Shown: one piece after another, positions 1 through 64,000 of the stretch
Position numbering within the stretch: the first letter of the stretch is position 1
Layout of the letters: the number at the start of each line of letters is the position of its first letter
NCBI RefSeq assembly: GCF_900112415.1
Contig: NZ_FOLV01000009.1
Location: 81,768-145,767, forward strand
Origin: Bacillus sp. 491mf
GTDB taxonomy: Bacteria; Bacillota; Bacilli; Bacillales; Bacillaceae_G
Direction: 5' to 3'
DNA: 64,000 nucleotides
Notes under the pieces: model-generated
Told to the model about the DNA's origin: nothing
The model's input: only the letters and a program-made list of their open reading frames with translations
Database searches by the model: none
Translations under genes and position numbers: made by a program

Positions 1-61
1 TTTTTTCGTTTTTTAAATTTGAATAAATGTAGTTGCGATATTTATGTTTTCCCACTATAAA

Positions 62-901
62 TTAATAGAACGATGGTAGTTTATTTAACATCGCTTCTGC
101 TTGTGATGCTAAATAACTAAACTGCATATTATGTATAGTTCTAAAGTATAAACTGCGTAGGAAGGTTTTAATATTTGTACATAAACTACAAAACTCATTG
201 ACTAGAAGTCTTGTTTTGTATTGCGGTAGCAAGTTTAGTTTGACATGAATAATCTCAAATAGCTGATTTTGCGGGAATCCTTTTGATATCATGGAAAGAA
301 GAGGGGTAATAATACGCTCATCTTCATCAAAATGATACACAATAGAATAAACGAATATTTTATTTAAAAGACAATGTGCTAGTTCTTCGTAACATTGTTG
401 TAGCAGTTTTGAATTTTGAATAAGGGCATCGAAAGCATCTGCTGCATGAGCAACACTATGCGCCCAGCCGTGAGGATCTACATATCCCCTTAAATCAATT
501 TCTTGGTTCATATAATCTACCAATTTTTCTTTTACGATCATAACCGTTTCTTGTGTTAAAAAATTTGTTTTATTATCTGCACATAATATTAATGCAATTA
601 ATAACGTTGTGAAAGAACGTGTAAACACGCTATCATCGATATTAGATATGATGCCGCAATATAAGTATTGTTCTTCTAAAGTTAGCGTAAGTAATTTTTC
701 TAACTGAGCTGTATCGAAATAATCACCTGAAATAAAGTAAGAAAAGGTAGAGTAAATCAATTGATCACGTAAATAGCTGTCTAACGTACCAATATGCTCT
801 AGCATATGTAAACTCAATTGATTTAAATCGGTATTTTGAGGCAATAAATATCCGTTTTTTTGAATCGTTTCTAATAATTGCTGCAGCATAATGGTATTCA
901 A
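62..901 (-). CDS. DUF2785 family protein
   Basis: 279-aa protein of unknown function. The stretch GYVDPHGWAHSVAHAADAFD (about residues 138-157) is the conserved core I associate with DUF2785; the rest is helical and has no signal peptide or membrane segment, so it is probably cytosolic. The start is a TTG at 901 preceded at 7-nt spacing by a strong GAGGAGG; no ATG fits that ribosome site. It is transcribed divergently from the GNAT gene at 1065 and its 3' end lies near the window edge. The His/Asp-rich core hints at metal binding, but that is inference. Confidence 0.75.
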   Translation of the reverse strand: MNTIMLQQLLETIQKNGYLLPQNTDLNQLSLHMLEHIGTLDSYLRDQLIYSTFSYFISGDYFDTAQLEKLLTLTLEEQYLYCGIISNIDDSVFTRSFTTLLIALILCADNKTNFLTQETVMIVKEKLVDYMNQEIDLRGYVDPHGWAHSVAHAADAFDALIQNSKLLQQCYEELAHCLLNKIFVYSIVYHFDEDERIITPLLSMISKGFPQNQLFEIIHVKLNLLPQYKTRLLVNEFCSLCTNIKTFLRSLYFRTIHNMQFSYLASQAEAMLNKLPSFY

Positions 902-1064
902 TGATGTTCCTCCTCATTGTAATATTATCGATACGATCCCTTTTCTTAACTGAAGATTGCTGTTATAAACATCAAATTTCTAGTATTCTACATTTTCATA
1001 AAAACTCCTGCTCATGAAATAAAAAACATGTTATTTAAAAAAATATACAGAAAGAGGTTAAAGA

Positions 1065-1817
1065 ATGAATCAATTTGTTAATTTGGAACGAGATTTTAAG
1101 ATATTAGTAGGAGAGCCACATTATATTACAATTGAAGAAAATAATACAGTTTCCTTTACAATGGAACAAGTGTTAGAGGTTGTGCAATATTGGATAGAAA
1201 CAGCAACAGATAAAGGAGTTTTCCATTTACATTTTGTTGTTTCATCCAAAAGTCCAAATTATACACATTATGAAGAAGTGTTTCAGCGTTTACAATTTCA
1301 GTATCAGAAAAGTTGTGTTACGGTGCTGAAAGATTTATCTGATGTTACAGATGTGGAAGTTCCGTTTACGCTGAAAACGATCGATGAAGTAGGAGAAGGC
1401 ACGTTTAAAACAATTTGGCTGGAATCTATGCGGGATTCTATACATACGAAAGAAACATTATCTATAGACCAATTATTATATGCTTTTCAAACAGAAATTG
1501 GCGGCAGATGGAATGAACATTGTTTAGTTGCTGTTCAAGGAGAAGATCCAGTAGGTGTTATATTGCCGCATATAGAGCCAGGTACGGTAGAAGAAGGAAG
1601 ATTGTTTTATCTTGGTGTTGTTCCGAATATGCGTGGTAAACGATACGGGGCAATGCTTCATGAGAAAGCATTGTACATCTTAAAAGAAATTGGTGCCTCA
1701 TATTATATAGGGAGTACTGACGAAATGAACGATGCTATGAAACAAGTTTTTTTTAACAATAACTGTATACAGTTAGGGGAAATAGAGAAATTCACAAGAG
1801 TGATTAGAAAAGGATAA
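1065..1817 (+). CDS. GNAT family N-acetyltransferase
   Basis: 250 aa. The C-terminal half has a GNAT fold signature: a beta-strand LFYLGVVP followed by the acetyl-CoA loop NMRGKRYG and helix AMLHEKAL (about residues 183-205). The N-terminal ~110 residues are not obviously GNAT and may be a degenerate second domain, since tandem GNATs of this size are common in Bacillus. The substrate cannot be told from sequence. The ATG follows AAAGAGG. There is no terminator before the gene at 1867, so the two are probably co-transcribed. Confidence 0.75.
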   Translation: MNQFVNLERDFKILVGEPHYITIEENNTVSFTMEQVLEVVQYWIETATDKGVFHLHFVVSSKSPNYTHYEEVFQRLQFQYQKSCVTVLKDLSDVTDVEVPFTLKTIDEVGEGTFKTIWLESMRDSIHTKETLSIDQLLYAFQTEIGGRWNEHCLVAVQGEDPVGVILPHIEPGTVEEGRLFYLGVVPNMRGKRYGAMLHEKALYILKEIGASYYIGSTDEMNDAMKQVFFNNNCIQLGEIEKFTRVIRKG

Positions 1818-1866
1818 ATGAAGATCTCTCTTGAAGTCTTGAAGAAATAAATGAAGGGGGAATTGG

Positions 1867-2712
1867 ATGTTAAAGCAATCATTTAAAAGAATCATTCCGT
1901 TATATCCAGAAACTTTATTTCCAGACTGGCATGTAGAACATATTTCGCAGCGGCAGGAGAGTGAAAAGTGGGAAACGCTTTGGTTTCAGGTGATTACTCC
2001 TACGGGAATATTTCGAGTGAAACAGTTTTTTCTAGACTTTATGGAACCAACTTTTCCAGACAGTTGTCTGTATCACGCGCAGGGGGAGTGTTTTCAATAT
2101 AATACACTTATCTATTGGCGCGGTATCAATTATAAAGGGTGCGATAGTTACGTCACTTCTAAGTGGAAAACACAAATCGAAATTTCTATTGATGATGGAT
2201 TTATCAAGCAGCATGAGATACAAGAATTTTTATATGGATTGCAGCCGTTTGAATTAGAGAATGCAAAACAACAAATGAAATTACCATTTCATCAACTAAG
2301 TTTTCATGCTCAAATAGAAAAGGGTGGAGGCGAAATCAGTCGTTGCTCTATATGGTGTACTCCTGAAGAAAAGAAATTCGTATCATTACCGCTTTTAGTC
2401 CCTCATTCATGGGAATTAGAGTCTGTTGGTTTTGGTGATAATGAAACACAATATGTATATTGGGATGCAAGAGAGCAGTTATATACATTATGGGCATGCC
2501 GGCATATCAATTATAGCTATTATCCTGTATCTTCATGGATAAGAAATTATAGCTCCCCGCAAAAGATTGGAAATTGTGAATACTACGTGCATCCGCAAAG
2601 AGGTACAGTTGTATATCAAGATCTTGGGAATGAACAAATTGCATATGTCTTTCGAGGAATCCCATGTACATCTTTTACAGATATAGAAAAAATGTTTTCT
2701 CCGTATTTATAA
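1867..2712 (+). CDS. conserved hypothetical protein
   Basis: 281-aa soluble protein rich in Trp and Tyr; I do not recognise a family. It has no signal peptide, membrane helix or clear motif. The start is supported by GAAGGGGG upstream of ATG. It lies 49 nt behind the GNAT gene with no terminator between, so it is likely the second gene of that operon. Composition is beta-rich, which would suit a binding-type fold rather than a P-loop or Rossmann enzyme, but that is a guess. Confidence 0.65.
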   Translation: MLKQSFKRIIPLYPETLFPDWHVEHISQRQESEKWETLWFQVITPTGIFRVKQFFLDFMEPTFPDSCLYHAQGECFQYNTLIYWRGINYKGCDSYVTSKWKTQIEISIDDGFIKQHEIQEFLYGLQPFELENAKQQMKLPFHQLSFHAQIEKGGGEISRCSIWCTPEEKKFVSLPLLVPHSWELESVGFGDNETQYVYWDAREQLYTLWACRHINYSYYPVSSWIRNYSSPQKIGNCEYYVHPQRGTVVYQDLGNEQIAYVFRGIPCTSFTDIEKMFSPYL

Positions 2713-2808
2713 ATTGATTACAAAATGTCATGAAATATGTAAGACGCGTTACAATATGTGGTATAGAATAGGGGGAGAGAAACAATAGAGAAAGTGATAG
2801 GTGAAAGA

Positions 2809-3837
2809 ATGGAAACGAACATGAAACAAACAGGTTTAGATGTAAAAGTAGAGCGAGAAAATAATAGCACTTTATCTATAAAATGGGGTAGTGTAGAAGA
2901 ATCAGTGCATGTATATTGGAGTGCATCTCCTGAGGCTATTGAAGAAAATGGACAATTATTAACGATTGTAACAGACGCTTCTGCGGTTACAATTGAAGAT
3001 CCAAATCCTGCAATGCGTGTCTATTTTCGATTGGTTACGAATAAAGGAGATCGTATTACAGTAGCAGAGCGCCGCCTATCACTGCAAGGTGCGTTTAACT
3101 TTCGTGATTTAGGCGGGTATGAAACAAAAGATGGACGTGTAGTCAAATGGGGGAAATTGTACCGTTCTGAAGAATTAGCAAGATTAACAGAAGAAGATAT
3201 TTGTTATATACATAATTTGGGCTTAAAAACTATCTGCGATTATCGTACAAATTTCGAAGTGCAACATAAACCAAACCCAAAGATACAAGATGTTTGTCAA
3301 GTTTCCTTGCCAGTTATGCAAGATTTAGCGAAAGATTTAAATATTAATGAATTCTTCCGTTTAGGAGATTTATCAATGCTTGGCAAGCCGGGAGAATATT
3401 TAGTGAAGATGAACCGAGATTTTGTAACTAGTAATGGAGCATTTGTGACATTTTTAGAGCTGATCCAAGATGCTAACAACTTACCGCTTTTAAACCATTG
3501 TACAGCAGGAAAGGATCGAACCGGCTTTGCATCTGCTTTATTATTATTGTTATTAGGTGTACCAGAAGAGACAGTAATGCAGGATTATTTACTAAGTAAT
3601 GGATTTCGTGAACAGTTGAATGAAAAAATGATGGCATTTTTAGGAGCGCAGCTTCAAGATGAAGCAAGCATAGAAATTTTAAGTGCAATGTTTGAAGCGA
3701 GGGCTGAATATTTACAAGCGGCATTTGATGAAATTCATAATGTATATGGTTCATTGGATCAATATGCTGAAAAAGGAATTGGACTTACGAAAGAACAGTT
3801 AGATGCTTTGCGTAATTTATTGCTAGAAGAAAAATAA
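2809..3837 (+). CDS. protein-tyrosine phosphatase, IphP/DSP-like family
   Basis: About 342 aa. The catalytic P-loop HCTAGKDRTG (Cys near residue 230) followed by a hydrophobic helix is the signature of the IphP-type Tyr/Ser phosphatases; upstream FNFRDLGGY and LYRSEELARL are the other conserved family blocks. The first ~90 residues look like a small beta-sandwich (Fn3-like) domain. The reading frame could open at a GTG at 2794, but AGGTGA lies 5 nt before ATG 2809, so I prefer that start. No signal peptide is evident. It is followed by a strong terminator and is probably monocistronic. The physiological substrate is unknown. Confidence 0.85.
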   Translation: METNMKQTGLDVKVERENNSTLSIKWGSVEESVHVYWSASPEAIEENGQLLTIVTDASAVTIEDPNPAMRVYFRLVTNKGDRITVAERRLSLQGAFNFRDLGGYETKDGRVVKWGKLYRSEELARLTEEDICYIHNLGLKTICDYRTNFEVQHKPNPKIQDVCQVSLPVMQDLAKDLNINEFFRLGDLSMLGKPGEYLVKMNRDFVTSNGAFVTFLELIQDANNLPLLNHCTAGKDRTGFASALLLLLLGVPEETVMQDYLLSNGFREQLNEKMMAFLGAQLQDEASIEILSAMFEARAEYLQAAFDEIHNVYGSLDQYAEKGIGLTKEQLDALRNLLLEEK

Positions 3838-3844
3838 GATAATA

Positions 3845-3896
3845 GATAGAGGTTTTAAAAGTCATAAGGTTACTTTTAAAACCTCTATCTTTTTTA
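3845..3896 (+). terminator. intrinsic terminator of the phosphatase gene
   Basis: An 18-bp near-perfect stem (GATAGAGGTTTTAAAAGT and its complement) is followed by a T-rich tract, directly after the phosphatase stop codon. Confidence 0.9.
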
Positions 3897-4006
3897 TTTT
3901 CTTTATTTTACAATTAATTTGAAAATTGTTGAAATAATTACAAAGATATCCACGTTATAAATAGTATAAATAACGTAAAATTTGAAATGAAGGGAGAGAT
4001 GGGGAA

Positions 4007-4201
4007 ATGTTAGCATGGATATTAGGGGTATTCATCATAGTAGCAGTGACAGTTATGTTGACGATTATGGTAGGGAAAAATGAAGAAGAGAATTATGGAA
4101 CTTCAACGAAAGGAAATATTACAAGACTTTCAATTATATATCTACTTTTAGGAGTTGTTTTAGCGGTTGGAGTAGCTTCTTATATATATTTTTATGGATA
4201 A
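4007..4201 (+). CDS. small two-helix membrane protein
   Basis: 64 aa with two hydrophobic segments (about residues 2-23 and 41-62) separated by a short polar loop, so a small integral membrane protein of unknown role. The ATG follows AAGGGAGAG. It stands alone between the phosphatase terminator and the ABC transporter. Upstream, ACGTTAT and ATAACGT form a 7-bp inverted repeat (3952-3976) enclosing a possible -10 box, which could be an operator. Confidence 0.6.
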   Translation: MLAWILGVFIIVAVTVMLTIMVGKNEEENYGTSTKGNITRLSIIYLLLGVVLAVGVASYIYFYG

Positions 4202-4383
4202 GGGCGAACATAGATAGTAGAAAAAAGGTGAGGCTTCCAGAAGTGGGGGTCTTGCTGTTCGTTTATTCGGGAAAAGATAAGGTGTGTGCTGTTTGATAAT
4301 TCTAAAATATTCTAAAGCATAGAAACGTATTATGTTATAATCAAAATGTAATTGTTGGAAAAAACGAGAAGGGCTGGATATGA

Positions 4384-5109
4384 ATGATTGAAATTGTTAA
4401 TGTATCAAAGAGTTATAATGGTAGTAAATTTGCAGTGAAAGATTTGAACTTAACAGTGCCAAATGGAGAGATTTTTGGATTTTTAGGCCCAAATGGTGCA
4501 GGGAAATCAACGACAATTAAGATGATCACAGGTATTCATTCTCTTGATAGTGGGACAATTTCGGTAAATGGAAAAGACATTGCGAAAGAGCCGCTTGAAG
4601 CGAAAAGGTTATTTGGTTATGTTCCTGACAGTCCTGATATGTTTTTACGCTTAAAGGGGATTGAATATTTAAATTTTATGGCGGATATGTATGATGTTCC
4701 GAAAGACGTGCGCCAAGAAAAAATCCGAACGCTAGCAGAACGTTTTAGTTTGTACGAGGCATTGTCTGATCAAATTCAAAGTTATTCACATGGAATGCGT
4801 CAAAAAATTATTATTATTGGAGTTCTTTTGCATGATCCAGATGTCTGGATTTTAGACGAGCCAATGACTGGATTAGATCCAAAATCGGCATTTATATTAA
4901 AACAAATGATGCGTGAGCACGCAGATAAAGGGAAAACGGTGTTCTTTTCAACGCATGTGTTAGAAGTTGCTGAAAAATTATGTGATCAAGTTGCCATCAT
5001 TAATAAAGGGACACTTCAATTTCAAGGGAATTTAGCAGAAATACGAGAGCACTTTGAATCTAATGAATCTCTAGAAAAAATGTTCTTGGAGATGACAGAA
5101 AATGAATAA
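4384..5109 (+). CDS. ABC transporter ATP-binding protein
   Basis: 241 aa, the usual length for a stand-alone ABC ATPase. Visible motifs are Walker A GPNGAGKST (about residues 37-45), Q-loop region YVPDSP, a signature variant SHGMRQK in place of LSGGQ, Walker B VWILDEP followed by MTGLDP, and the switch His in STHV. The gene overlaps the next one by 8 nt, so the pair is translationally coupled and encodes one exporter-type ABC-2 system. A TATAAT box (about 4336) precedes it. Substrate unknown; the similarity is to bacitracin/Na+-efflux or Ecs-like exporters as a class. Confidence 0.9.
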   Translation: MIEIVNVSKSYNGSKFAVKDLNLTVPNGEIFGFLGPNGAGKSTTIKMITGIHSLDSGTISVNGKDIAKEPLEAKRLFGYVPDSPDMFLRLKGIEYLNFMADMYDVPKDVRQEKIRTLAERFSLYEALSDQIQSYSHGMRQKIIIIGVLLHDPDVWILDEPMTGLDPKSAFILKQMMREHADKGKTVFFSTHVLEVAEKLCDQVAIINKGTLQFQGNLAEIREHFESNESLEKMFLEMTENE

Positions 5110-6757
5110 AATTTGGATGTTAACAAAAATATTATTAAAAATGAACTATGCTGATATGTTAACTGATAAGAAGAAGCGTGTTGTATCTTTACTTTCATTA
5201 TTGGGTCTTTTGTTTGTTGGATTTTTATTTATAGGTCCACTTGCAAATGGAATGTATGTTGTATTAAAACAATTTAATCAGGAAAATTTATTGCTTGGCA
5301 TGGGATTAGCGGTTGGTAGTATCTGGGTGTTTTTGTTAAGTATTACGACGATTTTAACAGTTTTTTATTATAGCGATGACGTTGAAATGTTATTACCATT
5401 ACCACTTAAGCCAGCGCACATTATTACGGCGAAGTTTATTACTGTTTTAATTACACAATATGTGATGACTTCGTTTGTTTTATTTCCAGTCTTTATTGTG
5501 TATGGATTACAAAGTGGTGCATTTATTACATACTATGTTTATTTTTTAATCGTTTACTTATTTTTCCCAATTATTCCGTTAGTTCTTGCTTCGCTTCTTA
5601 TGACACTCATTATGCGTTATACAAATATCGCAAAAGATAAAGATCGAAGTAATATGCTAATGGGGTTATTTACTTTATTACTAATTGTCGGTATTAATAT
5701 ATTTATACAATGGAAAAATAGAAATGCTGCTTCTGGGCAATCAGCAGCAGATTTTCTTACAAATAATCAGTCTTCATTTCTAGTAGAAATGACAAACTAT
5801 TTTCCGACAACCTATTTTGGGGTAATGGCGTTAACAGAAAGTGCTTCGTGGAAAGGAAGTCTATTTTTACTTCTTTTCGCTGCGATTTCGTTAGCATTTT
5901 ATGGTTTGTTTTTCTATGTTGCAGGTCGTACATATTTAAAAGGGGTTATTGGCATTTCAAATAGCACTGCGAAAAAAGAAGTGATTTCTTCTGAGAATTT
6001 TAATAAAGCTACTGTGCAAAATTCACATTGGAAAGCATATGTGAAAAAAGAATTTCGTATTTTGTTTCGCACGCCACAATTTTTCCTTAATTGTATTGTG
6101 CAAACTTTTGTAATGCCAATTATGTTTTTCTTTATTATTTTTGTACAAGACGGGAACTTAGCTTGGTTAAATAAATTTATAAAAGATAGTGAAACAACAG
6201 GTCTTGCGCTTGGTCTTGCTTTTTGTGCAGGTATGTTTTTAATGGGATCCAATGTTATTGCGACAACCTCTTTCTCGAGGGAAGGTCGTACTTGGTTTAT
6301 CAATCGTTATTTACCAGTTAAAGCAGAAGGTGTTTTCTTTGCAAAAGTATTTACTGCTTGGCTCATTAATACGACTATTTTAGCGGTCTTTGGTATTGTG
6401 CTGATTATTGTAGGCGGTGTGTCACCAATGTTTACATTGCTTTGGTTCTTGCTTTGCGCAAATGGACTATGGTTAAACAATTTAATTGGCACACGGTGGG
6501 ATGCACAAACAGCTGATATTCATTGGGATTCCGAACAAAAAATGTTTAAAGGTCGTTATACTACGCTTTGGAACTTTTTTGCGAATATACTGTTAGTCGG
6601 CATTACTGTAGGCGGAGTATGTGCGTTATATTTCTCATTAGGACTTGGAATGTGGGGGATGTTTTTAAGTATCCTCGTTGTTTTCACAATTGTAAATGTA
6701 ATTGTGTCGCGTAGCTTGCAGCTTGGTGCTGAACGTATTCTAGCAAATATTAAATAA
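5102..6757 (+). CDS. ABC exporter permease, large ABC-2-like
   Basis: 551-aa integral membrane protein with roughly 12 hydrophobic segments in two sets, separated by a polar stretch around residues 285-325. It partners the ATPase at 4384, whose 3' end it overlaps by 8 nt. Its length and duplicated appearance match the large permeases paired with single Ecs/Yth-type ATPases in Bacillus. No substrate-specifying motif is visible. It ends just before a clear terminator, closing a two-gene operon. Confidence 0.85.
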   Translation: MNKIWMLTKILLKMNYADMLTDKKKRVVSLLSLLGLLFVGFLFIGPLANGMYVVLKQFNQENLLLGMGLAVGSIWVFLLSITTILTVFYYSDDVEMLLPLPLKPAHIITAKFITVLITQYVMTSFVLFPVFIVYGLQSGAFITYYVYFLIVYLFFPIIPLVLASLLMTLIMRYTNIAKDKDRSNMLMGLFTLLLIVGINIFIQWKNRNAASGQSAADFLTNNQSSFLVEMTNYFPTTYFGVMALTESASWKGSLFLLLFAAISLAFYGLFFYVAGRTYLKGVIGISNSTAKKEVISSENFNKATVQNSHWKAYVKKEFRILFRTPQFFLNCIVQTFVMPIMFFFIIFVQDGNLAWLNKFIKDSETTGLALGLAFCAGMFLMGSNVIATTSFSREGRTWFINRYLPVKAEGVFFAKVFTAWLINTTILAVFGIVLIIVGGVSPMFTLLWFLLCANGLWLNNLIGTRWDAQTADIHWDSEQKMFKGRYTTLWNFFANILLVGITVGGVCALYFSLGLGMWGMFLSILVVFTIVNVIVSRSLQLGAERILANIK

Positions 6758-6762
6758 ATCGT

Positions 6763-6797
6763 AAATCCTCTGTGACAATACAGAGGATTTATTTTAT
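6763..6797 (+). terminator. terminator of the ABC operon
   Basis: AAATCCTCTGT and ACAGAGGATTT form an 11-bp perfect stem followed by a T-rich stretch. Confidence 0.9.
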
Positions 6798-6979
6798 ATT
6801 GCTATAGGAAAATGGCAACAAGTATGGGATCGAAGCAGCGTGTCTGACGGGATAGGTTATTGATTCGACTGAAGGATTTTATTGAGAAAATTTTATTTGT
6901 TATAAATAATAAAAAGGGATTTTTGGGAGTATATAGAAACTTATTTGGGAGGTGAAAATGTAATTTTAGGAGGCTTATT

Positions 6980-7576
6980 ATGAAATTGAAAAAAATATCT
7001 ATTGCTTCATTTGCGATTGGAGCGATGCTCTCCATTACAGCTTGCGGGACCTCAACAGAAAAAGATCAAGCAACTCAAACTAAAAAGGAACAAACAAACA
7101 ATCAAGAAGAAGCGAAAACAACAAGTGCAGATCAAACAACTACGGGTAAAAACGAAGAAAAAGATTCAAAAACAACAAGTGCAGATGGGAAAGCTGAAAC
7201 AAAATCAACGAATGCAGATCAAACAAAAAATGAGAAAACCGGAACAACTGAAACAAAACCAACAAACGGAAAGCAAAATGCTACTGTGAAGAGTGGGGTA
7301 AAGGAAGTTGTACAGTTAATAGACGAAGTGGACAAGCAATTGAAAGCGAATCCAAAACAAGAAGCTGTAAATAAACTTGGCAAGCAACTTACTGATAAAT
7401 GGGATGTAGTTGAGAAAGAAGTGGAAACAAAGCATGCAACCGATTATAAAACAATTGAGCAAAATTTATATCCACTCATTGTTGAAATGGGAAAACAAAA
7501 ACAAGACTTAAAGAAGCTAAAGTCATTAACGACGAAAACTAAGCAAGATTTAAATCAATTTTTGAATAAGCTTTAA
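6980..7576 (+). CDS. secreted lipoprotein with low-complexity linker
   Basis: 198 aa. The signal peptide ends in a lipobox SITAC (Cys at residue 22), so the protein is a lipid-anchored surface protein. Residues ~25-105 are a Thr/Lys/Glu/Gln/Asn-rich linker with repeated KTTSADQ/STNADQT units; residues ~110-198 form a predicted alpha-helical domain with heptad-like Leu/Val spacing. The start follows TTAGGAGG. Function is unknown; the linker suggests a cell-wall-spanning spacer presenting the C-terminal helical domain. The in-frame repeats should make its length variable between strains. Confidence 0.85.
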   Translation: MKLKKISIASFAIGAMLSITACGTSTEKDQATQTKKEQTNNQEEAKTTSADQTTTGKNEEKDSKTTSADGKAETKSTNADQTKNEKTGTTETKPTNGKQNATVKSGVKEVVQLIDEVDKQLKANPKQEAVNKLGKQLTDKWDVVEKEVETKHATDYKTIEQNLYPLIVEMGKQKQDLKKLKSLTTKTKQDLNQFLNKL

Positions 7577-7628
7577 TAAAAAATGAATGCAAAATTAAAT
7601 CTTATCTTATATATAGCCTATGTAATAG

Positions 7629-7667
7629 AAGGAGAAACGTAGAAGCAGTATACGTTTCTCCTTTTAT
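7629..7667. terminator. bidirectional terminator between the lipoprotein and hisS
   Basis: AAGGAGAAACGTA and TACGTTTCTCCTT form a 13-bp perfect stem between two convergent genes, with a T-rich stretch on the plus strand. Confidence 0.85.
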
Positions 7668-7687
7668 AATTAGTTAGATCGATTCAA

Positions 7688-8986
7688 TTAACGACGTATA
7701 TATTGTTTGAAAGTTCCATTTTCAATAGAAGCAAGAGGAATCGTTTGTTCTGTTCCTTCCTTCATATTTCGTAAAACAGCTACATCGTTATTTATCTCTT
7801 CTTCACCGATAATAAGTACATACGGAATGTTTTCTTTATTTGCATAGTTAAGGGCTCGCTTTAGTTTACGATTTGCCAGTTCAAGTTCTATCTTTAAACT
7901 TTCGTTTGTTCGCAATGTGTGAGCAATTTTTAGACAATTTTCCTGTGTTCCAAGCGGAATAATAAAGATATCGATAGAAGGGGAGACTCGTTCTTTTTGG
8001 ACAAGAGCGGTATAGATGACATCTAAACCGAACGAGATTCCAACTGTTGGATAAGATTTATTATCATTTCGAAGTGCACCGATAATGTAATCATAGCGCC
8101 CCCCACTACCTATGCTAGAAGTAATACTGCCATCTGCTAAAAAAATTTCATAAATCGTTCCAGTATACATTGTGAGTCCTCTTGCAAGAAAAGGAGAGAA
8201 CGTTGTATTACGTTGAATGCCAAGTGCCACCAAGTATTGCCTAAGTTCTTGAAGTTCAGTAACTCCTTCTTTAACAAGAGAATTTGGGAACATTTTATCA
8301 AATTCAGAAAGTGGCATAGACATACATGTTTCTAACGTCTTACATAACATATCAATCGTTTCACTTTGTATTTCTCGATTCATTAAATCATTTCTTACAC
8401 CGTCAATACCGATTTTCTCAAGTTTATCTACAGATAAAATAACATCTTGTAACTGTGATTCAGGGATTTGAATTGCTTGTAACAACCCTGTTAATAGTTT
8501 TCGATTATTATATTGAATGGTTACGTCTAAGTTTAATTTGTTAAAAATGTCAAGAGCCATTACCATTAATTCTGCTTCTGCTAAGATAGATTCAGCGCCA
8601 ACAATATCGACATCACACTGTACAAACTCTCGAACTCTTCCTGGTTTAATTGGGCCATTACGAAATACTTTCCCAATTTCATAACGTTTAAAAGGGAGAC
8701 GAATTTCTGGATTCATTGCGACGACTTTTGCAAAGGGAATGGTTAAATCATAACGCAATGCAAGTTCACGATTCCCTTGATCTTGAAGCGTGTACATCTC
8801 CTTTAAAATTTCAGATCCTCCCCCGTATTTATAAGCCATCAAATCATACATGTTCAAAATAGGTGTTTCTAGCGGTTTGCAGCCATAGGCCTCAAATATT
8901 TCTTCACAAGTCCGTTTAATTGTATTGCGCAGCATTTGTTCTTCTGGTAAATAGTCTTTTGTCCCTTTTACATTTTGCAAGTTCAT
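7688..8986 (-). CDS. hisS: histidyl-tRNA synthetase (second-copy type)
   Basis: 432-aa class II aminoacyl-tRNA synthetase charging tRNA-His. Visible are the N-terminal KGTKDYLPEE, motif 2 with FRNGP.KPGR.REFVQCDVD, the histidine-specific RGLTMYTG and the motif 3-like GSGGRYDYIIG, then a C-terminal anticodon-binding domain. RGLTMYTG argues for a true HisRS rather than HisZ. ATG 8986 has AAGGAG 8 nt upstream; the GTG at 8995 is too close to that site. Most B. cereus-group genomes also carry a hisS next to aspS, and the isolated position here suggests this is the paralogue. It is preceded by a 200-nt leader with a His-rich leader peptide and an attenuator (9013-9220). It is convergent with the lipoprotein gene. 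Confidence 0.93.
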   Translation of the reverse strand: MNLQNVKGTKDYLPEEQMLRNTIKRTCEEIFEAYGCKPLETPILNMYDLMAYKYGGGSEILKEMYTLQDQGNRELALRYDLTIPFAKVVAMNPEIRLPFKRYEIGKVFRNGPIKPGRVREFVQCDVDIVGAESILAEAELMVMALDIFNKLNLDVTIQYNNRKLLTGLLQAIQIPESQLQDVILSVDKLEKIGIDGVRNDLMNREIQSETIDMLCKTLETCMSMPLSEFDKMFPNSLVKEGVTELQELRQYLVALGIQRNTTFSPFLARGLTMYTGTIYEIFLADGSITSSIGSGGRYDYIIGALRNDNKSYPTVGISFGLDVIYTALVQKERVSPSIDIFIIPLGTQENCLKIAHTLRTNESLKIELELANRKLKRALNYANKENIPYVLIIGEEEINNDVAVLRNMKEGTEQTIPLASIENGTFKQYIRR

Positions 8987-9012
8987 ATTTATCACTCCTT
9001 TTTAAAATAAAA

Positions 9013-9112
9013 AAAGCTATGCAGGTATGAAAATACCCACATAGCTTTATAATCGCTTCGTGGGTAAACAGGAATAGCCCTGTACCCACGAAGAAAAAAT
9101 TTCTTCGGATAC
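9013..9112 (-). promoter_or_regulatory. transcription attenuator of hisS (alternative stems and terminator)
   Basis: Read on the minus strand, five segments can pair alternately. Segment 1 (9112-9101) pairs with 2 (9095-9082): GTATCC with GGGTAC and GAAGAA with TTCTTC. Segment 2 (9093-9079) pairs with 3 (9072-9056), including 11 bp of CTTCGTGGGTA. Segment 3 TACCCAC (9066-9060) pairs with 4 GTGGGTA (9040-9034). Segment 4 (9048-9033) pairs with 5 (9028-9013) to give a 16-bp terminator stem followed by seven T. Pairing 2:3 frees the terminator, whereas 1:2 permits 3:4 and blocks it. The canonical T-box sequence (GGTGGNACCGCG) is absent. Confidence 0.82.
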
Positions 9113-9118
9113 AAGGCT

Positions 9119-9163
9119 TTATGTATGATGATGAAGTTGGAAAGAACAATCTATTCTAAACAT
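9119..9163 (-). CDS. histidine leader peptide of hisS
   Basis: A 14-codon ORF, MFRIDCSFQLHHHT, with AGGAGAG (9177-9171) 7 nt before its ATG, lying between a promoter and the attenuator. Codons 11-13 are three consecutive CAT codons, and the stop is 7 nt before attenuator segment 1. A ribosome paused on the His codons leaves segment 1 free, favouring 1:2, 3:4 and read-through. A ribosome reaching the stop codon covers segment 1, favouring 2:3 and termination. This is the classic his-leader logic known from enterobacteria, here placed before an aminoacyl-tRNA synthetase gene. The peptide itself probably has no other role. Confidence 0.82.
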   Translation of the reverse strand: MFRIDCSFQLHHHT

Positions 9164-9191
9164 AAGCAATCTCTCCTATAGATTTTTAAGT

Positions 9192-9220
9192 AGTATACTA
9201 CGAATTATTGGAATTATCAA
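9192..9220 (-). promoter_or_regulatory. sigma-A promoter of hisS
   Basis: On the minus strand, TTGATA (9220-9215) and TATACT (9197-9192) are separated by exactly 17 nt. The predicted start near 9185 gives a leader of about 200 nt containing the leader peptide and attenuator. Confidence 0.8.
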
Positions 9221-9450
9221 TTTTTATTCCATGCCTTATTAGTTTAGGGGGAAATGAATTAATTCCGATCTTATTAAAGGAATTTGCAAAAACGGAAGCA
9301 CCAAAAGGATTTATATTTTCAATAATCCCTCCATTTCTTATTGTTATTTCTGTTTCTATTAGTATAATTATTGCGATTTTTTCCGGACTAAGGCCGGCAA
9401 TAAAAGCAACGAATATTAATGTGTTATCAGCAATTCGCCGAGAAATGTAA
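9208..9450 (+). pseudogene. C-terminal remnant of an FtsX/MacB-type permease
   Basis: About 75 codons remain, ending in GLRPAIKATNINVLSAIRREM. This resembles the last helix and conserved tail (G..PA.KA....p..AlR) of FtsX-type ABC permeases. There is no start codon with a ribosome site, and the rest of the protein and its ATPase are missing. The hisS promoter (minus strand) overlaps its 5' part, so hisS may have been placed here by the same rearrangement that removed the transporter. It is not likely expressed. Confidence 0.6.
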
Positions 9451-9487
9451 ACAAAACCTGTCTCATCTATTGAGACAGGTTTTGTTA
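9451..9487. terminator. bidirectional terminator
   Basis: ACAAAACCTGTCTCA and TGAGACAGGTTTTGT form a 15-bp perfect stem with a 5-nt loop, overlapping the stop codon of the YbaK-like gene on the minus strand. Confidence 0.85.
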
Positions 9488-9958
9488 TGAAGTAATGGAA
9501 GTAGGTGTTGCGTTACTAATTTTGATTAGGTCGGCGCCGTTCATAAAAATTTGTAATCCTCTTTTTCCAGCACTAATGCTAATTGGGTCTAAATTTGCAG
9601 CAGATTCGTCAATAAAGAGTGGATAAATTTTTTTCATGCCAAGTGGTGAAACACCGCCGCGTATGTATCCTGTTAATCCAAGTATTTCTTTCATTGCAAC
9701 CATTTCAACTTTTTTATTTTTACTTGCAGATGCTAACGCTTTTAAATTAAGCTCTTTATGCGAAGGGATACAAGCCATAATTACCCCGGTTTTATCGCCG
9801 CGAAGGACGAGTGTTTTAAAGACCTGTTCTAATTGCAAATGAACTTGCTCAGCGACATGTTTTGCATCTAAGTTTTCTTCATCCCATTCATATTCGTGAA
9901 CTGTATATGCAATTTTGTGCTTATCTAAAAAACGACAAGCATTTGTTTTACTACTCAT
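9485..9958 (-). CDS. YbaK/EbsC-type Cys-tRNA(Pro) deacylase
   Basis: 157 aa, family-typical length. It contains the central Lys region KTLVLRG, the SHKELNLK block and the conserved GYIRGGVSPLG loop that mark the YbaK/ProX trans-editing proteins, which hydrolyse mischarged Cys-tRNA(Pro). The reading frame is open upstream to 10141, but AAAGGAAG 8-12 nt before ATG 9958 and the homology to other N termini (MSSKTNACRFLDK) fix the start. It is divergent from the RraA-like gene. Cytosolic. Confidence 0.9.
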   Translation of the reverse strand: MSSKTNACRFLDKHKIAYTVHEYEWDEENLDAKHVAEQVHLQLEQVFKTLVLRGDKTGVIMACIPSHKELNLKALASASKNKKVEMVAMKEILGLTGYIRGGVSPLGMKKIYPLFIDESAANLDPISISAGKRGLQIFMNGADLIKISNATPTSITS

Positions 9959-10077
9959 GTTACACACTTCCTTTTTTATTTCTTCTTTATTAGTATACAA
10001 AATTTCGCCAATTAAGACAGGGAAAAGAAGAAAGGACAAGAATATGTAACATAAATCGTGAAAAGGAAAGAGGGAAC

Positions 10078-10560
10078 ATGATGTGGAGAACAACTGATCT
10101 TTATGATGCGAATGAAACAGAAGTACAAGTATGTAAGCCATTACTTCAATCGTATGGAAAGAAGAAGCAGTTTCATGGGAAAATCGAGACAGTAAAGGTT
10201 AAAGATGATAACGTACTCGTAAAAATGGCGCTAGAGATGGTACCAGAGGGAACGGTATTAGTTGTAGATGGAGAAGGTTCAACAAATTGTGCATTACTTG
10301 GTGATAACTTAGCAAACATAGCAAGGCAGCGGAATTTAGCAGGCATAATTATTTATGGATGCGTTCGTGATTGTGCGGAGCTTCGGAATATCGAACTTGG
10401 CATTTTAGCGATTGCAACGATGCCAAAGCGAAGTGTGAAAGAAGGGAAGGGAGAAACAAATATTCCAGTGTCTTTTGGCGGAGTTTCATGGATTCCAGGA
10501 AATTATGTTTATGTTGACGAAGATGGTGTAATTGTATGTAAAACAGAAATTCATCAGTAG
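10078..10560 (+). CDS. RraA-like protein / HMG-type aldolase family
   Basis: 160 aa, matching the ~160-residue RraA family throughout. Recognisable are TTDLYDAN near the N terminus, [18 protein letters not shown] and the ligand-binding [11 protein letters not shown] segment. In proteobacteria the fold either inhibits RNase E or acts as a 4-hydroxy-4-methyl-2-oxoglutarate/oxaloacetate aldolase. The R and D of GCVRD that bind substrate and metal in the aldolases are kept. Bacillus lacks RNase E, so the aldolase role is more plausible here. ATG is at 10078 or 10081 after AAAGAGGG. Confidence 0.85.
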
Positions 10561-10884
10561 GAAATAATATAAGAAAGCAACAGAAGTGCTAAATGTGTTT
10601 ATGCGGCACCCAATGCAGTTTTTATGCGAAATTTCACTTACGTATATAGTGAATAAAGTTTTCTTGTAAGGCATAAATATATACAGTAGGATCGCGACTT
10701 ACATATTCGTTTGCCTTTTGAGACACCTCTTATTTTTATTATAAGAAGTGTCTTTTTTATTTATATAAATTCATTTTGAGGTGTAGAATTTGAAAATATG
10801 GAGGTATAAGGTTTATCATATCTGGCGAGAAGCCCCCCACCTCAAGCGCGCAAAGTGCAGAAGTGCACGGTAGGTGGAGGGAGT
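10561..10884. other. intergenic with two hairpins
   Basis: No gene seen. There is a terminator-like hairpin at 10722-10758 (GACAC...GTGTC then six T, plus strand). A second hairpin at about 10833-10881 (CCCACCT/AGGTGG arms) lies behind the minus-strand small gene at 10885 and probably protects or terminates its transcript. Confidence 0.5.
10722..10758 (+). terminator. intrinsic terminator downstream of the RraA-like gene
   Basis: GACACCTCTTAT pairs with ATAAGAAGTGTC with one unpaired residue, and TTTTTT follows. It lies 160 nt behind the gene, so the transcript would have a long 3' tail. Confidence 0.6.
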
Positions 10885-11076
10885 TCAATCTTGAGATAAA
10901 ACTTCAGCTGTACTATCACATTGAAGCAGTGCATGTTGAACAGCTTGTAAAGATTGTTCAATGCGTTGACGATTATCTGATTTCTCAACTGTTTGTAAGG
11001 CATTTTGTAAACAATTCTTTGCTTCGTGTAATGCTTGACAAGAATCTTGAACGTGACCACGTGCATTTTTTTGCAT
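10885..11076 (-). CDS. small helical protein, unknown
   Basis: 63 aa with an excellent AGGAGG 7-8 nt before ATG. The sequence is strongly alpha-helical, with repeated CQALHEAKNCLQNALQTV-like and QSLQAVQHALLQC segments that suggest a helical hairpin. Three Cys residues are present. There is no signal peptide. I do not recognise the family; it has the size and composition of small Bacillus stress- or sporulation-linked proteins, but that is only a resemblance. A stem with AGGTGG arms follows the gene. Confidence 0.6.
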   Translation of the reverse strand: MQKNARGHVQDSCQALHEAKNCLQNALQTVEKSDNRQRIEQSLQAVQHALLQCDSTAEVLSQD

Positions 11077-11175
11077 GACTGTGCCTCCTTTGGTCTTTTA
11101 CATTTTTAGTATGAACAAAATGGAATAAAATATCAGCGCACTTCAAAAAACAAATCCTGATTATTATGATGAGAA

Positions 11176-11204
11176 TTGCCTTTTTTGGCTGTGTTCATTA
11201 TAGT
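11176..11204 (+). promoter_or_regulatory. promoter of the S-box transcript
   Basis: TTGCCT (11176-11181) and TATAGT (11199-11204) are separated by 17 nt, placing transcription start just ahead of the SAM riboswitch. Confidence 0.65.
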
Positions 11205-11223
11205 AAAAGATAAAGTGAATATT

Positions 11224-11367
11224 TTCTTATCCAGAGAGGTGGAGGGACTGGCCCAATGAAACCCAGCAACCGCGATGCAGGTGCTAATTCCAGCAGAACA
11301 GTTTTGTTCTGAAAGATAAGAAGGAAGAGATATAATCCGCTTCTTCTTATCGAAGAGGTTTTTTTAT
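11224..11367 (+). ncRNA. SAM-I riboswitch (S-box) with terminator
   Basis: The S-box core is clear: CTTATCCAGAGAGGTGGAGG, then GGGACTGGCCC, GAAACCCAGCAACC, ATGCAGGTGCTAATTCC and TCTGAAAGATAAG. P1 closes through TTCTTATC (11224-11231) and GATAAGAA (11315-11322). A terminator (11337-11367) has CTTCTTATC (11343-11351) in its 5' side, an exact complement of GATAAGAAG in P1, which gives the usual antiterminator switch. High SAM should stop transcription before the 83-aa gene at 11423. Confidence 0.95.
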
Positions 11368-11422
11368 TGCAAAAAAACCGATAATGAAAGATGGACAACG
11401 AGAAGAAAGGAGCAAGCATACG

Positions 11423-11674
11423 ATGACACTTGAGAAATATATTACACTACGTAATGCGATTTATAAATATATGGAAGAAAAGGAAAAGCCGATTACATTA
11501 TTGGATATTCAACAACATATTGCTACTGAACATAAAGGGGAATTTGCAAAGAAGATGTTGCAGCAATTTTACATACTGCGACTGCTAGATGAGTTAAAGT
11601 TGGATGGGAAAATTACTTTAGCAGAGCAACATGAATGTATAGATGATAAGGGGATTTACTACATGGTAAAATAA
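11423..11674 (+). CDS. S-box-controlled small protein, unknown
   Basis: 83 aa (MTLEKYITLRNAIYKYMEEK...). The frame opens at 11384, but that ATG has no ribosome site, while AAAGGAGC lies 10 nt before ATG 11423. The protein is charged and helical, with a pattern (LLDIQQHI, FYILRLLDELKLDGKI) that could form a winged-helix-like fold; this is inference. No catalytic motif or membrane segment is seen. It is the only gene downstream of the SAM riboswitch and ends at a terminator, so it should be expressed when SAM or methionine is low. Confidence 0.7.
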   Translation: MTLEKYITLRNAIYKYMEEKEKPITLLDIQQHIATEHKGEFAKKMLQQFYILRLLDELKLDGKITLAEQHECIDDKGIYYMVK

Positions 11675-11678
11675 CATA

Positions 11679-11703
11679 GAGGGAGTTATTCTCCCTTTTT
11701 TAT
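11679..11703 (+). terminator. terminator of the S-box gene
   Basis: AGGGAG-ttatt-CTCCCT followed by six T, ten nt after the stop codon. Confidence 0.8.
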
Positions 11704-11750
11704 AGTAATATTTGCTTGGAAATTCATTTTTTGAAAAGAGTTATGTAGAT

Positions 11751-11777
11751 AAAAAGACTGTGTTATGCAGTCTTTTT
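11751..11777. terminator. terminator-like hairpin
   Basis: AAAAAGACTG and CAGTCTTTTT form a 10-bp perfect stem with a 7-nt loop, symmetrical for both strands. It may serve as a backup terminator for the S-box transcript. Confidence 0.6.
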
Positions 11778-11849
11778 ACAAGGAAATGGTGCTGAGTGTG
11801 TAGTGTCAAAAAATTAAATGTGCCCCCGAAAGATGGGCGTTTTCGGCTA

Positions 11850-11918
11850 ACAAATAAAAAAGACACCATCGCCGAATAGGTGTCAGTTATTTTGTCAAAG
11901 AGGCTTGCCCTTTGACAT
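11850..11918 (-). ncRNA. candidate small RNA (promoter, two hairpins, terminator)
   Basis: On the minus strand, TTGACT (11953-11948) and TATTCT (11929-11924) with an 18-nt spacer form a plausible promoter. The next ~70 nt fold into a hairpin with TGTCAAAG/CTTTGACA arms (about 11893-11917). A terminator follows, GACACC...GGTGTC (11884-11862), with TTTTTTATTT. No ORF with a ribosome site is present. It could instead be the end of a lost gene or mobile element. It lies antisense-adjacent to the flavodoxin-like relic at 11983. Confidence 0.4.
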
Positions 11919-11982
11919 GTATTAGAATAGCATGTGAGTATAGAAAAAGTCAAAAGGGAATTAAAGGAAGGTGTCGTTTGCA

Positions 11983-12120
11983 ATGAACATATTAATTGTA
12001 TATGCACATCCAAATCCATATAGCTTCAGCGGTGCACTTTTGAAACAAGTGAAAAATTATAAACAAGAAAAAAGAGAGAAATGGCTACAAAAGGAATATG
12101 AAAAGGTAACAAGATTATGA
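11983..12120 (+). pseudogene. remnant of a quinone reductase/KefF-like flavodoxin-fold gene
   Basis: The frame starts MNILIVYAHPNPYSFSGALLK, the N terminus typical of NAD(P)H:quinone oxidoreductases of the YwrO/KefF type (the NPxSF phosphate loop is visible). After about 25 residues it jumps to a Lys/Glu-rich tail and stops at residue 45, where the family has ~175. A ribosome site (AAGGAAGG) is kept. It is best read as a gene with a large internal deletion. Its stop overlaps the next start (ATGA). Confidence 0.65.
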
Positions 12121-12485
12121 AAAATAGGGAACTGATCTGCAAAATTGCGAATGTATGTAAAAGAGAAGATGATTTGTTTTGCTCTTATCTTGATTGTTTA
12201 TTTTGTATAAGGGAGAAAAGTAAGCAATATTCTAAAGTTAAACAAGAAGTGCGAGAAGGGTATCTTATAAGAGGTGTTTGTCAGAGAGAAGTAGACATTT
12301 TAGTAGAACAAAGTGAACAAGTTGCAGATTTGTATATACCTAAGGTGCTCCGATGGGAATTTTTACAGGGAAATGTCCATTATATAGAAGAGATTTGTTC
12401 TATGGTATTTCAGTTAAAACCGTTATGTTTTTCAGAAGAACAATGGGAATATGTAATTACAATTATAGAAAAGGAGCTGTCATAA
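12117..12485 (+). CDS. hypothetical protein
   Basis: 122 aa, charged, soluble, Cys-containing (KIANVCKREDDLFCSYLDCLFCIREK near the N terminus in short pieces). I do not recognise a family. The start overlaps the stop of the truncated flavodoxin-like frame by 4 nt with a weak AAAAGG upstream, which suggests coupling in the ancestral operon. The C-terminal half is predicted helical (FQLKPLCFSEEQWEYVITII). A terminator follows directly. Confidence 0.5.
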   Translation: MKNRELICKIANVCKREDDLFCSYLDCLFCIREKSKQYSKVKQEVREGYLIRGVCQREVDILVEQSEQVADLYIPKVLRWEFLQGNVHYIEEICSMVFQLKPLCFSEEQWEYVITIIEKELS

Positions 12486-12498
12486 GGCAACTCCTTTT
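12468..12498. terminator. terminator between convergent genes
   Basis: AAAAGGAG...CTCCTTTT arms span the stop codon of the plus-strand gene and face the minus-strand serine hydrolase. Confidence 0.6.
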
Positions 12499-12525
12499 CG
12501 TAACGAAAACTTCGAAAGTATAAAC

Positions 12526-13788
12526 TTAATTAGAGAGCTTATTCTGTAAATATTCAGCGATTTGTAAATACATATCACTATATGCAAATTGTATTTCTCC
12601 AGTATGATTGGCATTAGAAGAAAAATGAACGATAACCATATGTGCAGTTGGATCGATATATAACCTTTGTCCATAACTGCCAAGTACTTCAAATGCATTT
12701 TGTTCGTTATGGGAGATCCACCACTGATCATGATAAGAATATTCCTCACCATCCCCAACTGGGAGTTCGTATTGGTTAATTTGTTTAATTTCTTCAATTA
12801 TAGAGTGAGAAATAATTTGTTTTCCGTCATAGACACCATCGCCCGCAATCATCTCCCCGAATCTTGCCATGTCTCGTGCGGTGGCATTTAATCCTGCACT
12901 CGCTTGTTCCACTCCGGTTTCATCAACAACGTAATAAGCATTTTCTTCTGCGCCAATTGGTGACCAAATACGTTCACTTACTAGATCTGTGAGCGATTTT
13001 CCTGTGACAGTACGAAGGACCCATGCAAGTGTTTCAGCAGAACCGTTATTATACGAAAATGTTTCTCCTGGAGCAGCTGTTTCATTTGCTTCTAGTAACA
13101 TGTCATAAATTGTTGTCGGTCCATTATAGTTTTTGTTGCGAGGAAGAAGGTTACTTGCTAAATATAATTGTGCATCTTGATTATCTAATCCAGCTTGTTT
13201 AAAGCCGTGAGTTGGATATTCTACTGAAACTTGCATATCTAAAAGTTGTTGAATTGTTGCGATCCCAAATGGTGTTCCTTTTAATTTTTTTACATAAGTT
13301 TCTGCAGTTGCATTGGGGTCTAGCTTTCCTTCTTCAATAAGGGTATTAACGAGCAGTCCTGTAAATACTTTTGCTACTGATGCCATACCGTGCGGTTCGT
13401 TTTCTTTATATCCATGAAAGTATCGTTCATAAACAAGCTTTCCATCCTGTAAAACAATAAAGGCATCTGTTTTATGTTTTTCTAATAATTTCCGAACCGT
13501 TGTATTATTTTCATTTTCATCTGTAATATGTAGGTTATCTAAATCTCGCGAATTAGTTGGAATCGAGGATATATAATTTTGATTTTTAGCAACAACTTTT
13601 GTTGAAGCAAATTCGCGCATATGTGAATAAGACCAACGGAGACAAGGATCTTGTAACCAGTTTTTTTTCGTTACTGTTTGTCTGGAAGAAAAATTTTTAT
13701 TTGGATTGAATAACGTAAATCCCATACCAGTCAATATACATACAAAAATCAAAATGATTAAAATGAGCGGGGATTTTTTTAGTCTCAT
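12526..13788 (-). CDS. serine hydrolase, class C beta-lactamase/PBP-like
   Basis: 420 aa. An N-terminal hydrophobic segment (about residues 7-26) anchors or exports it. The nucleophile motif SVAK (SxxK, about residue 138), the YNN triad (SYNNGS) and a terminal HTG in place of KTG are in family order, with an L..D...EG block between. Such proteins act on D-amino-acid peptides or esters outside the cell; true beta-lactamase activity is not implied by sequence. The gene is alone between two terminators and convergent with the 122-aa gene. Confidence 0.88.
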   Translation of the reverse strand: MRLKKSPLILIILIFVCILTGMGFTLFNPNKNFSSRQTVTKKNWLQDPCLRWSYSHMREFASTKVVAKNQNYISSIPTNSRDLDNLHITDENENNTTVRKLLEKHKTDAFIVLQDGKLVYERYFHGYKENEPHGMASVAKVFTGLLVNTLIEEGKLDPNATAETYVKKLKGTPFGIATIQQLLDMQVSVEYPTHGFKQAGLDNQDAQLYLASNLLPRNKNYNGPTTIYDMLLEANETAAPGETFSYNNGSAETLAWVLRTVTGKSLTDLVSERIWSPIGAEENAYYVVDETGVEQASAGLNATARDMARFGEMIAGDGVYDGKQIISHSIIEEIKQINQYELPVGDGEEYSYHDQWWISHNEQNAFEVLGSYGQRLYIDPTAHMVIVHFSSNANHTGEIQFAYSDMYLQIAEYLQNKLSN

Positions 13789-13839
13789 AAAATTAGCCTC
13801 CTTCTAGTTTTATTATAAGAGATAAGCCTATTGAGAAGC

Positions 13840-13875
13840 AAAAAAAGGAGAGTAAACGTAGAAGTTTACTCTCTC
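13840..13875 (-). terminator. terminator of the marR-MFS operon
   Basis: GAGAGTAAAC and GTTTACTCTC arms (10 bp), followed on the minus strand by a T-rich run, 9 nt beyond the MFS stop codon. Confidence 0.8.
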
Positions 13876-13883
13876 TTATAGGA

Positions 13884-15083
13884 TTAGGCAGATAATTTTT
13901 CTTGTGTTGTTTGTTTTTTGGACTTTTGTTTACGCCCATGAAGAAAATAGTAAATCAGTAATGTAAATGCAACAATAATCGAAGAAATAAAATACATATG
14001 CTGATAACTGGAATGTGCTGCGATAATTCCTAGTACGAAAGAACCGATACCAATCCCTGTATCAAAGAATGAGAAATAAGTAGCTGTTGCAGATCCACGC
14101 CTTTGATCTGGTGCCACACTAACTGCAATTGTTTGGAAGCTTGGAATTAGAGTTCCATACCCAAAGCCGATAAGTACACCAGAAGCTAGTAACCAAAACG
14201 GCGTATGTGATTGGCTTAAAACGAACATACCAATCATAAAGATAATAATTGATGGATAAATGAGGACATTTTCCCCAAACCGATCGAAGATTTTTCCTGA
14301 AAATGGCCTAGAAATAACAACTACAATTGCGTATACAACAAAGAAATAACTAGCAATATCACTCATACCAAGCTCTTTTGCATAAACGGGAATAAATGAA
14401 AGAATACCGCTATAGGAAAAGGAAAGTACACAACCAGTAAGAGCGATTGGAATTGTTGAAGGCTCAATTAAATCTTTCCATTGCATTCGTTTCTTTTCTT
14501 TATTGACAGCTGTTTTTTCATTTGGAATATTTACTAAAAGTCCGCAGAGAAAAGCAAGTATAGAAAATATAGAACAAAGGACAAATAACCCTGTAAATGA
14601 GAATTTAGAAATAATCGTTAAACCTAAAAAAGGACCGATAACCATCGGTAAGCTCATAAATACTCCGTAATAACCAAGTGCCTCACCGCGTCTATGGGGG
14701 GGTGCTACATCTGTTATGATTGTACCGGTAGCTGTTGTCGCCATTCCGAAGCCGATACCATGTAAGAAGCGAAGAGCAAGTAGTAAAAATAAGCTTTGCG
14801 CACCGAAGTACATTACTGTTGCGGCTAAAAATAACGAAAGGGAGATAAATAAAATCTTCTTTCGTCCTAAATCATCAAGCCATTTCCCTGTAAATGGTCG
14901 GCAGATTACTGAAGAAATAAGAAATACTGTTGCAGCAAGCCCCATTTCTTCAGGTTTTCCTTTTAATCCCTCGATTACATATACAGGTAAGGTTGTGATC
15001 AACATATAAAATGTTAAAAAGAGAAATAGACTACTCAAACATGTTCCAATGAAGTCTTTCGTCCAAAGCCTTTGACTTTCCAT
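13884..15083 (-). CDS. MFS transporter, drug-efflux type
   Basis: About 399 aa with twelve predicted transmembrane segments and the MFS motif A between TM2 and TM3 (GKWLDDLGRKKIL). A second such loop, GKIFDRFGENVL, appears in the second half. The start is ATG 15083, because GGAGGG sits 7 nt before it and only 1 nt before the upstream ATG 15089. It follows a MarR regulator by 17 nt in one operon, an arrangement typical of efflux pumps induced by their substrate. Substrate unknown. Confidence 0.88.
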   Translation of the reverse strand: MESQRLWTKDFIGTCLSSLFLFLTFYMLITTLPVYVIEGLKGKPEEMGLAATVFLISSVICRPFTGKWLDDLGRKKILFISLSLFLAATVMYFGAQSLFLLLALRFLHGIGFGMATTATGTIITDVAPPHRRGEALGYYGVFMSLPMVIGPFLGLTIISKFSFTGLFVLCSIFSILAFLCGLLVNIPNEKTAVNKEKKRMQWKDLIEPSTIPIALTGCVLSFSYSGILSFIPVYAKELGMSDIASYFFVVYAIVVVISRPFSGKIFDRFGENVLIYPSIIIFMIGMFVLSQSHTPFWLLASGVLIGFGYGTLIPSFQTIAVSVAPDQRRGSATATYFSFFDTGIGIGSFVLGIIAAHSSYQHMYFISSIIVAFTLLIYYFLHGRKQKSKKQTTQEKLSA

Positions 15084-15100
15084 AGTCATCCCTCCAATTT

Positions 15101-15517
15101 TTAATCAAGATTTCGAATTACTTTTTGTAGTACATGAAACGCAAGACGAAGCTCTTCCTCGCTAATATCTTGTAATGTCTTTTTCTCAAATGCGTTTACT
15201 TCTTGCTGCCAACTCGGTATCATTGCGATTGCTGTTTCTGACAAAGAAATAAGCTTTTCACGTCGATCTGTTCCCTCTGTTCGAGTAATCCATCCCATTA
15301 ATTCCATACGTTTTAAAGTACGGGTCATTGTTGGAGATTCGACATTTAAATATTGACACAATTCTGTTTGCGTGCAAGATCCAGTTTGATCTAGTCTGAA
15401 AATTACAGCCCATTGTGCACTGTATAAACCAGTTGGGGAAACACGTTCATTGAATCTCTTAGAAAATTTCCGAGCGGTTTGGCTGACAGTGTGAAAAAAG
15501 TGTTGTTTTTCGTCCAT
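15101..15517 (-). CDS. MarR family transcriptional regulator
   Basis: About 138 aa with the winged helix-turn-helix QTELCQYLNVESPTMTRTLKRME and the wing GWITRTEGTDRREK, which are MarR hallmarks. ATG 15517 follows AAAGGG; an upstream in-frame ATG at 15535 is possible. First gene of a marR-MFS operon, so it probably represses its own promoter. Just upstream, TTAG...CTAA and TAGTT...AACTA inverted arms (about 15537-15555) are operator candidates. The divergent alpha/beta hydrolase gene could share control. Confidence 0.9.
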   Translation of the reverse strand: MDEKQHFFHTVSQTARKFSKRFNERVSPTGLYSAQWAVIFRLDQTGSCTQTELCQYLNVESPTMTRTLKRMELMGWITRTEGTDRREKLISLSETAIAMIPSWQQEVNAFEKKTLQDISEEELRLAFHVLQKVIRNLD

Positions 15518-15714
15518 ATTTTTTGCCCTTTCCAATTAGTTGCCTAGCTAACTATATCTGTTTTTTTCTAGATTGTCTAGTAATCTATCGGTTTGCTTTT
15601 GTAAAAATAAGTTGAATTTCAGATTGAGAACATATATTCTATGTGATATTATTAAATTAGAATTTTCTGTTTTTTAACGTGTGTTGTTGATATTATTGAG
15701 GGGGAAAGCGAATA

Positions 15715-16608
15715 ATGAAACCTACCATTATGAAATCAGTGGCATTATCAAATGGAGAAACAATTGCTTATCAAGAAGCGGGGAATGGAACAGAGATAGT
15801 AGTGCTTATTCACGGGAATATGACATCTTCACAGCATTGGGATTTAGTTATAGAACAACTGCAAGATTCTTATCATATTTATGCTCTTGATTTACGTGGT
15901 TTTGGCTTTTCAACTTATCATCATCCGATTAATTCATTGAATGATTTTGCAGAAGATGTGAAGTTGTTTGTAGATGAATTACAATTGAAAAATTTTTCAT
16001 TGGTCGGATGGTCAATGGGTGGAGGAGTTGCGATGCAGTTTACAGCAGCTTATCCGGTGTATGTAAATAAACTTATACTGGTAGAATCAGTAGGACTGAA
16101 AGGATATCCCATTTTTAAGAAGGATATAAATGGTCAACCAATTGTGTCTCATCTTTTAAAAACAAAAGAAGAAATAGCGAAAGATGCTGTTCAAATTGCA
16201 CCTGTTGTTGAAGCTATAAAACAAAAGGATAAGCAGTATTATCGAAATGTCTGGAATTTACTTATTTATACGCATCATCAACCTAGTCCAGATCGCTATG
16301 AGAAATATCTTGATGATATGTTAACGCAGCGCAATTTTGTTGATGTAAATTATGGACTTGTAACATTTAATATATCAGATGAGCATAACGGAGTTGTAGC
16401 TGGGAACGGGGATATGAATCGCATTCAAGTGCCAACATTAGTTCTCCAAGGTGATCGTGATTATGTGGTGCCAAAAGTAGTTGGTGATGAGTTGGCAAAG
16501 CATTTGCCAAATGCAAAATTGGTCATGTTAGAAGATTGTGGCCATTCTCCATTTGTTGATTGTTTAAACGTGTTTATTAATGAAGTAAATACATTTTTGA
16601 AAGAGTAG
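15715..16608 (+). CDS. alpha/beta hydrolase
   Basis: 297 aa, full-length family member. Visible are the oxyanion-hole segment VVLIHGNMTS, the nucleophile elbow GWSMGG (Ser near residue 99), the acid region LQGDRDYVVP and the catalytic His in DCGHSPFVD. It is a cytosolic esterase, epoxide-hydrolase or haloperoxidase-like enzyme; the substrate is not evident. The ATG follows GAGGGGG. It diverges from marR-MFS and ends before a terminator, so it is monocistronic but may respond to the same regulator. Confidence 0.88.
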   Translation: MKPTIMKSVALSNGETIAYQEAGNGTEIVVLIHGNMTSSQHWDLVIEQLQDSYHIYALDLRGFGFSTYHHPINSLNDFAEDVKLFVDELQLKNFSLVGWSMGGGVAMQFTAAYPVYVNKLILVESVGLKGYPIFKKDINGQPIVSHLLKTKEEIAKDAVQIAPVVEAIKQKDKQYYRNVWNLLIYTHHQPSPDRYEKYLDDMLTQRNFVDVNYGLVTFNISDEHNGVVAGNGDMNRIQVPTLVLQGDRDYVVPKVVGDELAKHLPNAKLVMLEDCGHSPFVDCLNVFINEVNTFLKE

Positions 16609-16718
16609 CTGCATTGTTTCATAATGCAAATAAGAAACGTATCCTATAATAGGGTTGTATATGTATATATTTGAAAATTAGAATTTAAAACCTTTCTTCC
16701 AGTAGATGGAAAGGATGT

Positions 16719-16750
16719 AAGCTAGAAGTCTGGACTTCTAGCTTTATTTT
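16719..16750 (+). terminator. terminator of the alpha/beta hydrolase gene
   Basis: GCTAGAAGTC-tg-GACTTCTAGC, 10-bp perfect stem, then a T-rich stretch; about 110 nt behind the stop codon. Confidence 0.75.
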
Positions 16751-16829
16751 TGTGGAAATTGAAAGTATACGATTTATGGATTAACCAGCTATAATAAAGG
16801 ATGTGAGTTTAGACAAGGAGCGTAATGAA

Positions 16830-18005
16830 ATGGGGAGAAGGTATACGTTTTGGATTATGGTTGGAATTGTTGCGATTTCTGGGCTTTCACAAGGTATGTT
16901 GTTACCGGCAATTGCAATGATTTTTGAGAAGGAGGGAATTAGTTCAAGCTTTAACGGCATTCATGCAACGGCATTATATATAGGGATTCTTGTTATTTCA
17001 CCTTGGCTTGAGAAACCGATGCAAAAGTTTGGAATGAAACCCCTTATTGTAATTGGAGGTTTTATTGTTGTTGGAGCATTATTTGTATTTACGCAAACAT
17101 TTTCTTTTTGGGTATGGTTTGTTCTGCGTTTTTTCGTTGGGGTAGGGGATCATATGCTTCATGTTGGAACGCAAACGTGGATTACGACGACTGCTAGTCC
17201 GCACAAGGTAGGAAAACAAGTTTCTATATACGGAGCATTTTTCAGTATCGGTTTTGCGATGGGGCCTTATTTAGCGAGTACGGTACAATACGGGATTGCA
17301 ACACCGTTTATTGTATCAACTGTCCTTTGTTTAATAGGATGGTTATTATTGATCCCAACGCAAAATGCATTTCCTGATCAAGGAGAAGCAAATCAAGAAA
17401 GTGAAACATCTTTGCAGCGCTATAAGCAAGTTTGGATAGTAGGGTGGATTGCGTTACTTGCACCGTTAGCATATGGAGTGTTAGAAGGGATGCTTAATAG
17501 CAATTTACCTGTTTATGCGATGAGGAAAGGCTGGTCAGTTGAACAAATTTCATTTTTATTACCAGCATTTTCGATTGGTGGAATTGTTACGCAAATACCA
17601 CTTGGTATACTTAGTGATCGTCTTGGAAGAGAACGGATTTTAACATGGACATTTAGCGTCAGTACAGTGATTTTTCTATTAGCGGCTATATTCGATGGTT
17701 ATTATTGGCTTGTATTTATATGTATGTTACTTGCTGGTATGGTTATTGGATCATGCTTTTCACTCGGACTCGGCTATATGACTGATTTATTATCAAAACA
17801 TTTATTACCGGCAGGAAATATTTTGTGCGGAATTGCTTTTAGTATCGGAAGCATTACTGGGCCTGTATTAGGTGGGCTATTTATAGAGAACATACAGTAT
17901 ACAAGCTTTTTCTTTTCCATTATGATCATAATGGCAGTAATATCTATTGTTTATGTGACACATATGAAAAATCAAGCAATGATAAGGAAAGTAGAAAGTA
18001 GGTAA
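16830..18005 (+). CDS. MFS transporter
   Basis: About 391 aa, twelve hydrophobic segments. The second-half MFS motif [13 protein letters not shown] is clear, whereas the first-half loop ([12 protein letters not shown]) is degenerate. AAGGAG (16814-16819) supports ATG 16830 rather than the GTG at 16803. It differs in sequence from the MFS at 13884. The NETI-motif gene follows after 4 nt with no terminator, so the two share a transcript. Substrate unknown. Confidence 0.85.
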
Positions 18006-18009
18006 AATA

Positions 18010-18216
18010 ATGACAAAGCAATTAAAAAAGAAGAAATTTGAAGTATTGTCAGATGAAACAATTGCACAGTGCCTCGAAAGAATGGATAAGGAAGGATATA
18101 CACCGTCTCGCCGCATGGAAGAGCCTATTTTCCATGAGGTGAAAAGAGATGGGAAAACGGTTGTAGAGCCATGCGGACGGAAAATAATATTTGAAGGAAA
18201 ATTAAAAACGGTATAA
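18010..18216 (+). CDS. NETI motif-containing protein (YebG-like)
   Basis: 68 aa. The segment [28 protein letters not shown] matches the short NETI-motif family represented by B. subtilis YebG, with D in place of N in the name-giving motif. It is a small basic cytosolic protein with no known function. Four nt separate it from the MFS stop codon, so it is probably cotranscribed. A bcr1-like repeat lies directly downstream and no separate terminator is seen. Confidence 0.85.
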
Positions 18217-18253
18217 AGTGCAACGCTATGTAAATACAAATTAAAAAATCGAC

Positions 18254-18412
18254 ATAAAAACCCTTTTTCTATTTAAGCGGGCGAGAGTATCTGGCCATGC
18301 ATAGAAGCGGTCATGGCCTTTTTCTGCCACATGCAAGGTTTAAAACAGAGGGAGAAAGCATGTTGTATTCTGCATAGCAGCGACTTATATGTATAAAAAT
18401 TAAAATCTATAT
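18254..18412 (+). repeat. bcr1-like repeat, copy A
   Basis: Shares blocks with copies at 24745, 27437 and 30790: CGAGAGTATCTGGCCATGCA, TAGAAGCGGTCA.GGCC, CCACATGCAA, GGAGAAAGCA and TTCTGCATAGCAGCGA. The block GGCCATG...CATGGCC forms a hairpin. Size and layout match what is known as bcr1 in the B. cereus group. The whole 18217-18584 gap otherwise holds only AT-rich sequence. Confidence 0.75.
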
Positions 18413-18584
18413 AGTTTGCGTGGATTTTATATTGGAAAGCTGGCAAGAACGCATCGCTATTAAGCTAAAATTTAAATTATATTTTTAAAAACGAAAAAAT
18501 AAAAATAATGGGCAAATTCAAGAACTCCATGCATATAATATAGCGAAAGGCCTTTCACCATTTTTCACCAAGGGGGCAATCACA

Positions 18585-18776
18585 ATGAAATTTTTGTCTT
18601 ACCTTACAGCAATTCTGGTGATTATTGGCGGTTTAAACTGGTTATTTGTTGCGTTAGATTTTAATCTGGTGGAAAAAATTTTTGGTTCTGTACCAGCGCT
18701 TGTTGATACCGTCTATTGGCTTATTGGTATTTCTGCACTTTATCAAATTTATGACCGTTTTTTTGCAAATAATTAG
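18585..18776 (+). CDS. DUF378 (YuzA-like) membrane protein
   Basis: 63 aa with two transmembrane segments: AILVIIGGLNWLFVAL (about residues 9-24) and a second near residues 40-58. The GGLNW and LIGISALYQI blocks are the DUF378 signature. The function of this family is unknown. A strong AAGGGGG precedes ATG and a strong terminator follows, so it is a single-gene unit. Confidence 0.88.
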   Translation: MKFLSYLTAILVIIGGLNWLFVALDFNLVEKIFGSVPALVDTVYWLIGISALYQIYDRFFANN

Positions 18777-18800
18777 CAATTATACAATTATTATTCAAAA

Positions 18801-18829
18801 TGTTAAGCAGACGTGCTTAACATTTTTTT
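18801..18829 (+). terminator. terminator of the DUF378 gene
   Basis: TGTTAAGCA...TGCTTAACA stem followed by seven T. Confidence 0.88.
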
Positions 18830-18914
18830 GTTTCAATACGAAGTAAAGAGATTCAGGAAAAATTACTCATGAGAACGGTTTCGATACTTCTTAGAATAAA
18901 ATAGGAAAAACAAT

Positions 18915-18943
18915 TTGACCGGGTATTTTATATGAGTTATAAT
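18915..18943 (+). promoter_or_regulatory. promoter of the serC operon
   Basis: TTGACC (18915-18920), 17-nt spacer and TATAAT (18938-18943), a near-consensus sigma-A promoter. Its position rules out the upstream ATG at 18932 as a start for serC. No T-box or riboswitch is visible in the short leader. Confidence 0.85.
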
Positions 18944-18988
18944 TCAGAAAGTTTTAAAATTTATAAAAAAACGAAAGAGGGGAATAAG

Positions 18989-20071
18989 ATGCATCGAGTA
19001 TACAATTTTTCAGCGGGACCATCTACACTTCCTATTCCTGTTTTAGAGCAAGTACAAAAGGAATTATTGAACTATCAGGAAAAGGGTATGTCAATAATGG
19101 AAATGAGTCACAGATCAGCGGCTTTTCAGGAAATAATAGATGAAACGAAAAGTTTATTGTGTGAGTTAATGAATATCCCTGAAAATTATGAAGTCCTTTT
19201 TATACAAGGAGGCGCATCTTTACAATTCTCCATGATTCCACTAAATTTAATGAACCACTATAAACAAGCGGCATATGTGCATACGGGCTCCTGGTCAAAA
19301 AAAGCAATCGAAGAAGCAGAAAAAATGGGAACGATTTCGGTTGTTACATCTCCTGAAAATGACCGATTTACATCCATTCCAGAATTCAATCGAACACTTC
19401 TTTCTCAAGAAATAGATTATATTCATATTACAACGAATAATACAATTGAAGGTACGCGTTATGTAAACATTCCTGAGACAAAAGAAATCCCACTCGTTGC
19501 GGATATGTCTTCCAATATTTTATCTGAAGAGTATGATGTTACAAAATTCGGGCTTATTTATGCTGGAGCACAGAAAAATTTAGGACCGGCAGGGTTAACA
19601 GTTGTTATCGTTCGTAAGGACTTAATTGGTGCTGCTAATTCTTCTTGCCCGGCCATGTTAAACTATAAAACTTACAGTAAACATAATTCACTTTATAATA
19701 CGCCGCCAACTTTCAGTATTTATGTAACAAAACTAGTTTTGCAATGGCTGAAAGCGCAGGGAGGCGTACAGGAGATTGAAAAAAGAAATTACAAAAAAGC
19801 AGCAATTCTATACAACTTTTTAGATGAATCAAGCATGTTCACTTCACCAGTACATACTACATATCGCTCTTTAATGAATATTCCATTTACAACGTCTTCA
19901 AACGAACGGAATGCATTATTTATTCAAGAAGCCAAAAAGCATGGTTTTGAAGAATTAAAAGGGCATCGCTCAGTTGGCGGCATGCGTGCTAGTATTTATA
20001 ACGCTATGCCAGCGGAAGGTGTACAATCACTTGTTAATTTCATGTCTGTATTTGAAAAGAAGTACAAATAA
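18989..20071 (+). CDS. serC: phosphoserine aminotransferase
   Basis: 360 aa, standard SerC length. It converts 3-phosphohydroxypyruvate and glutamate to O-phosphoserine with PLP, the second step of serine synthesis. Visible: YNFSAGPSTLP at the N terminus, FIQGGAS, the ADMSSNIL block and the PLP-lysine segment YAGAQKNLGPAG, and KGHRSVGGMRASIYNAMP near the C terminus. GAGGGG precedes ATG 18989. It is followed 12 nt later by serA, so the pair supplies consecutive steps; serB is not nearby. Confidence 0.96.
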   Translation: MHRVYNFSAGPSTLPIPVLEQVQKELLNYQEKGMSIMEMSHRSAAFQEIIDETKSLLCELMNIPENYEVLFIQGGASLQFSMIPLNLMNHYKQAAYVHTGSWSKKAIEEAEKMGTISVVTSPENDRFTSIPEFNRTLLSQEIDYIHITTNNTIEGTRYVNIPETKEIPLVADMSSNILSEEYDVTKFGLIYAGAQKNLGPAGLTVVIVRKDLIGAANSSCPAMLNYKTYSKHNSLYNTPPTFSIYVTKLVLQWLKAQGGVQEIEKRNYKKAAILYNFLDESSMFTSPVHTTYRSLMNIPFTTSSNERNALFIQEAKKHGFEELKGHRSVGGMRASIYNAMPAEGVQSLVNFMSVFEKKYK

Positions 20072-20083
20072 GGGGATGAGAAA

Positions 20084-21256
20084 ATGTTTCATATTCAAAC
20101 GTTGAATCAAATTGCTGAAAAAGGAATTGCTACGTTTTCAAAAGAGAGTTATAAAATAGGAGAAACAGTTGAGAATCCTGATGGTATTTTATTGCGAAGC
20201 TACTCATTGCATCATGAGGAGTTTGCAAGTGATTTAAAGGCAATTGCCAGAGCGGGAGCAGGTGTAAATAATATACCAGTAGAACGGTGTACAGAGAAAG
20301 GGATTGTTGTTTTTAATACACCTGGGGCGAATGCAAATGCTGTAAAAGAACTTGTACTTGCAAGTTTAATTATATCATCACGTAATGTTGTAGACGGTAT
20401 CGTATGGACAAAAGAGCTGCATGGTGAAGAAGTACCGCAACTTGTTGAGAAAGGGAAAAAGCAATATGTTGGTTCAGAAATTGCCTCGAAACGTCTTGGC
20501 ATTATTGGACTAGGTGCAATTGGTGCTCTCGTTGCCAATGATGCCTTATCATTAGGGATGGACGTTGTAGGTTATGATCCATATGTTTCTGTTGAAACAG
20601 CTTGGCGACTATCGAGACAAGTGCAGCGAGCGTTTAGTTTAGAAGAAGTTTTTGCGACATGCGATTATATTACCTTGCATATTCCATTGGTGGAACAAAC
20701 GCGAGGTATCATAAATGAACATGCATTTCAAGTAATGAAAAAAGGAGTTCGTATATTAAATTTTTCTCGCGGAGAGCTTGTTGACGAAGATGCGCTGGAA
20801 CGAGCGCTTCATACGGGGATTGTGAATCAGTATATAACAGATTTTCCAAACGAGCGTGTACTGCAAATGAAAAATGTTATTGCAACGCCGCATCTTGGGG
20901 CATCTACATACGAATCAGAAGAAAATTGTGCGGTTATGGCAGTGCGGCAATTGCGAAGCTTTTTAGAAACGGGTAATATCCGCAATTCAGTTAATTATCC
21001 GAATGTAGAACTACCGTATATCGGAAAGAATCGAATTACAATTTCTCATCAAAATATTCCAAATATGGTTGGGCAAATTACGACACGCTTAGCCGAGCAG
21101 CATATAAATATTGCAGATATGATTAACCGTAGTAAGGGCTCTTTTGCATATACAATAATTGATATTGATAATGGCATTGATGATATTATTAAAGAAGATA
21201 TTGTGGCAAATATAAGGGCTATTACAGGAGTCGTAGCGGTACGAATGATTGTATAA
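20084..21256 (+). CDS. serA: D-3-phosphoglycerate dehydrogenase (short form with ACT domain)
   Basis: 390 aa. First step of serine synthesis from 3-phosphoglycerate. It has the GAGVNNIPV substrate loop, the NAD-binding GLGAIGALVANDALSLGMDV, the N-F-S-R-G-E block with the catalytic Arg, HLGAST with the catalytic His, and a C-terminal ACT domain (about residues 318-390, NMVGQITTRLAEQHINIADM) that can bind serine. It lacks the long intervening domain of B. subtilis-type SerA. Coding order serC-serA is opposite to pathway order. Confidence 0.95.
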   Translation: MFHIQTLNQIAEKGIATFSKESYKIGETVENPDGILLRSYSLHHEEFASDLKAIARAGAGVNNIPVERCTEKGIVVFNTPGANANAVKELVLASLIISSRNVVDGIVWTKELHGEEVPQLVEKGKKQYVGSEIASKRLGIIGLGAIGALVANDALSLGMDVVGYDPYVSVETAWRLSRQVQRAFSLEEVFATCDYITLHIPLVEQTRGIINEHAFQVMKKGVRILNFSRGELVDEDALERALHTGIVNQYITDFPNERVLQMKNVIATPHLGASTYESEENCAVMAVRQLRSFLETGNIRNSVNYPNVELPYIGKNRITISHQNIPNMVGQITTRLAEQHINIADMINRSKGSFAYTIIDIDNGIDDIIKEDIVANIRAITGVVAVRMIV

Positions 21257-21325
21257 TGCGAAGTTCCTATTAGTAGGGGCTTTTCGAACTTACTACATGT
21301 TAATGCGGAAAAGGAGGAGATTTTG

Positions 21326-22573
21326 GTGGCAACAATTAAACCATTTCGGGCAATTCGTCCTACACAAGAGCGCGCAAAAGAAGTAGCTGCTCTTCCATAT
21401 GATGTACTCAATAGTAAAGAAGCAAGAGAAACTGCAAAAGGTAATCCGTATTCGTTTTTGCGTGTTGATAAGGCAGAAATTGACTTAGATCCATCTATTT
21501 CTCCATACGTTAACGCGGTGTATGAGAAAGCGAGGGGGAATTTACAACATTTGATTGAACAAGGTGTGCTTATTCAAGAAGAACGACCATGTTTTTACAT
21601 TTATGAACTTACAATGAATGGTCGGTCTCAAACTGGATTGGTTGTTTGTACATCGATTGATGAATATATAAGCGATACAATTAAGAAGCATGAGCGGACA
21701 AGAGCTGAAAAAGAAATAGATCGTATTCGTCATGTTGATGTCTGTAATGCACATACAGGACCTATTTTTGTAACATATCGCGGGAAAAGTGAAATTGAAA
21801 ATATAATTGCGAATTGGAAAATAACGCATAATCATGTTTATGACTTTACGGCAGATGATACAATTCGGCATAAAGTGTGGATTATTCATGAAGAAAGAGT
21901 GATTGCTACATTAATTAAACTGTTTGAGGGGATACCGTCATTATATATTGCTGATGGTCATCATCGCTCTGCATCGGCTGTAAAAGTAGGAATAATGCGA
22001 CGTGAAGAGAATGCAAATTATACAGGTGAAGAAGAATTTAATTATTTTTTATCTGTACTTTTTCCGAAAGATGAATTAGCAATTTGGGATTACAATCGCA
22101 TTGTAAAAGATATAAATGGATTATCAGAAGAACAATTTTTACAAGCGATATCTCAAGATTTTTATGTAGATAAAGCGGAAGAAGCCCCCTATAAACCAAC
22201 AGAGCGTCATACGTTTGGAATGTATTTGAATAAGGTATGGTATAAATTGACCGTAAAAGAAAACAGAGTTGATGAAAATAATGTTGTAACTAGACTAGAT
22301 GCATCGATTTTACAAGATCAACTATTGCATCGCATTTTACAAATTGATGATCCTCGCACAAATGATAGAATTGATTTTGTTGGAGGAATACGAGGACTGA
22401 CGGCGTTAGAGAAAATGATTGATGAGGGAGGATGGGCGGTTGCTTTTTCAATGTATCCAACTGGAATAGAAGATTTACTAGCTATTGCAGATGCAGGGGA
22501 AGTAATGCCACCAAAATCAACATGGTTTGAACCAAAACTTCGCAGTGGTTTATTTATTCATTCGTTAGAATAG
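21326..22573 (+). CDS. DUF1015 family protein
   Basis: 415 aa. The start is a GTG (21326) or the preceding TTG, behind AAGGAGGAG. The IRPTQERA.EVAALPYDV N terminus and the conserved YIADGHHRSASA block are DUF1015 signatures; the HH in that block suggests a metal or nucleotide site. DUF1015 is uncharacterised. It directly follows serA (69-nt gap, no terminator), and I recall the same association with serine genes in other bacteria, so a role linked to serine or phosphoserine is likely but unproven. Confidence 0.88.
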   Translation: MATIKPFRAIRPTQERAKEVAALPYDVLNSKEARETAKGNPYSFLRVDKAEIDLDPSISPYVNAVYEKARGNLQHLIEQGVLIQEERPCFYIYELTMNGRSQTGLVVCTSIDEYISDTIKKHERTRAEKEIDRIRHVDVCNAHTGPIFVTYRGKSEIENIIANWKITHNHVYDFTADDTIRHKVWIIHEERVIATLIKLFEGIPSLYIADGHHRSASAVKVGIMRREENANYTGEEEFNYFLSVLFPKDELAIWDYNRIVKDINGLSEEQFLQAISQDFYVDKAEEAPYKPTERHTFGMYLNKVWYKLTVKENRVDENNVVTRLDASILQDQLLHRILQIDDPRTNDRIDFVGGIRGLTALEKMIDEGGWAVAFSMYPTGIEDLLAIADAGEVMPPKSTWFEPKLRSGLFIHSLE

Positions 22574-22603
22574 AAGAGAGAGCAATTTGCTTTCTCTTTT
22601 TTT
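22574..22603 (+). terminator. terminator of the serC-serA-DUF1015 operon
   Basis: AGAGAGAGCA-attt-GCTTTCTCT stem followed by a T tract, immediately after the stop codon. Confidence 0.85.
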
Positions 22604-22669
22604 CTTGCATATTTTGTACCTATCTTATAATGTAAAGTCGTACTGACTGATGGAAAGGGTTTGATATAT

Positions 22670-23341
22670 ATGATACATATTTTGTTGACAGATGATGATT
22701 TACATATAAGAGAACTTCTTCGTTATCACCTTCAAAAAGAGGGGTATACAGTGTGGGAGGCTGAAGATGGAAAAGCTGCACAGTCTATATTAGAGAAAGA
22801 AACAATTCATTTAGCGATTGTTGACATTATGATGCCGCATATAGATGGATACACACTTTGTGAAGAAATTAGAAAGTATTATGATATACCAGTTATTATG
22901 TTAACCGCAAAAGATCAGTTAGTAGATAAGGAGAAGGGCTTTTCTGTTGGGACGGATGACTATATTGTAAAACCATTTGAACCTGCTGAAGTACTATTCC
23001 GAATGAAAGCATTATTACGCCGTTATCAAATGCTAAGTGCAGATATTATTCAATTACATGGAACAACAATCGATCGAAAAAGCTATGAAGTACGTTGTCA
23101 TGAACAAACTATTTTGTTACCGTTAAAAGAATTTGAGTTGTTATCACAGATTGCGAGTTATCCAGGGCGGATTTTTTCTCGTGAAGAATTGATTGAACTT
23201 GTTTGGGGAGTGGATTTTGCAGGTGATGAACGCACTGTAGATGTCCATATTAAGCGATTGCGTGATCGTTTTTCGAAACGGACAGATGATTTTCAAATTA
23301 AGACGGTACGTGGTCTTGGATATAAATTGGAGTTGAAATAA
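22670..23341 (+). CDS. OmpR/PhoB-type response regulator
   Basis: 223 aa. Receiver domain with acidic pocket DDD (about residues 8-10), phospho-acceptor Asp in VDIMMPHIDGY, T in MLTAKD and K in YIVKPF. The C-terminal winged helix has LPLKEFELL, EELIELVWG and DERTVDVHIKRLRDRF, typical of OmpR-type DNA binding. ATG 22670 is chosen because GGAAAGGG is 10 nt before it; the TTG at 22661 is too close. It overlaps operationally with the kinase gene (1-nt gap). Confidence 0.94.
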   Translation: MIHILLTDDDLHIRELLRYHLQKEGYTVWEAEDGKAAQSILEKETIHLAIVDIMMPHIDGYTLCEEIRKYYDIPVIMLTAKDQLVDKEKGFSVGTDDYIVKPFEPAEVLFRMKALLRRYQMLSADIIQLHGTTIDRKSYEVRCHEQTILLPLKEFELLSQIASYPGRIFSREELIELVWGVDFAGDERTVDVHIKRLRDRFSKRTDDFQIKTVRGLGYKLELK

Positions 23342-23342
23342 A

Positions 23343-24728
23343 ATGCGATCATTATATTCACGATTTGTAATAATATCGATTGTCATTATGTTAGTTAGCA
23401 GTATGATTGGTTTTTTATTATCGAATGTGTATTATCATCTTTATTTGAAACCATATAACAGTGAAAAAATTTTAAAATACGCACAAGAAGTAAAACATTT
23501 ATATGAGCAATCCGATGAACAAAATCGAGAAGAATATTTGAAATCTATTTCTAATCTCGGTTTTGAAATTTATGTAGTAAATGATCAAAAACAAGGAAAA
23601 CGATATGGAAATGCATTTCGAAAAATTAACGTGAGTGACGAAACGATAGAAAGTGTATTAAAGGGGCATACATATAACGGGATTTCGACTTATCCAACAA
23701 GGTTATTTATAACAGGTTTTTTTGATAATGAACTTTTAAATAGTATTGGGATTCCAATTCAACATGATGATAAGCAATACGCTCTCTTTATTCGTCCAGA
23801 TATACAACAGCAATTGGGTGAAATGCGTATTTTCTTTGCTGTATTATTATGTTTAATGGTTGGATTAAGTATTATTCTTATTGCAATTGCAGCTCGGTTT
23901 ATTGTGCGTCCTATTCAGCTTTTTACAAGTGCAACTAAAAAAATTGCAAACGGAGAGTATGAAGTAGCTCTGCCAGAATATCGAAAAGATGAAATTGGAA
24001 CACTGGCTGTTAGTTTTCGTAAAATGGCAAAAAGCTTAAAGGATTTAGATCGGATGCGGCAAGAGTTTGTTTCAAACGTTTCCCATGAATTTCAATCTCC
24101 ACTTGCATCGATTCAAGGATTTTCGAAGACATTACAAACAAATGAGATGAGTGAATCTGAGCGTAAACATTATTTAGAAATTATTGAATCAGAAAGTAGA
24201 CGTATGTCTAGTTTGTGTAAACAATTATTAACGCTTGCCTCTCTTGATAAAGAAGAGAGAGTTTTAGATAAGAAAACATTTGATGTCGGAAAGCAAATAA
24301 GAGATGTTATTTTTATGCTAGAGTGGCAATGGCGTGAAAAAGATGTCGCAATTGAATTGGATGTTCCGAGTATACAAGTGTATGGAGATGAAAACTTGCT
24401 CCACCAAGTGTGGACAAATTTATTGACGAATAGTATTAAATTCACAGAGAGTGGCGGGACCATTTCATTTGATGGAGAAGAGAAAGACACGGAATTGTGT
24501 CTTACGATTTCTGACACAGGGATTGGTATGAGCGAAGATGAGATTGACAAGATTTTTGATCGATTCTACAAAGTAGATGAGGCGCGAAATAGAACAATTG
24601 AAGGTAGTGGATTAGGGCTTTCGATTGTGAAAAAAATTATTGATCTTCATGAAGGAAGTATTACTGTACACAGTGTAAAAGGCGAGGGGACTACGTTTAC
24701 AATTTACCTTCCGAAAAGAACTATATAA
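23343..24728 (+). CDS. sensor histidine kinase
   Basis: 461 aa. Two transmembrane segments (about residues 8-28 and 160-183) flank an extracellular sensor domain of ~130 residues, followed by a HAMP linker. HisKA has the phospho-His in FVSNVSHEFQSP (Q instead of the usual L/I-R). The HATPase part has N-box VWTNLLTNSIKFT, G1 ISDTGIGMSEDE, F-box FDRFYKVD and G2 GSGLGLSIV. It forms a two-component system with the preceding regulator. Signal unknown. Confidence 0.93.
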   Translation: MRSLYSRFVIISIVIMLVSSMIGFLLSNVYYHLYLKPYNSEKILKYAQEVKHLYEQSDEQNREEYLKSISNLGFEIYVVNDQKQGKRYGNAFRKINVSDETIESVLKGHTYNGISTYPTRLFITGFFDNELLNSIGIPIQHDDKQYALFIRPDIQQQLGEMRIFFAVLLCLMVGLSIILIAIAARFIVRPIQLFTSATKKIANGEYEVALPEYRKDEIGTLAVSFRKMAKSLKDLDRMRQEFVSNVSHEFQSPLASIQGFSKTLQTNEMSESERKHYLEIIESESRRMSSLCKQLLTLASLDKEERVLDKKTFDVGKQIRDVIFMLEWQWREKDVAIELDVPSIQVYGDENLLHQVWTNLLTNSIKFTESGGTISFDGEEKDTELCLTISDTGIGMSEDEIDKIFDRFYKVDEARNRTIEGSGLGLSIVKKIIDLHEGSITVHSVKGEGTTFTIYLPKRTI

Positions 24729-24744
24729 ATACAAATAAAAAAAC

Positions 24745-24906
24745 GAAATAAAACCCCTTTTCTTTTTAGAGGGGAGACGAGAGTATCTGGCCGTGCGTAG
24801 AAACGGTCAGGGCCCGTTCCTACCACATGCAATGTTGAAAACAAAAGGAGAAAGCAAGTGCAAATCATGTTGGATTCTGCATAGCAGCGATTTAAATATC
24901 GAAAAA
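24745..24906 (+). repeat. bcr1-like repeat, copy B
   Basis: Aligns with copies A, C and D across CGAGAGTATCTGGCC, GTAGAAACGGTCAGGGCC, CCACATGCAATG, AAAAGGAGAAAGCAAGTG and GGATTCTGCATAGCAGCGAT. It lies between the kinase stop codon and a terminator at 25010, so it is probably transcribed with the two-component operon. The remainder of 24907-25158 has no gene. Confidence 0.75.
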
Positions 24907-25009
24907 TTTATAGTTATGTTTAAAAACGAGGAAAGAATGCTAGATGAGTAACTGCGTGCTGATATTACGTAATAGAAAGCTTGTACAAAAAGGATTGATA
25001 AAACGAAAG

Positions 25010-25038
25010 ACCGCAGTAAAATTTTGCTGCGGTTTTTT
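25010..25038 (+). terminator. intrinsic terminator
   Basis: ACCGCAG and CTGCGGT arms, then six T; the likely end of the two-component operon transcript, displaced by the inserted repeat. Confidence 0.75.
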
Positions 25039-25158
25039 AATGTTCTATTTCAAAACACTTCATCTATTCTCCATCAGGAAGTTTTTCACGTTTAGGCAAG
25101 CTATAGATTTGTGGTATAGTGAGAAAGTATGTTTGCAGTAGAGGAAGGAGACTTAAAC

Positions 25159-27441
25159 ATGATTACATCTGCGCAAACTCCTTCATTAACAGAAACAATG
25201 AAAGAGTGGCATGAAGCGTTAGCATTTGAAATTAAACATTGGAAGACAGTTGGTGGAAGTAAATTATCCATTATAAATGGACGTTTTTTATATACAGATT
25301 ATGAAAGTAGTGTTTATGTATTTCAACTCATTTCTGAAGTAAGTTTACCAGACGGAACACCGATTCGAATTGAATTTGACGGTGAGGAAGCAACTGGGGA
25401 AGTACTATCTGTTCAAGGCTTAGACATTGAAGTCAAACTCAATTGTTATATGCAGCAACATATACAGGAAGCGGCGTTGTACAGTGAGCCGTGGCAGCTT
25501 TTAGAACAGTTGCAAGAACGTTTAAAAGAAGTAAGAAAAGATAAACAAAGGCGTCAGCGCGTGAAACGGTTACTACAAGGAACGAGTGAACCAAAACATA
25601 TTGCGAAAATGAAAACAGTGAAAAATGAACTTGCATACCGTGCTTTTTATAATGCAACAACGTACGTTTGGGGACCACCAGGAACCGGAAAATCATACAA
25701 TTTATCACGCATTATTGCAACGCATTATCAAAGTGGAAAATCTGTTCTTGTATTAGCTCATAGTAACGCAGCGGTTGATGTATTAATGGGCGAAGTAACA
25801 AGGCAAATTGAGAAAAAAGAAAAGTGGGTACCGGGAGATGTGATTCGGTATGGTTTTAGTCAAAATGACCAAATTCGTAATCATGAAACGTTACTAACTA
25901 CGCGATTAGTGGAATCAACAAATGAAGAATGGGAAGAAGAAAGGCTTTATTTAGAAGAATTAAGACAAGAATTAAGACAAAAAATTCTTTCTTATAAAGC
26001 GACTTCTGCTGAAAAGAGAAAAATGCAGGAAATAGAAGGAGATCTTCGCAAGCAAAAAGCAAAAGTGAAAGAGGTTGAAAAAGAGTATATTGAAAATGCA
26101 AAAGTCATTGGGGCAACATTATCGAAATGTGCAATCGATTCACTTGTTTATGAAAGAACGTTTGACCTTGTAGTCGTAGATGAAGTAAGTATGGCATATG
26201 TTCCGCAAATTGCATTAGCAGCTTCTTTAGGAAAACGTATTGTAGTGTGCGGAGACTTTTTACAATTACCACCAATTGCCTTATCAAACCATGAACTTGT
26301 GAATAAGTGGCTAAAAGAAGATATGTTTTACCATGCGGGTATAGTAGAAGCGGTAAATGAACGTAAAAAGCATCCGAACTTATACATGTTGCAAGAGCAG
26401 CGTCGTATGCATCCGCATATTTCAAGCTTTACAAACGAATTTATTTATAAAAATGAAGTGTTCAATCATCCTTCTGTTACAGAGCGAGATAAAATAGCGA
26501 CTTTACAGCCTTTCATGAAAGAAGCAGCAGTTTTACTAGATACAAGTAATATGGGCGCTTATTCATTAAAAGACGTAGCATCAAGTTCACGTTATAATAT
26601 TTTTTCTGGACTAATAGCAATGCAGCTTACGCTAATTGGTTTAATGGATGGAATACCGTCAATTGGTATTGTAACTCCATATCGTGCACAGTCGCGTTTT
26701 TTATCAACATGCATTAGGGAATTGCTTCAGAAAACAAAGTTCAAAAATGCGCCTGTACTAGCAGCAACCGTTCATAAATTTCAAGGATCTGAGCGAGATA
26801 TGATTTTATTCGATACAGTTGATAGTTATCCGCAAGAACGGCCGGGTGTGCTATTCTTTGATCAAAAAAATCACCGCCTCGTTAATGTTGCAGTAACGAG
26901 AGCGAGGGGGAAATTTATTCAGCTATCAGATTGTCAGTATATGAGGCAAAATCTTTCGCGAAAACAAGCTTTATCTCATTTAACCTCTCATTTACAAAGG
27001 CAAGGAGATGTGTATGATCGTACAACATCAAGATCAATTCTAGAGCGGAAGATTACGAAAAGATTGCGGTGGTTTGTACAAACAAGCAAAGAAGAAACGA
27101 AAGTATTATTAAAAGATATAATTTTAGCGAAAAAGAAAATTATTATATCCATTCCTAATTCAAGTCGCATGGATAAGAGGGTATGGCAAGCATTAGCACG
27201 TGCAGAAGCATCCGTAATGATCTATACAGAAGCTCAAGTTCCGATAAAAAACGTACAAGTGCATCGTCAAAATAAAGTAATGCCATTTGTTATCATCGAT
27301 GATGAAATCATGTGGATAGGTGCCCCGTTAACATCTCAGATGATCTTTGATGGTAGTCCGGAATTTCCGTATATAACAGCGAGACTACAAGCACCGCAAA
27401 CAATTGGAGTATTAAAAGGGTTTTTAGATATAAAGACATAA
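25159..27441 (+). CDS. SF1 (Upf1/Dna2-like) helicase with PLD-like C-terminal domain
   Basis: About 760 aa. An N-terminal wedge-like region of ~170 residues precedes Walker A GPPGTGKS, motif Ia VLAHSNAAVD, motif II VVDEVSMA, motif III CGDFLQLPP, motif IV/V with TVHKFQGSERD and motif VI VNVAVTRARGKF, in SF1 order. A coiled segment (about residues 265-320, Glu/Lys-rich) interrupts between motifs Ia and II. The last ~110 residues (IIISIPNSSRMDKRVWQALA..., VIIDDEIMWIGAP) resemble a phospholipase-D-fold domain without HKD residues. AAGGAG supports ATG 25159. Likely a nucleic-acid translocase; pathway unknown. Confidence 0.88.
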   Translation: MITSAQTPSLTETMKEWHEALAFEIKHWKTVGGSKLSIINGRFLYTDYESSVYVFQLISEVSLPDGTPIRIEFDGEEATGEVLSVQGLDIEVKLNCYMQQHIQEAALYSEPWQLLEQLQERLKEVRKDKQRRQRVKRLLQGTSEPKHIAKMKTVKNELAYRAFYNATTYVWGPPGTGKSYNLSRIIATHYQSGKSVLVLAHSNAAVDVLMGEVTRQIEKKEKWVPGDVIRYGFSQNDQIRNHETLLTTRLVESTNEEWEEERLYLEELRQELRQKILSYKATSAEKRKMQEIEGDLRKQKAKVKEVEKEYIENAKVIGATLSKCAIDSLVYERTFDLVVVDEVSMAYVPQIALAASLGKRIVVCGDFLQLPPIALSNHELVNKWLKEDMFYHAGIVEAVNERKKHPNLYMLQEQRRMHPHISSFTNEFIYKNEVFNHPSVTERDKIATLQPFMKEAAVLLDTSNMGAYSLKDVASSSRYNIFSGLIAMQLTLIGLMDGIPSIGIVTPYRAQSRFLSTCIRELLQKTKFKNAPVLAATVHKFQGSERDMILFDTVDSYPQERPGVLFFDQKNHRLVNVAVTRARGKFIQLSDCQYMRQNLSRKQALSHLTSHLQRQGDVYDRTTSRSILERKITKRLRWFVQTSKEETKVLLKDIILAKKKIIISIPNSSRMDKRVWQALARAEASVMIYTEAQVPIKNVQVHRQNKVMPFVIIDDEIMWIGAPLTSQMIFDGSPEFPYITARLQAPQTIGVLKGFLDIKT

Positions 27442-27590
27442 AACCATTTTTCTAGACGGTCGAGAGTATCTGACCATGCATAGAAGCGGTCAGGGCCTTT
27501 TTTTGCCACATGCGAAGTTCAAACAAAAGGAGAAAGCAAGTGTAGGATTCTTTTTTTCTGCATAGCAGCAATCTATATGACGGAAAATTA
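27437..27590 (+). repeat. bcr1-like repeat, copy C
   Basis: Matches copies A, B and D at CGAGAGTATCTGACCATGCA, TAGAAGCGGTCAGGGCC, CCACATGCGAAG, AAAGGAGAAAGCAAGTG and TTCTGCATAGCAGCAAT. Here the stem pair is TGACC/GGTCA, fully Watson-Crick, whereas copies A and B have TGGCC/GGTCA. Its left edge (ATAAAACC) overlaps the helicase stop codon, so insertion may have set that protein's C terminus. Confidence 0.75.
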
Positions 27591-27711
27591 AAATGGATTC
27601 ATATAGTTTAGGAAATAAATCAAAAATAACCTCAGACAAAAAGTTCCTGGGGTTATTTGGTGTAAAGGAATGATGTCGAATTTGTCGAATAAATGTTATG
27701 AGGTGAAAGAA

Positions 27712-28524
27712 ATGGAATTGTTAACAGCAATAGATGAAAATTGTAAAGAAGAAATACGATGTTGTTTATATAGGGAAGAGATGTTTCAGACATTAGCGAT
27801 TCAAGGTTTAGAAAATGAACAACTTGGAGAATGGTATGTGGAGAGGGCTGACAATAAAGTAACGAGTATTTTGTATATAAAGGATGAAGGGAATGCATCT
27901 TTTACTACATTTTGGGTAAAAGACAAAACCAAGCTTGAAGTTATCGCACAACAGATTAAGTGTTTGAAAAGAAATTCTATACTTCTTGCTGGGAAGAGTG
28001 AATATGTAGAAAGTATTTTTAAGTATTTAGGGATAAAGAAAGAAATTAGTAGAGATATTCATTATGTATATAGTCAAAAATTGATTCATGATACAGATAT
28101 TTCAATAGTTAGAAAAGCAATTCATAATGAATATGACATATCATACATTCATAAATTTTTTATTCATTTTTTTCAGCCGAGTAGTGAGGAGCAGCTGCAG
28201 CGTTTAATCAATAAAGAAAAAATAAGCAATGATATTGAGAAAGGGATTTTTTTTGTTATGCATGACAATGTTCCAATCGGAGTGGGGAGATATGGAAGTT
28301 ATACAAAGAATTACATTGAATTCACAACATTTTATGTTGAAGAACAATTTCGTGGACAAAAATATGGGGGGATATTATTGTCTTATATGATTTCAGATTG
28401 CTTGAAGCGTGGTAAAACCCCTATTTTACAAACATCTTCTAATAATATCTCGGCTAGAAGTTTATACAAAAAACTTGGTTTTAAAGAAGTAACAGACTAT
28501 AGTTTTACATTTATCATGCATTAA
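27712..28524 (+). CDS. GNAT family N-acetyltransferase
   Basis: About 270 aa. The C-terminal domain (about residues 145-270) has FTTFYVEEQFRGQKYGGILLSYMI, the acetyl-CoA pocket (R/Q-x-x-G-x-G variant), and the terminal ISARSLYKKLGFK. The N-terminal half is a second, degenerate GNAT-like or substrate domain. AGGTGA 5 nt before ATG 27712 favours this start over the upstream ATG at 27670. It is followed by a hairpin with CCCACCTC/GAGGTGGG arms (28541-28580). Substrate unknown. Confidence 0.8.
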   Translation: MELLTAIDENCKEEIRCCLYREEMFQTLAIQGLENEQLGEWYVERADNKVTSILYIKDEGNASFTTFWVKDKTKLEVIAQQIKCLKRNSILLAGKSEYVESIFKYLGIKKEISRDIHYVYSQKLIHDTDISIVRKAIHNEYDISYIHKFFIHFFQPSSEEQLQRLINKEKISNDIEKGIFFVMHDNVPIGVGRYGSYTKNYIEFTTFYVEEQFRGQKYGGILLSYMISDCLKRGKTPILQTSSNNISARSLYKKLGFKEVTDYSFTFIMH

Positions 28525-28590
28525 CGGACAATAAGATTCTCCCACCTCAAGACATAGACAAAAGCAAAGAAGAGAGGTGGGGATAGTTAA

Positions 28591-29422
28591 TTAAGAACAA
28601 GACCAATTTTTTCTTATTTCCTCTGCTACAACCTCTGGATTATCGCAATGTAGCATATGAGTTGTATTAGGAATGCATTTTACGGTTCCTCTTATTTTCT
28701 GCTCAAAAATATTTGCTGTCTTATCTCGGTATTCGTTCCAGCTGCTCGGCAATGTAGCTCTTAGTAATATGATATTGGATGGCAAGTTTTCATAAATATC
28801 TGCTGTTTCGTGTTTATGCATAGCTTTAATAATATTTCCAGCTGTTATGCCTCTTGCGTGCCAATATATTTTATTGTTTTTTTCGAAGCCAAGATCCTTT
28901 ACTGACATTTCTATGAGTGGAGACCACCTTGTATATACTTTTTTTTCACTATTGAAGAACCCTTTCCAATCATCAAACACATATTCTTCAAAATCTTTTT
29001 CATAGTACGCTACTTCTTCTTCCATAGTTTGGTTCTTAAGTCTTTTCGTTTGATAACCGCCATCAATGAGAATGGAACCTTTTACTCTTTTTGGATATTC
29101 CGCTAAATAAAATAATGATACAAAACTTCCCTAAGAATGTGATAAGAAATAAAATTGGCCAATATCAAGATGATCCAATAAGTCATTTAGCCACGTCGCC
29201 AAACGAGGCATTTCGTATTCTTCAGCTTGTTCAAATGGAGCTGTTTTACCGTGTCCAGGCGCATCAATTGCAATTACCCTATACTCCTCTTTAAGTTGCT
29301 CAGCAATTTCGATAAAGCTAAGACTCGTGCCGCCTAATCCGTGTAAACAAAAGATTACAGGGGTATTTTTTCTTCCCCATTCTGTAATATGTACATCTAT
29401 TTTTAATAAAATAACGTTTCAA
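28591..29422 (-). pseudogene. alpha/beta hydrolase, disrupted
   Basis: The minus strand encodes a typical hydrolase: FCLHGLGGTSLSF (oxyanion region), AIDAPGHGKT, then DIGQFYFLSHS and, after the in-frame TAG at 29133-29131, GSFVSLFYLAEYPKR. The TAG falls directly after the nucleophile Ser, where SHSxG needs one more residue; TGG (Trp) to TAG is the simplest change. Near the start, the only plausible start codon (TTG 29422 behind TTTAGGAGG) is in another frame, implying an additional slip in an A-run. The C-terminal part from 29025 remains open and ends with the catalytic His region TTHMLHCDNP. Nonfunctional as it stands. Confidence 0.8.
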
Positions 29423-29521
29423 AATATATTTCCTCCTAAAGTTTTTTTGGTCCAAAGTTTTGAAAATTTATACAATTAATATTATTATATAATTGAAATG
29501 AAAAATAAAGGGGACTGTCCA

Positions 29522-30100
29522 GTGGAAATTGTACATAATCGAGCAAAATTGCAGTTACTATCTATAAATGATGTAAGACCATTGTATGCCATCATTGAAA
29601 AATACCCAGATATTTGGACATATTTAATCGCGAAAATGGATTGCATGGAAGATATGGAAAGATTAGTTGAAGAATCAATAGAAAAGTATAAAAAGAGAAT
29701 TGACCTTCCGTTTACTGTAATTGATCAAACAACAAATGAGATTGTGGGAACGACGCGGCTATACAACGTATCAATTGATTGTAAAACAGCCGAACTTGGG
29801 CATACTTGGTACAGTCCAATTGTACAACGAACAAGTGTAAATACAGAGTGCAAATATATGATGCTTCGCTATGCATTTGAAGAGCTAGGCATGTTACGTG
29901 TCCAAATTAAAACCGATGCTCGTAATGAAAAGTCACAACGAGCAATTGAAAGGTTAGGGGCAGTTAAAGAAGGAGTAACGCGAAATGAACGCCAACTTCC
30001 AAATGGATACGTGAGGGATGCGGTTGTTTATAGTATTATTTCAGCAGATTGGCCAAGTATAAAAGAACAGTTAGAAAATAAATTAATGTGTTATAGGTAG
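29522..30100 (+). CDS. GNAT acetyltransferase, RimJ/RimL type
   Basis: About 192 aa. ELGHTWYSPIVQRTSVNTECKYMMLRYAFE and VQIKTDARNEKSQRAIERLGAVKEGV are the characteristic blocks of RimL-type acetyltransferases, which modify ribosomal protein N termini or small amines. The preferred start is GTG 29522, with AAAGGGG 8 nt upstream; an ATG at 29498 has no such site. It is followed after 12 nt by another GNAT gene, so a two-gene operon is likely. Confidence 0.85.
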   Translation: MEIVHNRAKLQLLSINDVRPLYAIIEKYPDIWTYLIAKMDCMEDMERLVEESIEKYKKRIDLPFTVIDQTTNEIVGTTRLYNVSIDCKTAELGHTWYSPIVQRTSVNTECKYMMLRYAFEELGMLRVQIKTDARNEKSQRAIERLGAVKEGVTRNERQLPNGYVRDAVVYSIISADWPSIKEQLENKLMCYR

Positions 30101-30112
30101 AGGGGGATAAAG

Positions 30113-30610
30113 TTGCCGTATATAGAAACAGAACGTTTAAAAATGATTACTTTCACATTAGAATTAGTAGAGGCTACAATAAAAGGGAATGAGGAGCTTT
30201 CAAAAGTAATTCCTTATAAAGTTTCGAATCAATGGCCAATGCTTGATTATGCGGAAATTTTACCTTGGAAAGCAGAGAGGCTACAGGAAAATCCAGAGAG
30301 TAGTAGGTGGAGTGGTCTTATTATTCATAAAGATGATGATACAATAATTGGTGATATGGGCTGTAAAGGCGGTCCAGATGTAAATGGAATTGTTGAAATA
30401 GGCTATAGTATTGTCCCAGATTACCAAGGAAAAGGATATGCTACAGAAATGGTAAAAGGCCTTGTGGAGTGGTTATTAAATCAGGAGAATATAACGACAA
30501 TTAAGGCGGAATGTTTAACAAGTAATACTGCTTCTGCAAGAGTATTGGAGAAATCTGGTTTTTGTTGTGTGCTACAGGAAGATGATATGAAATATTGGAT
30601 TTTGAAATAA
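30113..30610 (+). CDS. GNAT acetyltransferase, RimJ/RimL type
   Basis: 165 aa with a TTG start behind GAGGGGG. Conserved blocks are IETERLKMI at the N terminus, VEIGYSIVPDYQGKGYATEMV with the Q-G-K-G-Y-A acetyl-CoA loop, and the terminal AECLTSNTASARVLEKSGF. It is co-oriented and 12 nt downstream of another RimL-like gene but is clearly different in sequence. A terminator follows. Target unknown. Confidence 0.88.
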   Translation: MPYIETERLKMITFTLELVEATIKGNEELSKVIPYKVSNQWPMLDYAEILPWKAERLQENPESSRWSGLIIHKDDDTIIGDMGCKGGPDVNGIVEIGYSIVPDYQGKGYATEMVKGLVEWLLNQENITTIKAECLTSNTASARVLEKSGFCCVLQEDDMKYWILK

Positions 30611-30621
30611 CAGTCAAAGAG

Positions 30622-30656
30622 AAATGCCTCCTAGTATGCTAGGGGCATTTTTTTCT
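30622..30656 (+). terminator. terminator of the twin GNAT operon
   Basis: AAATGCCTCCTAG and CTAGGGGCATTT arms, then a T tract, right after the stop codon. Confidence 0.88.
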
Positions 30657-30789
30657 TACAAAATGATTACGTATTTTATATACTTTTTTTTCATGATTCC
30701 ATTCTGCGGAAAAATTCGCTACAATATAGAAGTTGAGAGTTTGAGAGAAATATAAGTTGTTATTGTAAATAGACCATTTTTATATAATT

Positions 30790-30942
30790 TAAAAACATTT
30801 TCTTTTTTGGGGGGACGAGAGCATCTGGCCGCGCATAGAAGCGGTCAAGGCCTTTTCCTACCACATGCAAAGTTTGAAACAAAAGGAGCAAGCATGTAGC
30901 GATTATGTTGAATCTTGCATAGCGGTGACTTAGATGGTGAAA
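30790..30942 (+). repeat. bcr1-like repeat, copy D
   Basis: Shares with copies A-C ACGAGAGCATCTGGCCGCGC, ATAGAAGCGGTCAAGGCC, CCACATGCAAAG, AAAAGGAGCAAGCATGTAG and TTGCATAGCGGTGACTTA. It sits alone in the 30657-31122 intergenic stretch, which otherwise holds nothing I can identify. Confidence 0.75.
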
Positions 30943-31122
30943 AAATGGAACGGATATATCTTAATGTGAAATATAAAAGTCTCTTTTTATTACAATCTCT
31001 ATTATAGAACTGCTTTTAAAGAAGATACCTTCTTTCAGATGAATTCAAATAACAAGTTGACCGATTATTCGATTAAACGAATTTTGTATAAAGTATGTAT
31101 GAGTTACGGGGGCTATAAGTTT

Positions 31123-31752
31123 ATGAAGAAAAAAAGAAGTATAAAATTAAGGGTGGTACAGGCACTCTTATTCATACTTGGTTCCATTATTGTATTTGTC
31201 GGGTATGCGGCGTATGATATTTGGCATTATCGTTCTAAGACAGATCAAGTTAATACAGATGCGGCAGTTGTGCTAGGGGCTGCTTCTTGGAATGGAAAAC
31301 CGTCACCGGTGCTTCGCGAGAGAATTAATCATGCCATTTCTCTCTATCAAAATGGAGATGTTAAAAAAATTATTTTTACAGGTGGTACGAAATTTGAAGC
31401 GGAACTAGAAGAAGCACGTACGTCAAAAATATATGCATTAAAGCATGGTGTGAAGGATGAAGATATTTTAATTGAAACGGAGTCGCGTTTTACTGAAGAG
31501 AATTTAAAAAATGCTCTGCAGATTGGAAAAGATAATGGCATACAAACGTATACAATTGTAAGTGATCCACTTCATATGAAACGAGCGATGCGAATTGCTA
31601 AGCATCTCGGTATGGATGCATATTCTTCACCAACACCAACGTCTGCGTACCGCAGCCTAGACACAGAGTTACCGTTCTTTTTTAAAGAGTTATGTTCTTA
31701 TATTGGTTATGTTGCATCCTTACCTGTTCGGTTTTTCAAGGGTGATGGGTAA
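31123..31752 (+). CDS. DUF218/SanA-YdcF family membrane-anchored protein
   Basis: About 209 aa. One N-terminal transmembrane helix (about residues 12-33) is followed by the DUF218 domain: AAVVLGAASWNGKPSPVLRERI, IIFTGG, and the LIETESRFTEENL and TIVSDPLHMKRAMRIAKHLG blocks. Family members such as SanA affect envelope integrity in enterobacteria; the biochemical role is unresolved. The reading frame extends upstream to 31039, but ATG 31123 has GGGGG upstream and starts the hydrophobic anchor correctly. A strong terminator follows. Confidence 0.85.
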   Translation: MKKKRSIKLRVVQALLFILGSIIVFVGYAAYDIWHYRSKTDQVNTDAAVVLGAASWNGKPSPVLRERINHAISLYQNGDVKKIIFTGGTKFEAELEEARTSKIYALKHGVKDEDILIETESRFTEENLKNALQIGKDNGIQTYTIVSDPLHMKRAMRIAKHLGMDAYSSPTPTSAYRSLDTELPFFFKELCSYIGYVASLPVRFFKGDG

Positions 31753-31755
31753 GGG

Positions 31756-31788
31756 AGATTTCCTAATGTATTAGGAAATCTTTTTTTG
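31756..31788 (+). terminator. terminator of the DUF218 gene
   Basis: GATTTCCTAA-tgta-TTAGGAAATC, 10-bp perfect stem, then seven T. Confidence 0.9.
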
Positions 31789-31959
31789 TTTAAAACATTG
31801 TTTTTATATCGGAATAGTGAGACAATTGAAGTGTAGATTAATATGTTTAAGGAAAAGAATGTGTAAAGTGAAGTATCCATGAACGAAATTTTTGTCGTGT
31901 AATAACTAAAGAGAATTGTATGCATATAATTTTAGGATGACGATGAAAGGATTGATGAA

Positions 31960-33114
31960 ATGGATTTTGTAAGAACGAAAGAGCAACAAGAGCGGCTTAG
32001 TAAATTACAACCATATATCACTCTATTTTCAAAGAGAGAACAGCAGTTAGATAAATTGTATTCATTTCCTTTTGAAAATGTAGTAGATTTAAAGGGAATT
32101 GGGTATACATCATGGACAGTTCCAAAGGACGAAGGTGGGATAGGCATATCCTTATATGATCTTTTACTTTTTCAAGAATACATTGCACAAGGCGATGGTG
32201 CAACGGCACTATGTATGGGATGGCATCTTGGGATTATGCATGAACTTTCAGAAAATCGTTCATGGGATAAGAGAATGTTTTCTTGGCTTTGCAAAAAGGT
32301 GAAAAACGGAGCGCTTATAAACCGTGCTGCAACGGAACGAAACACGGGGAGTCCGACAAGAGGAGGAAGGCTAGAGACAACAGCATTACGAAAAGGAGAT
32401 AAGTGGATTATTTCAGGACAAAAAACATTTACAACAATGGCACCGGTATTAGATTATTTCTTTGTTTCCGCATCTATAGAAGGAACGGAAGAAGTAGGTG
32501 AATTTCTTGTTCCGCGTCATACAGAGGGTGTTTCAATTGAAGAAACGTGGGATAGTGTAGCTATGCGCGGTACAGCAAGTCATGATTTAATTTTAGAACA
32601 AGTAGCAGTTCCGTATAAATATTTTGTTGAGAAAATTTCTCCTCGTAATATAGAAAAGAGAAGAGGATGGCTTCTTCACATTCCGGCTTGTTATCTCGGA
32701 ATTGCCCAAGCAGCGCGGCAGTATGCTTTGCAATTTGCTGCAACGTATCAACCGAATAGTTTGAAAGAGCCGATTGCAATGGTGCCAAATGTGCAAAGAT
32801 TAATAGGAGAAATAGAATTAGAGTTGCTGCAATCCCGTTCGTTTTTATATAGTGTTGCAAAGCGGTATGAAGAAGAAAATAAACAGTGTATGCAAGCCGA
32901 GATGGCTGCGGTGAAGTATACGGTGACAAATGCAGTGATTTCTATAGTTGATAAGGCGATGCGTATCGTCGGAGCAAGGAGTTTATCTGAAAAAAATCCA
33001 TTACACCGTTATTATTTACATGTGCGAGCTGGCCTTCATAATCCTCCAATGGATGATATGACAATTTCATTATTAGCACAGAATGCTTTGCAAGATTTTG
33101 GTGTTAAAAAATAG
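31960..33114 (+). CDS. acyl-CoA dehydrogenase family flavoprotein
   Basis: 384 aa. FAD enzyme of the acyl-CoA dehydrogenase fold: LKGIGYTSWTVPKDEGGIGIS at the N-terminal domain, GALINRAATERNTGSP with the mid-domain flavin contacts, GQKTFTTMA, and the C-terminal helical domain with RIVGARSL. The usual catalytic Glu region cannot be assigned with certainty, so it may be a divergent oxidase or monooxygenase-like member. The ATG follows GAAAGGATTG. Gene stands alone before cutC (59 nt, no terminator). Confidence 0.85.
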   Translation: MDFVRTKEQQERLSKLQPYITLFSKREQQLDKLYSFPFENVVDLKGIGYTSWTVPKDEGGIGISLYDLLLFQEYIAQGDGATALCMGWHLGIMHELSENRSWDKRMFSWLCKKVKNGALINRAATERNTGSPTRGGRLETTALRKGDKWIISGQKTFTTMAPVLDYFFVSASIEGTEEVGEFLVPRHTEGVSIEETWDSVAMRGTASHDLILEQVAVPYKYFVEKISPRNIEKRRGWLLHIPACYLGIAQAARQYALQFAATYQPNSLKEPIAMVPNVQRLIGEIELELLQSRSFLYSVAKRYEEENKQCMQAEMAAVKYTVTNAVISIVDKAMRIVGARSLSEKNPLHRYYLHVRAGLHNPPMDDMTISLLAQNALQDFGVKK

Positions 33115-33173
33115 GTACTACTATCCTTTTTCGTATATAATAAAATGGACAATGTACAAAAAGGAGTTTAAGA

Positions 33174-33854
33174 ATGCTAGAAGTCATCGCAACATGTTTA
33201 GAAGATGCCAAACGGATTGAGCGTGGCGGTGGGAAACGGATCGAATTAATTACAGCTTTTACAGAAGGTGGTCTTACACCAAGCTTTGCGTTAATAAAAA
33301 ACGTGATACGCGCTGTTTCTATTCCGGTGCATGTAATGATTCGTCCGCATGCTAAGTCTTTCGTATATTTTAATGAAGAAATAGAATTAATGAGAGAAGA
33401 TATTCGAGTGGCAAAAGAGCTTGGTGCAGCTGGTGTTGTATTAGGTGTTTTAAATGAAAAGAATGAAATTGATGAAGAAAAGTTAGCAAAATTATTAGAA
33501 GTAGTAGAGGGAATGAACGTGACGTTTCACCGTGCAATTGATGAGATGGCAGATTTAGTAGTAGCTGTCAAAACATTGCGGAAGTTTAAGGAAGTCACAC
33601 ATATTTTAACATCTGGTGGACAAGGGAAAATAGAAGATAACATTTCGCTCTTGCGCCAAATGCACGAGGCAAGTGAAGGGCAAATAGAAATGATTGTTGG
33701 TAGTGGTATCACGAAAGAGAATGTACAACGATTACTACATGAAACAGAGATTACACAAGCTCACGTAGGTACAGCGGTAAGAGAAGAAAAATCGTGCTTT
33801 GGTGAAGTTGTTGTTCAAAATGTACAAGAAATCGCAAAAATGACTAGTTGTTAA
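33174..33854 (+). CDS. cutC: CutC family protein (copper homeostasis)
   Basis: 226 aa, a TIM-barrel protein. MLEVIATCLEDA, GGKRIELI, PVHVMIRPHAKSFVY, GVVLGVL, VTFHRAIDEM and HILTSGG are the conserved CutC blocks in order. The family was linked to copper tolerance in E. coli, although the biochemical activity is still unclear. AAAGGAG precedes ATG. It is 16 nt ahead of the signal peptidase gene, so they are probably cotranscribed. Confidence 0.93.
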   Translation: MLEVIATCLEDAKRIERGGGKRIELITAFTEGGLTPSFALIKNVIRAVSIPVHVMIRPHAKSFVYFNEEIELMREDIRVAKELGAAGVVLGVLNEKNEIDEEKLAKLLEVVEGMNVTFHRAIDEMADLVVAVKTLRKFKEVTHILTSGGQGKIEDNISLLRQMHEASEGQIEMIVGSGITKENVQRLLHETEITQAHVGTAVREEKSCFGEVVVQNVQEIAKMTSC

Positions 33855-33870
33855 AGGAGATAGGGAATAG

Positions 33871-34413
33871 ATGAAAAAGAGTGAAGTTATGTCATGGGTT
33901 AAAAGTATTGCTTTCGCTTTAATTATTGCATTTGTTTGCCGGGCGTTTTTATTTACACCATCGCTTGTGCAAGGAGAATCTATGATGCCAACGCTAGAAA
34001 ACAATGAGAGAATGGTTGTAAATAAAATTGGCTATAGTGTACAAGGATTAGATCGTTTTGAAATTATCGTCTTTCATGGGAATGAAGGTCATGATTTAGT
34101 GAAACGAGTAATTGGATTACCGGGAGACACAATTGAATATAAACACGATATTTTATACGTAAATGGTAAACCAGTTGCTGAACCGTATTTAGATGAATAT
34201 AAAAAGCAGGTATCAGGTGATGTGTTAACTCCTGATTTTACGTTAGAAGGAATAACTGGACAAAAAACTGTTCCAAAAGATTCTGTATTTGTACTAGGAG
34301 ATAATCGTCAAGTATCTAAAGATAGCCGACGATTTGGATTTGTTTCTGAAAAGCAAATTGTTGGAAAAGGTTCAGCAGTATTTTGGCCACTGGAAAATGT
34401 TAGAGCGTTATAA
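33871..34413 (+). CDS. signal peptidase I
   Basis: 180 aa, typical Gram-positive type I signal peptidase. One N-terminal transmembrane helix (about residues 11-29) is followed by the catalytic Ser in VQGESMMPTL, the catalytic Lys in DLVKRVIGLPGDT, and the GDNRQVSKDSRRFG box. It cleaves signal peptides on the outer face of the membrane. B. cereus-group genomes carry several paralogues, so I do not assign a sip number. AAAGGAG precedes ATG and a strong terminator follows. Confidence 0.95.
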   Translation: MKKSEVMSWVKSIAFALIIAFVCRAFLFTPSLVQGESMMPTLENNERMVVNKIGYSVQGLDRFEIIVFHGNEGHDLVKRVIGLPGDTIEYKHDILYVNGKPVAEPYLDEYKKQVSGDVLTPDFTLEGITGQKTVPKDSVFVLGDNRQVSKDSRRFGFVSEKQIVGKGSAVFWPLENVRAL

Positions 34414-34423
34414 TTGTTTTTGG

Positions 34424-34466
34424 AAGGAATCAAAACTTATTTGGAGTTTTGATTCCTTCTTTTATT
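34424..34466 (+). terminator. terminator behind signal peptidase I
   Basis: AAGGAATCAAAAC and GTTTTGATTCCTT arms, 13 bp, with a T-rich tail. Confidence 0.9.
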
Positions 34467-34468
34467 TT

Positions 34469-34666
34469 TATCCCGCTATTCGCGGGCAGTAATACTCCCG
34501 CCTCAAAATTCAGCAAAAGCATTGTCCAGTTCCAGTGGCTAGAATGTTCGGTGGCTACGCTTCTTCCTGCGAGGCAAAAAACATTTCTACGTCAGAAGCT
34601 CCATCCCCCCCTCACATTCTGGACGAGCTACTTCCGCTTTTCTTAAGAAGTTAGGCGGGATAACTT
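34469..34666 (-). repeat. ~200-250-bp intergenic repeat, family 2, inverted copy
   Basis: Both edges match the copies at 45.7 and 52.7 kb in reverse orientation: TATCCCGCTATTCGCGGGCA and GTAATACTCCCGCCTCAAAA on the left, CCGCTTTTCTTAAGAAGTTA and GGCGGGATAA on the right. The middle differs between copies. The edges are complementary to each other in part (CCCGCCT/AGGCGGG), so the element can form a long hairpin. Confidence 0.7.
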
Positions 34667-34740
34667 ATAAAGGAAATATTTCCAAGTTATTGCGAATGCC
34701 TGTTATAATGAAAAAAGAATGATACATAGAGGTGAATGTT

Positions 34741-35481
34741 GTGCAGCAATATGGAGAAGTGCGTTCTATCATTAACAACGCTAAGAAAATTACAGTGTTA
34801 ACTGGAGCAGGTGCAAGTACAGAAAGTGGGATTCCAGACTTTCGTTCAGCAAATGGTTTATATGCAGATGCAAATGTGGAAATGTATTTATCAAGAGGAT
34901 ATTATAATCGAAATCCGAAAGAATTTTGGAAACATTACAAAGCAATTTTTCAAATTGATACATTCCATCAATATAAACCGAATGATGGACATGCGTTTCT
35001 TGCACAGTTAGAGCAGACGGGAAAAGATATTGTAGTGTTAACACAAAATATTGACGGCCTTCATCAATTGAGCGGGAGTACACGTATCATTGATTTACAT
35101 GGTACGCTTCAATCTGCTCATTGTCCGAAGTGTCGTGCAAAATACAACTTACAATATATGATTGAACATGAAGTACCGCGCTGTGAAAAGTGTAATTTCA
35201 TTTTGAATCCAGATGTTGTGTTATATGGAGATACATTACCGCAATTTCAAAAGGCTGTTGAAAGGGTATATGAAACGGATATATTGCTTGTGATGGGAAC
35301 GTCATTGAAAGTGCAGCCTGTCGCATCCTTTCCGCAAATAGCAAAACGAGAAATAGGAGCAACAACAATACTTGTTAATAATGAACAAACAGGAAAAGAA
35401 CAATATTTTGATTATGTATTTCATGAAACAATTGGGGAATTTGTGAAGGAAATTGCCGCAGATCAAGATAAGCCAGAGTAA
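34741..35481 (+). CDS. Sir2-family NAD-dependent protein deacylase
   Basis: About 246 aa. Sirtuin motifs: TGAGASTESGIPDFR, the catalytic base segment TQNIDGLHQLSG, LHGT, and GTSLKVQPVASFP. Zinc ligands are CPKC and CEKC (about residues 124-150), spaced as usual. The reaction is NAD-dependent removal of lysine acyl groups. GTG 34741 with AGAGGTG 6 nt before is the best start; a GTG at 34732 is in the same frame. Cytosolic. It follows a family-2 repeat and precedes a small kinase gene by 69 nt. Confidence 0.93.
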   Translation: MQQYGEVRSIINNAKKITVLTGAGASTESGIPDFRSANGLYADANVEMYLSRGYYNRNPKEFWKHYKAIFQIDTFHQYKPNDGHAFLAQLEQTGKDIVVLTQNIDGLHQLSGSTRIIDLHGTLQSAHCPKCRAKYNLQYMIEHEVPRCEKCNFILNPDVVLYGDTLPQFQKAVERVYETDILLVMGTSLKVQPVASFPQIAKREIGATTILVNNEQTGKEQYFDYVFHETIGEFVKEIAADQDKPE

Positions 35482-35550
35482 TTATATTATATTTGTTAAA
35501 ATCTCATCATAGTTACGAAAAAAGAGAGCTGTTGCAAAGGGGAGAGTAGT

Positions 35551-36144
35551 TTGGGGGAGAACGAAAGAACATTGCTGAAAATAATTGGAAATGCCAGCGT
35601 AGGAAATAGGTTTATTTTAGGGGTAGATGGATTAAGCCGTTCTGGCAAAACAACAATTGTGGAAAAACTTAGTCAAAATATGAAAGAAAAGAAGATCCCG
35701 TTTCATGTTTTTCATATTGACGATTATATTGCTGAGCGTGAAAAACGTTACAATACGGGGAATGAAGAATGGTATGAGTATTATAAATTACAATGGGATA
35801 CGGACTGGTTAAGTCGTAATTTTTTCGGTAATCTAAAATCCACTAACCATCTGATTCTTCCTATTTATGATAATGAATCTGATACACATAGTCGGCAGGA
35901 AGTTCAACTTACTAACGCTTCAGTTATCATCGTAGAAGGTGTTTTTCTGCAGCGTAAAGAGTGGAGAAACTTCTATGATTATGTCGTATATCTAGATTGT
36001 CCAAGAAGTAAGAGGTTTCTTCGTGAAAGTGAGGATACTCAAAAGAACATTGCCAAATTTGAGAATAGATATTGGAAAGCTGAAGAATTTTATGTCAATA
36101 CGGAAGCTCCTGATAAACATGCTGATTTGGTTCTAAAAGGATAG
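35551..36144 (+). CDS. P-loop kinase, uridine kinase-like
   Basis: 197 aa with a TTG start behind AGGGGAGAG. Walker A is GLSRSGKTT (about residues 26-34), FHIDDYI holds the substrate/metal Asp pair, and YLDCPRSKRFLRE matches the lid region of uridine kinase-like proteins. The substrate could be a nucleoside, pantothenate-type or other small alcohol; sequence alone does not decide. It may be cotranscribed with the sirtuin gene. A 16-bp terminator follows. Confidence 0.8.
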   Translation: MGENERTLLKIIGNASVGNRFILGVDGLSRSGKTTIVEKLSQNMKEKKIPFHVFHIDDYIAEREKRYNTGNEEWYEYYKLQWDTDWLSRNFFGNLKSTNHLILPIYDNESDTHSRQEVQLTNASVIIVEGVFLQRKEWRNFYDYVVYLDCPRSKRFLRESEDTQKNIAKFENRYWKAEEFYVNTEAPDKHADLVLKG

Positions 36145-36147
36145 AAT

Positions 36148-36192
36148 AAAACAAACAACGCATTGTGTTTTTCGATGCGTTGTTTGTTTTAT
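36148..36192. terminator. bidirectional terminator
   Basis: AAAACAAACAACGCAT and ATGCGTTGTTTGTTTT arms (16 bp) between two convergent genes. Confidence 0.9.
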
Positions 36193-36203
36193 TTTAAAAA
36201 GCA

Positions 36204-36500
36204 TTATTTTTTTAGCGATAAACCATAAACAATCGTTTCACTTGGTGTTGTAATTTTAAATCCTGTATTGTAGTCTAGCGTCATTGTATTTCCGATATAA
36301 TCTTTTGTAAAATCGTCCATTTGAATAACGAGCTGATCATCTTCAAATACAACATCATTTGCATTGTATTTATCAACTATTAAATCTATGTTTACATAGA
36401 CAGTACAAGTGTTTCCGATACTTCCTTTTATTCTAACAATGATTTTATTTTTGTTTTGTAGCAATTGTTCTTTTGTTGTATTTGTAACACGAATATTCAT
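36204..36500 (-). CDS. HesB/IscA-fold protein lacking ligand cysteines
   Basis: 98 aa. MNIRVTNTTKEQLLQ at the N terminus and QLVIQMDDFTKDYIGNTMTLDY with GFKITTP towards the C terminus follow the Fe-S biosynthesis (HesB/YneR/YqkB-like) fold pattern. The three Cys ligands of IscA-type proteins are absent; only one Cys (TCTVY) remains. This agrees with the Cys-poor HesB-like families of Bacillus, which probably do not bind Fe-S directly. AAAGGAA precedes ATG. Function unknown. Confidence 0.65.
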   Translation of the reverse strand: MNIRVTNTTKEQLLQNKNKIIVRIKGSIGNTCTVYVNIDLIVDKYNANDVVFEDDQLVIQMDDFTKDYIGNTMTLDYNTGFKITTPSETIVYGLSLKK

Positions 36501-36762
36501 ATGATCACGTTCCTTTCCTAAACACCTATTTTAACAAAGAAACAATAATATATAAATCTAATTTTGATTTTTCAATATATTAGTTAATGGCATGTAAAAC
36601 AAGAAGTGACCGCTACTTACTTTTTCCCTTTGTTGTAGACATTGCATGTGGAAGGAGAAGTCCTTGAGTGTTTCTATACACGCTAGATGCCCTCGTTTGC
36701 CTAAAAATATATATACAGTAACACAAGAAAACCTACCAACAGAAGTTGATAGGTTTTGGTTG

Positions 36763-38232
36763 TTAAAGCTCACATTTATCTAATGGAATAACCTTTGTTT
36801 TCTTTGTAAATTTATAGCCTAACCAAAGTATTAAGAAAAGAGGTAAGCCAATATATGAAACGAGTACACCGTTCCAATCGATAGACTCGCCCATAAATGC
36901 ACCGTAGTTTTGACCAAGAATAACGATTAAGCATAATGCAAATGCAAAGATAGGGCCGAATGGGAACCATTTTGCTTTATATGGTAAGTCATTTAAGTCT
37001 TTTCCTTGTGCAATATATGCTTTTCGGAAACGATAGTGACTAATTGCAATTCCGATCCAAGCGATGAAACCTGACATACCAGAGGCATTTAATAGCCATA
37101 CATATACAACACCATCACCGAATAAAGAAGCTAAGAAAGCAGCACATCCAACTAATGATGTTGCAATCAATGCATTTACTGGTACGCCGCGACTATTTAA
37201 TTTCCCTAAAAATTTAGGTGCTTTACCTTGGTTTGCTAAATCCCAGAGCATACGTGCTGATGCATACATACCAGAGTTACCTGCAGATAAAACAGCTGTT
37301 AAAATAACCGCGTTCATTACTGATGCTGCAAAAGCAATCCCCGCTTTTTCAAATACAAGTGTAAATGGACTTACTGTTATATCACTTGCTGCAAGGTTTT
37401 CGTTTGTATAAGGGATTAATAAACCGATTACGAGAATCGCAAAAATATAGAATAATAGAATTCGCCAAAAGATGCTGCGAATTGCTTTTGGGATGTTACG
37501 CTGTGGATCTTCAGTTTCGCCAGCTGCAACTCCTAATAATTCTGTTCCTTGGAATGAGAATCCAGCTGCCATAAATACACCGATAATTGCCATGAAGCCG
37601 CCGTTAAACGGTGCATCTGCAACTGTGAAGTTTTTAAAACCAACAGGTTCTCCGCCCATAATACCGAAAATCATAAGAAATCCGACAATTAAAAAGGCGA
37701 TAACAGTTACAACTTTTATAAGTGCAAACCAATATTCCGCTTCGCCAAATCCTTTAACCGATAAATAATTTAAAAGAAACATAATAGCTAAACAAATTGC
37801 ACTCCAAAGTAAGGAAGGCGTATTAGGAAACCAAAATTTCATAATTAATGTAACTGCAGAGAGTTCAGCAGCAATTGTGATAGCCCAGTTATACCAGTAG
37901 TTCCAACCTAATGCGAATCCAAGTGATGGATCAACAAACCTTGTTGCATAGGTGCTAAATGATCCTGCTACAGGCATGTAGGATGCTAATTCTGCTAAGC
38001 TTGTCATTAAAAAATATACCATAATACCAATTGCAGCATAGGCGACGAGAGCACCACCAGGACCAGCTGTATGGACAACACCACCGCTTGCTAGGAATAA
38101 ACCTGTTCCAATTGTACCACCAAGTGAAATCATTGTAAGATGGCGAGATTTCAATCCGCGTCGTAGTTCATTAGATGTTTGTGCAGATTGTTTTGAAGTT
38201 GTAGAGGTAACGTTAGTAGTTGCGCCGTTCAT
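36763..38232 (-). CDS. lysP: lysine-specific permease (APC family)
   Basis: 489 aa, the same length as E. coli LysP, with twelve hydrophobic segments. LRRGLKSRHLTMISLGGTIG in TM1, GSFSTYATRFVDPSLGFALG and FSFQGTELLGVAAGETEDP are the amino-acid permease signatures. The upstream L-box (lysine riboswitch) supports lysine as substrate. ATG 38232 has AAAAGGAG upstream; the ORF continuing to 38292 runs through the riboswitch terminator and is not the start. Import by proton symport at the plasma membrane. Confidence 0.93.
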   Translation of the reverse strand: MNGATTNVTSTTSKQSAQTSNELRRGLKSRHLTMISLGGTIGTGLFLASGGVVHTAGPGGALVAYAAIGIMVYFLMTSLAELASYMPVAGSFSTYATRFVDPSLGFALGWNYWYNWAITIAAELSAVTLIMKFWFPNTPSLLWSAICLAIMFLLNYLSVKGFGEAEYWFALIKVVTVIAFLIVGFLMIFGIMGGEPVGFKNFTVADAPFNGGFMAIIGVFMAAGFSFQGTELLGVAAGETEDPQRNIPKAIRSIFWRILLFYIFAILVIGLLIPYTNENLAASDITVSPFTLVFEKAGIAFAASVMNAVILTAVLSAGNSGMYASARMLWDLANQGKAPKFLGKLNSRGVPVNALIATSLVGCAAFLASLFGDGVVYVWLLNASGMSGFIAWIGIAISHYRFRKAYIAQGKDLNDLPYKAKWFPFGPIFAFALCLIVILGQNYGAFMGESIDWNGVLVSYIGLPLFLILWLGYKFTKKTKVIPLDKCEL

Positions 38233-38285
38233 GTTCAACACTCCTTTTCTTGTAAGATAGGAAGGAGCGGGGGGAATAAAAAAAA

Positions 38286-38532
38286 CCGCCAAAGGACTTT
38301 AGCGGAGCATTTCAAAAATAGCCACCCCATCATACCTTCCGTTAAGATAGCGCCCCACGTTTACACGGTAATTTTGTAAACGTGACAGTTCTGTTCCTAT
38401 TCGAAAACAGCCCCAGCATATACTTCCAGAGAAGAAGTATAAACTTCGGCAGCTTTTCCTGTTATCTAGAGTTATTGACGTTCTCTGTGTCTCGTCTAGA
38501 TTACTAATAAAAGCCGCAACCTCTACCTCATC
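38286..38532 (-). ncRNA. lysine riboswitch (L-box) with terminator
   Basis: On the minus strand the conserved L-box segments occur in order: GAGGTAGAGGTTGCGGC (38510-38530), GAAAAGCTGCCGAAG, GGGGCTGTT, ACTGTCACG and GGGGCGCTATCTTAACGGAAG. An intrinsic terminator CCGCTAAAG/CTTTGGCGG (38286-38305) with eight T follows, directly before lysP. High lysine should therefore stop lysP transcription. Confidence 0.95.
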
Positions 38533-38976
38533 GGATTGATGAGGATTTTTCTATTACTATGATTTTTAATATATGGCAATTGTAATGATTTTCTGAAAAT
38601 AGTGCAAGGATTTTTTTATAGAAATAAATGGCTATTTTAGAAAAGCGCTTTCAAAATTCATCCCGTCCTAAAAAAAGTATGTATGAAATAACCTCCTAAT
38701 AAAAAAGGTTATACAATGGTTTCGTAAAATGTTTCGAAAAATCCTTCAAAATTAATAGAAAATTCAGACAAATATTTTTCGACAAATCTATTGAGATGAA
38801 ATTTTTATTACTAAGAAGAATATAGAATGCTCTTTCTAGAAAAAATCCTTTATTCTTCCAATTAGCATAATTTTTTCATTATAATAAACATAAGTTGACA
38901 GAGTCTTTGTAATTTTAAGTCACAAGAAAGAATTGAAGTGTAATGTACAAAAAGGACAAAAGTATGGGGTGAGGAG
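38533..38976. other. intergenic with possible promoter and cre-like site
   Basis: Contains a plausible lysP promoter on the minus strand (TTGCCA, 17 nt, TAATAG near 38555-38583) and a CcpA-site-like palindrome AAAAGCGCTTTCAA (38641-38654). No gene or structured RNA was recognised in the rest. Confidence 0.35.
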
Positions 38977-39795
38977 ATGTTACAGTTTGATCATCTTGTT
39001 CATGTAGTTAGATGCTCTCCAGCTGAGGCGATAGACCAAATGAAACTACATGGATTTCATGTAGTTCTAGGAGGGGAGCATACGAATTGGGGAACCCACA
39101 ATAGTTTATGTTATTTTGATTTAGCATATATTGAGTTTTTAGCAGTGCAAAATCAAAAGGTTGCAAACCGAGCGGAGAATCCTCTTATTCAACAAGTTGT
39201 TCATAAGTTGCAAACAGGAGAAGGAATGCTTCAAATTGCGCTGCGCACAGAACATATGGAAGAGCTTGCTAAAAGGCTGGTGGAAAAGGGTTTTCGAATA
39301 AACGGTCCATTGGAAGGTAAACGTATGAGGGATGACGGAACTCTCTTAAGGTGGAAGATGTTATTTATTGAACAAGAAGAAGGCGGTCCTAGATTTCCGT
39401 TTTTTATTGAGTGGAGTGAATCGGATGAAAAAAGAAGGGATGATTTACAGAGAAAAGGAGTAATTTCACCTCATAACAATAACATAATTGAAATGAAAAC
39501 AGTTTTCTATACTATTACTAATGTAAATGAAACAAGCAAACACTGGGAAGAGTTACTGCAAATAGAAATGAGTCCTCCAACAATAAATAAGGAGTGGAAT
39601 GCGGTAGTTCAAGGTTTTTCTCTCGGGAAAATAACCATTCAATTTTGTGAACCGATAGGGAATGGTATCGTTCGGGATCAATTAAAAAATCACGGTGAAT
39701 TCCCATTTGCTGTAGAATTTGAAGGGAAGGAAGACAATATGAGTATATGTCATATACGGAATGGTATGTACTTATTCACAAAGGAATTATGTTAA
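38977..39795 (+). CDS. VOC-superfamily protein (glyoxalase-like, Glyoxalase_3 type)
   Basis: 272 aa. FDHLVHVVRCSPAEA starts the first beta-alpha-beta module with the metal-binding His; the region around GGEHTNWGTHNSLCYFDLAYIEFLAV supplies the rest of the pocket and an acidic ligand. A second, weaker module occupies residues ~165-272. Proteins of this kind are often annotated as VOC family without known substrate. GAGGAG precedes ATG. Its end is 37 nt from the next gene, suggesting cotranscription. Confidence 0.8.
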   Translation: MLQFDHLVHVVRCSPAEAIDQMKLHGFHVVLGGEHTNWGTHNSLCYFDLAYIEFLAVQNQKVANRAENPLIQQVVHKLQTGEGMLQIALRTEHMEELAKRLVEKGFRINGPLEGKRMRDDGTLLRWKMLFIEQEEGGPRFPFFIEWSESDEKRRDDLQRKGVISPHNNNIIEMKTVFYTITNVNETSKHWEELLQIEMSPPTINKEWNAVVQGFSLGKITIQFCEPIGNGIVRDQLKNHGEFPFAVEFEGKEDNMSICHIRNGMYLFTKELC

Positions 39796-39832
39796 TTGGA
39801 GAAAGTTAGAGTTATTAGAGGGTGGGAGAAAG

Positions 39833-40761
39833 ATGGAACAACATTCGCTCGTTTTATGCGGGAAAAAGCATCTTGAATGGAAAAAAGAAGAGATTGGTAG
39901 ATTGAAAGAAGACGAATTGTTAATTAAAACAATAGCAGGCGCTATAAGTATTGGAGCAGAATTACCTCAATATAATGAGAATGATAAAACAGAAACGAGG
40001 GCCACTTACCCTAAAGAAACCGGTTATGAGAGTTATGGTGAAGTTATAAGTGTTGGTAATTGTGTCGAGTCATTTAAAATTGGTGATCGGGTAGTTGCTT
40101 TTTACGGACATAAAACCCTTGGGATTGTGAAAGAGAATAAAGCGATCCCAATTCCAAGAGACGTCCCATATTCATTCGCTTTGTTGACAATACTATCGTG
40201 TGATGCTGCGAAAGGAGTACGGAAATTAAATCCCAAAGTGAATAGTAAGGTACTTGTAACTGGAGTAGGAACAGTGGGTTACTTTCCGTTTATTACCTTA
40301 AACATGCACTAAATCTTTCTCAAATAGACATAATTGAACCAAATGAAGCTAGAAGGGAAATAGCGAAAACATTTGGTGCTACTAATCTGTATAGTCCGAA
40401 TGAAATAAAGGAGAATTATTACGATTATGGGATTGAATGTTCAGCTACAAATTCAGCGTTTACATGCCTTCAAAAAGGTGTTAAAGAGAATGGAGAGATA
40501 TGTATTTTATCAGATGGTAATAAAGAAGATTTTTATTTAACACCAGAGTTTTATGAAAAGGAACTACGTATAGTAGGTTCTAGTGATGGATTAGATTATA
40601 AAAGGCATGCAAGTTGGTTCTTACATTATGTCAAACATACTCCATTTGTAGGCCAGTTATTTGAACATGAAATAACACATCAAGAGCTCATTCTGTGTTT
40701 TCAAGAGTTGAGTGATGAAAAAATAAAACCAATAAAGGTATTGGTTAAATATATTAATTAA
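39833..40761 (+). pseudogene. zinc-type alcohol dehydrogenase-like (MDR), frameshifted
   Basis: Starts at ATG 39833 behind GGTGGGAG. The N-terminal GroES-like part (MEQHSLVLCG..., YESYGEVISVGNCVESFKIGDRVVAFYGH) reads to VLVTGVGTVG, then shifts frame. The second frame continues LLSVYYLKHALNLSQIDIIEPNE and the rest of the NAD-binding domain to the stop at 40761. Restoring one G in the GTGGG run at about 40274-40278 would join both parts into about 310 residues. No other lesion is visible, so this is a recent pseudogene or a sequencing error. Confidence 0.85.
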
Positions 40762-40885
40762 AGGTTTTAATTTGTTTGTGACAAAAGTATAGAATATGGA
40801 TTTGTTGAGCCTTGTATTTTGTATTAAATCAAAGAAAATATTTCGGGGGAATTATTAATATAAGATTTTTAGATAATAACAAAAA

Positions 40886-41791
40886 ATGAAAGGATGGTGT
40901 GAATTGAATAAGTTGCCAGCATTGGTTCAGCGATTTATCAAAGATAATTATGGAGAGCCGAAAATGATAGTTGAGCTAAGTGGTGTGAATAAAGAAAGAG
41001 GCGCATCTTGCTTACGCCTTTTGTTTGAAAAGCGCTCTGTTATAGTTGAAAAAACTATATATAAGAGAGAATATGATGTTTATAATCATTTAACGTCGTT
41101 TTTTCATAGTAAAAAGATTTATATTCCTAATACATATTACACGTATGAAGAAGAAAAAGGTTATTGGTTTGTAATTGAAGATATACCACTGCCATTTCCT
41201 AATACTAGATGGAAAGGTGATACAGAGCAAATAAAGTATTTATTTACTTTGCATTTCAATACCTGGAATCAAAACTTAAACATAAATGAACCATTCATCT
41301 TTCAATGGAGGAAGAATTTAGATAACAAAGCATTAAAATTACTACCATTGAATTTAAAAGCAGTAATTGAGGGTTTACGTATTGTATCTAAAGATATATT
41401 CGCTAAATTATGTTGTATATCCGGTGATCCTAATCCTACAAATTGGGGAATAAGAAATAATAATCAATTAGTTTTATTCGATTGGGAACGTATAGGATAT
41501 GGGTCCCCTGCTATTGATCTTGCTATTATAATCCCTGGCTTAGGAACAGTTGATAAATCATTAGAAACTAGTATTGCCAACACATACATTAACTTTTGGA
41601 AAGCTACTTCAGTATCTTTTCCATATTCAGTTTCAGAATTAACACAGCAAATTACAATAGCTAAAATATGGAGTGCATTAGATTTTATAGTTAATAATGC
41701 AGATACATTAGAAAAACAAACACTTGAGCTTATAGTCAAACAGTTAAGTGATAAATTAGAATACGAACATGCGACTTTGCAGAAGATGTAA
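40886..41791 (+). CDS. aminoglycoside phosphotransferase-like kinase
   Basis: 301 aa. Kinase-like fold: the catalytic loop is CISGDPNPTNWG (about residues 175-186), with Asp and Asn in place, and the metal Asp is in LVLFDWERIGYGSPAID. The first motif has Ser instead of the common His before Gly-Asp. Such proteins phosphorylate antibiotics, choline or sugars; no specificity is visible. The start is ATG 40886 or TTG 40904, the latter with AAAGGATGG upstream. Stands alone. Confidence 0.75.
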   Translation: MKGWCELNKLPALVQRFIKDNYGEPKMIVELSGVNKERGASCLRLLFEKRSVIVEKTIYKREYDVYNHLTSFFHSKKIYIPNTYYTYEEEKGYWFVIEDIPLPFPNTRWKGDTEQIKYLFTLHFNTWNQNLNINEPFIFQWRKNLDNKALKLLPLNLKAVIEGLRIVSKDIFAKLCCISGDPNPTNWGIRNNNQLVLFDWERIGYGSPAIDLAIIIPGLGTVDKSLETSIANTYINFWKATSVSFPYSVSELTQQITIAKIWSALDFIVNNADTLEKQTLELIVKQLSDKLEYEHATLQKM

Positions 41792-41876
41792 CAAATTTAA
41801 GTAACGGATTTTATGTAAATAAAAATTAAACTTCTTTTTTGGGGAATAAAAGGGTGATCATTCTAAGAAAAAGTAA

Positions 41877-42329
41877 TTATTTTTGTTTGCATAATAAAAT
41901 CGCTTGCCTCACAGCCCATTGTTGATGATCATGAACAAGCAACTGCTGTGCTTCAGAAGAAGATACCCAATGCAGGATATAGTCATCTTCTTGAGGGGTA
42001 TGCTTTTCTTGTGTTTTGTTACATATGTAAAAATACCCATCATTTAAATAGTAAACGCCTTCTTTTTCAGCATAAAAGTAACGCTCAGCATTTCCAACAT
42101 ACTGCTGCACTTCAATTGCCCAGCCTAATTCTTCTAATAGTTCACGATGTAAGCAGCTTTCTTTTGTTTCACCATTTTCTATTCCACCGCCAGGTAAAAA
42201 GTAACGTATTCCTTTTTGGATAACGGCTATTTTAGTAGTATTTTCATTAAAAATAATTGCATAAGAACTTGGGCGTAAGATGTATTCTATATGCTGCTTC
42301 TTCTCGCCAAAAGAAGGTTTTATTTGCAT
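41877..42329 (-). CDS. Nudix hydrolase
   Basis: 150 aa. The Nudix box is complete: GGGIENGETKESCLHRELLEELGW (about residues 48-71, given here as contiguous short pieces GGGIENGETK, ESCLHRELLEELGW), with G, E, REL.EE and G in place. It hydrolyses a nucleoside diphosphate-linked compound; the substrate is not known. AGGTGA 5 nt before ATG 42329 decides the start. Convergent with the APH-like gene. Confidence 0.9.
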   Translation of the reverse strand: MQIKPSFGEKKQHIEYILRPSSYAIIFNENTTKIAVIQKGIRYFLPGGGIENGETKESCLHRELLEELGWAIEVQQYVGNAERYFYAEKEGVYYLNDGYFYICNKTQEKHTPQEDDYILHWVSSSEAQQLLVHDHQQWAVRQAILLCKQK

Positions 42330-42474
42330 ATTTTTCACCTAATTTCATTTGTTTTAATTGAATTATCTCATATGATGATAGGAATCTGCAAAAATGAATT
42401 TTTAAGTTAAAAAGGAAAATGCATCTCAATATCTAATAACATAAATATCAATGGAAAAAGAGAGGGTATGACAA

Positions 42475-42945
42475 ATGCACGTTAGGAAAATTAGACCTGA
42501 GGATTATACTACAATTCATTCTGTTATAAATGACTGGTGGGGCGGGAGACCGATGGCAGATATGCTGCCAAAGCTCTTTTTTGTTCATTTTCAAGAAACT
42601 AGCTTTATTGTTGAAATAGACAATGAAATCGCTGGCTTTTTATGTGGCTTTTTCTCGCAAACTTTTAAAGATGAAGCGTATGTTCATTTTATCGGTGTGA
42701 ATCCGAAATTTAGAAGACAAGGGATTGCATCAGCACTGTATTCTTCTTTTTTTGATGCAGTTCGTTCCAATGGTCGTCACGTTGTAAAAGCAATAACATC
42801 TCCGGTTAACAAAAAATCTATTCAATTTCATCGTGAGATCGGATTTGAGATTGAAGGGGGAGATGATGAAATAGATGGAGTGTCTGTACATACAAACTAT
42901 GATGGAAAAGGCGGAAGTCGAGTGTTATTTATAAAGTATATGTGA
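42475..42945 (+). CDS. GNAT family N-acetyltransferase
   Basis: 156 aa. MHVRKIRPEDYTTIHSVINDWWGGRP begins the fold; VHFIGVNPKFRRQGIASALYSSFF is motif A with R-R-Q-G-I-A; SVNKKSIQFHREIGFE is motif B. AGAGAGGG lies just upstream of ATG. The WWGGRP element recurs in a group of Bacillus acetyltransferases that I cannot assign to a substrate. Monocistronic. Confidence 0.88.
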   Translation: MHVRKIRPEDYTTIHSVINDWWGGRPMADMLPKLFFVHFQETSFIVEIDNEIAGFLCGFFSQTFKDEAYVHFIGVNPKFRRQGIASALYSSFFDAVRSNGRHVVKAITSPVNKKSIQFHREIGFEIEGGDDEIDGVSVHTNYDGKGGSRVLFIKYM

Positions 42946-43043
42946 ATTACGATAAATTAAGGGTAATTTCCATAGTTTTAGTAAATGGAGGTTTTTAAAA
43001 GAATTAAGTAATATCAGAAGATTTAATAAAATACTAGAAGATT

Positions 43044-43082
43044 AGCCACAAATTTCTTAAAATGAAATTTGTGGCTTTTGAT
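43044..43082 (+). terminator. terminator between the GNAT and Nudix genes
   Basis: AGCCACAAATTTC and GAAATTTGTGGCT arms, 13 bp perfect, then TTTTGATTT. Confidence 0.88.
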
Positions 43083-43109
43083 TTGTAAGTTAAGTATGGG
43101 GGGATAGAG

Positions 43110-43574
43110 ATGGATATTGTTTTTACAGAAAACGGAAAGCGATTCAATTATCGCGTAGCAGCCGTTTGTATTGAAAATGGTCAGGTTCTTCTTCATCGCG
43201 GGAAGGGAGATAATTTTTGGTGTTTACCTGGCGGACGAGTTCAGATGCTTGAAAGTAGTGAGTCTGCTCTGAAAAGGGAGCTTCAAGAAGAATTAGAAGC
43301 GAATGCAAATGTAAAACGATTAATATGGGTTGTGGAGAAGTTTTTTACTTATGATAATCATGAGTTTCATGAAATTGGCTTTTACTATGAAACGCATTTA
43401 AAAGATGGTTCCATTCCAAAAACAGGTTCTTTTATAAGAGAAGATGCTGGGAGACAATTTGAATTTCAGTGGGCATCAATAGAAGAATTACATCTGTTTA
43501 ATACACAACCGGCCTTTTTAAAAACAAAGCTCAAACATTTACCTGAGTGTGTAGAACATATTGTGACAACGTAA
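43110..43574 (+). CDS. Nudix hydrolase
   Basis: 154 aa. Nudix box in WCLPGGRVQMLESSESALKR and ELQEELEA; it keeps the catalytic RELxEE but ends with A where the consensus has G. The N terminus (FNYRVAAVCIENGQVLLHRG) and the helix-strand pattern match the MutT fold. The substrate is unknown. GGGGGG precedes ATG. A bidirectional terminator separates it from the convergent MFS gene. Confidence 0.88.
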   Translation: MDIVFTENGKRFNYRVAAVCIENGQVLLHRGKGDNFWCLPGGRVQMLESSESALKRELQEELEANANVKRLIWVVEKFFTYDNHEFHEIGFYYETHLKDGSIPKTGSFIREDAGRQFEFQWASIEELHLFNTQPAFLKTKLKHLPECVEHIVTT

Positions 43575-43596
43575 AGAAATAGGGAAATGTATGATA

Positions 43597-43627
43597 AAAA
43601 AGAGGATATAAAGGTATCCTCTTTTTT
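43597..43627. terminator. bidirectional terminator
   Basis: AAAAAGAGGATA and TATCCTCTTTTT arms, 12 bp, between convergent genes. Confidence 0.85.
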
Positions 43628-43673
43628 ACGTGATGGAGTGAATCAGTACATATTAAAAGTAGCGGAAATCTCC

Positions 43674-44876
43674 TTATTTCACTTCAACTATTGGTGAATT
43701 TTCATGCTTAACGAGACAAGCTGCAAGTAAGCCTAGACCGAGTATGGCTGCAAGTAGAATAAACGTCGTAGTGAAACTGAAAGCTTTCATAAATGTAAAA
43801 GAGATAATTGGACCAAAACTTGTTCCAGCAAATAAAATGACTGTGTACATTGATATTGCAATACTACGAGCTTTACCTCCTAATTGACCAATAAGAGAAA
43901 CTAAAGAAGGTACGGAGAGTGCAATACCACTTACAAAGACAATACTCATTACTGTTAAAAAGAATATGTTTGTAAGAAAGCCCATCGAAGCTAGGGCGAA
44001 AATGGAGAGAAGTAGCGCCCACCGAAGTACAAACAGAACGCTAAAACGTTTTGCTAATTTACCTGCTAGTGGAGACAATATCATTCCTAGGACCCCGAAT
44101 GAACGAATATAAAGAAGTTCGTGATTGTTCATTTGGAAAGGTAGATTAGTTAAATACTGTCCTAAGGTGGTGTACATACTAACAAAAGACATGAGTAGAA
44201 CAAACGCTATTACGTAACTAAATATTAGATTTTTATTAGTAAAGACAGTGCCGAGTTGCTTCATTGGCTCCCAAATATTTTTCTTTTGATTATGACTTAT
44301 ACTTGTTGGTAGTAACCAGAACACTATTGATGCAGTAAGAATATAAACTGCAGAAAGGGAGTAAAAAACAAATTGCCAATGAAATTGTTGGCTTACGTAA
44401 GCACTAAACACTTGACCGACGATTCCGGCAACGAGGAATCCTGTACTAATAAAACCAACAGCACCAACCTTTCTTTCGTTAGGGAATACTTCTAGTGTGT
44501 ACGCTAACGCTACTGGTGAAAATGTTGCAGCAGCTAAACCTTGTAGACCCCTTAATACAACAATATATGAGAAAGAATGAACCATTCCAAGCAGTAATGA
44601 AATGACACTTAAAGAAATTAATCCAATGCATATAATGTTTTTGCGGCCATATTTTTCAGAAATCGCACCGTAAATAAAACATCCACTAGCAAAACCTATT
44701 GAAAATATACTAGAAGTTGTAGCTGCTTGCGATAGAGAAACATGAAAATTATCACTAAACATGGTAATGAGTGGGATACTTACATATAAACTGGACATAA
44801 CAACCATCCCAGTCCAGCATAATATGAGTGTCATAAGATTATAGTTGTGCTGTTTTTCAAAATCGATCGCGATCAT
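43674..44876 (-). CDS. MFS transporter, drug-efflux type
   Basis: 400 aa, twelve transmembrane segments. Motif A is GAISEKYGRKNIICIG, and the TM4-5 region has VVLRGLQGLAAATFSPVALAY, resembling the DHA1/YdhP-type exporters. It diverges in sequence from the two other MFS genes in the window. Its promoter region holds the palindrome TTAGGTAACCTAA (44918-44930), matching the one in front of the marR gene, so it is probably repressed by that MarR protein. Substrate unknown. Confidence 0.88.
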   Translation of the reverse strand: MIAIDFEKQHNYNLMTLILCWTGMVVMSSLYVSIPLITMFSDNFHVSLSQAATTSSIFSIGFASGCFIYGAISEKYGRKNIICIGLISLSVISLLLGMVHSFSYIVVLRGLQGLAAATFSPVALAYTLEVFPNERKVGAVGFISTGFLVAGIVGQVFSAYVSQQFHWQFVFYSLSAVYILTASIVFWLLPTSISHNQKKNIWEPMKQLGTVFTNKNLIFSYVIAFVLLMSFVSMYTTLGQYLTNLPFQMNNHELLYIRSFGVLGMILSPLAGKLAKRFSVLFVLRWALLLSIFALASMGFLTNIFFLTVMSIVFVSGIALSVPSLVSLIGQLGGKARSIAISMYTVILFAGTSFGPIISFTFMKAFSFTTTFILLAAILGLGLLAACLVKHENSPIVEVK

Positions 44877-44917
44877 AAAATCACCTTCACCTTTATTTTA
44901 ATTATATTAACTTATAG

Positions 44918-44930
44918 TTAGGTAACCTAA
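44918..44930. promoter_or_regulatory. MarR-type operator, MFS copy
   Basis: TTAGGT-A-ACCTAA, a perfect 6-bp inverted repeat with a 1-nt centre, 42 nt ahead of the MFS start. It has the same form as the site at 45560. Confidence 0.65.
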
Positions 44931-44940
44931 TTAAATGGCT

Positions 44941-44975
44941 AAAAAAGAGCTACTATCGCTTTGGATAGGTAGCTG
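44941..44975 (-). terminator. terminator of the marR gene
   Basis: On the minus strand AGCTACCTATC...GATAGTAGCT followed by TTTTTT, just beyond the marR stop codon. It separates marR from the MFS transcript. Confidence 0.75.
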
Positions 44976-44986
44976 TTAATTGTTAT

Positions 44987-45535
44987 TTATCGCCCAACTC
45001 CAAGTCGTACTTGCATATTTTCATTTAATTTCTTGATGATTTTCTCAAATACTTGGCGCTCAGTAGGATCTAATTCATCAAAAATAGAGGCACAAACGGA
45101 CCAATAAGTTGGCAATACTTTTTCAACAAACGTACGGCCTTCTTCGGTAATACTGACATGGATTTTTCTACGATCAAACGAGCTGGGTTTTCGTGTAACA
45201 AGGTTTCTTTTTTCCAACCAATCAATCATAGAAGTTGCAGATGCCCGCCTAATTCCTAAACGTTCAGCTATTGCTGAAGGAGTTATCACTTTGTTATCAT
45301 GCAGAGTTATTAAGATTAGCAAATCAAGTTTGCTTTCTGTAATCCCGAAGTGAGCTAACTCTTGATCCATTACATCTAAGATATTATCGCTTAACCATAA
45401 CATGATTAAGCCCATAGAGGCATCATTACGGTTTGTGCTTGATGATGCAGAGTGATTAATAAGGTCTAAATAAGGGTGAATACCCAATTTTGGTAAGGTA
45501 TCATCTGAATATGTTCCTTTTCCGTTCTTACGCAT
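44987..45535 (-). CDS. MarR family transcriptional regulator
   Basis: 182 aa, longer than usual because of a ~40-residue N-terminal extension. The winged helix appears as KVITPSAIAERLGIRRASATSMIDWLEKR and RKPSSFDRRKIHVSITEEG. Its own promoter region carries TTAGATTATCTAA (45560-45572) and the MFS gene carries the same type of site, so it probably represses both. It ends at a terminator, so the two genes form a regulon rather than an operon. Ligand unknown. Confidence 0.88.
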   Translation of the reverse strand: MRKNGKGTYSDDTLPKLGIHPYLDLINHSASSSTNRNDASMGLIMLWLSDNILDVMDQELAHFGITESKLDLLILITLHDNKVITPSAIAERLGIRRASATSMIDWLEKRNLVTRKPSSFDRRKIHVSITEEGRTFVEKVLPTYWSVCASIFDELDPTERQVFEKIIKKLNENMQVRLGVGR

Positions 45536-45559
45536 TTTCTTTATGTCTACTCCCTTTAA

Positions 45560-45572
45560 TTAGATTATCTAA
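45560..45572. promoter_or_regulatory. MarR-type operator, autoregulatory copy
   Basis: TTAGAT-T-ATCTAA, a perfect inverted repeat 25 nt before the marR start, in the same form as 44918-44930. Confidence 0.65.
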
Positions 45573-45675
45573 CTATAATCTATTCTAACTACAAGAAAGG
45601 AATTACGCAAGAGGAATTGTAGGAAAATTTATTCTTTTTTTAGTGGCTGTTATTTTAGAAGGAGAAAGATAATAA

Positions 45676-45927
45676 AGTTCAACTAATAATCAGTGGGGGT
45701 TTTCTTCATCCCCACTGATTATTAGTTGAACTAATCGGGCTTTTACGGGCAGTTTATCTCCCACCTAACTTCTTAAGAAAAGCGGAAGCGGCTCGTCCCG
45801 ACAGAGAGGCGCTTTTGGCCTCGTCCGAGGGGGCGAAACGACCGGAGATTCTAGCCGCTAGAGCTGGACTTTGCTTTCGCCGAATTTTGAGGTGGGAGTA
45901 TTACTGCCCGCGAATAGCGGGATAAAT
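45676..45927 (+). repeat. intergenic repeat, family 2, with 23-bp hairpin
   Basis: The left end is a perfect 23-bp hairpin, arms at 45676-45698 and 45710-45732. After it the sequence CGGGCTTTTACGGGCAGTTT, CTTCTTAAGAAAAGCGGAAG, CGAGGGGGCGAAACG, GAGATTCTAGCCGCTAGAGC, TTTTGAGGTGGGAGTATTAC and CGAATAGCGGGATAAAT is shared with 52676-52947. The edges are shared with the inverted copy at 34469. GC content is above the flanks. The rest of the 45536-46101 gap holds the marR operator. Confidence 0.75.
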
Positions 45928-46010
45928 TAGAGCATGTTTTAATTAAATCTTAATTTCTAAATTTAGACAGCGATAAGCAAAAAAATAATGATGGTAGTTT
46001 TCACTTAATA

Positions 46011-46067
46011 AAATAAAGGAGAGCACATGTTGTAAATGACTAATGCATACTCTCCTTTATTTTTTAC
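46011..46067. terminator. terminator-like hairpin
   Basis: AAATAAAGGAGAG and CTCTCCTTTATTT arms (13 bp) with a 26-nt loop, then TTTT on the plus strand. It lies beyond the 3' end of the minus-strand moxR operon. Confidence 0.6.
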
Positions 46068-46101
46068 ATTGTTTTCATGGAGGTCTTGAAAGCTTTTTAT
46101 A

Positions 46102-47229
46102 TTATTTTTTCTTATTAACTACCTTTTTGTAGTTATATAATGTATGCGCTTCTGTTTTGAATTGCTGAAGAAGAGTGCTATCTTCTTTCTCTCCATACCT
46201 GGCAGTACTATATGCTTCTATAATAATGTTGGACTGAATATATATGTCTTCTTCAGTGCGAAGTCGTTCCATCCATTGTTCCACTGTCTCACCACGTCGC
46301 CGATTGAATGGCGGTTTTAATTTTTTTTCGAGTTTAAAAATTTCTTTGCGAATTGCATTGTTAGGTGGTCGTAACTTTCGGTTTCGCTTTTGTATACTTT
46401 CTTGTTCTGGGCCAACAATGATAGGTTCATAGGCAGACATACGCCCCAATTTGAATTCATGACGCCTTTTATATAGTTTCCGAATCACATATATCGCAAC
46501 AATTACAATAATCAAAGAGGTAAGACATTGGATAATGAATGGATCATATTCTTTAGTTGGACCCGGTGGAGGCTCCAATTTACCTTGCGTTAAATTAGTA
46601 TTTAAAGAATGGTCTGTCTGATTCTGTTCAGATGTTAAGAATAATGGGTTTAAAATATATCCTACTCCTAAAGCAATCCATTGAATAGCATAAGCGATAC
46701 CAGCTCGGACATAAGGGAATAAAGGAATGATCAAAAAACTAATAACCCCAATAGTTGTAACTGACAATAGTCGCATTACTTGTTGGTTTCGATTAAAACT
46801 TGTCATCCATAATGTTAGGAGTGTATGCAAAATGAGTAATCCTATTTCCCATATGGATGGAAACTGCATATGGAGAAGAAAGGAACAAAAAAACCATAGA
46901 AATGCCCCTAATAATTTATGAAATGGTGAGACATTATCTTTTGCATACACAAGAAAAAAGAAAAACGGTAATAATACGCAACTTATTGAAGAAAATAACG
47001 CCATAGAATAGCAAACAATGATTTGTAGAATGAATAGTGCTACAAACCATGTTTTTTTATTTTGTCCAATCTTTACTATAGGTAGTAAACAAATATGACC
47101 AGCTAGCAAAAATAAAACAATATGTACAATTTCTCCTTTTTCGGTTAATAAAGAAAGAAGGAGAAGAAGTATAAAATCATTAACGTACCGAAGCCATGTA
47201 TTCAAGCTGTTCCACCACTCCTTCATCAT
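46102..47229 (-). CDS. multi-pass membrane protein of a MoxR/DUF58 operon
   Basis: About 375 aa (frame open to 47283; start not certain, ATG at 47229 or a TTG at 47205). About seven hydrophobic segments lie in the N-terminal half; one more transmembrane segment (about residues 255-275) follows a Pro-rich linker (LEPPPGPTKEYDP). The C-terminal cytosolic tail has RRGETVEQWMERL.. and YSTARYGEK, a DUF4129-like tail. It lacks a transglutaminase domain, unlike YebA-type partners. It overlaps the DUF58 stop codon, so it is coupled. Confidence 0.7.
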   Translation of the reverse strand: MMKEWWNSLNTWLRYVNDFILLLLLSLLTEKGEIVHIVLFLLAGHICLLPIVKIGQNKKTWFVALFILQIIVCYSMALFSSISCVLLPFFFFLVYAKDNVSPFHKLLGAFLWFFCSFLLHMQFPSIWEIGLLILHTLLTLWMTSFNRNQQVMRLLSVTTIGVISFLIIPLFPYVRAGIAYAIQWIALGVGYILNPLFLTSEQNQTDHSLNTNLTQGKLEPPPGPTKEYDPFIIQCLTSLIIVIVAIYVIRKLYKRRHEFKLGRMSAYEPIIVGPEQESIQKRNRKLRPPNNAIRKEIFKLEKKLKPPFNRRRGETVEQWMERLRTEEDIYIQSNIIIEAYSTARYGEKEDSTLLQQFKTEAHTLYNYKKVVNKKK

Positions 47230-48343
47230 GAACAATATATGTTGGTTGCATTGTATGAGGGATATTGTTTTTAGAAACGCCAAGGAAAAACATCGTAGAC
47301 GACCTCACTCTTTTTCGCATCATATAATGCAGAAAATTCTCTCTCGGCAGTAATGTACTATCTTCTGAAATACGCGCAAGTTCTTCAAGTGCTTTTGCAT
47401 AATGCATAGGACCTTCATTTAACATTAAGTGCAGCGGTCCATCTTCTGCTAAAATGCTAATAAATAACTCAAAAGGAATTTTTCTTTCTGTTGCAATTTG
47501 ACAAATGTATGTCGCATAGGAAATCAAATCTTCTATATTTTCTTTCCATCCAATTCCTCGATCTGAGGCAAGACAGATACAAATTGTCCAGCTATAATTT
47601 TTTACTGCTTCATATTGCTTAGCTTGTAAACTTTGCATTTTCGCTGATGCTTTCCAATGAATGGAACGAAATGATTCCCTTTCATACTGTTTTACTCCGA
47701 CAATTGACGTTTCGTCATGAAAATAAGAAAAATTTGTTCTGTATGAGCCTAGTAATAGTTGCTGTATTTCTTGTAATCCCGCAACTTGCTTTGGAGTAGG
47801 ATAGACAATAATTTCTGTTTTTAATTTATGTATAACGGGTAAATGAACTTGAATGATGTTAAAGGGATCACCAATGATGCATTCAAACTGTTCAATTTGG
47901 AAAACGCCTCGTCTTGTCGCTGTGAACGTTAAATCCCATATGTTCTGTGAGCGAGCAAGTTGTGAAAATGGGAAAGAGAAGAGCGTTTTTGATATTTGTT
48001 CTAGACCATCGTTTGGCTGCATAACGAGCGATGGATTTACATGAAAAAAACATTTTCCATTCACTAGCGGTAATTTTGCTTCATTTTGTAACGAAACGGA
48101 TAGTTGTCCATTTTCTTCAGGAAACAATCTTGTTCTTTGTTTCTTATTGATTATTTGAAAGTGCTTTTCTATGTAATTGACGTATCGATAAATAAAAAAA
48201 GAAAATAGATAATAAAACAGCATCAAATATACGATATATGACTGCGGTAAATAAAATGTGAACAACAGTGTAATCGGGATCGTTAATTTAATGATATGAC
48301 TTTGAAAGAGTAACGGGATCGTGACGAGACGTTGTCCATTCAT
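47180..48343 (-). CDS. DUF58 domain-containing protein
   Basis: 387 aa. Two N-terminal transmembrane helices (about residues 10-52) are followed by a beta-rich middle and the DUF58 core GVKQYERESFRSIHWKASAKM (about residues 215-235). The remaining part has a von Willebrand A-like pattern. DUF58 proteins are partners of MoxR ATPases and are thought to help assemble or load surface or metal-containing complexes. The start overlaps the MoxR stop codon by 4 nt. Confidence 0.88.
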   Translation of the reverse strand: MNGQRLVTIPLLFQSHIIKLTIPITLLFTFYLPQSYIVYLMLFYYLFSFFIYRYVNYIEKHFQIINKKQRTRLFPEENGQLSVSLQNEAKLPLVNGKCFFHVNPSLVMQPNDGLEQISKTLFSFPFSQLARSQNIWDLTFTATRRGVFQIEQFECIIGDPFNIIQVHLPVIHKLKTEIIVYPTPKQVAGLQEIQQLLLGSYRTNFSYFHDETSIVGVKQYERESFRSIHWKASAKMQSLQAKQYEAVKNYSWTICICLASDRGIGWKENIEDLISYATYICQIATERKIPFELFISILAEDGPLHLMLNEGPMHYAKALEELARISEDSTLLPRENFLHYMMRKRVRSSTMFFLGVSKNNIPHTMQPTYIVHDEGVVEQLEYMASVR

Positions 48344-49269
48344 GCTTGCTCAATCTCCACCGGTACATCCACCTCTTTTAAAATTGCTTCTATAATTTCA
48401 TGTTTTGTTGTACGAAGAGCACCTTCCATAGATAAAATAATACGATGCTTCCAAATGTAAGGAAGTAGAACTTGTATGTCTTCTGGTGTACAAAATTCAC
48501 GATTACGTAAAAAGGCAAGAGCTTGAACTGCCCTCACTAAAGCGAGTGTTCCGCGCGGACTAATTCCATTTGCAATAAAATCATGATTACGAGTTGCGTT
48601 AGCAAGTTTGATAATGTAGCTTTCAATAGGTTCTGAAACATGAACATCCTTAACTTTATTTTGTACGTGGATTATATCTTCTAGTGAGATGACTGGATGA
48701 AGTTCATCTAACGGTTTGTTTTTTCGGAAACGTCGCATCATTTGAAGTTCTTCTTCCGGAGTAGGGTAGCCAATCGAAACAGTCATTAAAAAACGATCAA
48801 GCTGAGCATCTGGAAGTGGAAATGTTCCTTGTGATTCAATTGGATTTTGCGTTGCGATTACGAAAAACGGCTTTGGAAGAGGTGTGGATTGCTTTTCAAG
48901 TGTTACTTGTCTTTCTTCCATTGCTTCTAATAAACTCGATTGTGTACGAGGCATCGCACGGTTTATTTCATCAGCTAATAATAAATTTGTCATAACAGGA
49001 CCAAGACGCAGTTCAAATTCACTCGTTTTCGGATTAAAGTATTCAATCCCCGTTACATCACTCGGTAAAACATCAGGTGTGAACTGTACACGTGAAAATT
49101 CCCCGCCAATACTTTTCGCAATGGTTTTTGCCAACAATGTTTTTCCTGTTCCAGGCACATCCTCTAATAAGACGTGTCCATCAGCTAATAAAGAAACTAA
49201 AAGGAGATCAATTATATTTTCTTTTCCAACAAAAACAGAAGAGATATTTTCTTTTAATTTATGTATCAT
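48340..49269 (-). CDS. MoxR-type AAA+ ATPase
   Basis: 309 aa. Walker A EDVPGTGKT (about residues 36-44), ARVQFTPDVLPSDVTG, Walker B LLADEINRA, sensor 1 FVIATQNP, GTFPLPDAQLDRFL, and GISPRGTLALVRA at sensor 2 are all present. MoxR ATPases act as chaperones for VWA-domain partners, here the DUF58 protein. It is the first gene of a three-gene operon, matching B. subtilis yeaC-yeaD-yebA in order but with a different third protein. AAGGAAG precedes ATG. Confidence 0.93.
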   Translation of the reverse strand: MIHKLKENISSVFVGKENIIDLLLVSLLADGHVLLEDVPGTGKTLLAKTIAKSIGGEFSRVQFTPDVLPSDVTGIEYFNPKTSEFELRLGPVMTNLLLADEINRAMPRTQSSLLEAMEERQVTLEKQSTPLPKPFFVIATQNPIESQGTFPLPDAQLDRFLMTVSIGYPTPEEELQMMRRFRKNKPLDELHPVISLEDIIHVQNKVKDVHVSEPIESYIIKLANATRNHDFIANGISPRGTLALVRAVQALAFLRNREFCTPEDIQVLLPYIWKHRIILSMEGALRTTKHEIIEAILKEVDVPVEIEQA

Positions 49270-49395
49270 TTGTTTCTTCCTTTCTAGTACAATCTTTTTG
49301 AATATTTTAACAAATCTTTCTAAAAATTAAAACTATTTCTCGTTATACTGCAATGTAGACCATCTTTTAATGAAGGAATATAAAAATGAGAAGCC

Positions 49396-49761
49396 CTAGG
49401 ATAAAGAGTTACTTGTAATTTGTTTTTGTATTATGGAACAAAGTTGTTTTCTTACATTTTTATCATAAATATCTCGAAATTGTACCCATTCATCGTTGTA
49501 GTAAATTGTGATGTGAGAGCTGAAGAAATAAGGGTGCTCTTTTACTTCCTTGACATTTTCGTAAATGTATTCTTCATATCGCATAGGATTATAGTTGTCT
49601 TTTTCTTTATATATAAACAGCAGCCTTTTATTTGTTGTTAGTATTACTCCCGGTACAGAAGGTCCTTTATGTAGAAATAAAGATAGAGAACATGGTGTGT
49701 GATAAAGGATCGTTTCATCTGCATGGAGTAGGTTTTTTACTGTATCTCGTAATGTTGATAT
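49396..49761 (-). CDS. PH-domain-like protein with an ATA start, possibly inactive
   Basis: The open frame spans 121 codons and reads (ATA)STLRDTVKNLLHADETILYH, PGVILTTNKRLLFIYKEK, FFSSHITIYYNDEWVQFRDI, which has the G.ltLTn.RllF pattern of bacterial PH (YokE-like) domains. The first internal ATG (49584) would remove half the domain. The codon at 49761 is ATA and has AAAGGA 9 nt before it, exactly where an ATG should be. Either ATA is used at low efficiency or the start codon has been lost. Confidence 0.6.
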   Translation of the reverse strand: MSTLRDTVKNLLHADETILYHTPCSLSLFLHKGPSVPGVILTTNKRLLFIYKEKDNYNPMRYEEYIYENVKEVKEHPYFFSSHITIYYNDEWVQFRDIYDKNVRKQLCSIIQKQITSNSLS

Positions 49762-49846
49762 TGTATTCAGTCCTTTCTGTATATTATGATTATATCATGT
49801 GTATTGGTACGATTTAGAAAAAAGTAATGAATAACAGGAGGGAATC

Positions 49847-50317
49847 ATGACTGAAAAACAAGATTATATTCATTTCATCCGAGAGAAAGTAGGGTCTGAA
49901 CTGATTTTTCTTAATTTTGCAGGTGGTATTATTTGTAACGAGGAAGGCGAAGTGCTTCTGCAAAAACGAGGGGATAGAAATGCGTGGGGGTTTCCTGGTG
50001 GCGCCATGGAACTTGGTGAATCTGCTGAGGAGACAGCCATTCGTGAAATATATGAAGAAACAGGGATAAAGGTAACAGTTGAACACTTAATTGGTGTGTA
50101 TACGAAATATTTCGATGAATATCCAAATGGAGATCAAGCGCAGACGATTGTGGTCGTTTTTCAATGCAAACCGGTAGGCGGGTCGTTAAAAGCAGATGGC
50201 AAAGAAACGTTAGAGCTTAAGTATTTTCCAGTTGATGAATTTCCACCACTCTTTGTGAAACAGCATGAAGACGCTTGGGAAGATTGGTTAACAAATAAAA
50301 AGGGATGCTTTAGATAA
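49847..50317 (+). CDS. Nudix hydrolase
   Basis: 156 aa with a complete Nudix box: GGAMELGESAEETAIREIYEETGI is read from GGAMELGESAEE and TAIREIYEETGIKV (about residues 49-74). Upstream, GGIICNEEGEVLLQKRGDRN and WGFPGG are the conserved lead-in. It resembles ADP-ribose or NTP pyrophosphatases of the MutT group. AGGAGGG precedes ATG. It is the third Nudix gene in the window. Confidence 0.92.
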   Translation: MTEKQDYIHFIREKVGSELIFLNFAGGIICNEEGEVLLQKRGDRNAWGFPGGAMELGESAEETAIREIYEETGIKVTVEHLIGVYTKYFDEYPNGDQAQTIVVVFQCKPVGGSLKADGKETLELKYFPVDEFPPLFVKQHEDAWEDWLTNKKGCFR

Positions 50318-50395
50318 TATACCGATAAAGAAAAACTCTTAATCAACAACTATAGCTTACATATTGTACAATCAAATATATATTATAGTCATGTA

Positions 50396-50423
50396 TTGAA
50401 AACGAGGGAAATTATGGTATACT
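50396..50423 (+). promoter_or_regulatory. promoter of the leader ORF-GNAT transcript
   Basis: TTGAAA (50396-50401) and TATACT (50418-50423) with a 16-nt spacer, about 50 nt before the 18-codon ORF. Confidence 0.7.
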
Positions 50424-50478
50424 ATAAAAGTCTGATTAATAGATAATTCAGATAACTACTGTTAAGGAGGCGTTCATA

Positions 50479-50535
50479 ATGACAAATAAAACTATTTTAA
50501 TCACTAATAATAACAAGGGGATTACGCTTAATTAA
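50479..50535 (+). CDS. 18-codon leader ORF with overlapping hairpin
   Basis: ATG 50479 has a perfect AAGGAGG upstream, far stronger than most real genes here, and encodes MTNKTILITNNNKGITLN. The last codons form the 5' arm of an inverted repeat (50518-50533 with 50543-50556; GGGATTACGCT.. with AGCGTATCCC and two bulges). The downstream GNAT start (50579) has its own SD, which sits in the loop of ACATTT/AAATGT (50558-50578). The arrangement looks like a translational or ribosome-stalling leader. No T-tract follows, so it is not a terminator. Confidence 0.5.
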   Translation: MTNKTILITNNNKGITLN

Positions 50536-50578
50536 CAAAAAAAATTAGCGTATCCCGACATTTGAAAGGGGAAAATGT

Positions 50579-51034
50579 ATGGATACATTAAACGTAAAAA
50601 TTGTAGAGTTGAATGCAGAGAATTGGTATGATTGCTGTGAATTAGAAGTTTCGAAAGAACAAAAAAATTATATTGAATCGAATGCTATTTCAATAGCCCA
50701 ATCAAAATTTGAACCATCATTAAAAACTTATGCTATTTATGTTGAAGAAAACGTAGTGGGTTTTTTAATGTTTAACTCTGTAAAAGAAGAACTTGATGGT
50801 TATTGGATATATAGAATAATGATTGATAAGGATTTCCAAGGTAAAGGAATAGGAAAAACTGCCACTCAATTAATGATTTTAGAAATGGAAAAATTACCGA
50901 ATGCACAAAAAATCGTTGTAGGTTATCACCCTGAAAATAAGGGAGCTCACAATTTATATTCAAGTATGGGGTTTGTTGACAATGGCGATAGATTTGGAAA
51001 AGAGATGGCTGTTGTAAAATATATTAATCAGTAA
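50579..51034 (+). CDS. GNAT family acetyltransferase (BltD/PaiA-like)
   Basis: 151 aa. WYDCCELEVSKEQKNYIESN at the N terminus and IYRIMIDKDFQGKGIGKTATQLMILEM with YHPENKGAHNLYSSMGFVDNG match spermidine/spermine acetyltransferase-like GNATs (BltD type). It is translated from GAAAGGGG before ATG 50579 and preceded by an 18-codon leader ORF, so expression may be induced by a ribosome-affecting signal. The substrate is not proven; polyamine is a hypothesis. Confidence 0.82.
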   Translation: MDTLNVKIVELNAENWYDCCELEVSKEQKNYIESNAISIAQSKFEPSLKTYAIYVEENVVGFLMFNSVKEELDGYWIYRIMIDKDFQGKGIGKTATQLMILEMEKLPNAQKIVVGYHPENKGAHNLYSSMGFVDNGDRFGKEMAVVKYINQ

Positions 51035-51091
51035 ATTGAAACTTCCATAATTAGAGATTTTACGGTCTATGAATTGCGGGATAAGATAATT

Positions 51092-51124
51092 AAAGAGCTT
51101 GGGGGAAATCTCCAAGCTCTTTTC
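51092..51124. terminator. bidirectional terminator
   Basis: AAAGAGCTTGG and CCAAGCTCTTT arms (11 bp) between the GNAT gene and the convergent zinc-ribbon gene. Confidence 0.88.
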
Positions 51125-51133
51125 TGTGGGAAA

Positions 51134-51379
51134 TTAAAAAGCTTGATTTTGTGCGGGTTTAATAAATTGCTCTGGATTTTCAATTAATCCGCACGTAGCA
51201 CATTGTACACGATATGTAGGACCTTGGTAGGCCATATGAAATGCACTCATATTTTCGTTTGTATATTCTTCTTCAATTTGGCCAGTTTGTGGATCTAATT
51301 TTACCGGTTTTACTGTTTGTTCAATAATGTTGAATCGTGTGCGATTTGTTTTGCAACTTGGACAAAGCATTGGTTCCAT
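51134..51379 (-). CDS. zinc-ribbon protein, unknown
   Basis: 81 aa. Two CxxC pairs (CPSC near residue 6, CATC near residue 61) can bind zinc; between them lies a charged segment (VKPVKLDPQTGQIEEEY). Both knuckles are present, so the fold appears intact. There is no similarity that I can name. GGAGG precedes ATG and it ends at a shared terminator. Cytosolic, possibly nucleic-acid associated. Confidence 0.7.
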   Translation of the reverse strand: MEPMLCPSCKTNRTRFNIIEQTVKPVKLDPQTGQIEEEYTNENMSAFHMAYQGPTYRVQCATCGLIENPEQFIKPAQNQAF

Positions 51380-51500
51380 TTTAACACACCTCCATTGTTA
51401 GCATTTGATGATATGGCGAAGTTTATTCACAAGGGAAAATTTCTGGAAAGGATTTTCGCATTTTTTGTCAAAATAGTAAGAATGTAAAGGAGAGAAGAAT

Positions 51501-51884
51501 GTGAAACTTCAAATGAAATACATAATTTTGTACGCACAGCAATATGAGGAATGTATTCGTTTTTATCGTGATATATTACAGCTGCCGATAAAAGGTGAAC
51601 ACGGTACATATGTTGAATTTGATACAGGTTCTACCATTTTAGCAATCAATAGTAGAGATGATGTTCGAGAGTTAACTGGATTACCAATTCCCAAGACGTT
51701 ATCACAATCATCTACATTTGAAATCGGATTTGTGGCCGACGATGTTATGGAAACAATACATAACTTAAAAAAACAAGGAGTGACGGTGTTAGTAGAGCCT
51801 GTTACAAAACCATGGGGACAAACTGTTTCTTACGTTTGTGATCCTGATGGAAATTATATTGAAATTTGCAGTTCAATAAACTAA
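51501..51884 (+). CDS. VOC-family protein (glyoxalase/bleomycin-resistance fold)
   Basis: 127 aa with a GTG start behind AAAGGAGAG. The two beta-alpha-beta modules are visible: QMKYIILYAQQYEECIRFYRDILQL and IGFVADDVMETIHNLKKQGV, ending in DPDGNYIEI with the metal-ligand Glu. A small soluble VOC protein of unknown substrate. It is 13 nt ahead of a GNAT gene, so the pair probably forms an operon. Confidence 0.88.
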   Translation: MKLQMKYIILYAQQYEECIRFYRDILQLPIKGEHGTYVEFDTGSTILAINSRDDVRELTGLPIPKTLSQSSTFEIGFVADDVMETIHNLKKQGVTVLVEPVTKPWGQTVSYVCDPDGNYIEICSSIN

Positions 51885-51897
51885 AGGTGGGAACAAA

Positions 51898-52467
51898 ATG
51901 AGGGGATTTCCTAGTTTAGAAACAAATCGTCTGCATTTAAGAGAATTAACATTAGTCGATGCAGATGCAATGTTTCGTTATTTTGCAAAAGAACCTGTCA
52001 TTCGATATTTTGGAATGGATTCGTTTCAAAATGTGGAAGAAGTAAAAAACGTTATCAAAAACTTTAGGAGCAGATATGAAGAAGGATCTGCATTTCGCTG
52101 GGGAATTGTCTTAAAAGGTACAGATCAACTCATTGGAACGTGCGGTTTTCATTTAATTAATAATAAACATAAACGAGCTGAAATTGGTTATGAACTAGAT
52201 GAAACATATTGGGGAAAAGGGTATGCGACAGAAGCACTGCAAGCTATTCTTACATACGGGTTTGAAACACTTTATTTTGAGAGAATTTCAGCAGTTGTAT
52301 ACCCAGAAAATGAATCATCCCGAAATTTATTACAAAAAGCAGGCTTTACGGAAGAAGGATTGCTTCGAAAATATATGATTCAAAATGATGTTACACATGA
52401 TGCAATTATGTATTCATTATTGAAGGAAGAATGGGCAACATTACTTCAAAGTACGATGAATGCGTAA
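51898..52467 (+). CDS. GNAT acetyltransferase, RimJ/RimL type
   Basis: 189 aa. LETNRLHLRELTLVDADAMF at the start, then AEIGYELDETYWGKGYATEALQ (W-G-K-G-Y-A) and VYPENESSRNLLQKAGFTEEG, which are the RimL-type blocks. The start is ATG 51898 with AAAGGTGG upstream. Second gene of a VOC-GNAT operon ending at a terminator at 52546. Target unknown. Confidence 0.9.
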   Translation: MRGFPSLETNRLHLRELTLVDADAMFRYFAKEPVIRYFGMDSFQNVEEVKNVIKNFRSRYEEGSAFRWGIVLKGTDQLIGTCGFHLINNKHKRAEIGYELDETYWGKGYATEALQAILTYGFETLYFERISAVVYPENESSRNLLQKAGFTEEGLLRKYMIQNDVTHDAIMYSLLKEEWATLLQSTMNA

Positions 52468-52545
52468 AAATGAAAAGAGACAATCTGAAACCTGAACTGC
52501 ACCCTATAAAATGGACAGTTTAATAAAAAATTTATAAAGAAAAAC

Positions 52546-52579
52546 AAAAAAGCCTTAGATATTATCTAAAGCTTTTTTT
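52546..52579 (+). terminator. terminator of the VOC-GNAT operon
   Basis: AAAAAAGCCTTAGAT and ATCTAAAGCTTTTTTT arms with one bulge, then T's. Confidence 0.85.
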
Positions 52580-52675
52580 GCTAGTATTTCTTTTTAATCA
52601 ATCTAAAGTCTAAATATATAAATGTTAAAAGAAAAATGAAAATTCCTCAAACTAAATGCATTACTCAATAAAGTG

Positions 52676-52947
52676 AAACTTTAATCAGTGGGGGTTTTTT
52701 TCATCTCCCACTGATTATTAGTTGAACCAATCGGGCTTTTACGGGCAGTTTATCTCCCACCTAACTTCTTAAGAAAAGCGGAAACGGCTCGTTCAGAATC
52801 GCAGGACGCCCACGCCCCTGACAGAGAGGCGCTTTTTGCCTCGTCCGAGGGGGCGAAACGGCCGGAGATTCTAGCCGCTAGAGCTGGACAATGCTTTCAC
52901 CAAATTTTGAGGTGGGAGTATTACTGCCCACGAATAGCGGGATAAAT
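52676..52947 (+). repeat. intergenic repeat, family 2, third copy
   Basis: Nearly identical to 45676-45927 over GCGCTTTTTGCCTCGTCCGA, GGGGCGAAACGGCCGGAGA, TTCTAGCCGCTAGAGC and TTTTGAGGTGGGAGTATTAC, with an extra ~25 nt insert (CAGAATCGCAGGACGCCCAC). The left hairpin is eroded compared with copy 2. The rest of the 52468-53181 gap has no recognisable gene. Confidence 0.75.
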
Positions 52948-53181
52948 CAATCCCTTTCATTATTATAAAAGGGGTGTTGTGATAATGAAGTAAGGTTAGG
53001 TAATTGAGCTTGAATCTGGTTTCTATAGTAAAAATGGTATTAATAACTCTATTATTTTTTAAATACTCCAAAGTAAACTTTTAAATAATAGTTTACCTTC
53101 AGTTTCTATAATACAACCTAATAAACGTTAATATATGTTATGTATAGTAGATATTTACTTTATAAAATAAGGGGGAATATT

Positions 53182-53943
53182 ATGATTGAAACAAACGAAT
53201 CTTCAGGAGTCAATTTTAAAAAAGATGTGAAGTTTTCTATTATAATCCCTGCACACAATGAAGAAAAGTACATTAGAAAATTTTTGGATTCAATTGCAAA
53301 GGCATCAGAGGCATATAAAGATCAAACTGAAGTCATAGTTGTTTTAAATCGTTGCACAGATAACACAGAAGAAATAGCAAGGTCTTATAACTGTATTACA
53401 TTAAAAAATAACGATAAAAACTTATCCAAAATTCGAAATGCAGGGGCCCAAATAGCTAGTGGAGAAATAATCATTACTATAGACGCTGATACCCAAATGA
53501 CAGAGTCTATGTTGTCTAATGTAGATAAATATTTAGCTTCAGGTAAATACATTGGTGGTGGGGTAACTGGGAAGTTTGAAAGAATATCTTTAGGAATATT
53601 CGTTTCCGCAATATTAATAATAATCCCCTTACTCTTTAAGTATGGAGCTATATCTGTAGGGATTTTTTGGTGCTATAGAAAAGACTTTATGGCAATCAAC
53701 GGATTTAATGAAAACATGCTTATGGCAGAAGATGCAGATTTCGCTAAACGGTTAAAAGAATGGGGAAAGCAAAATAATAAGAAATTCGGTACAATTAAAA
53801 ATGGAATGATAACTTCATGCAGAAGATTTGATAAATATGGAGACTGGGCTTTACTTAAAAATCCAAAAATAATCTTAGCCTATCTAAATGGAATTGATAA
53901 AAAATACGCAGATAAAACATATTATGATAACCAAGAAAGATAA
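53182..53943 (+). CDS. family 2 glycosyltransferase
   Basis: About 253 aa. The GT-A fold N terminus is KFSIIIPAHNEEKYIRKFL with ITIDADTQM (the DxD-type motif) and RNAGAQIASGEI. The C-terminal part has a short hydrophobic segment (about residues 135-160), and AEDADFAKRLKEWG supplies the E-D acidic motif. The preferred start ATG 53182 has GGGGG upstream. It has no neighbours of an exopolysaccharide cluster, so it is isolated. Substrate unknown. Confidence 0.88.
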   Translation: MIETNESSGVNFKKDVKFSIIIPAHNEEKYIRKFLDSIAKASEAYKDQTEVIVVLNRCTDNTEEIARSYNCITLKNNDKNLSKIRNAGAQIASGEIIITIDADTQMTESMLSNVDKYLASGKYIGGGVTGKFERISLGIFVSAILIIIPLLFKYGAISVGIFWCYRKDFMAINGFNENMLMAEDADFAKRLKEWGKQNNKKFGTIKNGMITSCRRFDKYGDWALLKNPKIILAYLNGIDKKYADKTYYDNQER

Positions 53944-54006
53944 CGGTGAAGATTCCTAAACAAATCATCATCAAATGAACTAGTGAAACAAGATAAATAA
54001 AATTTA

Positions 54007-54053
54007 ACAAAACGAAAAGAATCTTATTTATTTAGGATTCTTTTCGTTTTGTT
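54007..54053 (+). terminator. terminator of the glycosyltransferase gene
   Basis: AAAACGAAAAGAATC and GATTCTTTTCGTTTT arms, 15 bp perfect. Confidence 0.88.
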
Positions 54054-54141
54054 GAATGTAAACTTTTACATAAAAGATTACTTCCATTTTATAAAAGTTA
54101 TATCTTAAACGGCTCGATTCGATAACAAGGAGGGGAACGAA

Positions 54142-54639
54142 TTGAAAAAGTTGACAAAACTACTATCGATTATAGGAATTTCTACAATGATCGGTATTGG
54201 TGCAGGGGCTGCGATTGCTTTATCTTTCGATGATGGTAGCGAGGGGATGATAAAAGCGGTTAAAGGTGAAGAAATCAAGGCAGGAGTCGATTCTGATAAA
54301 CATATAGTTGATGTAATGCACAAAATGACTCATCAAAAAGTAATATCAAAAGAAAAGCAAGGTTTTATAAAAATGACTACCGAGAATATTGAAAAAGTAC
54401 GAAATGTTGTCAATGGCAGTACTCCACTGAGCTTAAAACACGAGGGTAAATATAGAGAGATTTTATATCGTTGGGCAAATAAAGATTGCTCTCAAGTGGT
54501 AGAGGATCATAATTATATGCTTGAGCAAATAGACGACAGCAATGACGGTAAAGCGGAAAGAATAGCAACTCCAGAAGAAGAACAAAGTTTCCTCATAGAA
54601 CAAGCGAAAAAAGAGCGGGAAAATGAGGGTGATAATTAA
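54142..54639 (+). CDS. membrane-anchored protein of unknown function (DUF6241-like)
   Basis: 165 aa with a TTG start behind AGGAGGGG. Signal peptide or anchor LLSIIGISTMIGIGAGAAIA at residues ~8-27. The mature part has HIVDVMHKMTHQKVISKEK and LYRWANKDCSQVVEDHNYML, features I associate with the DUF6241 family; this assignment is from memory. The tail is acidic (EEEQSFLIEQAKKERENEGDN in short pieces). The gene stops 17 nt before an IS231-type inverted repeat. Confidence 0.6.
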   Translation: MKKLTKLLSIIGISTMIGIGAGAAIALSFDDGSEGMIKAVKGEEIKAGVDSDKHIVDVMHKMTHQKVISKEKQGFIKMTTENIEKVRNVVNGSTPLSLKHEGKYREILYRWANKDCSQVVEDHNYMLEQIDDSNDGKAERIATPEEEQSFLIEQAKKERENEGDN

Positions 54640-54697
54640 AATAGGTTATCGTCCCCATGCCCATCAAGCTAAGATAAATTTGTATCTATATAATCAA

Positions 54698-54750
54698 AAA
54701 AACGCTATTCTTTTTGTAGAAATATACAGAAAGAATAACGTTTTTTTCGT
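54698..54750 (-). terminator. terminator-like hairpin, copy 1 of a duplicated segment
   Basis: CGCTATTCTTTTTG... with ...AGAAAGAATAACG arms and seven T on the plus strand. On the minus strand it terminates the VOC gene. It is homologous to 55458-55512 (TGCTATTCTTTTGG...AAAGGATGGCA). Confidence 0.6.
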
Positions 54751-54769
54751 TTTATAGATACAATTTCAT

Positions 54770-55228
54770 TCATTTTTCTTCGTGTTCCGCATTCCATTCA
54801 CTTAAATAGGATGCATATTCTAATTCATCTGGATTTTCATGTAACATAGAAATAAATTCTAATTTATTTCCATCATAATCTAGAAAGTATACACTTGCAG
54901 CGGGCATCCATCTTTGGACAATTGGCTCTTGATTTCCTTTCCCTTGACTTCCTACTACTTCTATTCCACGCTCCTCTAACCACAATTTAGAAGTCTTTAA
55001 AAACTCCAAATCTACACCAAAAGCAAAATGTTTCGGCTCAAAGTCTTCAATATTATGTACTTCCCATAGTCCAAGCATTTGTTTTTTATTTTCTCCTACC
55101 CAAAAGAATGCCACTCTTCTTTTGGATAGTTTTCTTGCTAATGCTAACCCTAGTTTATTTTGATAGAAATCTATTGCCTTTTCTAAATTTCTTACATGTA
55201 AATGAGTTTCGTATATGTTCTGTATCAT
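54770..55228 (-). CDS. VOC-family protein (glyoxalase/bleomycin resistance type) in the cassette
   Basis: 152 aa. IYETHLHVRNLEKAIDFYQNKLGL is the first module with the metal His; FGVDLEFLKTSKLWLEERGIEVVG and VYFLDYDGNKLEFI the second, with the ligand Glu. Proteins of this type include thiol transferases for antibiotics and glyoxalases; the specificity is not decided by sequence. It lies inside an IS231-end-flanked cassette and has a perfect 9-bp palindrome upstream (55252-55274) that may be its operator. Confidence 0.85.
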   Translation of the reverse strand: MIQNIYETHLHVRNLEKAIDFYQNKLGLALARKLSKRRVAFFWVGENKKQMLGLWEVHNIEDFEPKHFAFGVDLEFLKTSKLWLEERGIEVVGSQGKGNQEPIVQRWMPAASVYFLDYDGNKLEFISMLHENPDELEYASYLSEWNAEHEEK

Positions 55229-55251
55229 TATGCTTATTCCTTTCTTTATTG

Positions 55252-55274
55252 GTAACTACTAGTTGAGTAGTTAC
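55252..55274. promoter_or_regulatory. perfect palindromic operator upstream of the VOC gene
   Basis: GTAACTACT-agttg-AGTAGTTAC, a 9-bp perfect inverted repeat ending 24 nt before the VOC start, in the promoter region. A partial copy (GTAGTTACTG) occurs again at about 55521-55530 near the right IS-type end. Confidence 0.6.
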
Positions 55275-56004
55275 TGTAATTCTAAATTTGAAATATGTAT
55301 AATCCTAGTAATGTACATCCATATCCGATATACCTATTTACTATTATATCGAAATTGAAATATGATAAATCCAACTGAGGTAGCAAGTTCAAATGAAAAT
55401 TCTACTACTTTTGTAGGAGAAATCTCCATTAAATTCAGATAAAATCATATTTAAATAATGAAAAAGTGCTATTCTTTTGGTAAGAATATAAAGAAAGGAT
55501 GGCATTTTTTACTTTTGGGGGTAGTTACTGTTCTTAAGTTGATGGGCATGGGATGAGACCCCAAGATTAAAAGTATTTAGAGATAAGGAAACTATATCAA
55601 CTTCATTTGTACATAACTGGTTTCTTTATTTAAAGAGATAAACAAAGTAGGTGATGAGTGTTTTCATGGTATGATGTATAGGTACCAATTTTTGAACAAG
55701 GAATTTTTTATGAAAAAACATATTGAAGCATTGATTGACAAGTATTAATTAACACATATGAATGAAGATTTAAAACATCGCCGCTTTGAGAATGTGTGTT
55801 GTATGTTGCAATCCTGTTAGGCGAAATAAATCATCTATATAAAGTGAAATTCCCGTCAGTTGGGGTCTTACTGTCCGTTAATGCGGGATAAATTGAAAAA
55901 CCACATAAAATTTTCTTTTTAGATAGGATAGGCATTGTGCTTTTGGTTCTGCATAGCGATATGTTGGAAAATCAAAGTGGATTTATATTAGTGGGGAGAA
56001 TCGT
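55275..56004. other. intergenic, cassette right part plus decayed repeats
   Basis: Apart from the hairpin copy at 55458-55512 and the IS231-type end, this stretch holds decayed repeat traces. One at 55845-55893 (GTCTTACTGTCCGTTAATGCGGGATAAATT) resembles the family-2 edge. Another at 55897-55975 (CATAAAATTTTCTTTTTAGA and TTCTGCATAGCGATATG) is a bcr1-like copy with the middle deleted. No gene seen. Confidence 0.45.
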
Positions 56005-56544
56005 ATGGGGAAATATTATATTTATGAATCAAAGCTAAAAGTAGTCGGATTATTTTTTTTGATTTTGGTAATTGAAGCGATGTTTCTCTTTTTTGTTACG
56101 TATGCATTTTTATCTGAGGAGCCTAATTTTATAGTTGGATTTTTATTTGGAGCTCTTGCATTAGTTGTACTAATTGCTCTTTGGAAGGTTATTCAAAAAA
56201 TGATAGCAAGAAAACCAGCCGTCATTTTAGAGCCAGAATATATTACAATTATTAATAATCCAAAATATCCTGTAAAAATTGCTTTGGAGGATGTATACGG
56301 TGTTTTACCTTATACAATCCAAGGGCAAAGGTATTTAGGAATTGTGATGGAAGATGATGTTGAAGAGCGATATATCTCCTCTATACCATCAAAAGGACAA
56401 CGGCTGTATCGAGTTAATAAACGTGCTGGATTTATACCATTTAATATTCATATGAATTTATTGAAAATCGATGGAGAAGCATTACTTGCGAAGTTAGAAG
56501 AGTATGATATAAGCTTTTTAATTCCTGAAGATGAAGCGAAATAA
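56005..56544 (+). CDS. two-helix membrane protein with PH-like cytosolic domain (STM3941-type)
   Basis: 179 aa. Transmembrane helices at residues ~13-33 and ~43-65, then a positively charged segment and a beta-rich domain with EPEYITIINNPKYPVKIALEDVYGV. This follows the STM3941/DUF-type architecture of two helices and a PH-like fold. Function unknown. Ribosome site GTGGGGAG before ATG. A very strong terminator follows. Confidence 0.65.
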   Translation: MGKYYIYESKLKVVGLFFLILVIEAMFLFFVTYAFLSEEPNFIVGFLFGALALVVLIALWKVIQKMIARKPAVILEPEYITIINNPKYPVKIALEDVYGVLPYTIQGQRYLGIVMEDDVEERYISSIPSKGQRLYRVNKRAGFIPFNIHMNLLKIDGEALLAKLEEYDISFLIPEDEAK

Positions 56545-56570
56545 TATAACAGAAGAATTGATTTAGGTAT

Positions 56571-56622
56571 AAGGAAAAAAGAACATCTCGATGAAAAGAG
56601 ATGTTCTTTTTTCCTTATTTTG
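56571..56622 (+). terminator. terminator of the STM3941-type gene
   Basis: AAGGAAAAAAGAACATCTC and its perfect complement form a 19-bp stem with an 8-nt loop. Confidence 0.92.
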
Positions 56623-56939
56623 TTCTGCCGTCTGCTCTATTGATGGGCATGGGATAATGACGGCAAAACACGGATTTTATACGCTAAGGATATGCAGGAT
56701 TTCATGCAGGCTACGAGAACGGTTTAAACTACCCAATGCTGTCGTGTCGGGGATGTATGAAATCCTACATACAGCGGAGGGAACAGAAAGCTGTCAAACT
56801 TTTGGTATGAATGGACTTCTGAGATTTGGTTACTGCTGATAATGAGACGTTATGTTAACCGAGCGTGAATATCCTATTCATCCAAATTTGCACAAAGTTG
56901 TCTTTGCTGATGGTACAATTAGAGTGATGGAGGGATATT
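56623..56939. other. intergenic with a partial IS231-type end
   Basis: TTGATGGGCATG (56640-56651) matches the outer 12 nt of the IS231-type right end, but the inner part does not continue as expected. The following ~170 nt have several in-frame stops and no supportable gene. No terminator or promoter is clear except the GGAGGG site of the next gene. Confidence 0.4.
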
Positions 56940-57278
56940 ATGGATTTCATTGGGTATTTTAAATATTATGGACCACTTATTGTATTTTATGGAAAACTGT
57001 TTCTTATTATCGGCACTGCAATATTCGTAATTATCAAGGCTGATTCACCAAAAATTAAGGCTAAAAATCTATCATTCGTAATGATCGGCTTAGGGATAAA
57101 TATACTTGCAAGTCCATTCGCACTTTTTATAGGTGCAATGACAACAGACCCTCCAGATAGTACTGAACTTGATTTTTGGGGAGTATTTTTCTTTATTCAG
57201 GGAATACCGCTCCTCATACTACTTCTAGCTTTGATATGGTGGTTTATCCGCAAGGGCAAAGAAAAAATCGACACATAG
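56940..57278 (+). CDS. small membrane protein, unknown
   Basis: 112 aa with three hydrophobic segments (about residues 10-30, 43-66 and 81-102) and a polar C-terminal tail (KGKEKIDT). Ribosome site GGAGGG with ATG 7 nt after it. No known family recognised. It lies in the accessory zone between relics, so its function and expression are uncertain. Confidence 0.5.
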   Translation: MDFIGYFKYYGPLIVFYGKLFLIIGTAIFVIIKADSPKIKAKNLSFVMIGLGINILASPFALFIGAMTTDPPDSTELDFWGVFFFIQGIPLLILLLALIWWFIRKGKEKIDT

Positions 57279-57406
57279 AATTTTAAAATGACTTCCGCTA
57301 ACGACAATTATGTCAATTAAAGGTATATTAGGATGTAATTTTTTTGAAAACTATACACGGCTATTCTGTAATATTAAAGATAAGTAATAGTATATAGGTT
57401 TTTTAA

Positions 57407-57679
57407 AACCAACATCTTATCTATAATGTTGCAAGACTTATTCAAAGAAAAAGGTATAACGGATTTACAATTCAACTTGCCACTAGAAACGAGAACCAAC
57501 CTGTTACGCTAGGTATTCATACACATCTAAACAGTTCAGATGCGGAAGCGCATGCGTATGCAAAAAAAGTCGAGCAGGATATAAAGGGAGTTCTTAGTGA
57601 AGAGAAACTGAAAAAGTTGGTGAAATCCGATTCTTACACAATTGTAGTATACAATCAAGATAACCAAATACTGAATTGA
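57407..57679 (+). pseudogene. C-terminal fragment of an unknown protein
   Basis: An open frame without a start codon reads IQRKRYNGFTIQLATRNEN, PVTLGIHTHLNSSDAEAHAYA and YTIVVYNQDNQILN, then stops at 57679. A TAA lies just upstream of 57407. The composition is that of a real protein C terminus, likely the end of a Bacillus exported or membrane protein whose 5' part is lost. It is followed by a strong terminator. Confidence 0.5.
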
Positions 57680-57687
57680 CACAACAA

Positions 57688-57726
57688 AAAATAGACTGGC
57701 TATTCCTTCACCAGTCTATTTTATAT
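57688..57726. terminator. terminator between two gene remnants
   Basis: AATAGACTGG and CCAGTCTATT, 10 bp perfect, then a T-rich tail. Confidence 0.8.
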
Positions 57727-57750
57727 CTCTATTCAGTTCGTTACCTCACA

Positions 57751-57987
57751 TTACCCGTAATATACTTGTCCCTCATTAAGGTATATCGTTCCTCCGTCAT
57801 AATTTTTAAGTTTCAGTTGGTAATAATCCTCGTAACCTGCTAAATGATGTCCAATAGGAATTTGCATACCCCCATCAAATGCGCCCCAAATACGGGTTTC
57901 CCCCATATATTCACTGTAATTATGCACTGAAACCGCTAACTATTGTGGAGTTACAATAAAGTCATTTAATTTTAATTCTTCAAACAC
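57751..57987 (-). pseudogene. fragment of an unknown protein with an internal stop
   Basis: Minus-strand frame VFEELKLNDFIVTPQ, TAG (57942-57940), then LAVSVHNYSEYMGETRIWGAF, ending at TAA 57753. The second part reads through conserved-looking Gly/Trp/Tyr-rich segments, GMQIPIGHHLAGYEDYYQL and GGTIYLNEGQVYYG. The protein family is not recognised. The reading frame lacks an obvious start with a ribosome site. Confidence 0.4.
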
Positions 57988-58180
57988 ATAAAACACCGCT
58001 CAAAAACAGAACGGTGTAATAAAAATAGATGTTTGATTTTCTTTATCCAATATACTTTTTCTTAAAATAAGTAACAATAAAGTCTTTTAATAAGTTAAGT
58101 ATTCTTCCGCAATAGTGGAACAATTGGATAAAATTTTATTTTTTAAAATTAATTTTAAAAAGTAGTTCTCCATGATAATT

Positions 58181-58732
58181 CTAAATATAAATAATATTGT
58201 AAGTAGATTTGATAACTCCATTAGAATACTGTTTCATGTCCAATAACTTTAATTTAAGACATGGTTTTACGCTACCAAATAGAGAAATACCTTCACCGAC
58301 TATAATTGGATTAACCTTTAATACTAATCGATCAATAAGTTTATGTTTAAGCAACGACCCAGCCAATTCTCCACCTCCGCGCAACCAAATTTTACCATCT
58401 TATTGTTTTTTGAGGTTCTTAATAAACCCTATAGCATCTCCTTTAATAAGTTCAACTTCCTCGTTTGCCTCGAACTGTATGGAGTTTGAAAATATGTAAT
58501 GTTTTATGCCCTTATATCCAGGTTCACCAGGTTTAGCCCCAAATTGAAATCCAAACTCATATGTTTTTCTCCCCATCAACACGGCATCGTATTCCTGAAT
58601 ATCTGCTAAAAAGTCTGGGACATGCTCCCCTTCAAATAAAAAGAGAGAATTATTAATTTTTCCTTCTATCATACCTTGATCCGCAATAAAATTATCCAGT
58701 GAAACCGCAACATGATAAATCAATTCAGCCAT
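58181..58732 (-). pseudogene. DHFR-like (RibD C-terminal domain) protein, nonsense mutation
   Basis: The frame reads MAELIYHVAVSLDNFIADQG, EYDAVLMGRKTYEFG and FIKNLKKQ, then TAA at 58402-58400, and continues in the same frame DGKIWLRGGGELAGSLLKHK to YNIIYI. The DHFR-fold signatures SLDNFIA, MGRKTYE and WLRGGGELA match the YwjB/YyaP-type reductase family. AAA to TAA in KKQ-K-DGKIW is the simplest single change. The two parts together make about 183 residues, the family size. Confidence 0.85.
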
Positions 58733-59128
58733 TCAGTCATTCCTCCAAGATAATGAATTGCCTAATTAATTCTAGGAAACCAGCTTAATTTCCTTTATGT
58801 GTTAATTAAACTACTCAGTTAAATGAATAAACTTTATTTTGTTAATTGAATACCATCATTGACATTTTTAAATAACTTTATTGTAAATGTAACGACTTTT
58901 TTGGAAATTCAACAATTTTATTATCATTTTACAACTATATCATTCTGGGAAAATTGTACGCTAAGGACTACAAAACCTTGCCCTTACAGTATTTTTAAAG
59001 ATAAAAAACATGTTCAGAAAGATAAAAATCTAAGTTTAATTGAACATTGATTTATTTATACACTTTATGAACATGATTATAGTCAGAAAGCGTTGATATT
59101 ATTGAGTTTTATCCTCTGTTCATAAACA
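58733..59128. other. AT-rich intergenic stretch
   Basis: Only AT-rich sequence with short random ORFs; no gene, repeat or structured element that I can support. Confidence 0.4.
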
Positions 59129-60450
59129 TATGAATTACCTGAACATATAAGTGATCGCGATGCGATCCGTTATTATACATTATCAGATGAAGAATTAAAG
59201 ATTATTCACCAACAGCGTGGTGCTGCAAACCGTTTGGGCTTTGCGATCCAAATCGCTTATTTACGTTTTCCAGGACGTCCTTTAGCATCCGGTGAAAAAA
59301 TCCCAGAGTATCTCGTACAGATTATTGCTAATCAGATTGGCATTGTACCTTCTGCTATACATAACTATGCGCAAGGTCGTGATGTAACCAGGCGAGAACA
59401 TCTTAGTAAAATCCGAAAAGAATTTCATTTTCGTTCTTTTACAATCCGAGAATATCGGGAATTAGCACAATAGCTTCTTCCGACTGCGCTTGGAACTGAC
59501 AAAGGTTATCTGCTAGTAGAGGCCCTTATTATAGAAATGCGCAAACGAAAGATTATTTTACCTGCTATGTATGCAGTGGAACATTTAGCATGGGCAGTTC
59601 GTGAGAGAGTACAAAGACGAACATTCAAGCAACTAGTTCAAGGTCTTTCTCCCCATCAGGAGAGACAATTAGATCAATTGCTCTATGTAAGTCAACCAGG
59701 GAAACAATCCGATTTATCCTGGCTTCGACAACCACCTGGTGTTGTTTCTATTAAAAATTTTCATGAACTAATGGATCGATTGGAATATATCCAAAGACTA
59801 GCTTTACCATTAGATAATGGACGAGAAATACATCAAAATCGACTATTACAAATGGCACGTGAAGGATCACGTTATTCTACCCAGCATCTCTCTCGTTTTC
59901 ACACCTTAAAACGACATGCCACCTTAATGGCATTTCTCATTCATATCTATGCGTTTTTAACAGATCAGGGTCTACATATGAGTGAGAAATTAATTGGAAG
60001 AATTTTAATCGTGGCGAGAAAATACATAAAGAAAGTTTTCAAAAGGATGGAAAAGCCATTAATGAAAAAGTACGACTGTATGCAAGAGTAGGAAAAGCGT
60101 TAATCGAAGCAAAAGAAGAGAATTTAGACCCGTTTGAATCCTTACAATCTATCATTTCGTGGGAACAGTTTATTCAAACCGTGGAACAAGCGGAAGAATT
60201 AGCAAGACTAGTAGAATTTGATTACCTTGATTTATTAGATAATTATTATGGTCAATTGCGTAAATTTGCACCACGGTTACTCAAAACATATGTTTTTCAA
60301 GCATCTCATGCGAGTCAGTCTCTTTTACAAGCTATTGAATTATTAAGAGAAGCTAACGATTTGAAGAAACGAAAAATTCCTGAAATAGCTCCTACGAATT
60401 TTATCAAACAGAAATGGACAAAACATATATTTAAAGAAGATGGCATTGTG
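59129..60450 (+). pseudogene. Tn3-family transposase (tnpA), N-terminal part, decayed
   Basis: The frame opens at about 59129 with LPEHISDRDAIRYYTLSDEEL, the N-terminal (DUF4158) region of Tn3-type transposases. An in-frame TAG at 59471 interrupts it, then LLPTALGTDKGYLLVEALII and LPAMYAVEHLAWAVRERVQRR continue. A frameshift near 60025 moves on to QFIQTVEQAEELARLVEFDY and RKFAPRLLKTYVFQASHA. It ends near HIFKEDGIV (about 60450) where homology stops. The DDE catalytic C-terminal half is missing, so it cannot transpose. Confidence 0.85.
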
Positions 60451-60564
60451 GCGGGATCCCTAAAAGTACATATACACTTTGTTTGTTTTTACATATAATG
60501 GTATAATTCTAAGGAGTTCACAGTGAGTGATCTATGTTCTACACTAACGGATTGGGGTGATCTT

Positions 60565-60954
60565 ATGAAAAAGATAATTGGATTAAGTTTTATTCTATTT
60601 GCTGGTATCACGTTATCCGGATGTTCAGCTATAACAGAAAATTCTGTGGAAAAAACTGGAGACGGAAGTATTGAATTATTAACACCAACGATTACAACAA
60701 AAGATAATCAATTAGAATTTATGACTGAGGGAATTGATGAAAATAAAGTGACCTTTATTTTTGTTGCCAATAAAAAAGTATTTGAACAAAAAATAAAAAA
60801 TGGTGAATCCTACAAACTTAACATTAAAGGTATCAAAGATGCTCATAGGACGGACTACAAGCCAAAAGTTCAACTTTTGCAAACTAAAGATGATACTGAA
60901 AATGGAGACATGGTAAACTTTAAACAAGTTAGATATACAGTTGAAAAAGATTAG
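60565..60954 (+). CDS. small lipoprotein, unknown
   Basis: About 129 aa. MKKIIGLSFILFAGITLSGC ends in a lipobox with Cys at residue 20, so the protein is lipid-anchored. The mature part is beta-rich and Lys-rich, including NKKVFEQKIKNGESYKLNIK and YKPKVQLLQTKDD. Start ATG 60565 has GGGGTGA upstream; the frame extends to 60523 without a ribosome site. It lies in the accessory zone directly behind the Tn3 relic, and a TATAAT-like box is at about 60499. Confidence 0.7.
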   Translation: MKKIIGLSFILFAGITLSGCSAITENSVEKTGDGSIELLTPTITTKDNQLEFMTEGIDENKVTFIFVANKKVFEQKIKNGESYKLNIKGIKDAHRTDYKPKVQLLQTKDDTENGDMVNFKQVRYTVEKD

Positions 60955-61421
60955 TTTTATAGTTATTTAATTTCAATTTGGTTGCAGTTCGAATGTTTAA
61001 TAGCTTTGGTTCACCAGAAGGTTACGATTATGTATCTAATGTTAGGTCATTTGGCGATACTGTTATGAGCGGTCTGTTTTGATTTTTTTAACTAAATAGC
61101 AAAAAAATTTAAAAACTTTATACAAAAGTCTTTTTTAAGTTGGCAATCCCTGGTAATATCTAATTTAGAGATGTAAAGAAAGGGGAATCTGTACAGATGT
61201 GGAATACCTTGAAATGATTATTTAATTGGATAGAGACAGTGGCGGTCTTTGATTCTTAAGGATGCGTTTATTTGTCTATCTTAAATCATTCAAGGGATAC
61301 ATGGTGTGGACAATTAAATTCCCATTGCCTAGCAGATACCTTTGTATATCTGCTTTTATTTATGGGTAAAAATACATCTCTATTGACACAATCATAGAGT
61401 CCCTAAATTGGGGGAATTTTA
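60955..61421. other. intergenic with a coding remnant
   Basis: A short open stretch (about 60983-61080) reads RMFNSFGSPEGYDYVSNVRS then FGDTVMSGLF and a stop; it looks like the C terminus of a lost gene, family unknown. A hairpin AGCAGATA...TATATCTGCT (61331-61352) with TTTATTT follows near the end. Nothing else seen. Confidence 0.35.
61331..61361 (+). terminator. terminator-like hairpin
   Basis: AGCAGATA-cctttg-TATATCTGCT followed by TTTATTT; lies between the gene remnant and the APH-like gene. Confidence 0.6.
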
Positions 61422-62219
61422 ATGAAAAGTCAGTACGAAAAAGAAGAAGCACTAACAGGAGGGAATGTCTCCAGTGTATATCGTTTTGGAAATACGGTTC
61501 GACGAGAATTAAAGCCTGATAGTGTTAAAATTCATACGTTGCTAAAACACCTTGAAAACAAAGGCTTAAATAGTGTGCCAAAGTTTCTAGGTATTGATGA
61601 AAAAGGGAGAGAAATCTTATCCTTTATCAAAGGAGAAGCTGGAAACTATCCGTTAAAAAAATATATGTGGTCGGATGAGGCTTTAAAAGAGATCGCAAAA
61701 ATGCTTCGTCTCTATCATGATGCGGTGAGTGATTTTCCAATGGAAGAACGTTGGCAACCCATTGATAACACCCCGGAGCCATATGAGGTGATGTGCCATA
61801 ATGATTTTGCCATCTATAACATTATTTTTAATCACGAAAAACCAGTAGGTGTGATTGATTTTGATTTGGCTGCTCCTGGTCCAAGACTTTGGGATATCGC
61901 TTATACGCTTTACACTTGTGTTCCTTTAAGTAGGCGTTATCATACGGAAGAAGGCGAAGCTATTTATTATGATTCGTTAAAAGATGCTGAGCGAATCAAA
62001 CAAAGAGTTAAACTGTTTTTTGATTCCTATGGTATGGAGGGAATAGAAAAAGGGTTTTTAGAAATGGTATTGCTACGGGTAGAAGGATTATGTAAAACCA
62101 TACAAAGGAAAGCTAAAGAAGGCGATATGGCGTTTCAAAAAATGATCGACGAAGGACATTATGATCATTATCAAGAGGAACTTCGATTCATTCGTGAACA
62201 CGGAAAAGAGTGGATTTAA
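61422..62219 (+). CDS. aminoglycoside phosphotransferase-family protein
   Basis: 265 aa. Kinase-like fold with EALTGGNVSSVYRFGNTVRR for the nucleotide loop, the catalytic HNDFAIYNIIF (D and N present) and the metal DFDLAAPG (about residues 145-150). This matches APH-type antibiotic or small-molecule kinases; the substrate is not identifiable. TTGGGGG precedes ATG. It lies in the accessory zone and ends in a terminator at 62261, so it is monocistronic. This is the second APH-like kinase in the window. Confidence 0.85.
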   Translation: MKSQYEKEEALTGGNVSSVYRFGNTVRRELKPDSVKIHTLLKHLENKGLNSVPKFLGIDEKGREILSFIKGEAGNYPLKKYMWSDEALKEIAKMLRLYHDAVSDFPMEERWQPIDNTPEPYEVMCHNDFAIYNIIFNHEKPVGVIDFDLAAPGPRLWDIAYTLYTCVPLSRRYHTEEGEAIYYDSLKDAERIKQRVKLFFDSYGMEGIEKGFLEMVLLRVEGLCKTIQRKAKEGDMAFQKMIDEGHYDHYQEELRFIREHGKEWI

Positions 62220-62260
62220 GAGAAAAGTCTTGGTGAATTAACGGAGTGTAAGCATGAAAA

Positions 62261-62292
62261 AAGGGACCATCTTTTGATGGTCTCTATTTAAT
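62261..62292 (+). terminator. terminator of the APH-like gene
   Basis: AGGGACCATC-tttt-GATGGTCTCT then a T-rich stretch. Confidence 0.85.
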
Positions 62293-62741
62293 CGACTTAT
62301 TTTATATCGGAATTTGCTTAATATATGTTAAAACAAATATTGTAAATGAATATAATCTAAAACGTTGAAATATTGCTGTTTTGGTAATTTGTTTTTGGTT
62401 TAGCTTTTTTTATAAAAAATCTATTTATAAAGCGGAATGTAAAGCACCACTCAAGATCACCAAAAACGGTCATCTTCGGTTGATACATCCTTTGGCGTAA
62501 GAAAATTACAGTTTCACATTCTAATAAATGTCATAGCGTGTAATTTTTACGTTTTGTCGGCGAGACCTCAGTTACACTGACTTATAGGACTGTCCTATTA
62601 TTTATGTTATGTTTAGTAATTGAAAAATATAAATTTTGGATTTGTTGAGCTGTTCTTTTGATTTAAAATGAGAAGTAATGTCCTGAAAAATATAAAGAGT
62701 ATAATGGTTGAAGAAATGAATGGTTTTAAAGATGGGAGATT
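62293..62741. other. intergenic with an inverted repeat
   Basis: Contains an inverted repeat CGTAAGAAAATTACA (62496-62510) and TGTAATTTTTACG (62539-62551). Next to it a short frame reads KAPLKITKNGHLRLIHPLA and stops at about 62500. This could be the 3' end and edge of a lost mobile element. The rest is AT-rich with no gene. Confidence 0.35.
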
Positions 62742-62747
62742 ATGACT

Positions 62748-63245
62748 ATGAGTGAAATATTTAAAACAAATATTTTTTGTAGTTCACCAATAAATCAAAT
62801 AAAGGTAAAGAAAAAAGAAATAGATACTATGTTCCCAATGCCGATATTTGATCAGATTGTTAAAGAAAAAATTAAGGTTGATTTTGTACACATATCTGTA
62901 GAGGAAGTCTTATTTTCTGTAGAGAATGAAAAATTAGCAAAGGCAATTACAATTATCGAACAGTTAGACTATATTCCTGAAATCAATCCAGGGTGTATTA
63001 AGGTAACCATAGAAGGCGAAGCTGAATTTTCTGGGGTGCCAGGAATCGTAGCACAAGTCAGTTCTGCTTTATGGAAACAAGGTGTGCAAATCTTACAAGC
63101 AGCTGATAGTTATAAGACGATTTGGGTTCTGATAAAAGAAGAAGATAGAAAAGTAGCAGTGGATGCATTATGGGAAGCTTTCAATGAATTGAACAGATTT
63201 TGTAGGGAAATAAATAAAGATAAACTAAGTGCTGTGCCGTGTTAA
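62748..63245 (+). CDS. stand-alone ACT-domain protein (aspartokinase-type)
   Basis: 165 aa. The C-terminal half, VTIEGEAEFSGVPGIVAQVS and SALWKQGVQILQAADSYKTI with RKVAVDALWEAF, closely resembles the ACT domain of aspartate kinases, the part that binds lysine or threonine. The N-terminal ~85 residues look like a second, degenerate ACT-like fold (FVHISVEEVLFSVENEKLAK). There is no kinase domain. GGGAG precedes ATG 62748 (or 62742). Possibly an amino-acid sensing regulator; partner unknown. Confidence 0.7.
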   Translation: MSEIFKTNIFCSSPINQIKVKKKEIDTMFPMPIFDQIVKEKIKVDFVHISVEEVLFSVENEKLAKAITIIEQLDYIPEINPGCIKVTIEGEAEFSGVPGIVAQVSSALWKQGVQILQAADSYKTIWVLIKEEDRKVAVDALWEAFNELNRFCREINKDKLSAVPC

Positions 63246-63311
63246 AAGATATTACTGTGAATTTGAAATAAAGTCACGATGTTCATAAAAAAGTTGCAAT
63301 ACTTTACCTTT

Positions 63312-63331
63312 CATGCCCATCAACTTAAGAA
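63312..63331 (+). repeat. IS231-type terminal inverted repeat, solitary
   Basis: CATGCCCATCAACTTAAGAA is identical in all 20 positions to the cassette end at 55531-55550 (read on the minus strand) and faces into the window's right edge. No partner end is visible before 64000. Confidence 0.7.
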
Positions 63332-63404
63332 TTTATAACGTCCCAAAAACAGGGGAGCAAACTACCTCAAAAAAACAAAGGGAAACTGTTTAATGCTCTT
63401 TGTT

Positions 63405-63533
63405 TCAATTTGTTAGAATGTTGTAAAATATATATACGATTACCAGTACAATGAGAACCAACATACATCCAGGTCTCCCTATAAATGTACGGTCAAAAAT
63501 GTCATTGGAGTCATCCTTCTGTCTATTATGCAA
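63405..63533 (-). CDS. small single-pass membrane protein
   Basis: About 42 aa from a TTG start (63533) behind AAGGAGGG. It has a polar N terminus (HNRQKDDSNDIFDRTFIG) and one C-terminal transmembrane helix (CMLVLIVLVIVYIFYNIL). It could be a small Bacillus membrane peptide of unknown role. The longer frame to 63662 lacks a ribosome site. Confidence 0.5.
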   Translation of the reverse strand: MHNRQKDDSNDIFDRTFIGRPGCMLVLIVLVIVYIFYNILTN

Positions 63534-63613
63534 AATATTCCCTCCTTTTTTGGTATTTATCACCATGATATTAATCATAGAAAAAATTAACGAGCAAAAA
63601 GGTGGCCATGTTA

Positions 63614-63691
63614 ATGATAAAGAGTGGAATAAGAATTGAAGACTATAATCCAGAATGGTCAATTATTTTTAAAGATTTAACATATTTCTAA
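63614..63691 (+). pseudogene. N-terminal fragment of a GrpB-family gene
   Basis: A 25-codon frame, MIKSGIRIEDYNPEWSIIFK and DLTYF, matches the start of GrpB-family proteins (I-x-DYNPEW...F). It stops where the IS200/IS605 material begins, so the gene was probably truncated by insertion or deletion at that point. Confidence 0.55.
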
Positions 63692-63696
63692 AAGAA

Positions 63697-63821
63697 TTCC
63701 CCTTCCTCAAGGAATGAGAAGGGTGAAGCCCAATGAGTAGGGAGGGGATGGATTTTGGTTGGCGTAAGCCAAAGGATTGAAAAAGGAATTTCCTCGAATC
63801 AGATAGAATGTATGTAAAGAA
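63697..63821 (+). mobile_element. IS200/IS605-type end segment, possible omega-RNA region
   Basis: The stretch CCTCAAGGAATGAGAAGGGT, GAAGCCCAATGAGTAGGGA and TTGGCGTAAGCCAA contains small hairpins and lies next to a tnpA remnant and tnpB. I judge it to be an element end or guide-RNA-like segment from a related IS605-type element, but this is not proven by the sequence alone. Confidence 0.4.
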
Positions 63822-63824
63822 TGA

Positions 63825-63902
63825 TTTGGATCTCAAAGTTATCGTTTGCTGGCTGTGGGCGGTGCACCATTAGAAATGCTAAAACAATACATCGAAACAT
63901 AA
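63825..63902 (+). pseudogene. C-terminal fragment of an IS200-type transposase (tnpA)
   Basis: Frame FGSQSYRLLAVGGAPLEMLK then QYIET and TAA. LLAVGGAPLE.L..YIE is the C-terminal end typical of Y1 transposases of IS200/IS605. The catalytic HUH and Tyr are missing. It stands 27 nt in front of tnpB. Confidence 0.75.
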
Positions 63903-63929
63903 GGGCAAAACTAACGGGGGGTGATGACA

Positions 63930-64000
63930 ATGTTGTTGAATCAAAAATATGAAATCTTCCCAACAGAAGCACAAAAAGAAGTGTTAGACCGTTGGTTGCA
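63930..64000 (+). CDS. tnpB: IS605 TnpB (RNA-guided nuclease family), 5' end only
   Basis: ATG 63930 behind GGGGGGTGA starts MLLNQKYEIFPTEAQKEVLD and RWL, the N terminus characteristic of TnpB proteins. The frame runs off the window edge. TnpB is the transposon-encoded RNA-guided nuclease related to Cas12. It overlaps no known gene and follows a truncated tnpA, so mobility would need help in trans. Confidence 0.8.
   Translation, partial: MLLNQKYEIFPTEAQKEVLDRWL

What the first reader, a model, noticed from the sequence alone, without database searches (positions are those of the whole stretch)
9013..9220. Histidine leader-peptide attenuator in front of a Bacillus hisS paralogue
The sequence shows a near-consensus promoter, an SD, the 14-codon ORF MFRIDCSFQLHHHT with three CAT codons in a row, and then segments that pair as 1:2, 2:3, 3:4 and 4:5. 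The 4:5 pair is a 16-bp terminator with seven T just before the hisS SD. The distances fit: a ribosome paused on the His codons leaves segment 1 (9112-9101) exposed and favours 1:2 plus 3:4 (read-through). One on the stop codon covers it and favours 2:3 plus the terminator. Established knowledge: leader-peptide attenuation controls his operons in enterobacteria, while Bacillus synthetase genes normally use T-boxes, and no T-box motif is present here. I am not aware of this mechanism being described for a hisS gene in the B. cereus group; novelty is inference.
Basis: partly seen in the sequence, partly recalled or inferred. Interest (0 to 1): 0.9.

Follow-up and report, generated by a model that had tools for sequence, protein, structure and literature searches.

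The report
Histidine leader-peptide attenuator before second hisS
A tiny histidine-rich reading frame and a set of competing RNA hairpins very probably switch on a second histidyl-tRNA synthetase gene when charged histidine tRNA runs low; the design looks real and conserved, but it was already predicted in print for this gene in bacilli.

Summary
On the minus strand lie a promoter-like site (9220-9192), a Shine-Dalgarno site, the 14-codon ORF MFRIDCSFQLHHHT (9163-9119), four alternating pairings, a 16-bp terminator with seven T (9048-9009), then a full-length histidine--tRNA ligase gene, NF009085 (8986-7688). No T-box matches. Comparison supports His-codon attenuation. A strict scan finds a His-rich ORF plus terminator in 34 of 41 upstream regions of related genes and 0 of 81 others (groups drawn after the leaders were seen, 34 of 46 against 0 of 76 by clade). 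Helices 3:4 and 4:5 change in a compensatory way between lineages, 2:3 at one pair. A model of these leaders also finds leaders before hisZ-hisG. It is not new as a kind: Naville and Gautheret 2010 (PMC2965389) predicted a histidine leader peptide before hisS* and hisZ in bacilli. What I add: the leader occurs also in Brevibacillus, Paenibacillus and Clostridia; the predicted default is read-through; the synthetase groups with DPANN archaeal enzymes; one related leader precedes a different hisS. Nothing was tested in cells. No relative above 61% protein identity was found, so conservation close to the window is untested.

The parts
9192..9220 (-). promoter-like site TTGATA-17-TATACT
   Evidence: 10 of 12 consensus, not above shuffle expectation by itself
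9171..9177 (-). Shine-Dalgarno AGGAGAG of the leader ORF
9119..9163 (-). leader peptide ORF MFRIDCSFQLHHHT, stop TAA
   Evidence: His-rich ORF in related hisS* leaders; translation not shown
9125..9133 (-). three CAT (His) control codons
9100..9118 (-). segment 1, pairs with segment 2 (19 bp, 2-nt bulge)
   Evidence: 1:2 in 96.6% of cells of 18 aligned leaders, too constant for covariation
9076..9096 (-). segment 2; pairs with 1, or as 9093-9079 with segment 3
9056..9072 (-). segment 3; pairs with 2, or as 9066-9059 (plus 9057-9055) with segment 4
9034..9048 (-). segment 4: antiterminator partner (9041-9034) and 5' arm of the terminator
9009..9048 (-). intrinsic terminator 4:5 (stem-loop 9048-9013, seven T at 9015-9009)
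8995..9000 (-). Shine-Dalgarno AAGGAG of hisS*
7688..8986 (-). hisS* (second-type histidine--tRNA ligase), ATG 8986, NF009085/PRK12420
   Evidence: 724.9 bits against a cut-off of 540; one clade with other hisS*, next to DPANN archaeal HisRS

Best explanation
A transcription attenuator of the his-operon type controls hisS*. The ribosome translates the leader ORF. If charged tRNA-His is scarce it stalls on the CAT codons, upstream of segment 1. Segment 1 then pairs with 2, segment 3 is free to pair with 4, the terminator cannot form, and RNA polymerase reads on into hisS*. If tRNA-His is charged, the ribosome reaches the stop codon, which abuts segment 1, and covers it; 2 pairs with 3, 4 pairs with 5, and transcription stops near 9009. 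In terms of the E. coli his leader (recalled) this is segments B to F without segment A, so the predicted default without leader translation is read-through. Shown by sequence: ORF, codons, the pairings, the terminator, their recurrence in relatives and covariation of some helices. Inferred: translation of the leader, sensing of tRNA-His charging, the order of folding, and use of hisS* as a reserve HisRS.
For: Sequence and fold. Leader ORF with SD and His codons in 38 of 38 leaders read (the window included) and in 3 of 7 further Clostridia loci; strict scan 34 of 41, against 0 of 81 controls and 0 of 820 shuffles (sets drawn after the leaders were seen). 3:4: three of seven pairs change on both sides between the window, Paenibacillus P25 and Brevibacillus, and one pair inside the Paenibacillus type (arms chosen by hand). 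2:3 plus 4:5 on 18 leaders: 94.0% of cells paired against at most 58.1% when slid; 6 pairs changed on both sides, 0 of 500 shuffles as high; one of the six is an artefact of the window's misplaced segment 3, and 4 remain without the window. In the window, segment-4 pairing falls from 10.8 to 1.1 between a 14-nt mask at His and a 16-nt mask at stop, 0 of 40 shuffles as large. Canonical hisS in three of these genomes has a T-box. Model R1 finds hisZ-hisG leaders with His runs. The same prediction is in print (PMC2965389).
Against: No experiment. With a 12-nt mask the window's segment-4 pairing does not fall (10.8 to 10.7) and only 17 of 38 leaders drop by more than 2; with the masks, 9 of 19 leaders tested drop by 3 or more. 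The three Lysinibacillus/Planococcus-type leaders move the other way. L120 has one His codon beside two Tyr, L114-L116 have HYYH and L117 HH. Pair 1:2 shows no covariation above shuffles (1 pair, 64 of 500 as high); 2:3 has one true double change. In the 3:4 table one pair of L002 and one of L004 do not pair, L003 has no row, and L004 does not fit the 1:2 arms chosen. Five members of the clade (L015, L155-L158) lack the leader. RNA polymerase is reported to outrun the ribosome in B. subtilis (PMC9226507 and PMC7858274, passages), which strains any coupled mechanism.
Confidence: 0.9

Rival explanations
1. A T-box or other RNA element that binds tRNA-His directly, the short ORF being incidental.
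For: T-boxes precede the canonical hisS in three of four loci examined and are usual for synthetase genes in Firmicutes (established knowledge).
Against: No T-box match in the leader at gathering score or at E up to 10; His codons kept in relatives whose leader sequence differs; the stop codon abuts segment 1 in the window and Brevibacillus and lies inside it in the Paenibacillus type.
Confidence: 0.03
2. A general translation-stress attenuator of the vmlR or erm kind, where any ribosome slow-down on the leader gives read-through, without specific sensing of histidine.
For: Ribosome-stall-dependent transcription attenuation with an upstream ORF is reported from experiments on vmlR in B. subtilis (PMC9226507, abstract and passages).
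Against: Runs of His codons near the stop are the recurrent feature and the genes behind the leaders are hisS*, another hisS and hisZ-hisG.
Confidence: 0.05
3. A constitutive leader with a partly efficient terminator and a chance His-rich ORF.
For: In the equilibrium model several leaders do not switch.
Against: 0 of 81 control regions and 0 of 820 shuffles carry ORF plus terminator; compensatory changes.
Confidence: 0.02

Closest known systems
Histidine leader peptide of hisS* and hisZ in bacilli (Naville and Gautheret 2010, PMC2965389)
   Same: Same gene type (the hisS paralogue of bacilli), same element (short ORF with a stretch of His codons before a terminator), same proposed role.
   Different: That paper calls the duplication recent and specific to bacilli; here hisS* groups with DPANN archaeal HisRS, far from the canonical enzyme of the same genomes, and occurs with the leader in Clostridia too.
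His-operon attenuators of the B. cereus group, Eubacteriales and Erysipelotrichales (Ashniev 2022, PMC9413887)
   Same: His leader peptide, terminator and antiterminator in Firmicutes, including the B. cereus group.
   Different: Described before the biosynthetic operon; 'hisS' does not occur in the main text (supplements not seen).
Enterobacterial his operon leader (Rfam RF00514, number recalled)
   Same: His codons, alternating pairings, read-through when the ribosome stalls on His (recalled).
   Different: No Rfam match for it in the window; the window has five segments and no clear counterpart of segment A.
vmlR leader of B. subtilis (PMC9226507)
   Same: Ribosome stalling on an upstream ORF decides between terminator and antiterminator in Bacillus; reported from experiment.
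   Different: Responds to antibiotics, not charged tRNA-His; different RNA; there stalling prevents an anti-antiterminator.
T-box of canonical hisS
   Same: Precedes a HisRS gene.
   Different: Binds tRNA without translation (established knowledge); no match here.

Membership tests
Leader-peptide transcription attenuator | short ORF rich in codons of the regulated amino acid, with a ribosome binding site | tested here: met
   translation itself not shown
Leader-peptide transcription attenuator | mutually exclusive terminator and antiterminator | tested here: met
Leader-peptide transcription attenuator | ribosome position on control codons and stop selects the structure | tested here: inconclusive
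   the window switches with a 16-nt mask at the stop codon, not with 12 or 14 nt
Leader-peptide transcription attenuator | expression responds to supply of the amino acid through translation of the leader | not testable with these tools
   needs reporter experiments
hisS* / hisZ leader of bacilli (PMC2965389) | His-run ORF and terminator before the hisS paralogue | tested here: met
hisS* / hisZ leader of bacilli (PMC2965389) | hisZ and hisS* leaders alike | tested here: met
   model R1 built on hisS* leaders finds leaders of hisZ-like genes followed by hisG, L143 (E 1.7e-10) and L146 (E 1.9e-5) in other genomes; hisZ by best match below the curated cut-off; the window species' own hisZ was not available
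T-box | match to Rfam RF00230 | tested here: not met
Enterobacterial His leader (Rfam) | match to the Rfam model | tested here: not met
   E up to 10

The most novel reading that the evidence does not exclude
A movable his-type attenuator with reversed default works in bacteria said to run transcription ahead of translation. In its five-segment form, failure to translate the leader gives read-through, so termination needs a ribosome that reaches the stop codon before segment 2 has paired with 1. It would therefore report local transcription-translation coupling as well as histidine supply. It travels with an archaeal-type HisRS and has also been fitted to hisZ-hisG and to an unrelated hisS.
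Probability: 0.4. Interest if true: 0.55.

Novelty: already known. Interest (0 to 1): 0.35.

Why it matters
PMC2965389 states that leader-peptide systems had not been shown outside Proteobacteria and Actinobacteria (ermC aside), and that hisS in Bacillus is known for its T-box. Here single genomes carry a T-box before one HisRS gene and a leader peptide before the other, so two ways of sensing the same tRNA could be compared in one cell. If it works as predicted, it also offers a test of how closely the first ribosome follows RNA polymerase in Bacilli.

Tried and rejected
T-box and other Rfam families: in the whole window only a lysine and a SAM riboswitch, elsewhere, reach gathering score. 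At E up to 10 the leader gives ten matches, all far below family cut-offs; the best by score, trpB at 29 of 59 bits, covers 2:3 and the terminator, and rli33 reaches E 0.00049 at 21 of 46 bits. I treat them as terminator-like chance matches.

Own-genome searches: no genome is held for the window, so the canonical hisS, hisZ and their leaders in the same species could not be examined. Close relatives: best protein identity 60% in genome contigs (80 of 82 relatives kept), 61% in 398 genomes of one class, 58% in 391 of another; plasmids 4 records at 55.6-56.4%; viral contigs none; 25 kb of the window against plasmids gave only short riboswitch-region matches.

Loci not examined: 3 of the 33 matches (G051, G066, G300) came without loci, so leaders were read for 30 of 33. 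A DNA search with the window leader in 21 genomes found nothing.

Equilibrium folding as a switch test: with a 12-nt mask it did not separate states in the window or in most leaders. With 14 nt at His and 16 nt at stop it did in the window and in 9 of 19 leaders, the window counted (0 to 4 of 40 shuffles as large in those nine). 15 other distinct leaders were left out only because my strand look-up failed, and 4 were duplicates. The result depends on the assumed ribosome edge and is supporting evidence only.

Alignment A1 holds 18 of 34 distinct leaders (4 of 38 are duplicates); Geosporobacter L004 and the Paenibacillus and Lysinibacillus types were kept apart. MAFFT placed the window's segment 3 out of register, so the window's 2:3 cells are wrong and one of the six double changes is an artefact; 3:4 was compared by hand-chosen arms.

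Model R1: the 19 strongest matches are training leaders or their duplicates. L144, L145, L147-L151 look like plain terminators, with no His run by eye in the 280 nt printed. Three weak places without loci and the reverse-strand matches were not examined. R1 did not pick out the Paenibacillus- or Lysinibacillus-type leaders. T-box check of canonical hisS: 3 of 4 loci matched; L090 did not.

Full report
What is there. Reading the minus strand: promoter-like TTGATA-17-TATACT (9220-9192), SD AGGAGAG (9177-9171), ORF 9163-9119 encoding MFRIDCSFQLHHHT with three CAT codons (9133-9125), stop TAA at 9121-9119, then segments 1 (9118-9100), 2 (9096-9076), 3 (9072-9056), 4 and 5 (terminator 9048-9013, seven T to 9009), SD AAGGAG (9000-8995) and ATG 8986 of a 432-codon gene. 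The gene scores 724.9 bits against NF009085 histidine--tRNA ligase, cut-off 540, while HisZ models stay below their cut-offs. The leader folds much better than its shuffles (z -6.2, 0 of 200).

Is it more than chance. I collected relatives by protein similarity: 80 loci from genome contigs, 33 of 398 genomes of the class of Brevibacillus centrosporus (loci for 30), 8 of 391 genomes of the class of Geosporobacter and 4 plasmid records (3 opened). In 38 leaders of the hisS* group, the window included, a short ORF with an SD and His codons precedes a terminator. Weaker cases are L120 (one His, two Tyr), L114-L116 (HYYH) and L117 (HH). Of 8 Clostridia hisS* genes, 4 have the leader and 4 (L155-L158) do not; L015, also in the clade, lacks it. 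A strict scan (3 or more His, SD, terminator) passes 34 of 41 hisS* regions, 0 of 81 other regions and 0 of 820 mononucleotide shuffles. The 81 are 74 other genome contigs relatives, 3 canonical hisS and the 4 leader-less Clostridia. I drew the two sets after seeing the leaders; by clade membership the count is 34 of 46 against 0 of 76. Four of the 38 leaders duplicate another over the compared stretch.

Pairings. In 3:4 the window reads UACCCAC/GUGGGUA, Paenibacillus P25 UACCUGC/GCAGGUA and Brevibacillus UGCCUGC/GCGGGCA: three of seven pairs change on both sides. In the Paenibacillus type CCUGCG/CGCAGG (8 of 9) becomes CCUACG/CGUAGG in L117. L002 and L004 each have one non-pairing position in this helix and L003 has no row (arms chosen by hand). 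On the alignment of 18 leaders, 2:3 plus 4:5 is paired in 94.0% of cells, against at most 58.1% when slid, with 6 pairs changed on both sides (0 of 500 shuffles as high). One of the six comes from the window's segment 3 being out of register; without the window 4 remain, one in 2:3 and three in 4:5. Pair 1:2 is paired in 96.6% of cells but is too constant to show covariation (64 of 500 shuffles as high). Segments 2 and 4 resemble each other and both complement segment 3, so they must change together, as a his-type switch requires.

Mechanism. With a ribosome mask starting at the first His codon, RNA up to segment 4 folds as 1:2 plus 3:4. With the ribosome at the stop codon and 16 nt or more covered, it folds as 2:3 with segment 4 free; with 12 nt covered the fold is still 3:4 with an inner part of 1:2, and with 14 nt the minimum also lies below the fold with segment 4 free. 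In one search (12 nt) the window does not switch and 17 of 38 leaders drop by more than 2 pairs. In one search (14 nt at His, 16 nt at stop) segment-4 pairing in the window falls from 10.8 to 1.1 (0 of 40 shuffles as large), 9 of 19 leaders fall by 3 or more, and the three Lysinibacillus/Planococcus-type leaders do not. Without any ribosome the model pairs segment 4 upstream in the window, so read-through is the predicted default, unlike the E. coli his leader with its extra segment A (recalled). Pairings 1:2 and 4:5 are compatible and the full leader folds with 2:3 and the terminator, so antitermination must be kinetic: 3:4 has to form before segment 5 is made. That step is inferred. RNA polymerase is reported to outpace the ribosome in B. 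subtilis, yet ribosome-stall attenuation together with RNA polymerase pausing is reported from experiments on vmlR (PMC9226507, abstract and passages; PMC7858274, passages).

Same element elsewhere. Model R1, built on 18 hisS* leaders, matched 33 of 398 genomes at E 0.01; the 19 strongest are training leaders or duplicates of them. Others of interest are four. L143 (leader MPNTQVKFYIHHHMTRV) and L146 (MIANNFVQVYFQFHHHHRFKGL) stand before hisZ-like genes (best match TIGR00443, 151.8 and 218.3 bits, below its cut-off of 271.65) followed by hisG (192.8 and 196.1 bits, cut-off 75.75). L142 (MSNKKLNCHHHRHHSHCVCTHWKNS, seven His) stands before a HisRS that fits TIGR00442 (340.9 bits) but not NF009085 (227.8, cut-off 540) and falls outside the hisS* clade. 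In L141 a hisS* frame is broken and the His-rich ORF is gone while the 3' half of the leader remains. The canonical hisS of Geosporobacter and of two Brevibacillus genomes has a T-box; the fourth locus searched, L090, gave no match.

Origin of the gene. The rows were picked by similarity to the window, the root is for drawing only, and L007 and L015 have end branches of about 1.2. Still, this does not fit a recent duplication specific to bacilli.

What is known. Naville and Gautheret 2010 (PMC2965389; passages and the whole of section 10) predicted a histidine leader peptide before hisS* and hisZ in bacilli. Ashniev 2022 (PMC9413887; abstract, outline and passages) predicted his-operon attenuators in six B. 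cereus-group species. A 2016 paper (PMC4833913; passages) mentions histidyl-tRNA-dependent regulation upstream of hisZ in B. cereus and relatives, citing earlier work that I did not see. No experimental test of the hisS* leader appeared in searches, which cover open-licence papers only. The finding is therefore a correct rediscovery, with a wider range and a sharper, testable logic.

Noticed in passing
L142:1501-1634: A related His-leader attenuator (leader with seven His) stands before a HisRS of a different branch, near an actinobacterial one in the tree, which suggests the element moved between non-orthologous hisS genes.
   Followed up: partly
L141:1501-1628: In one genome (G272) listed among the relatives of Brevibacillus centrosporus, hisS* is broken and its leader has lost the His-rich ORF while the 3' half with the terminator remains.
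   Followed up: partly
L091 (CP031730.1); CP065518.1: Two 315-kb plasmids labelled Stenotrophomonas rhizophila carry an unannotated hisS*. In CP031730.1 the neighbours are annotated like those of a Lysinibacillus fusiformis plasmid and the frame has an internal stop; CP065518.1 was not opened. The organism label may be wrong.
   Followed up: partly
L007:5840-7266: Paenibacillus sp. P25 hisS* has five internal stops in its frame although its attenuator looks intact.
   Followed up: no
window 11224-11322 (+): A SAM riboswitch, followed by a run of T at about 11359 (by eye), precedes a small protein of about 83 aa with only a sub-threshold winged-helix match (TBPIP, 20.3 of 22.8 bits).
   Followed up: partly
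window 38340-38533 (-): Lysine riboswitch (Rfam RF00168, 128 bits).
   Followed up: no
window 9485-10141 (-): The gene just upstream of the hisS* promoter has an aminoacyl-tRNA editing domain (PF04073, searched as 9488-9955), another tRNA-charging protein beside hisS*.
   Followed up: partly
L120, L114-L116 leaders: In some Paenibacillus-type leaders the His run is broken by Tyr codons (HYYH, FYYH), which might weaken or change the sensed amino acid.
   Followed up: partly
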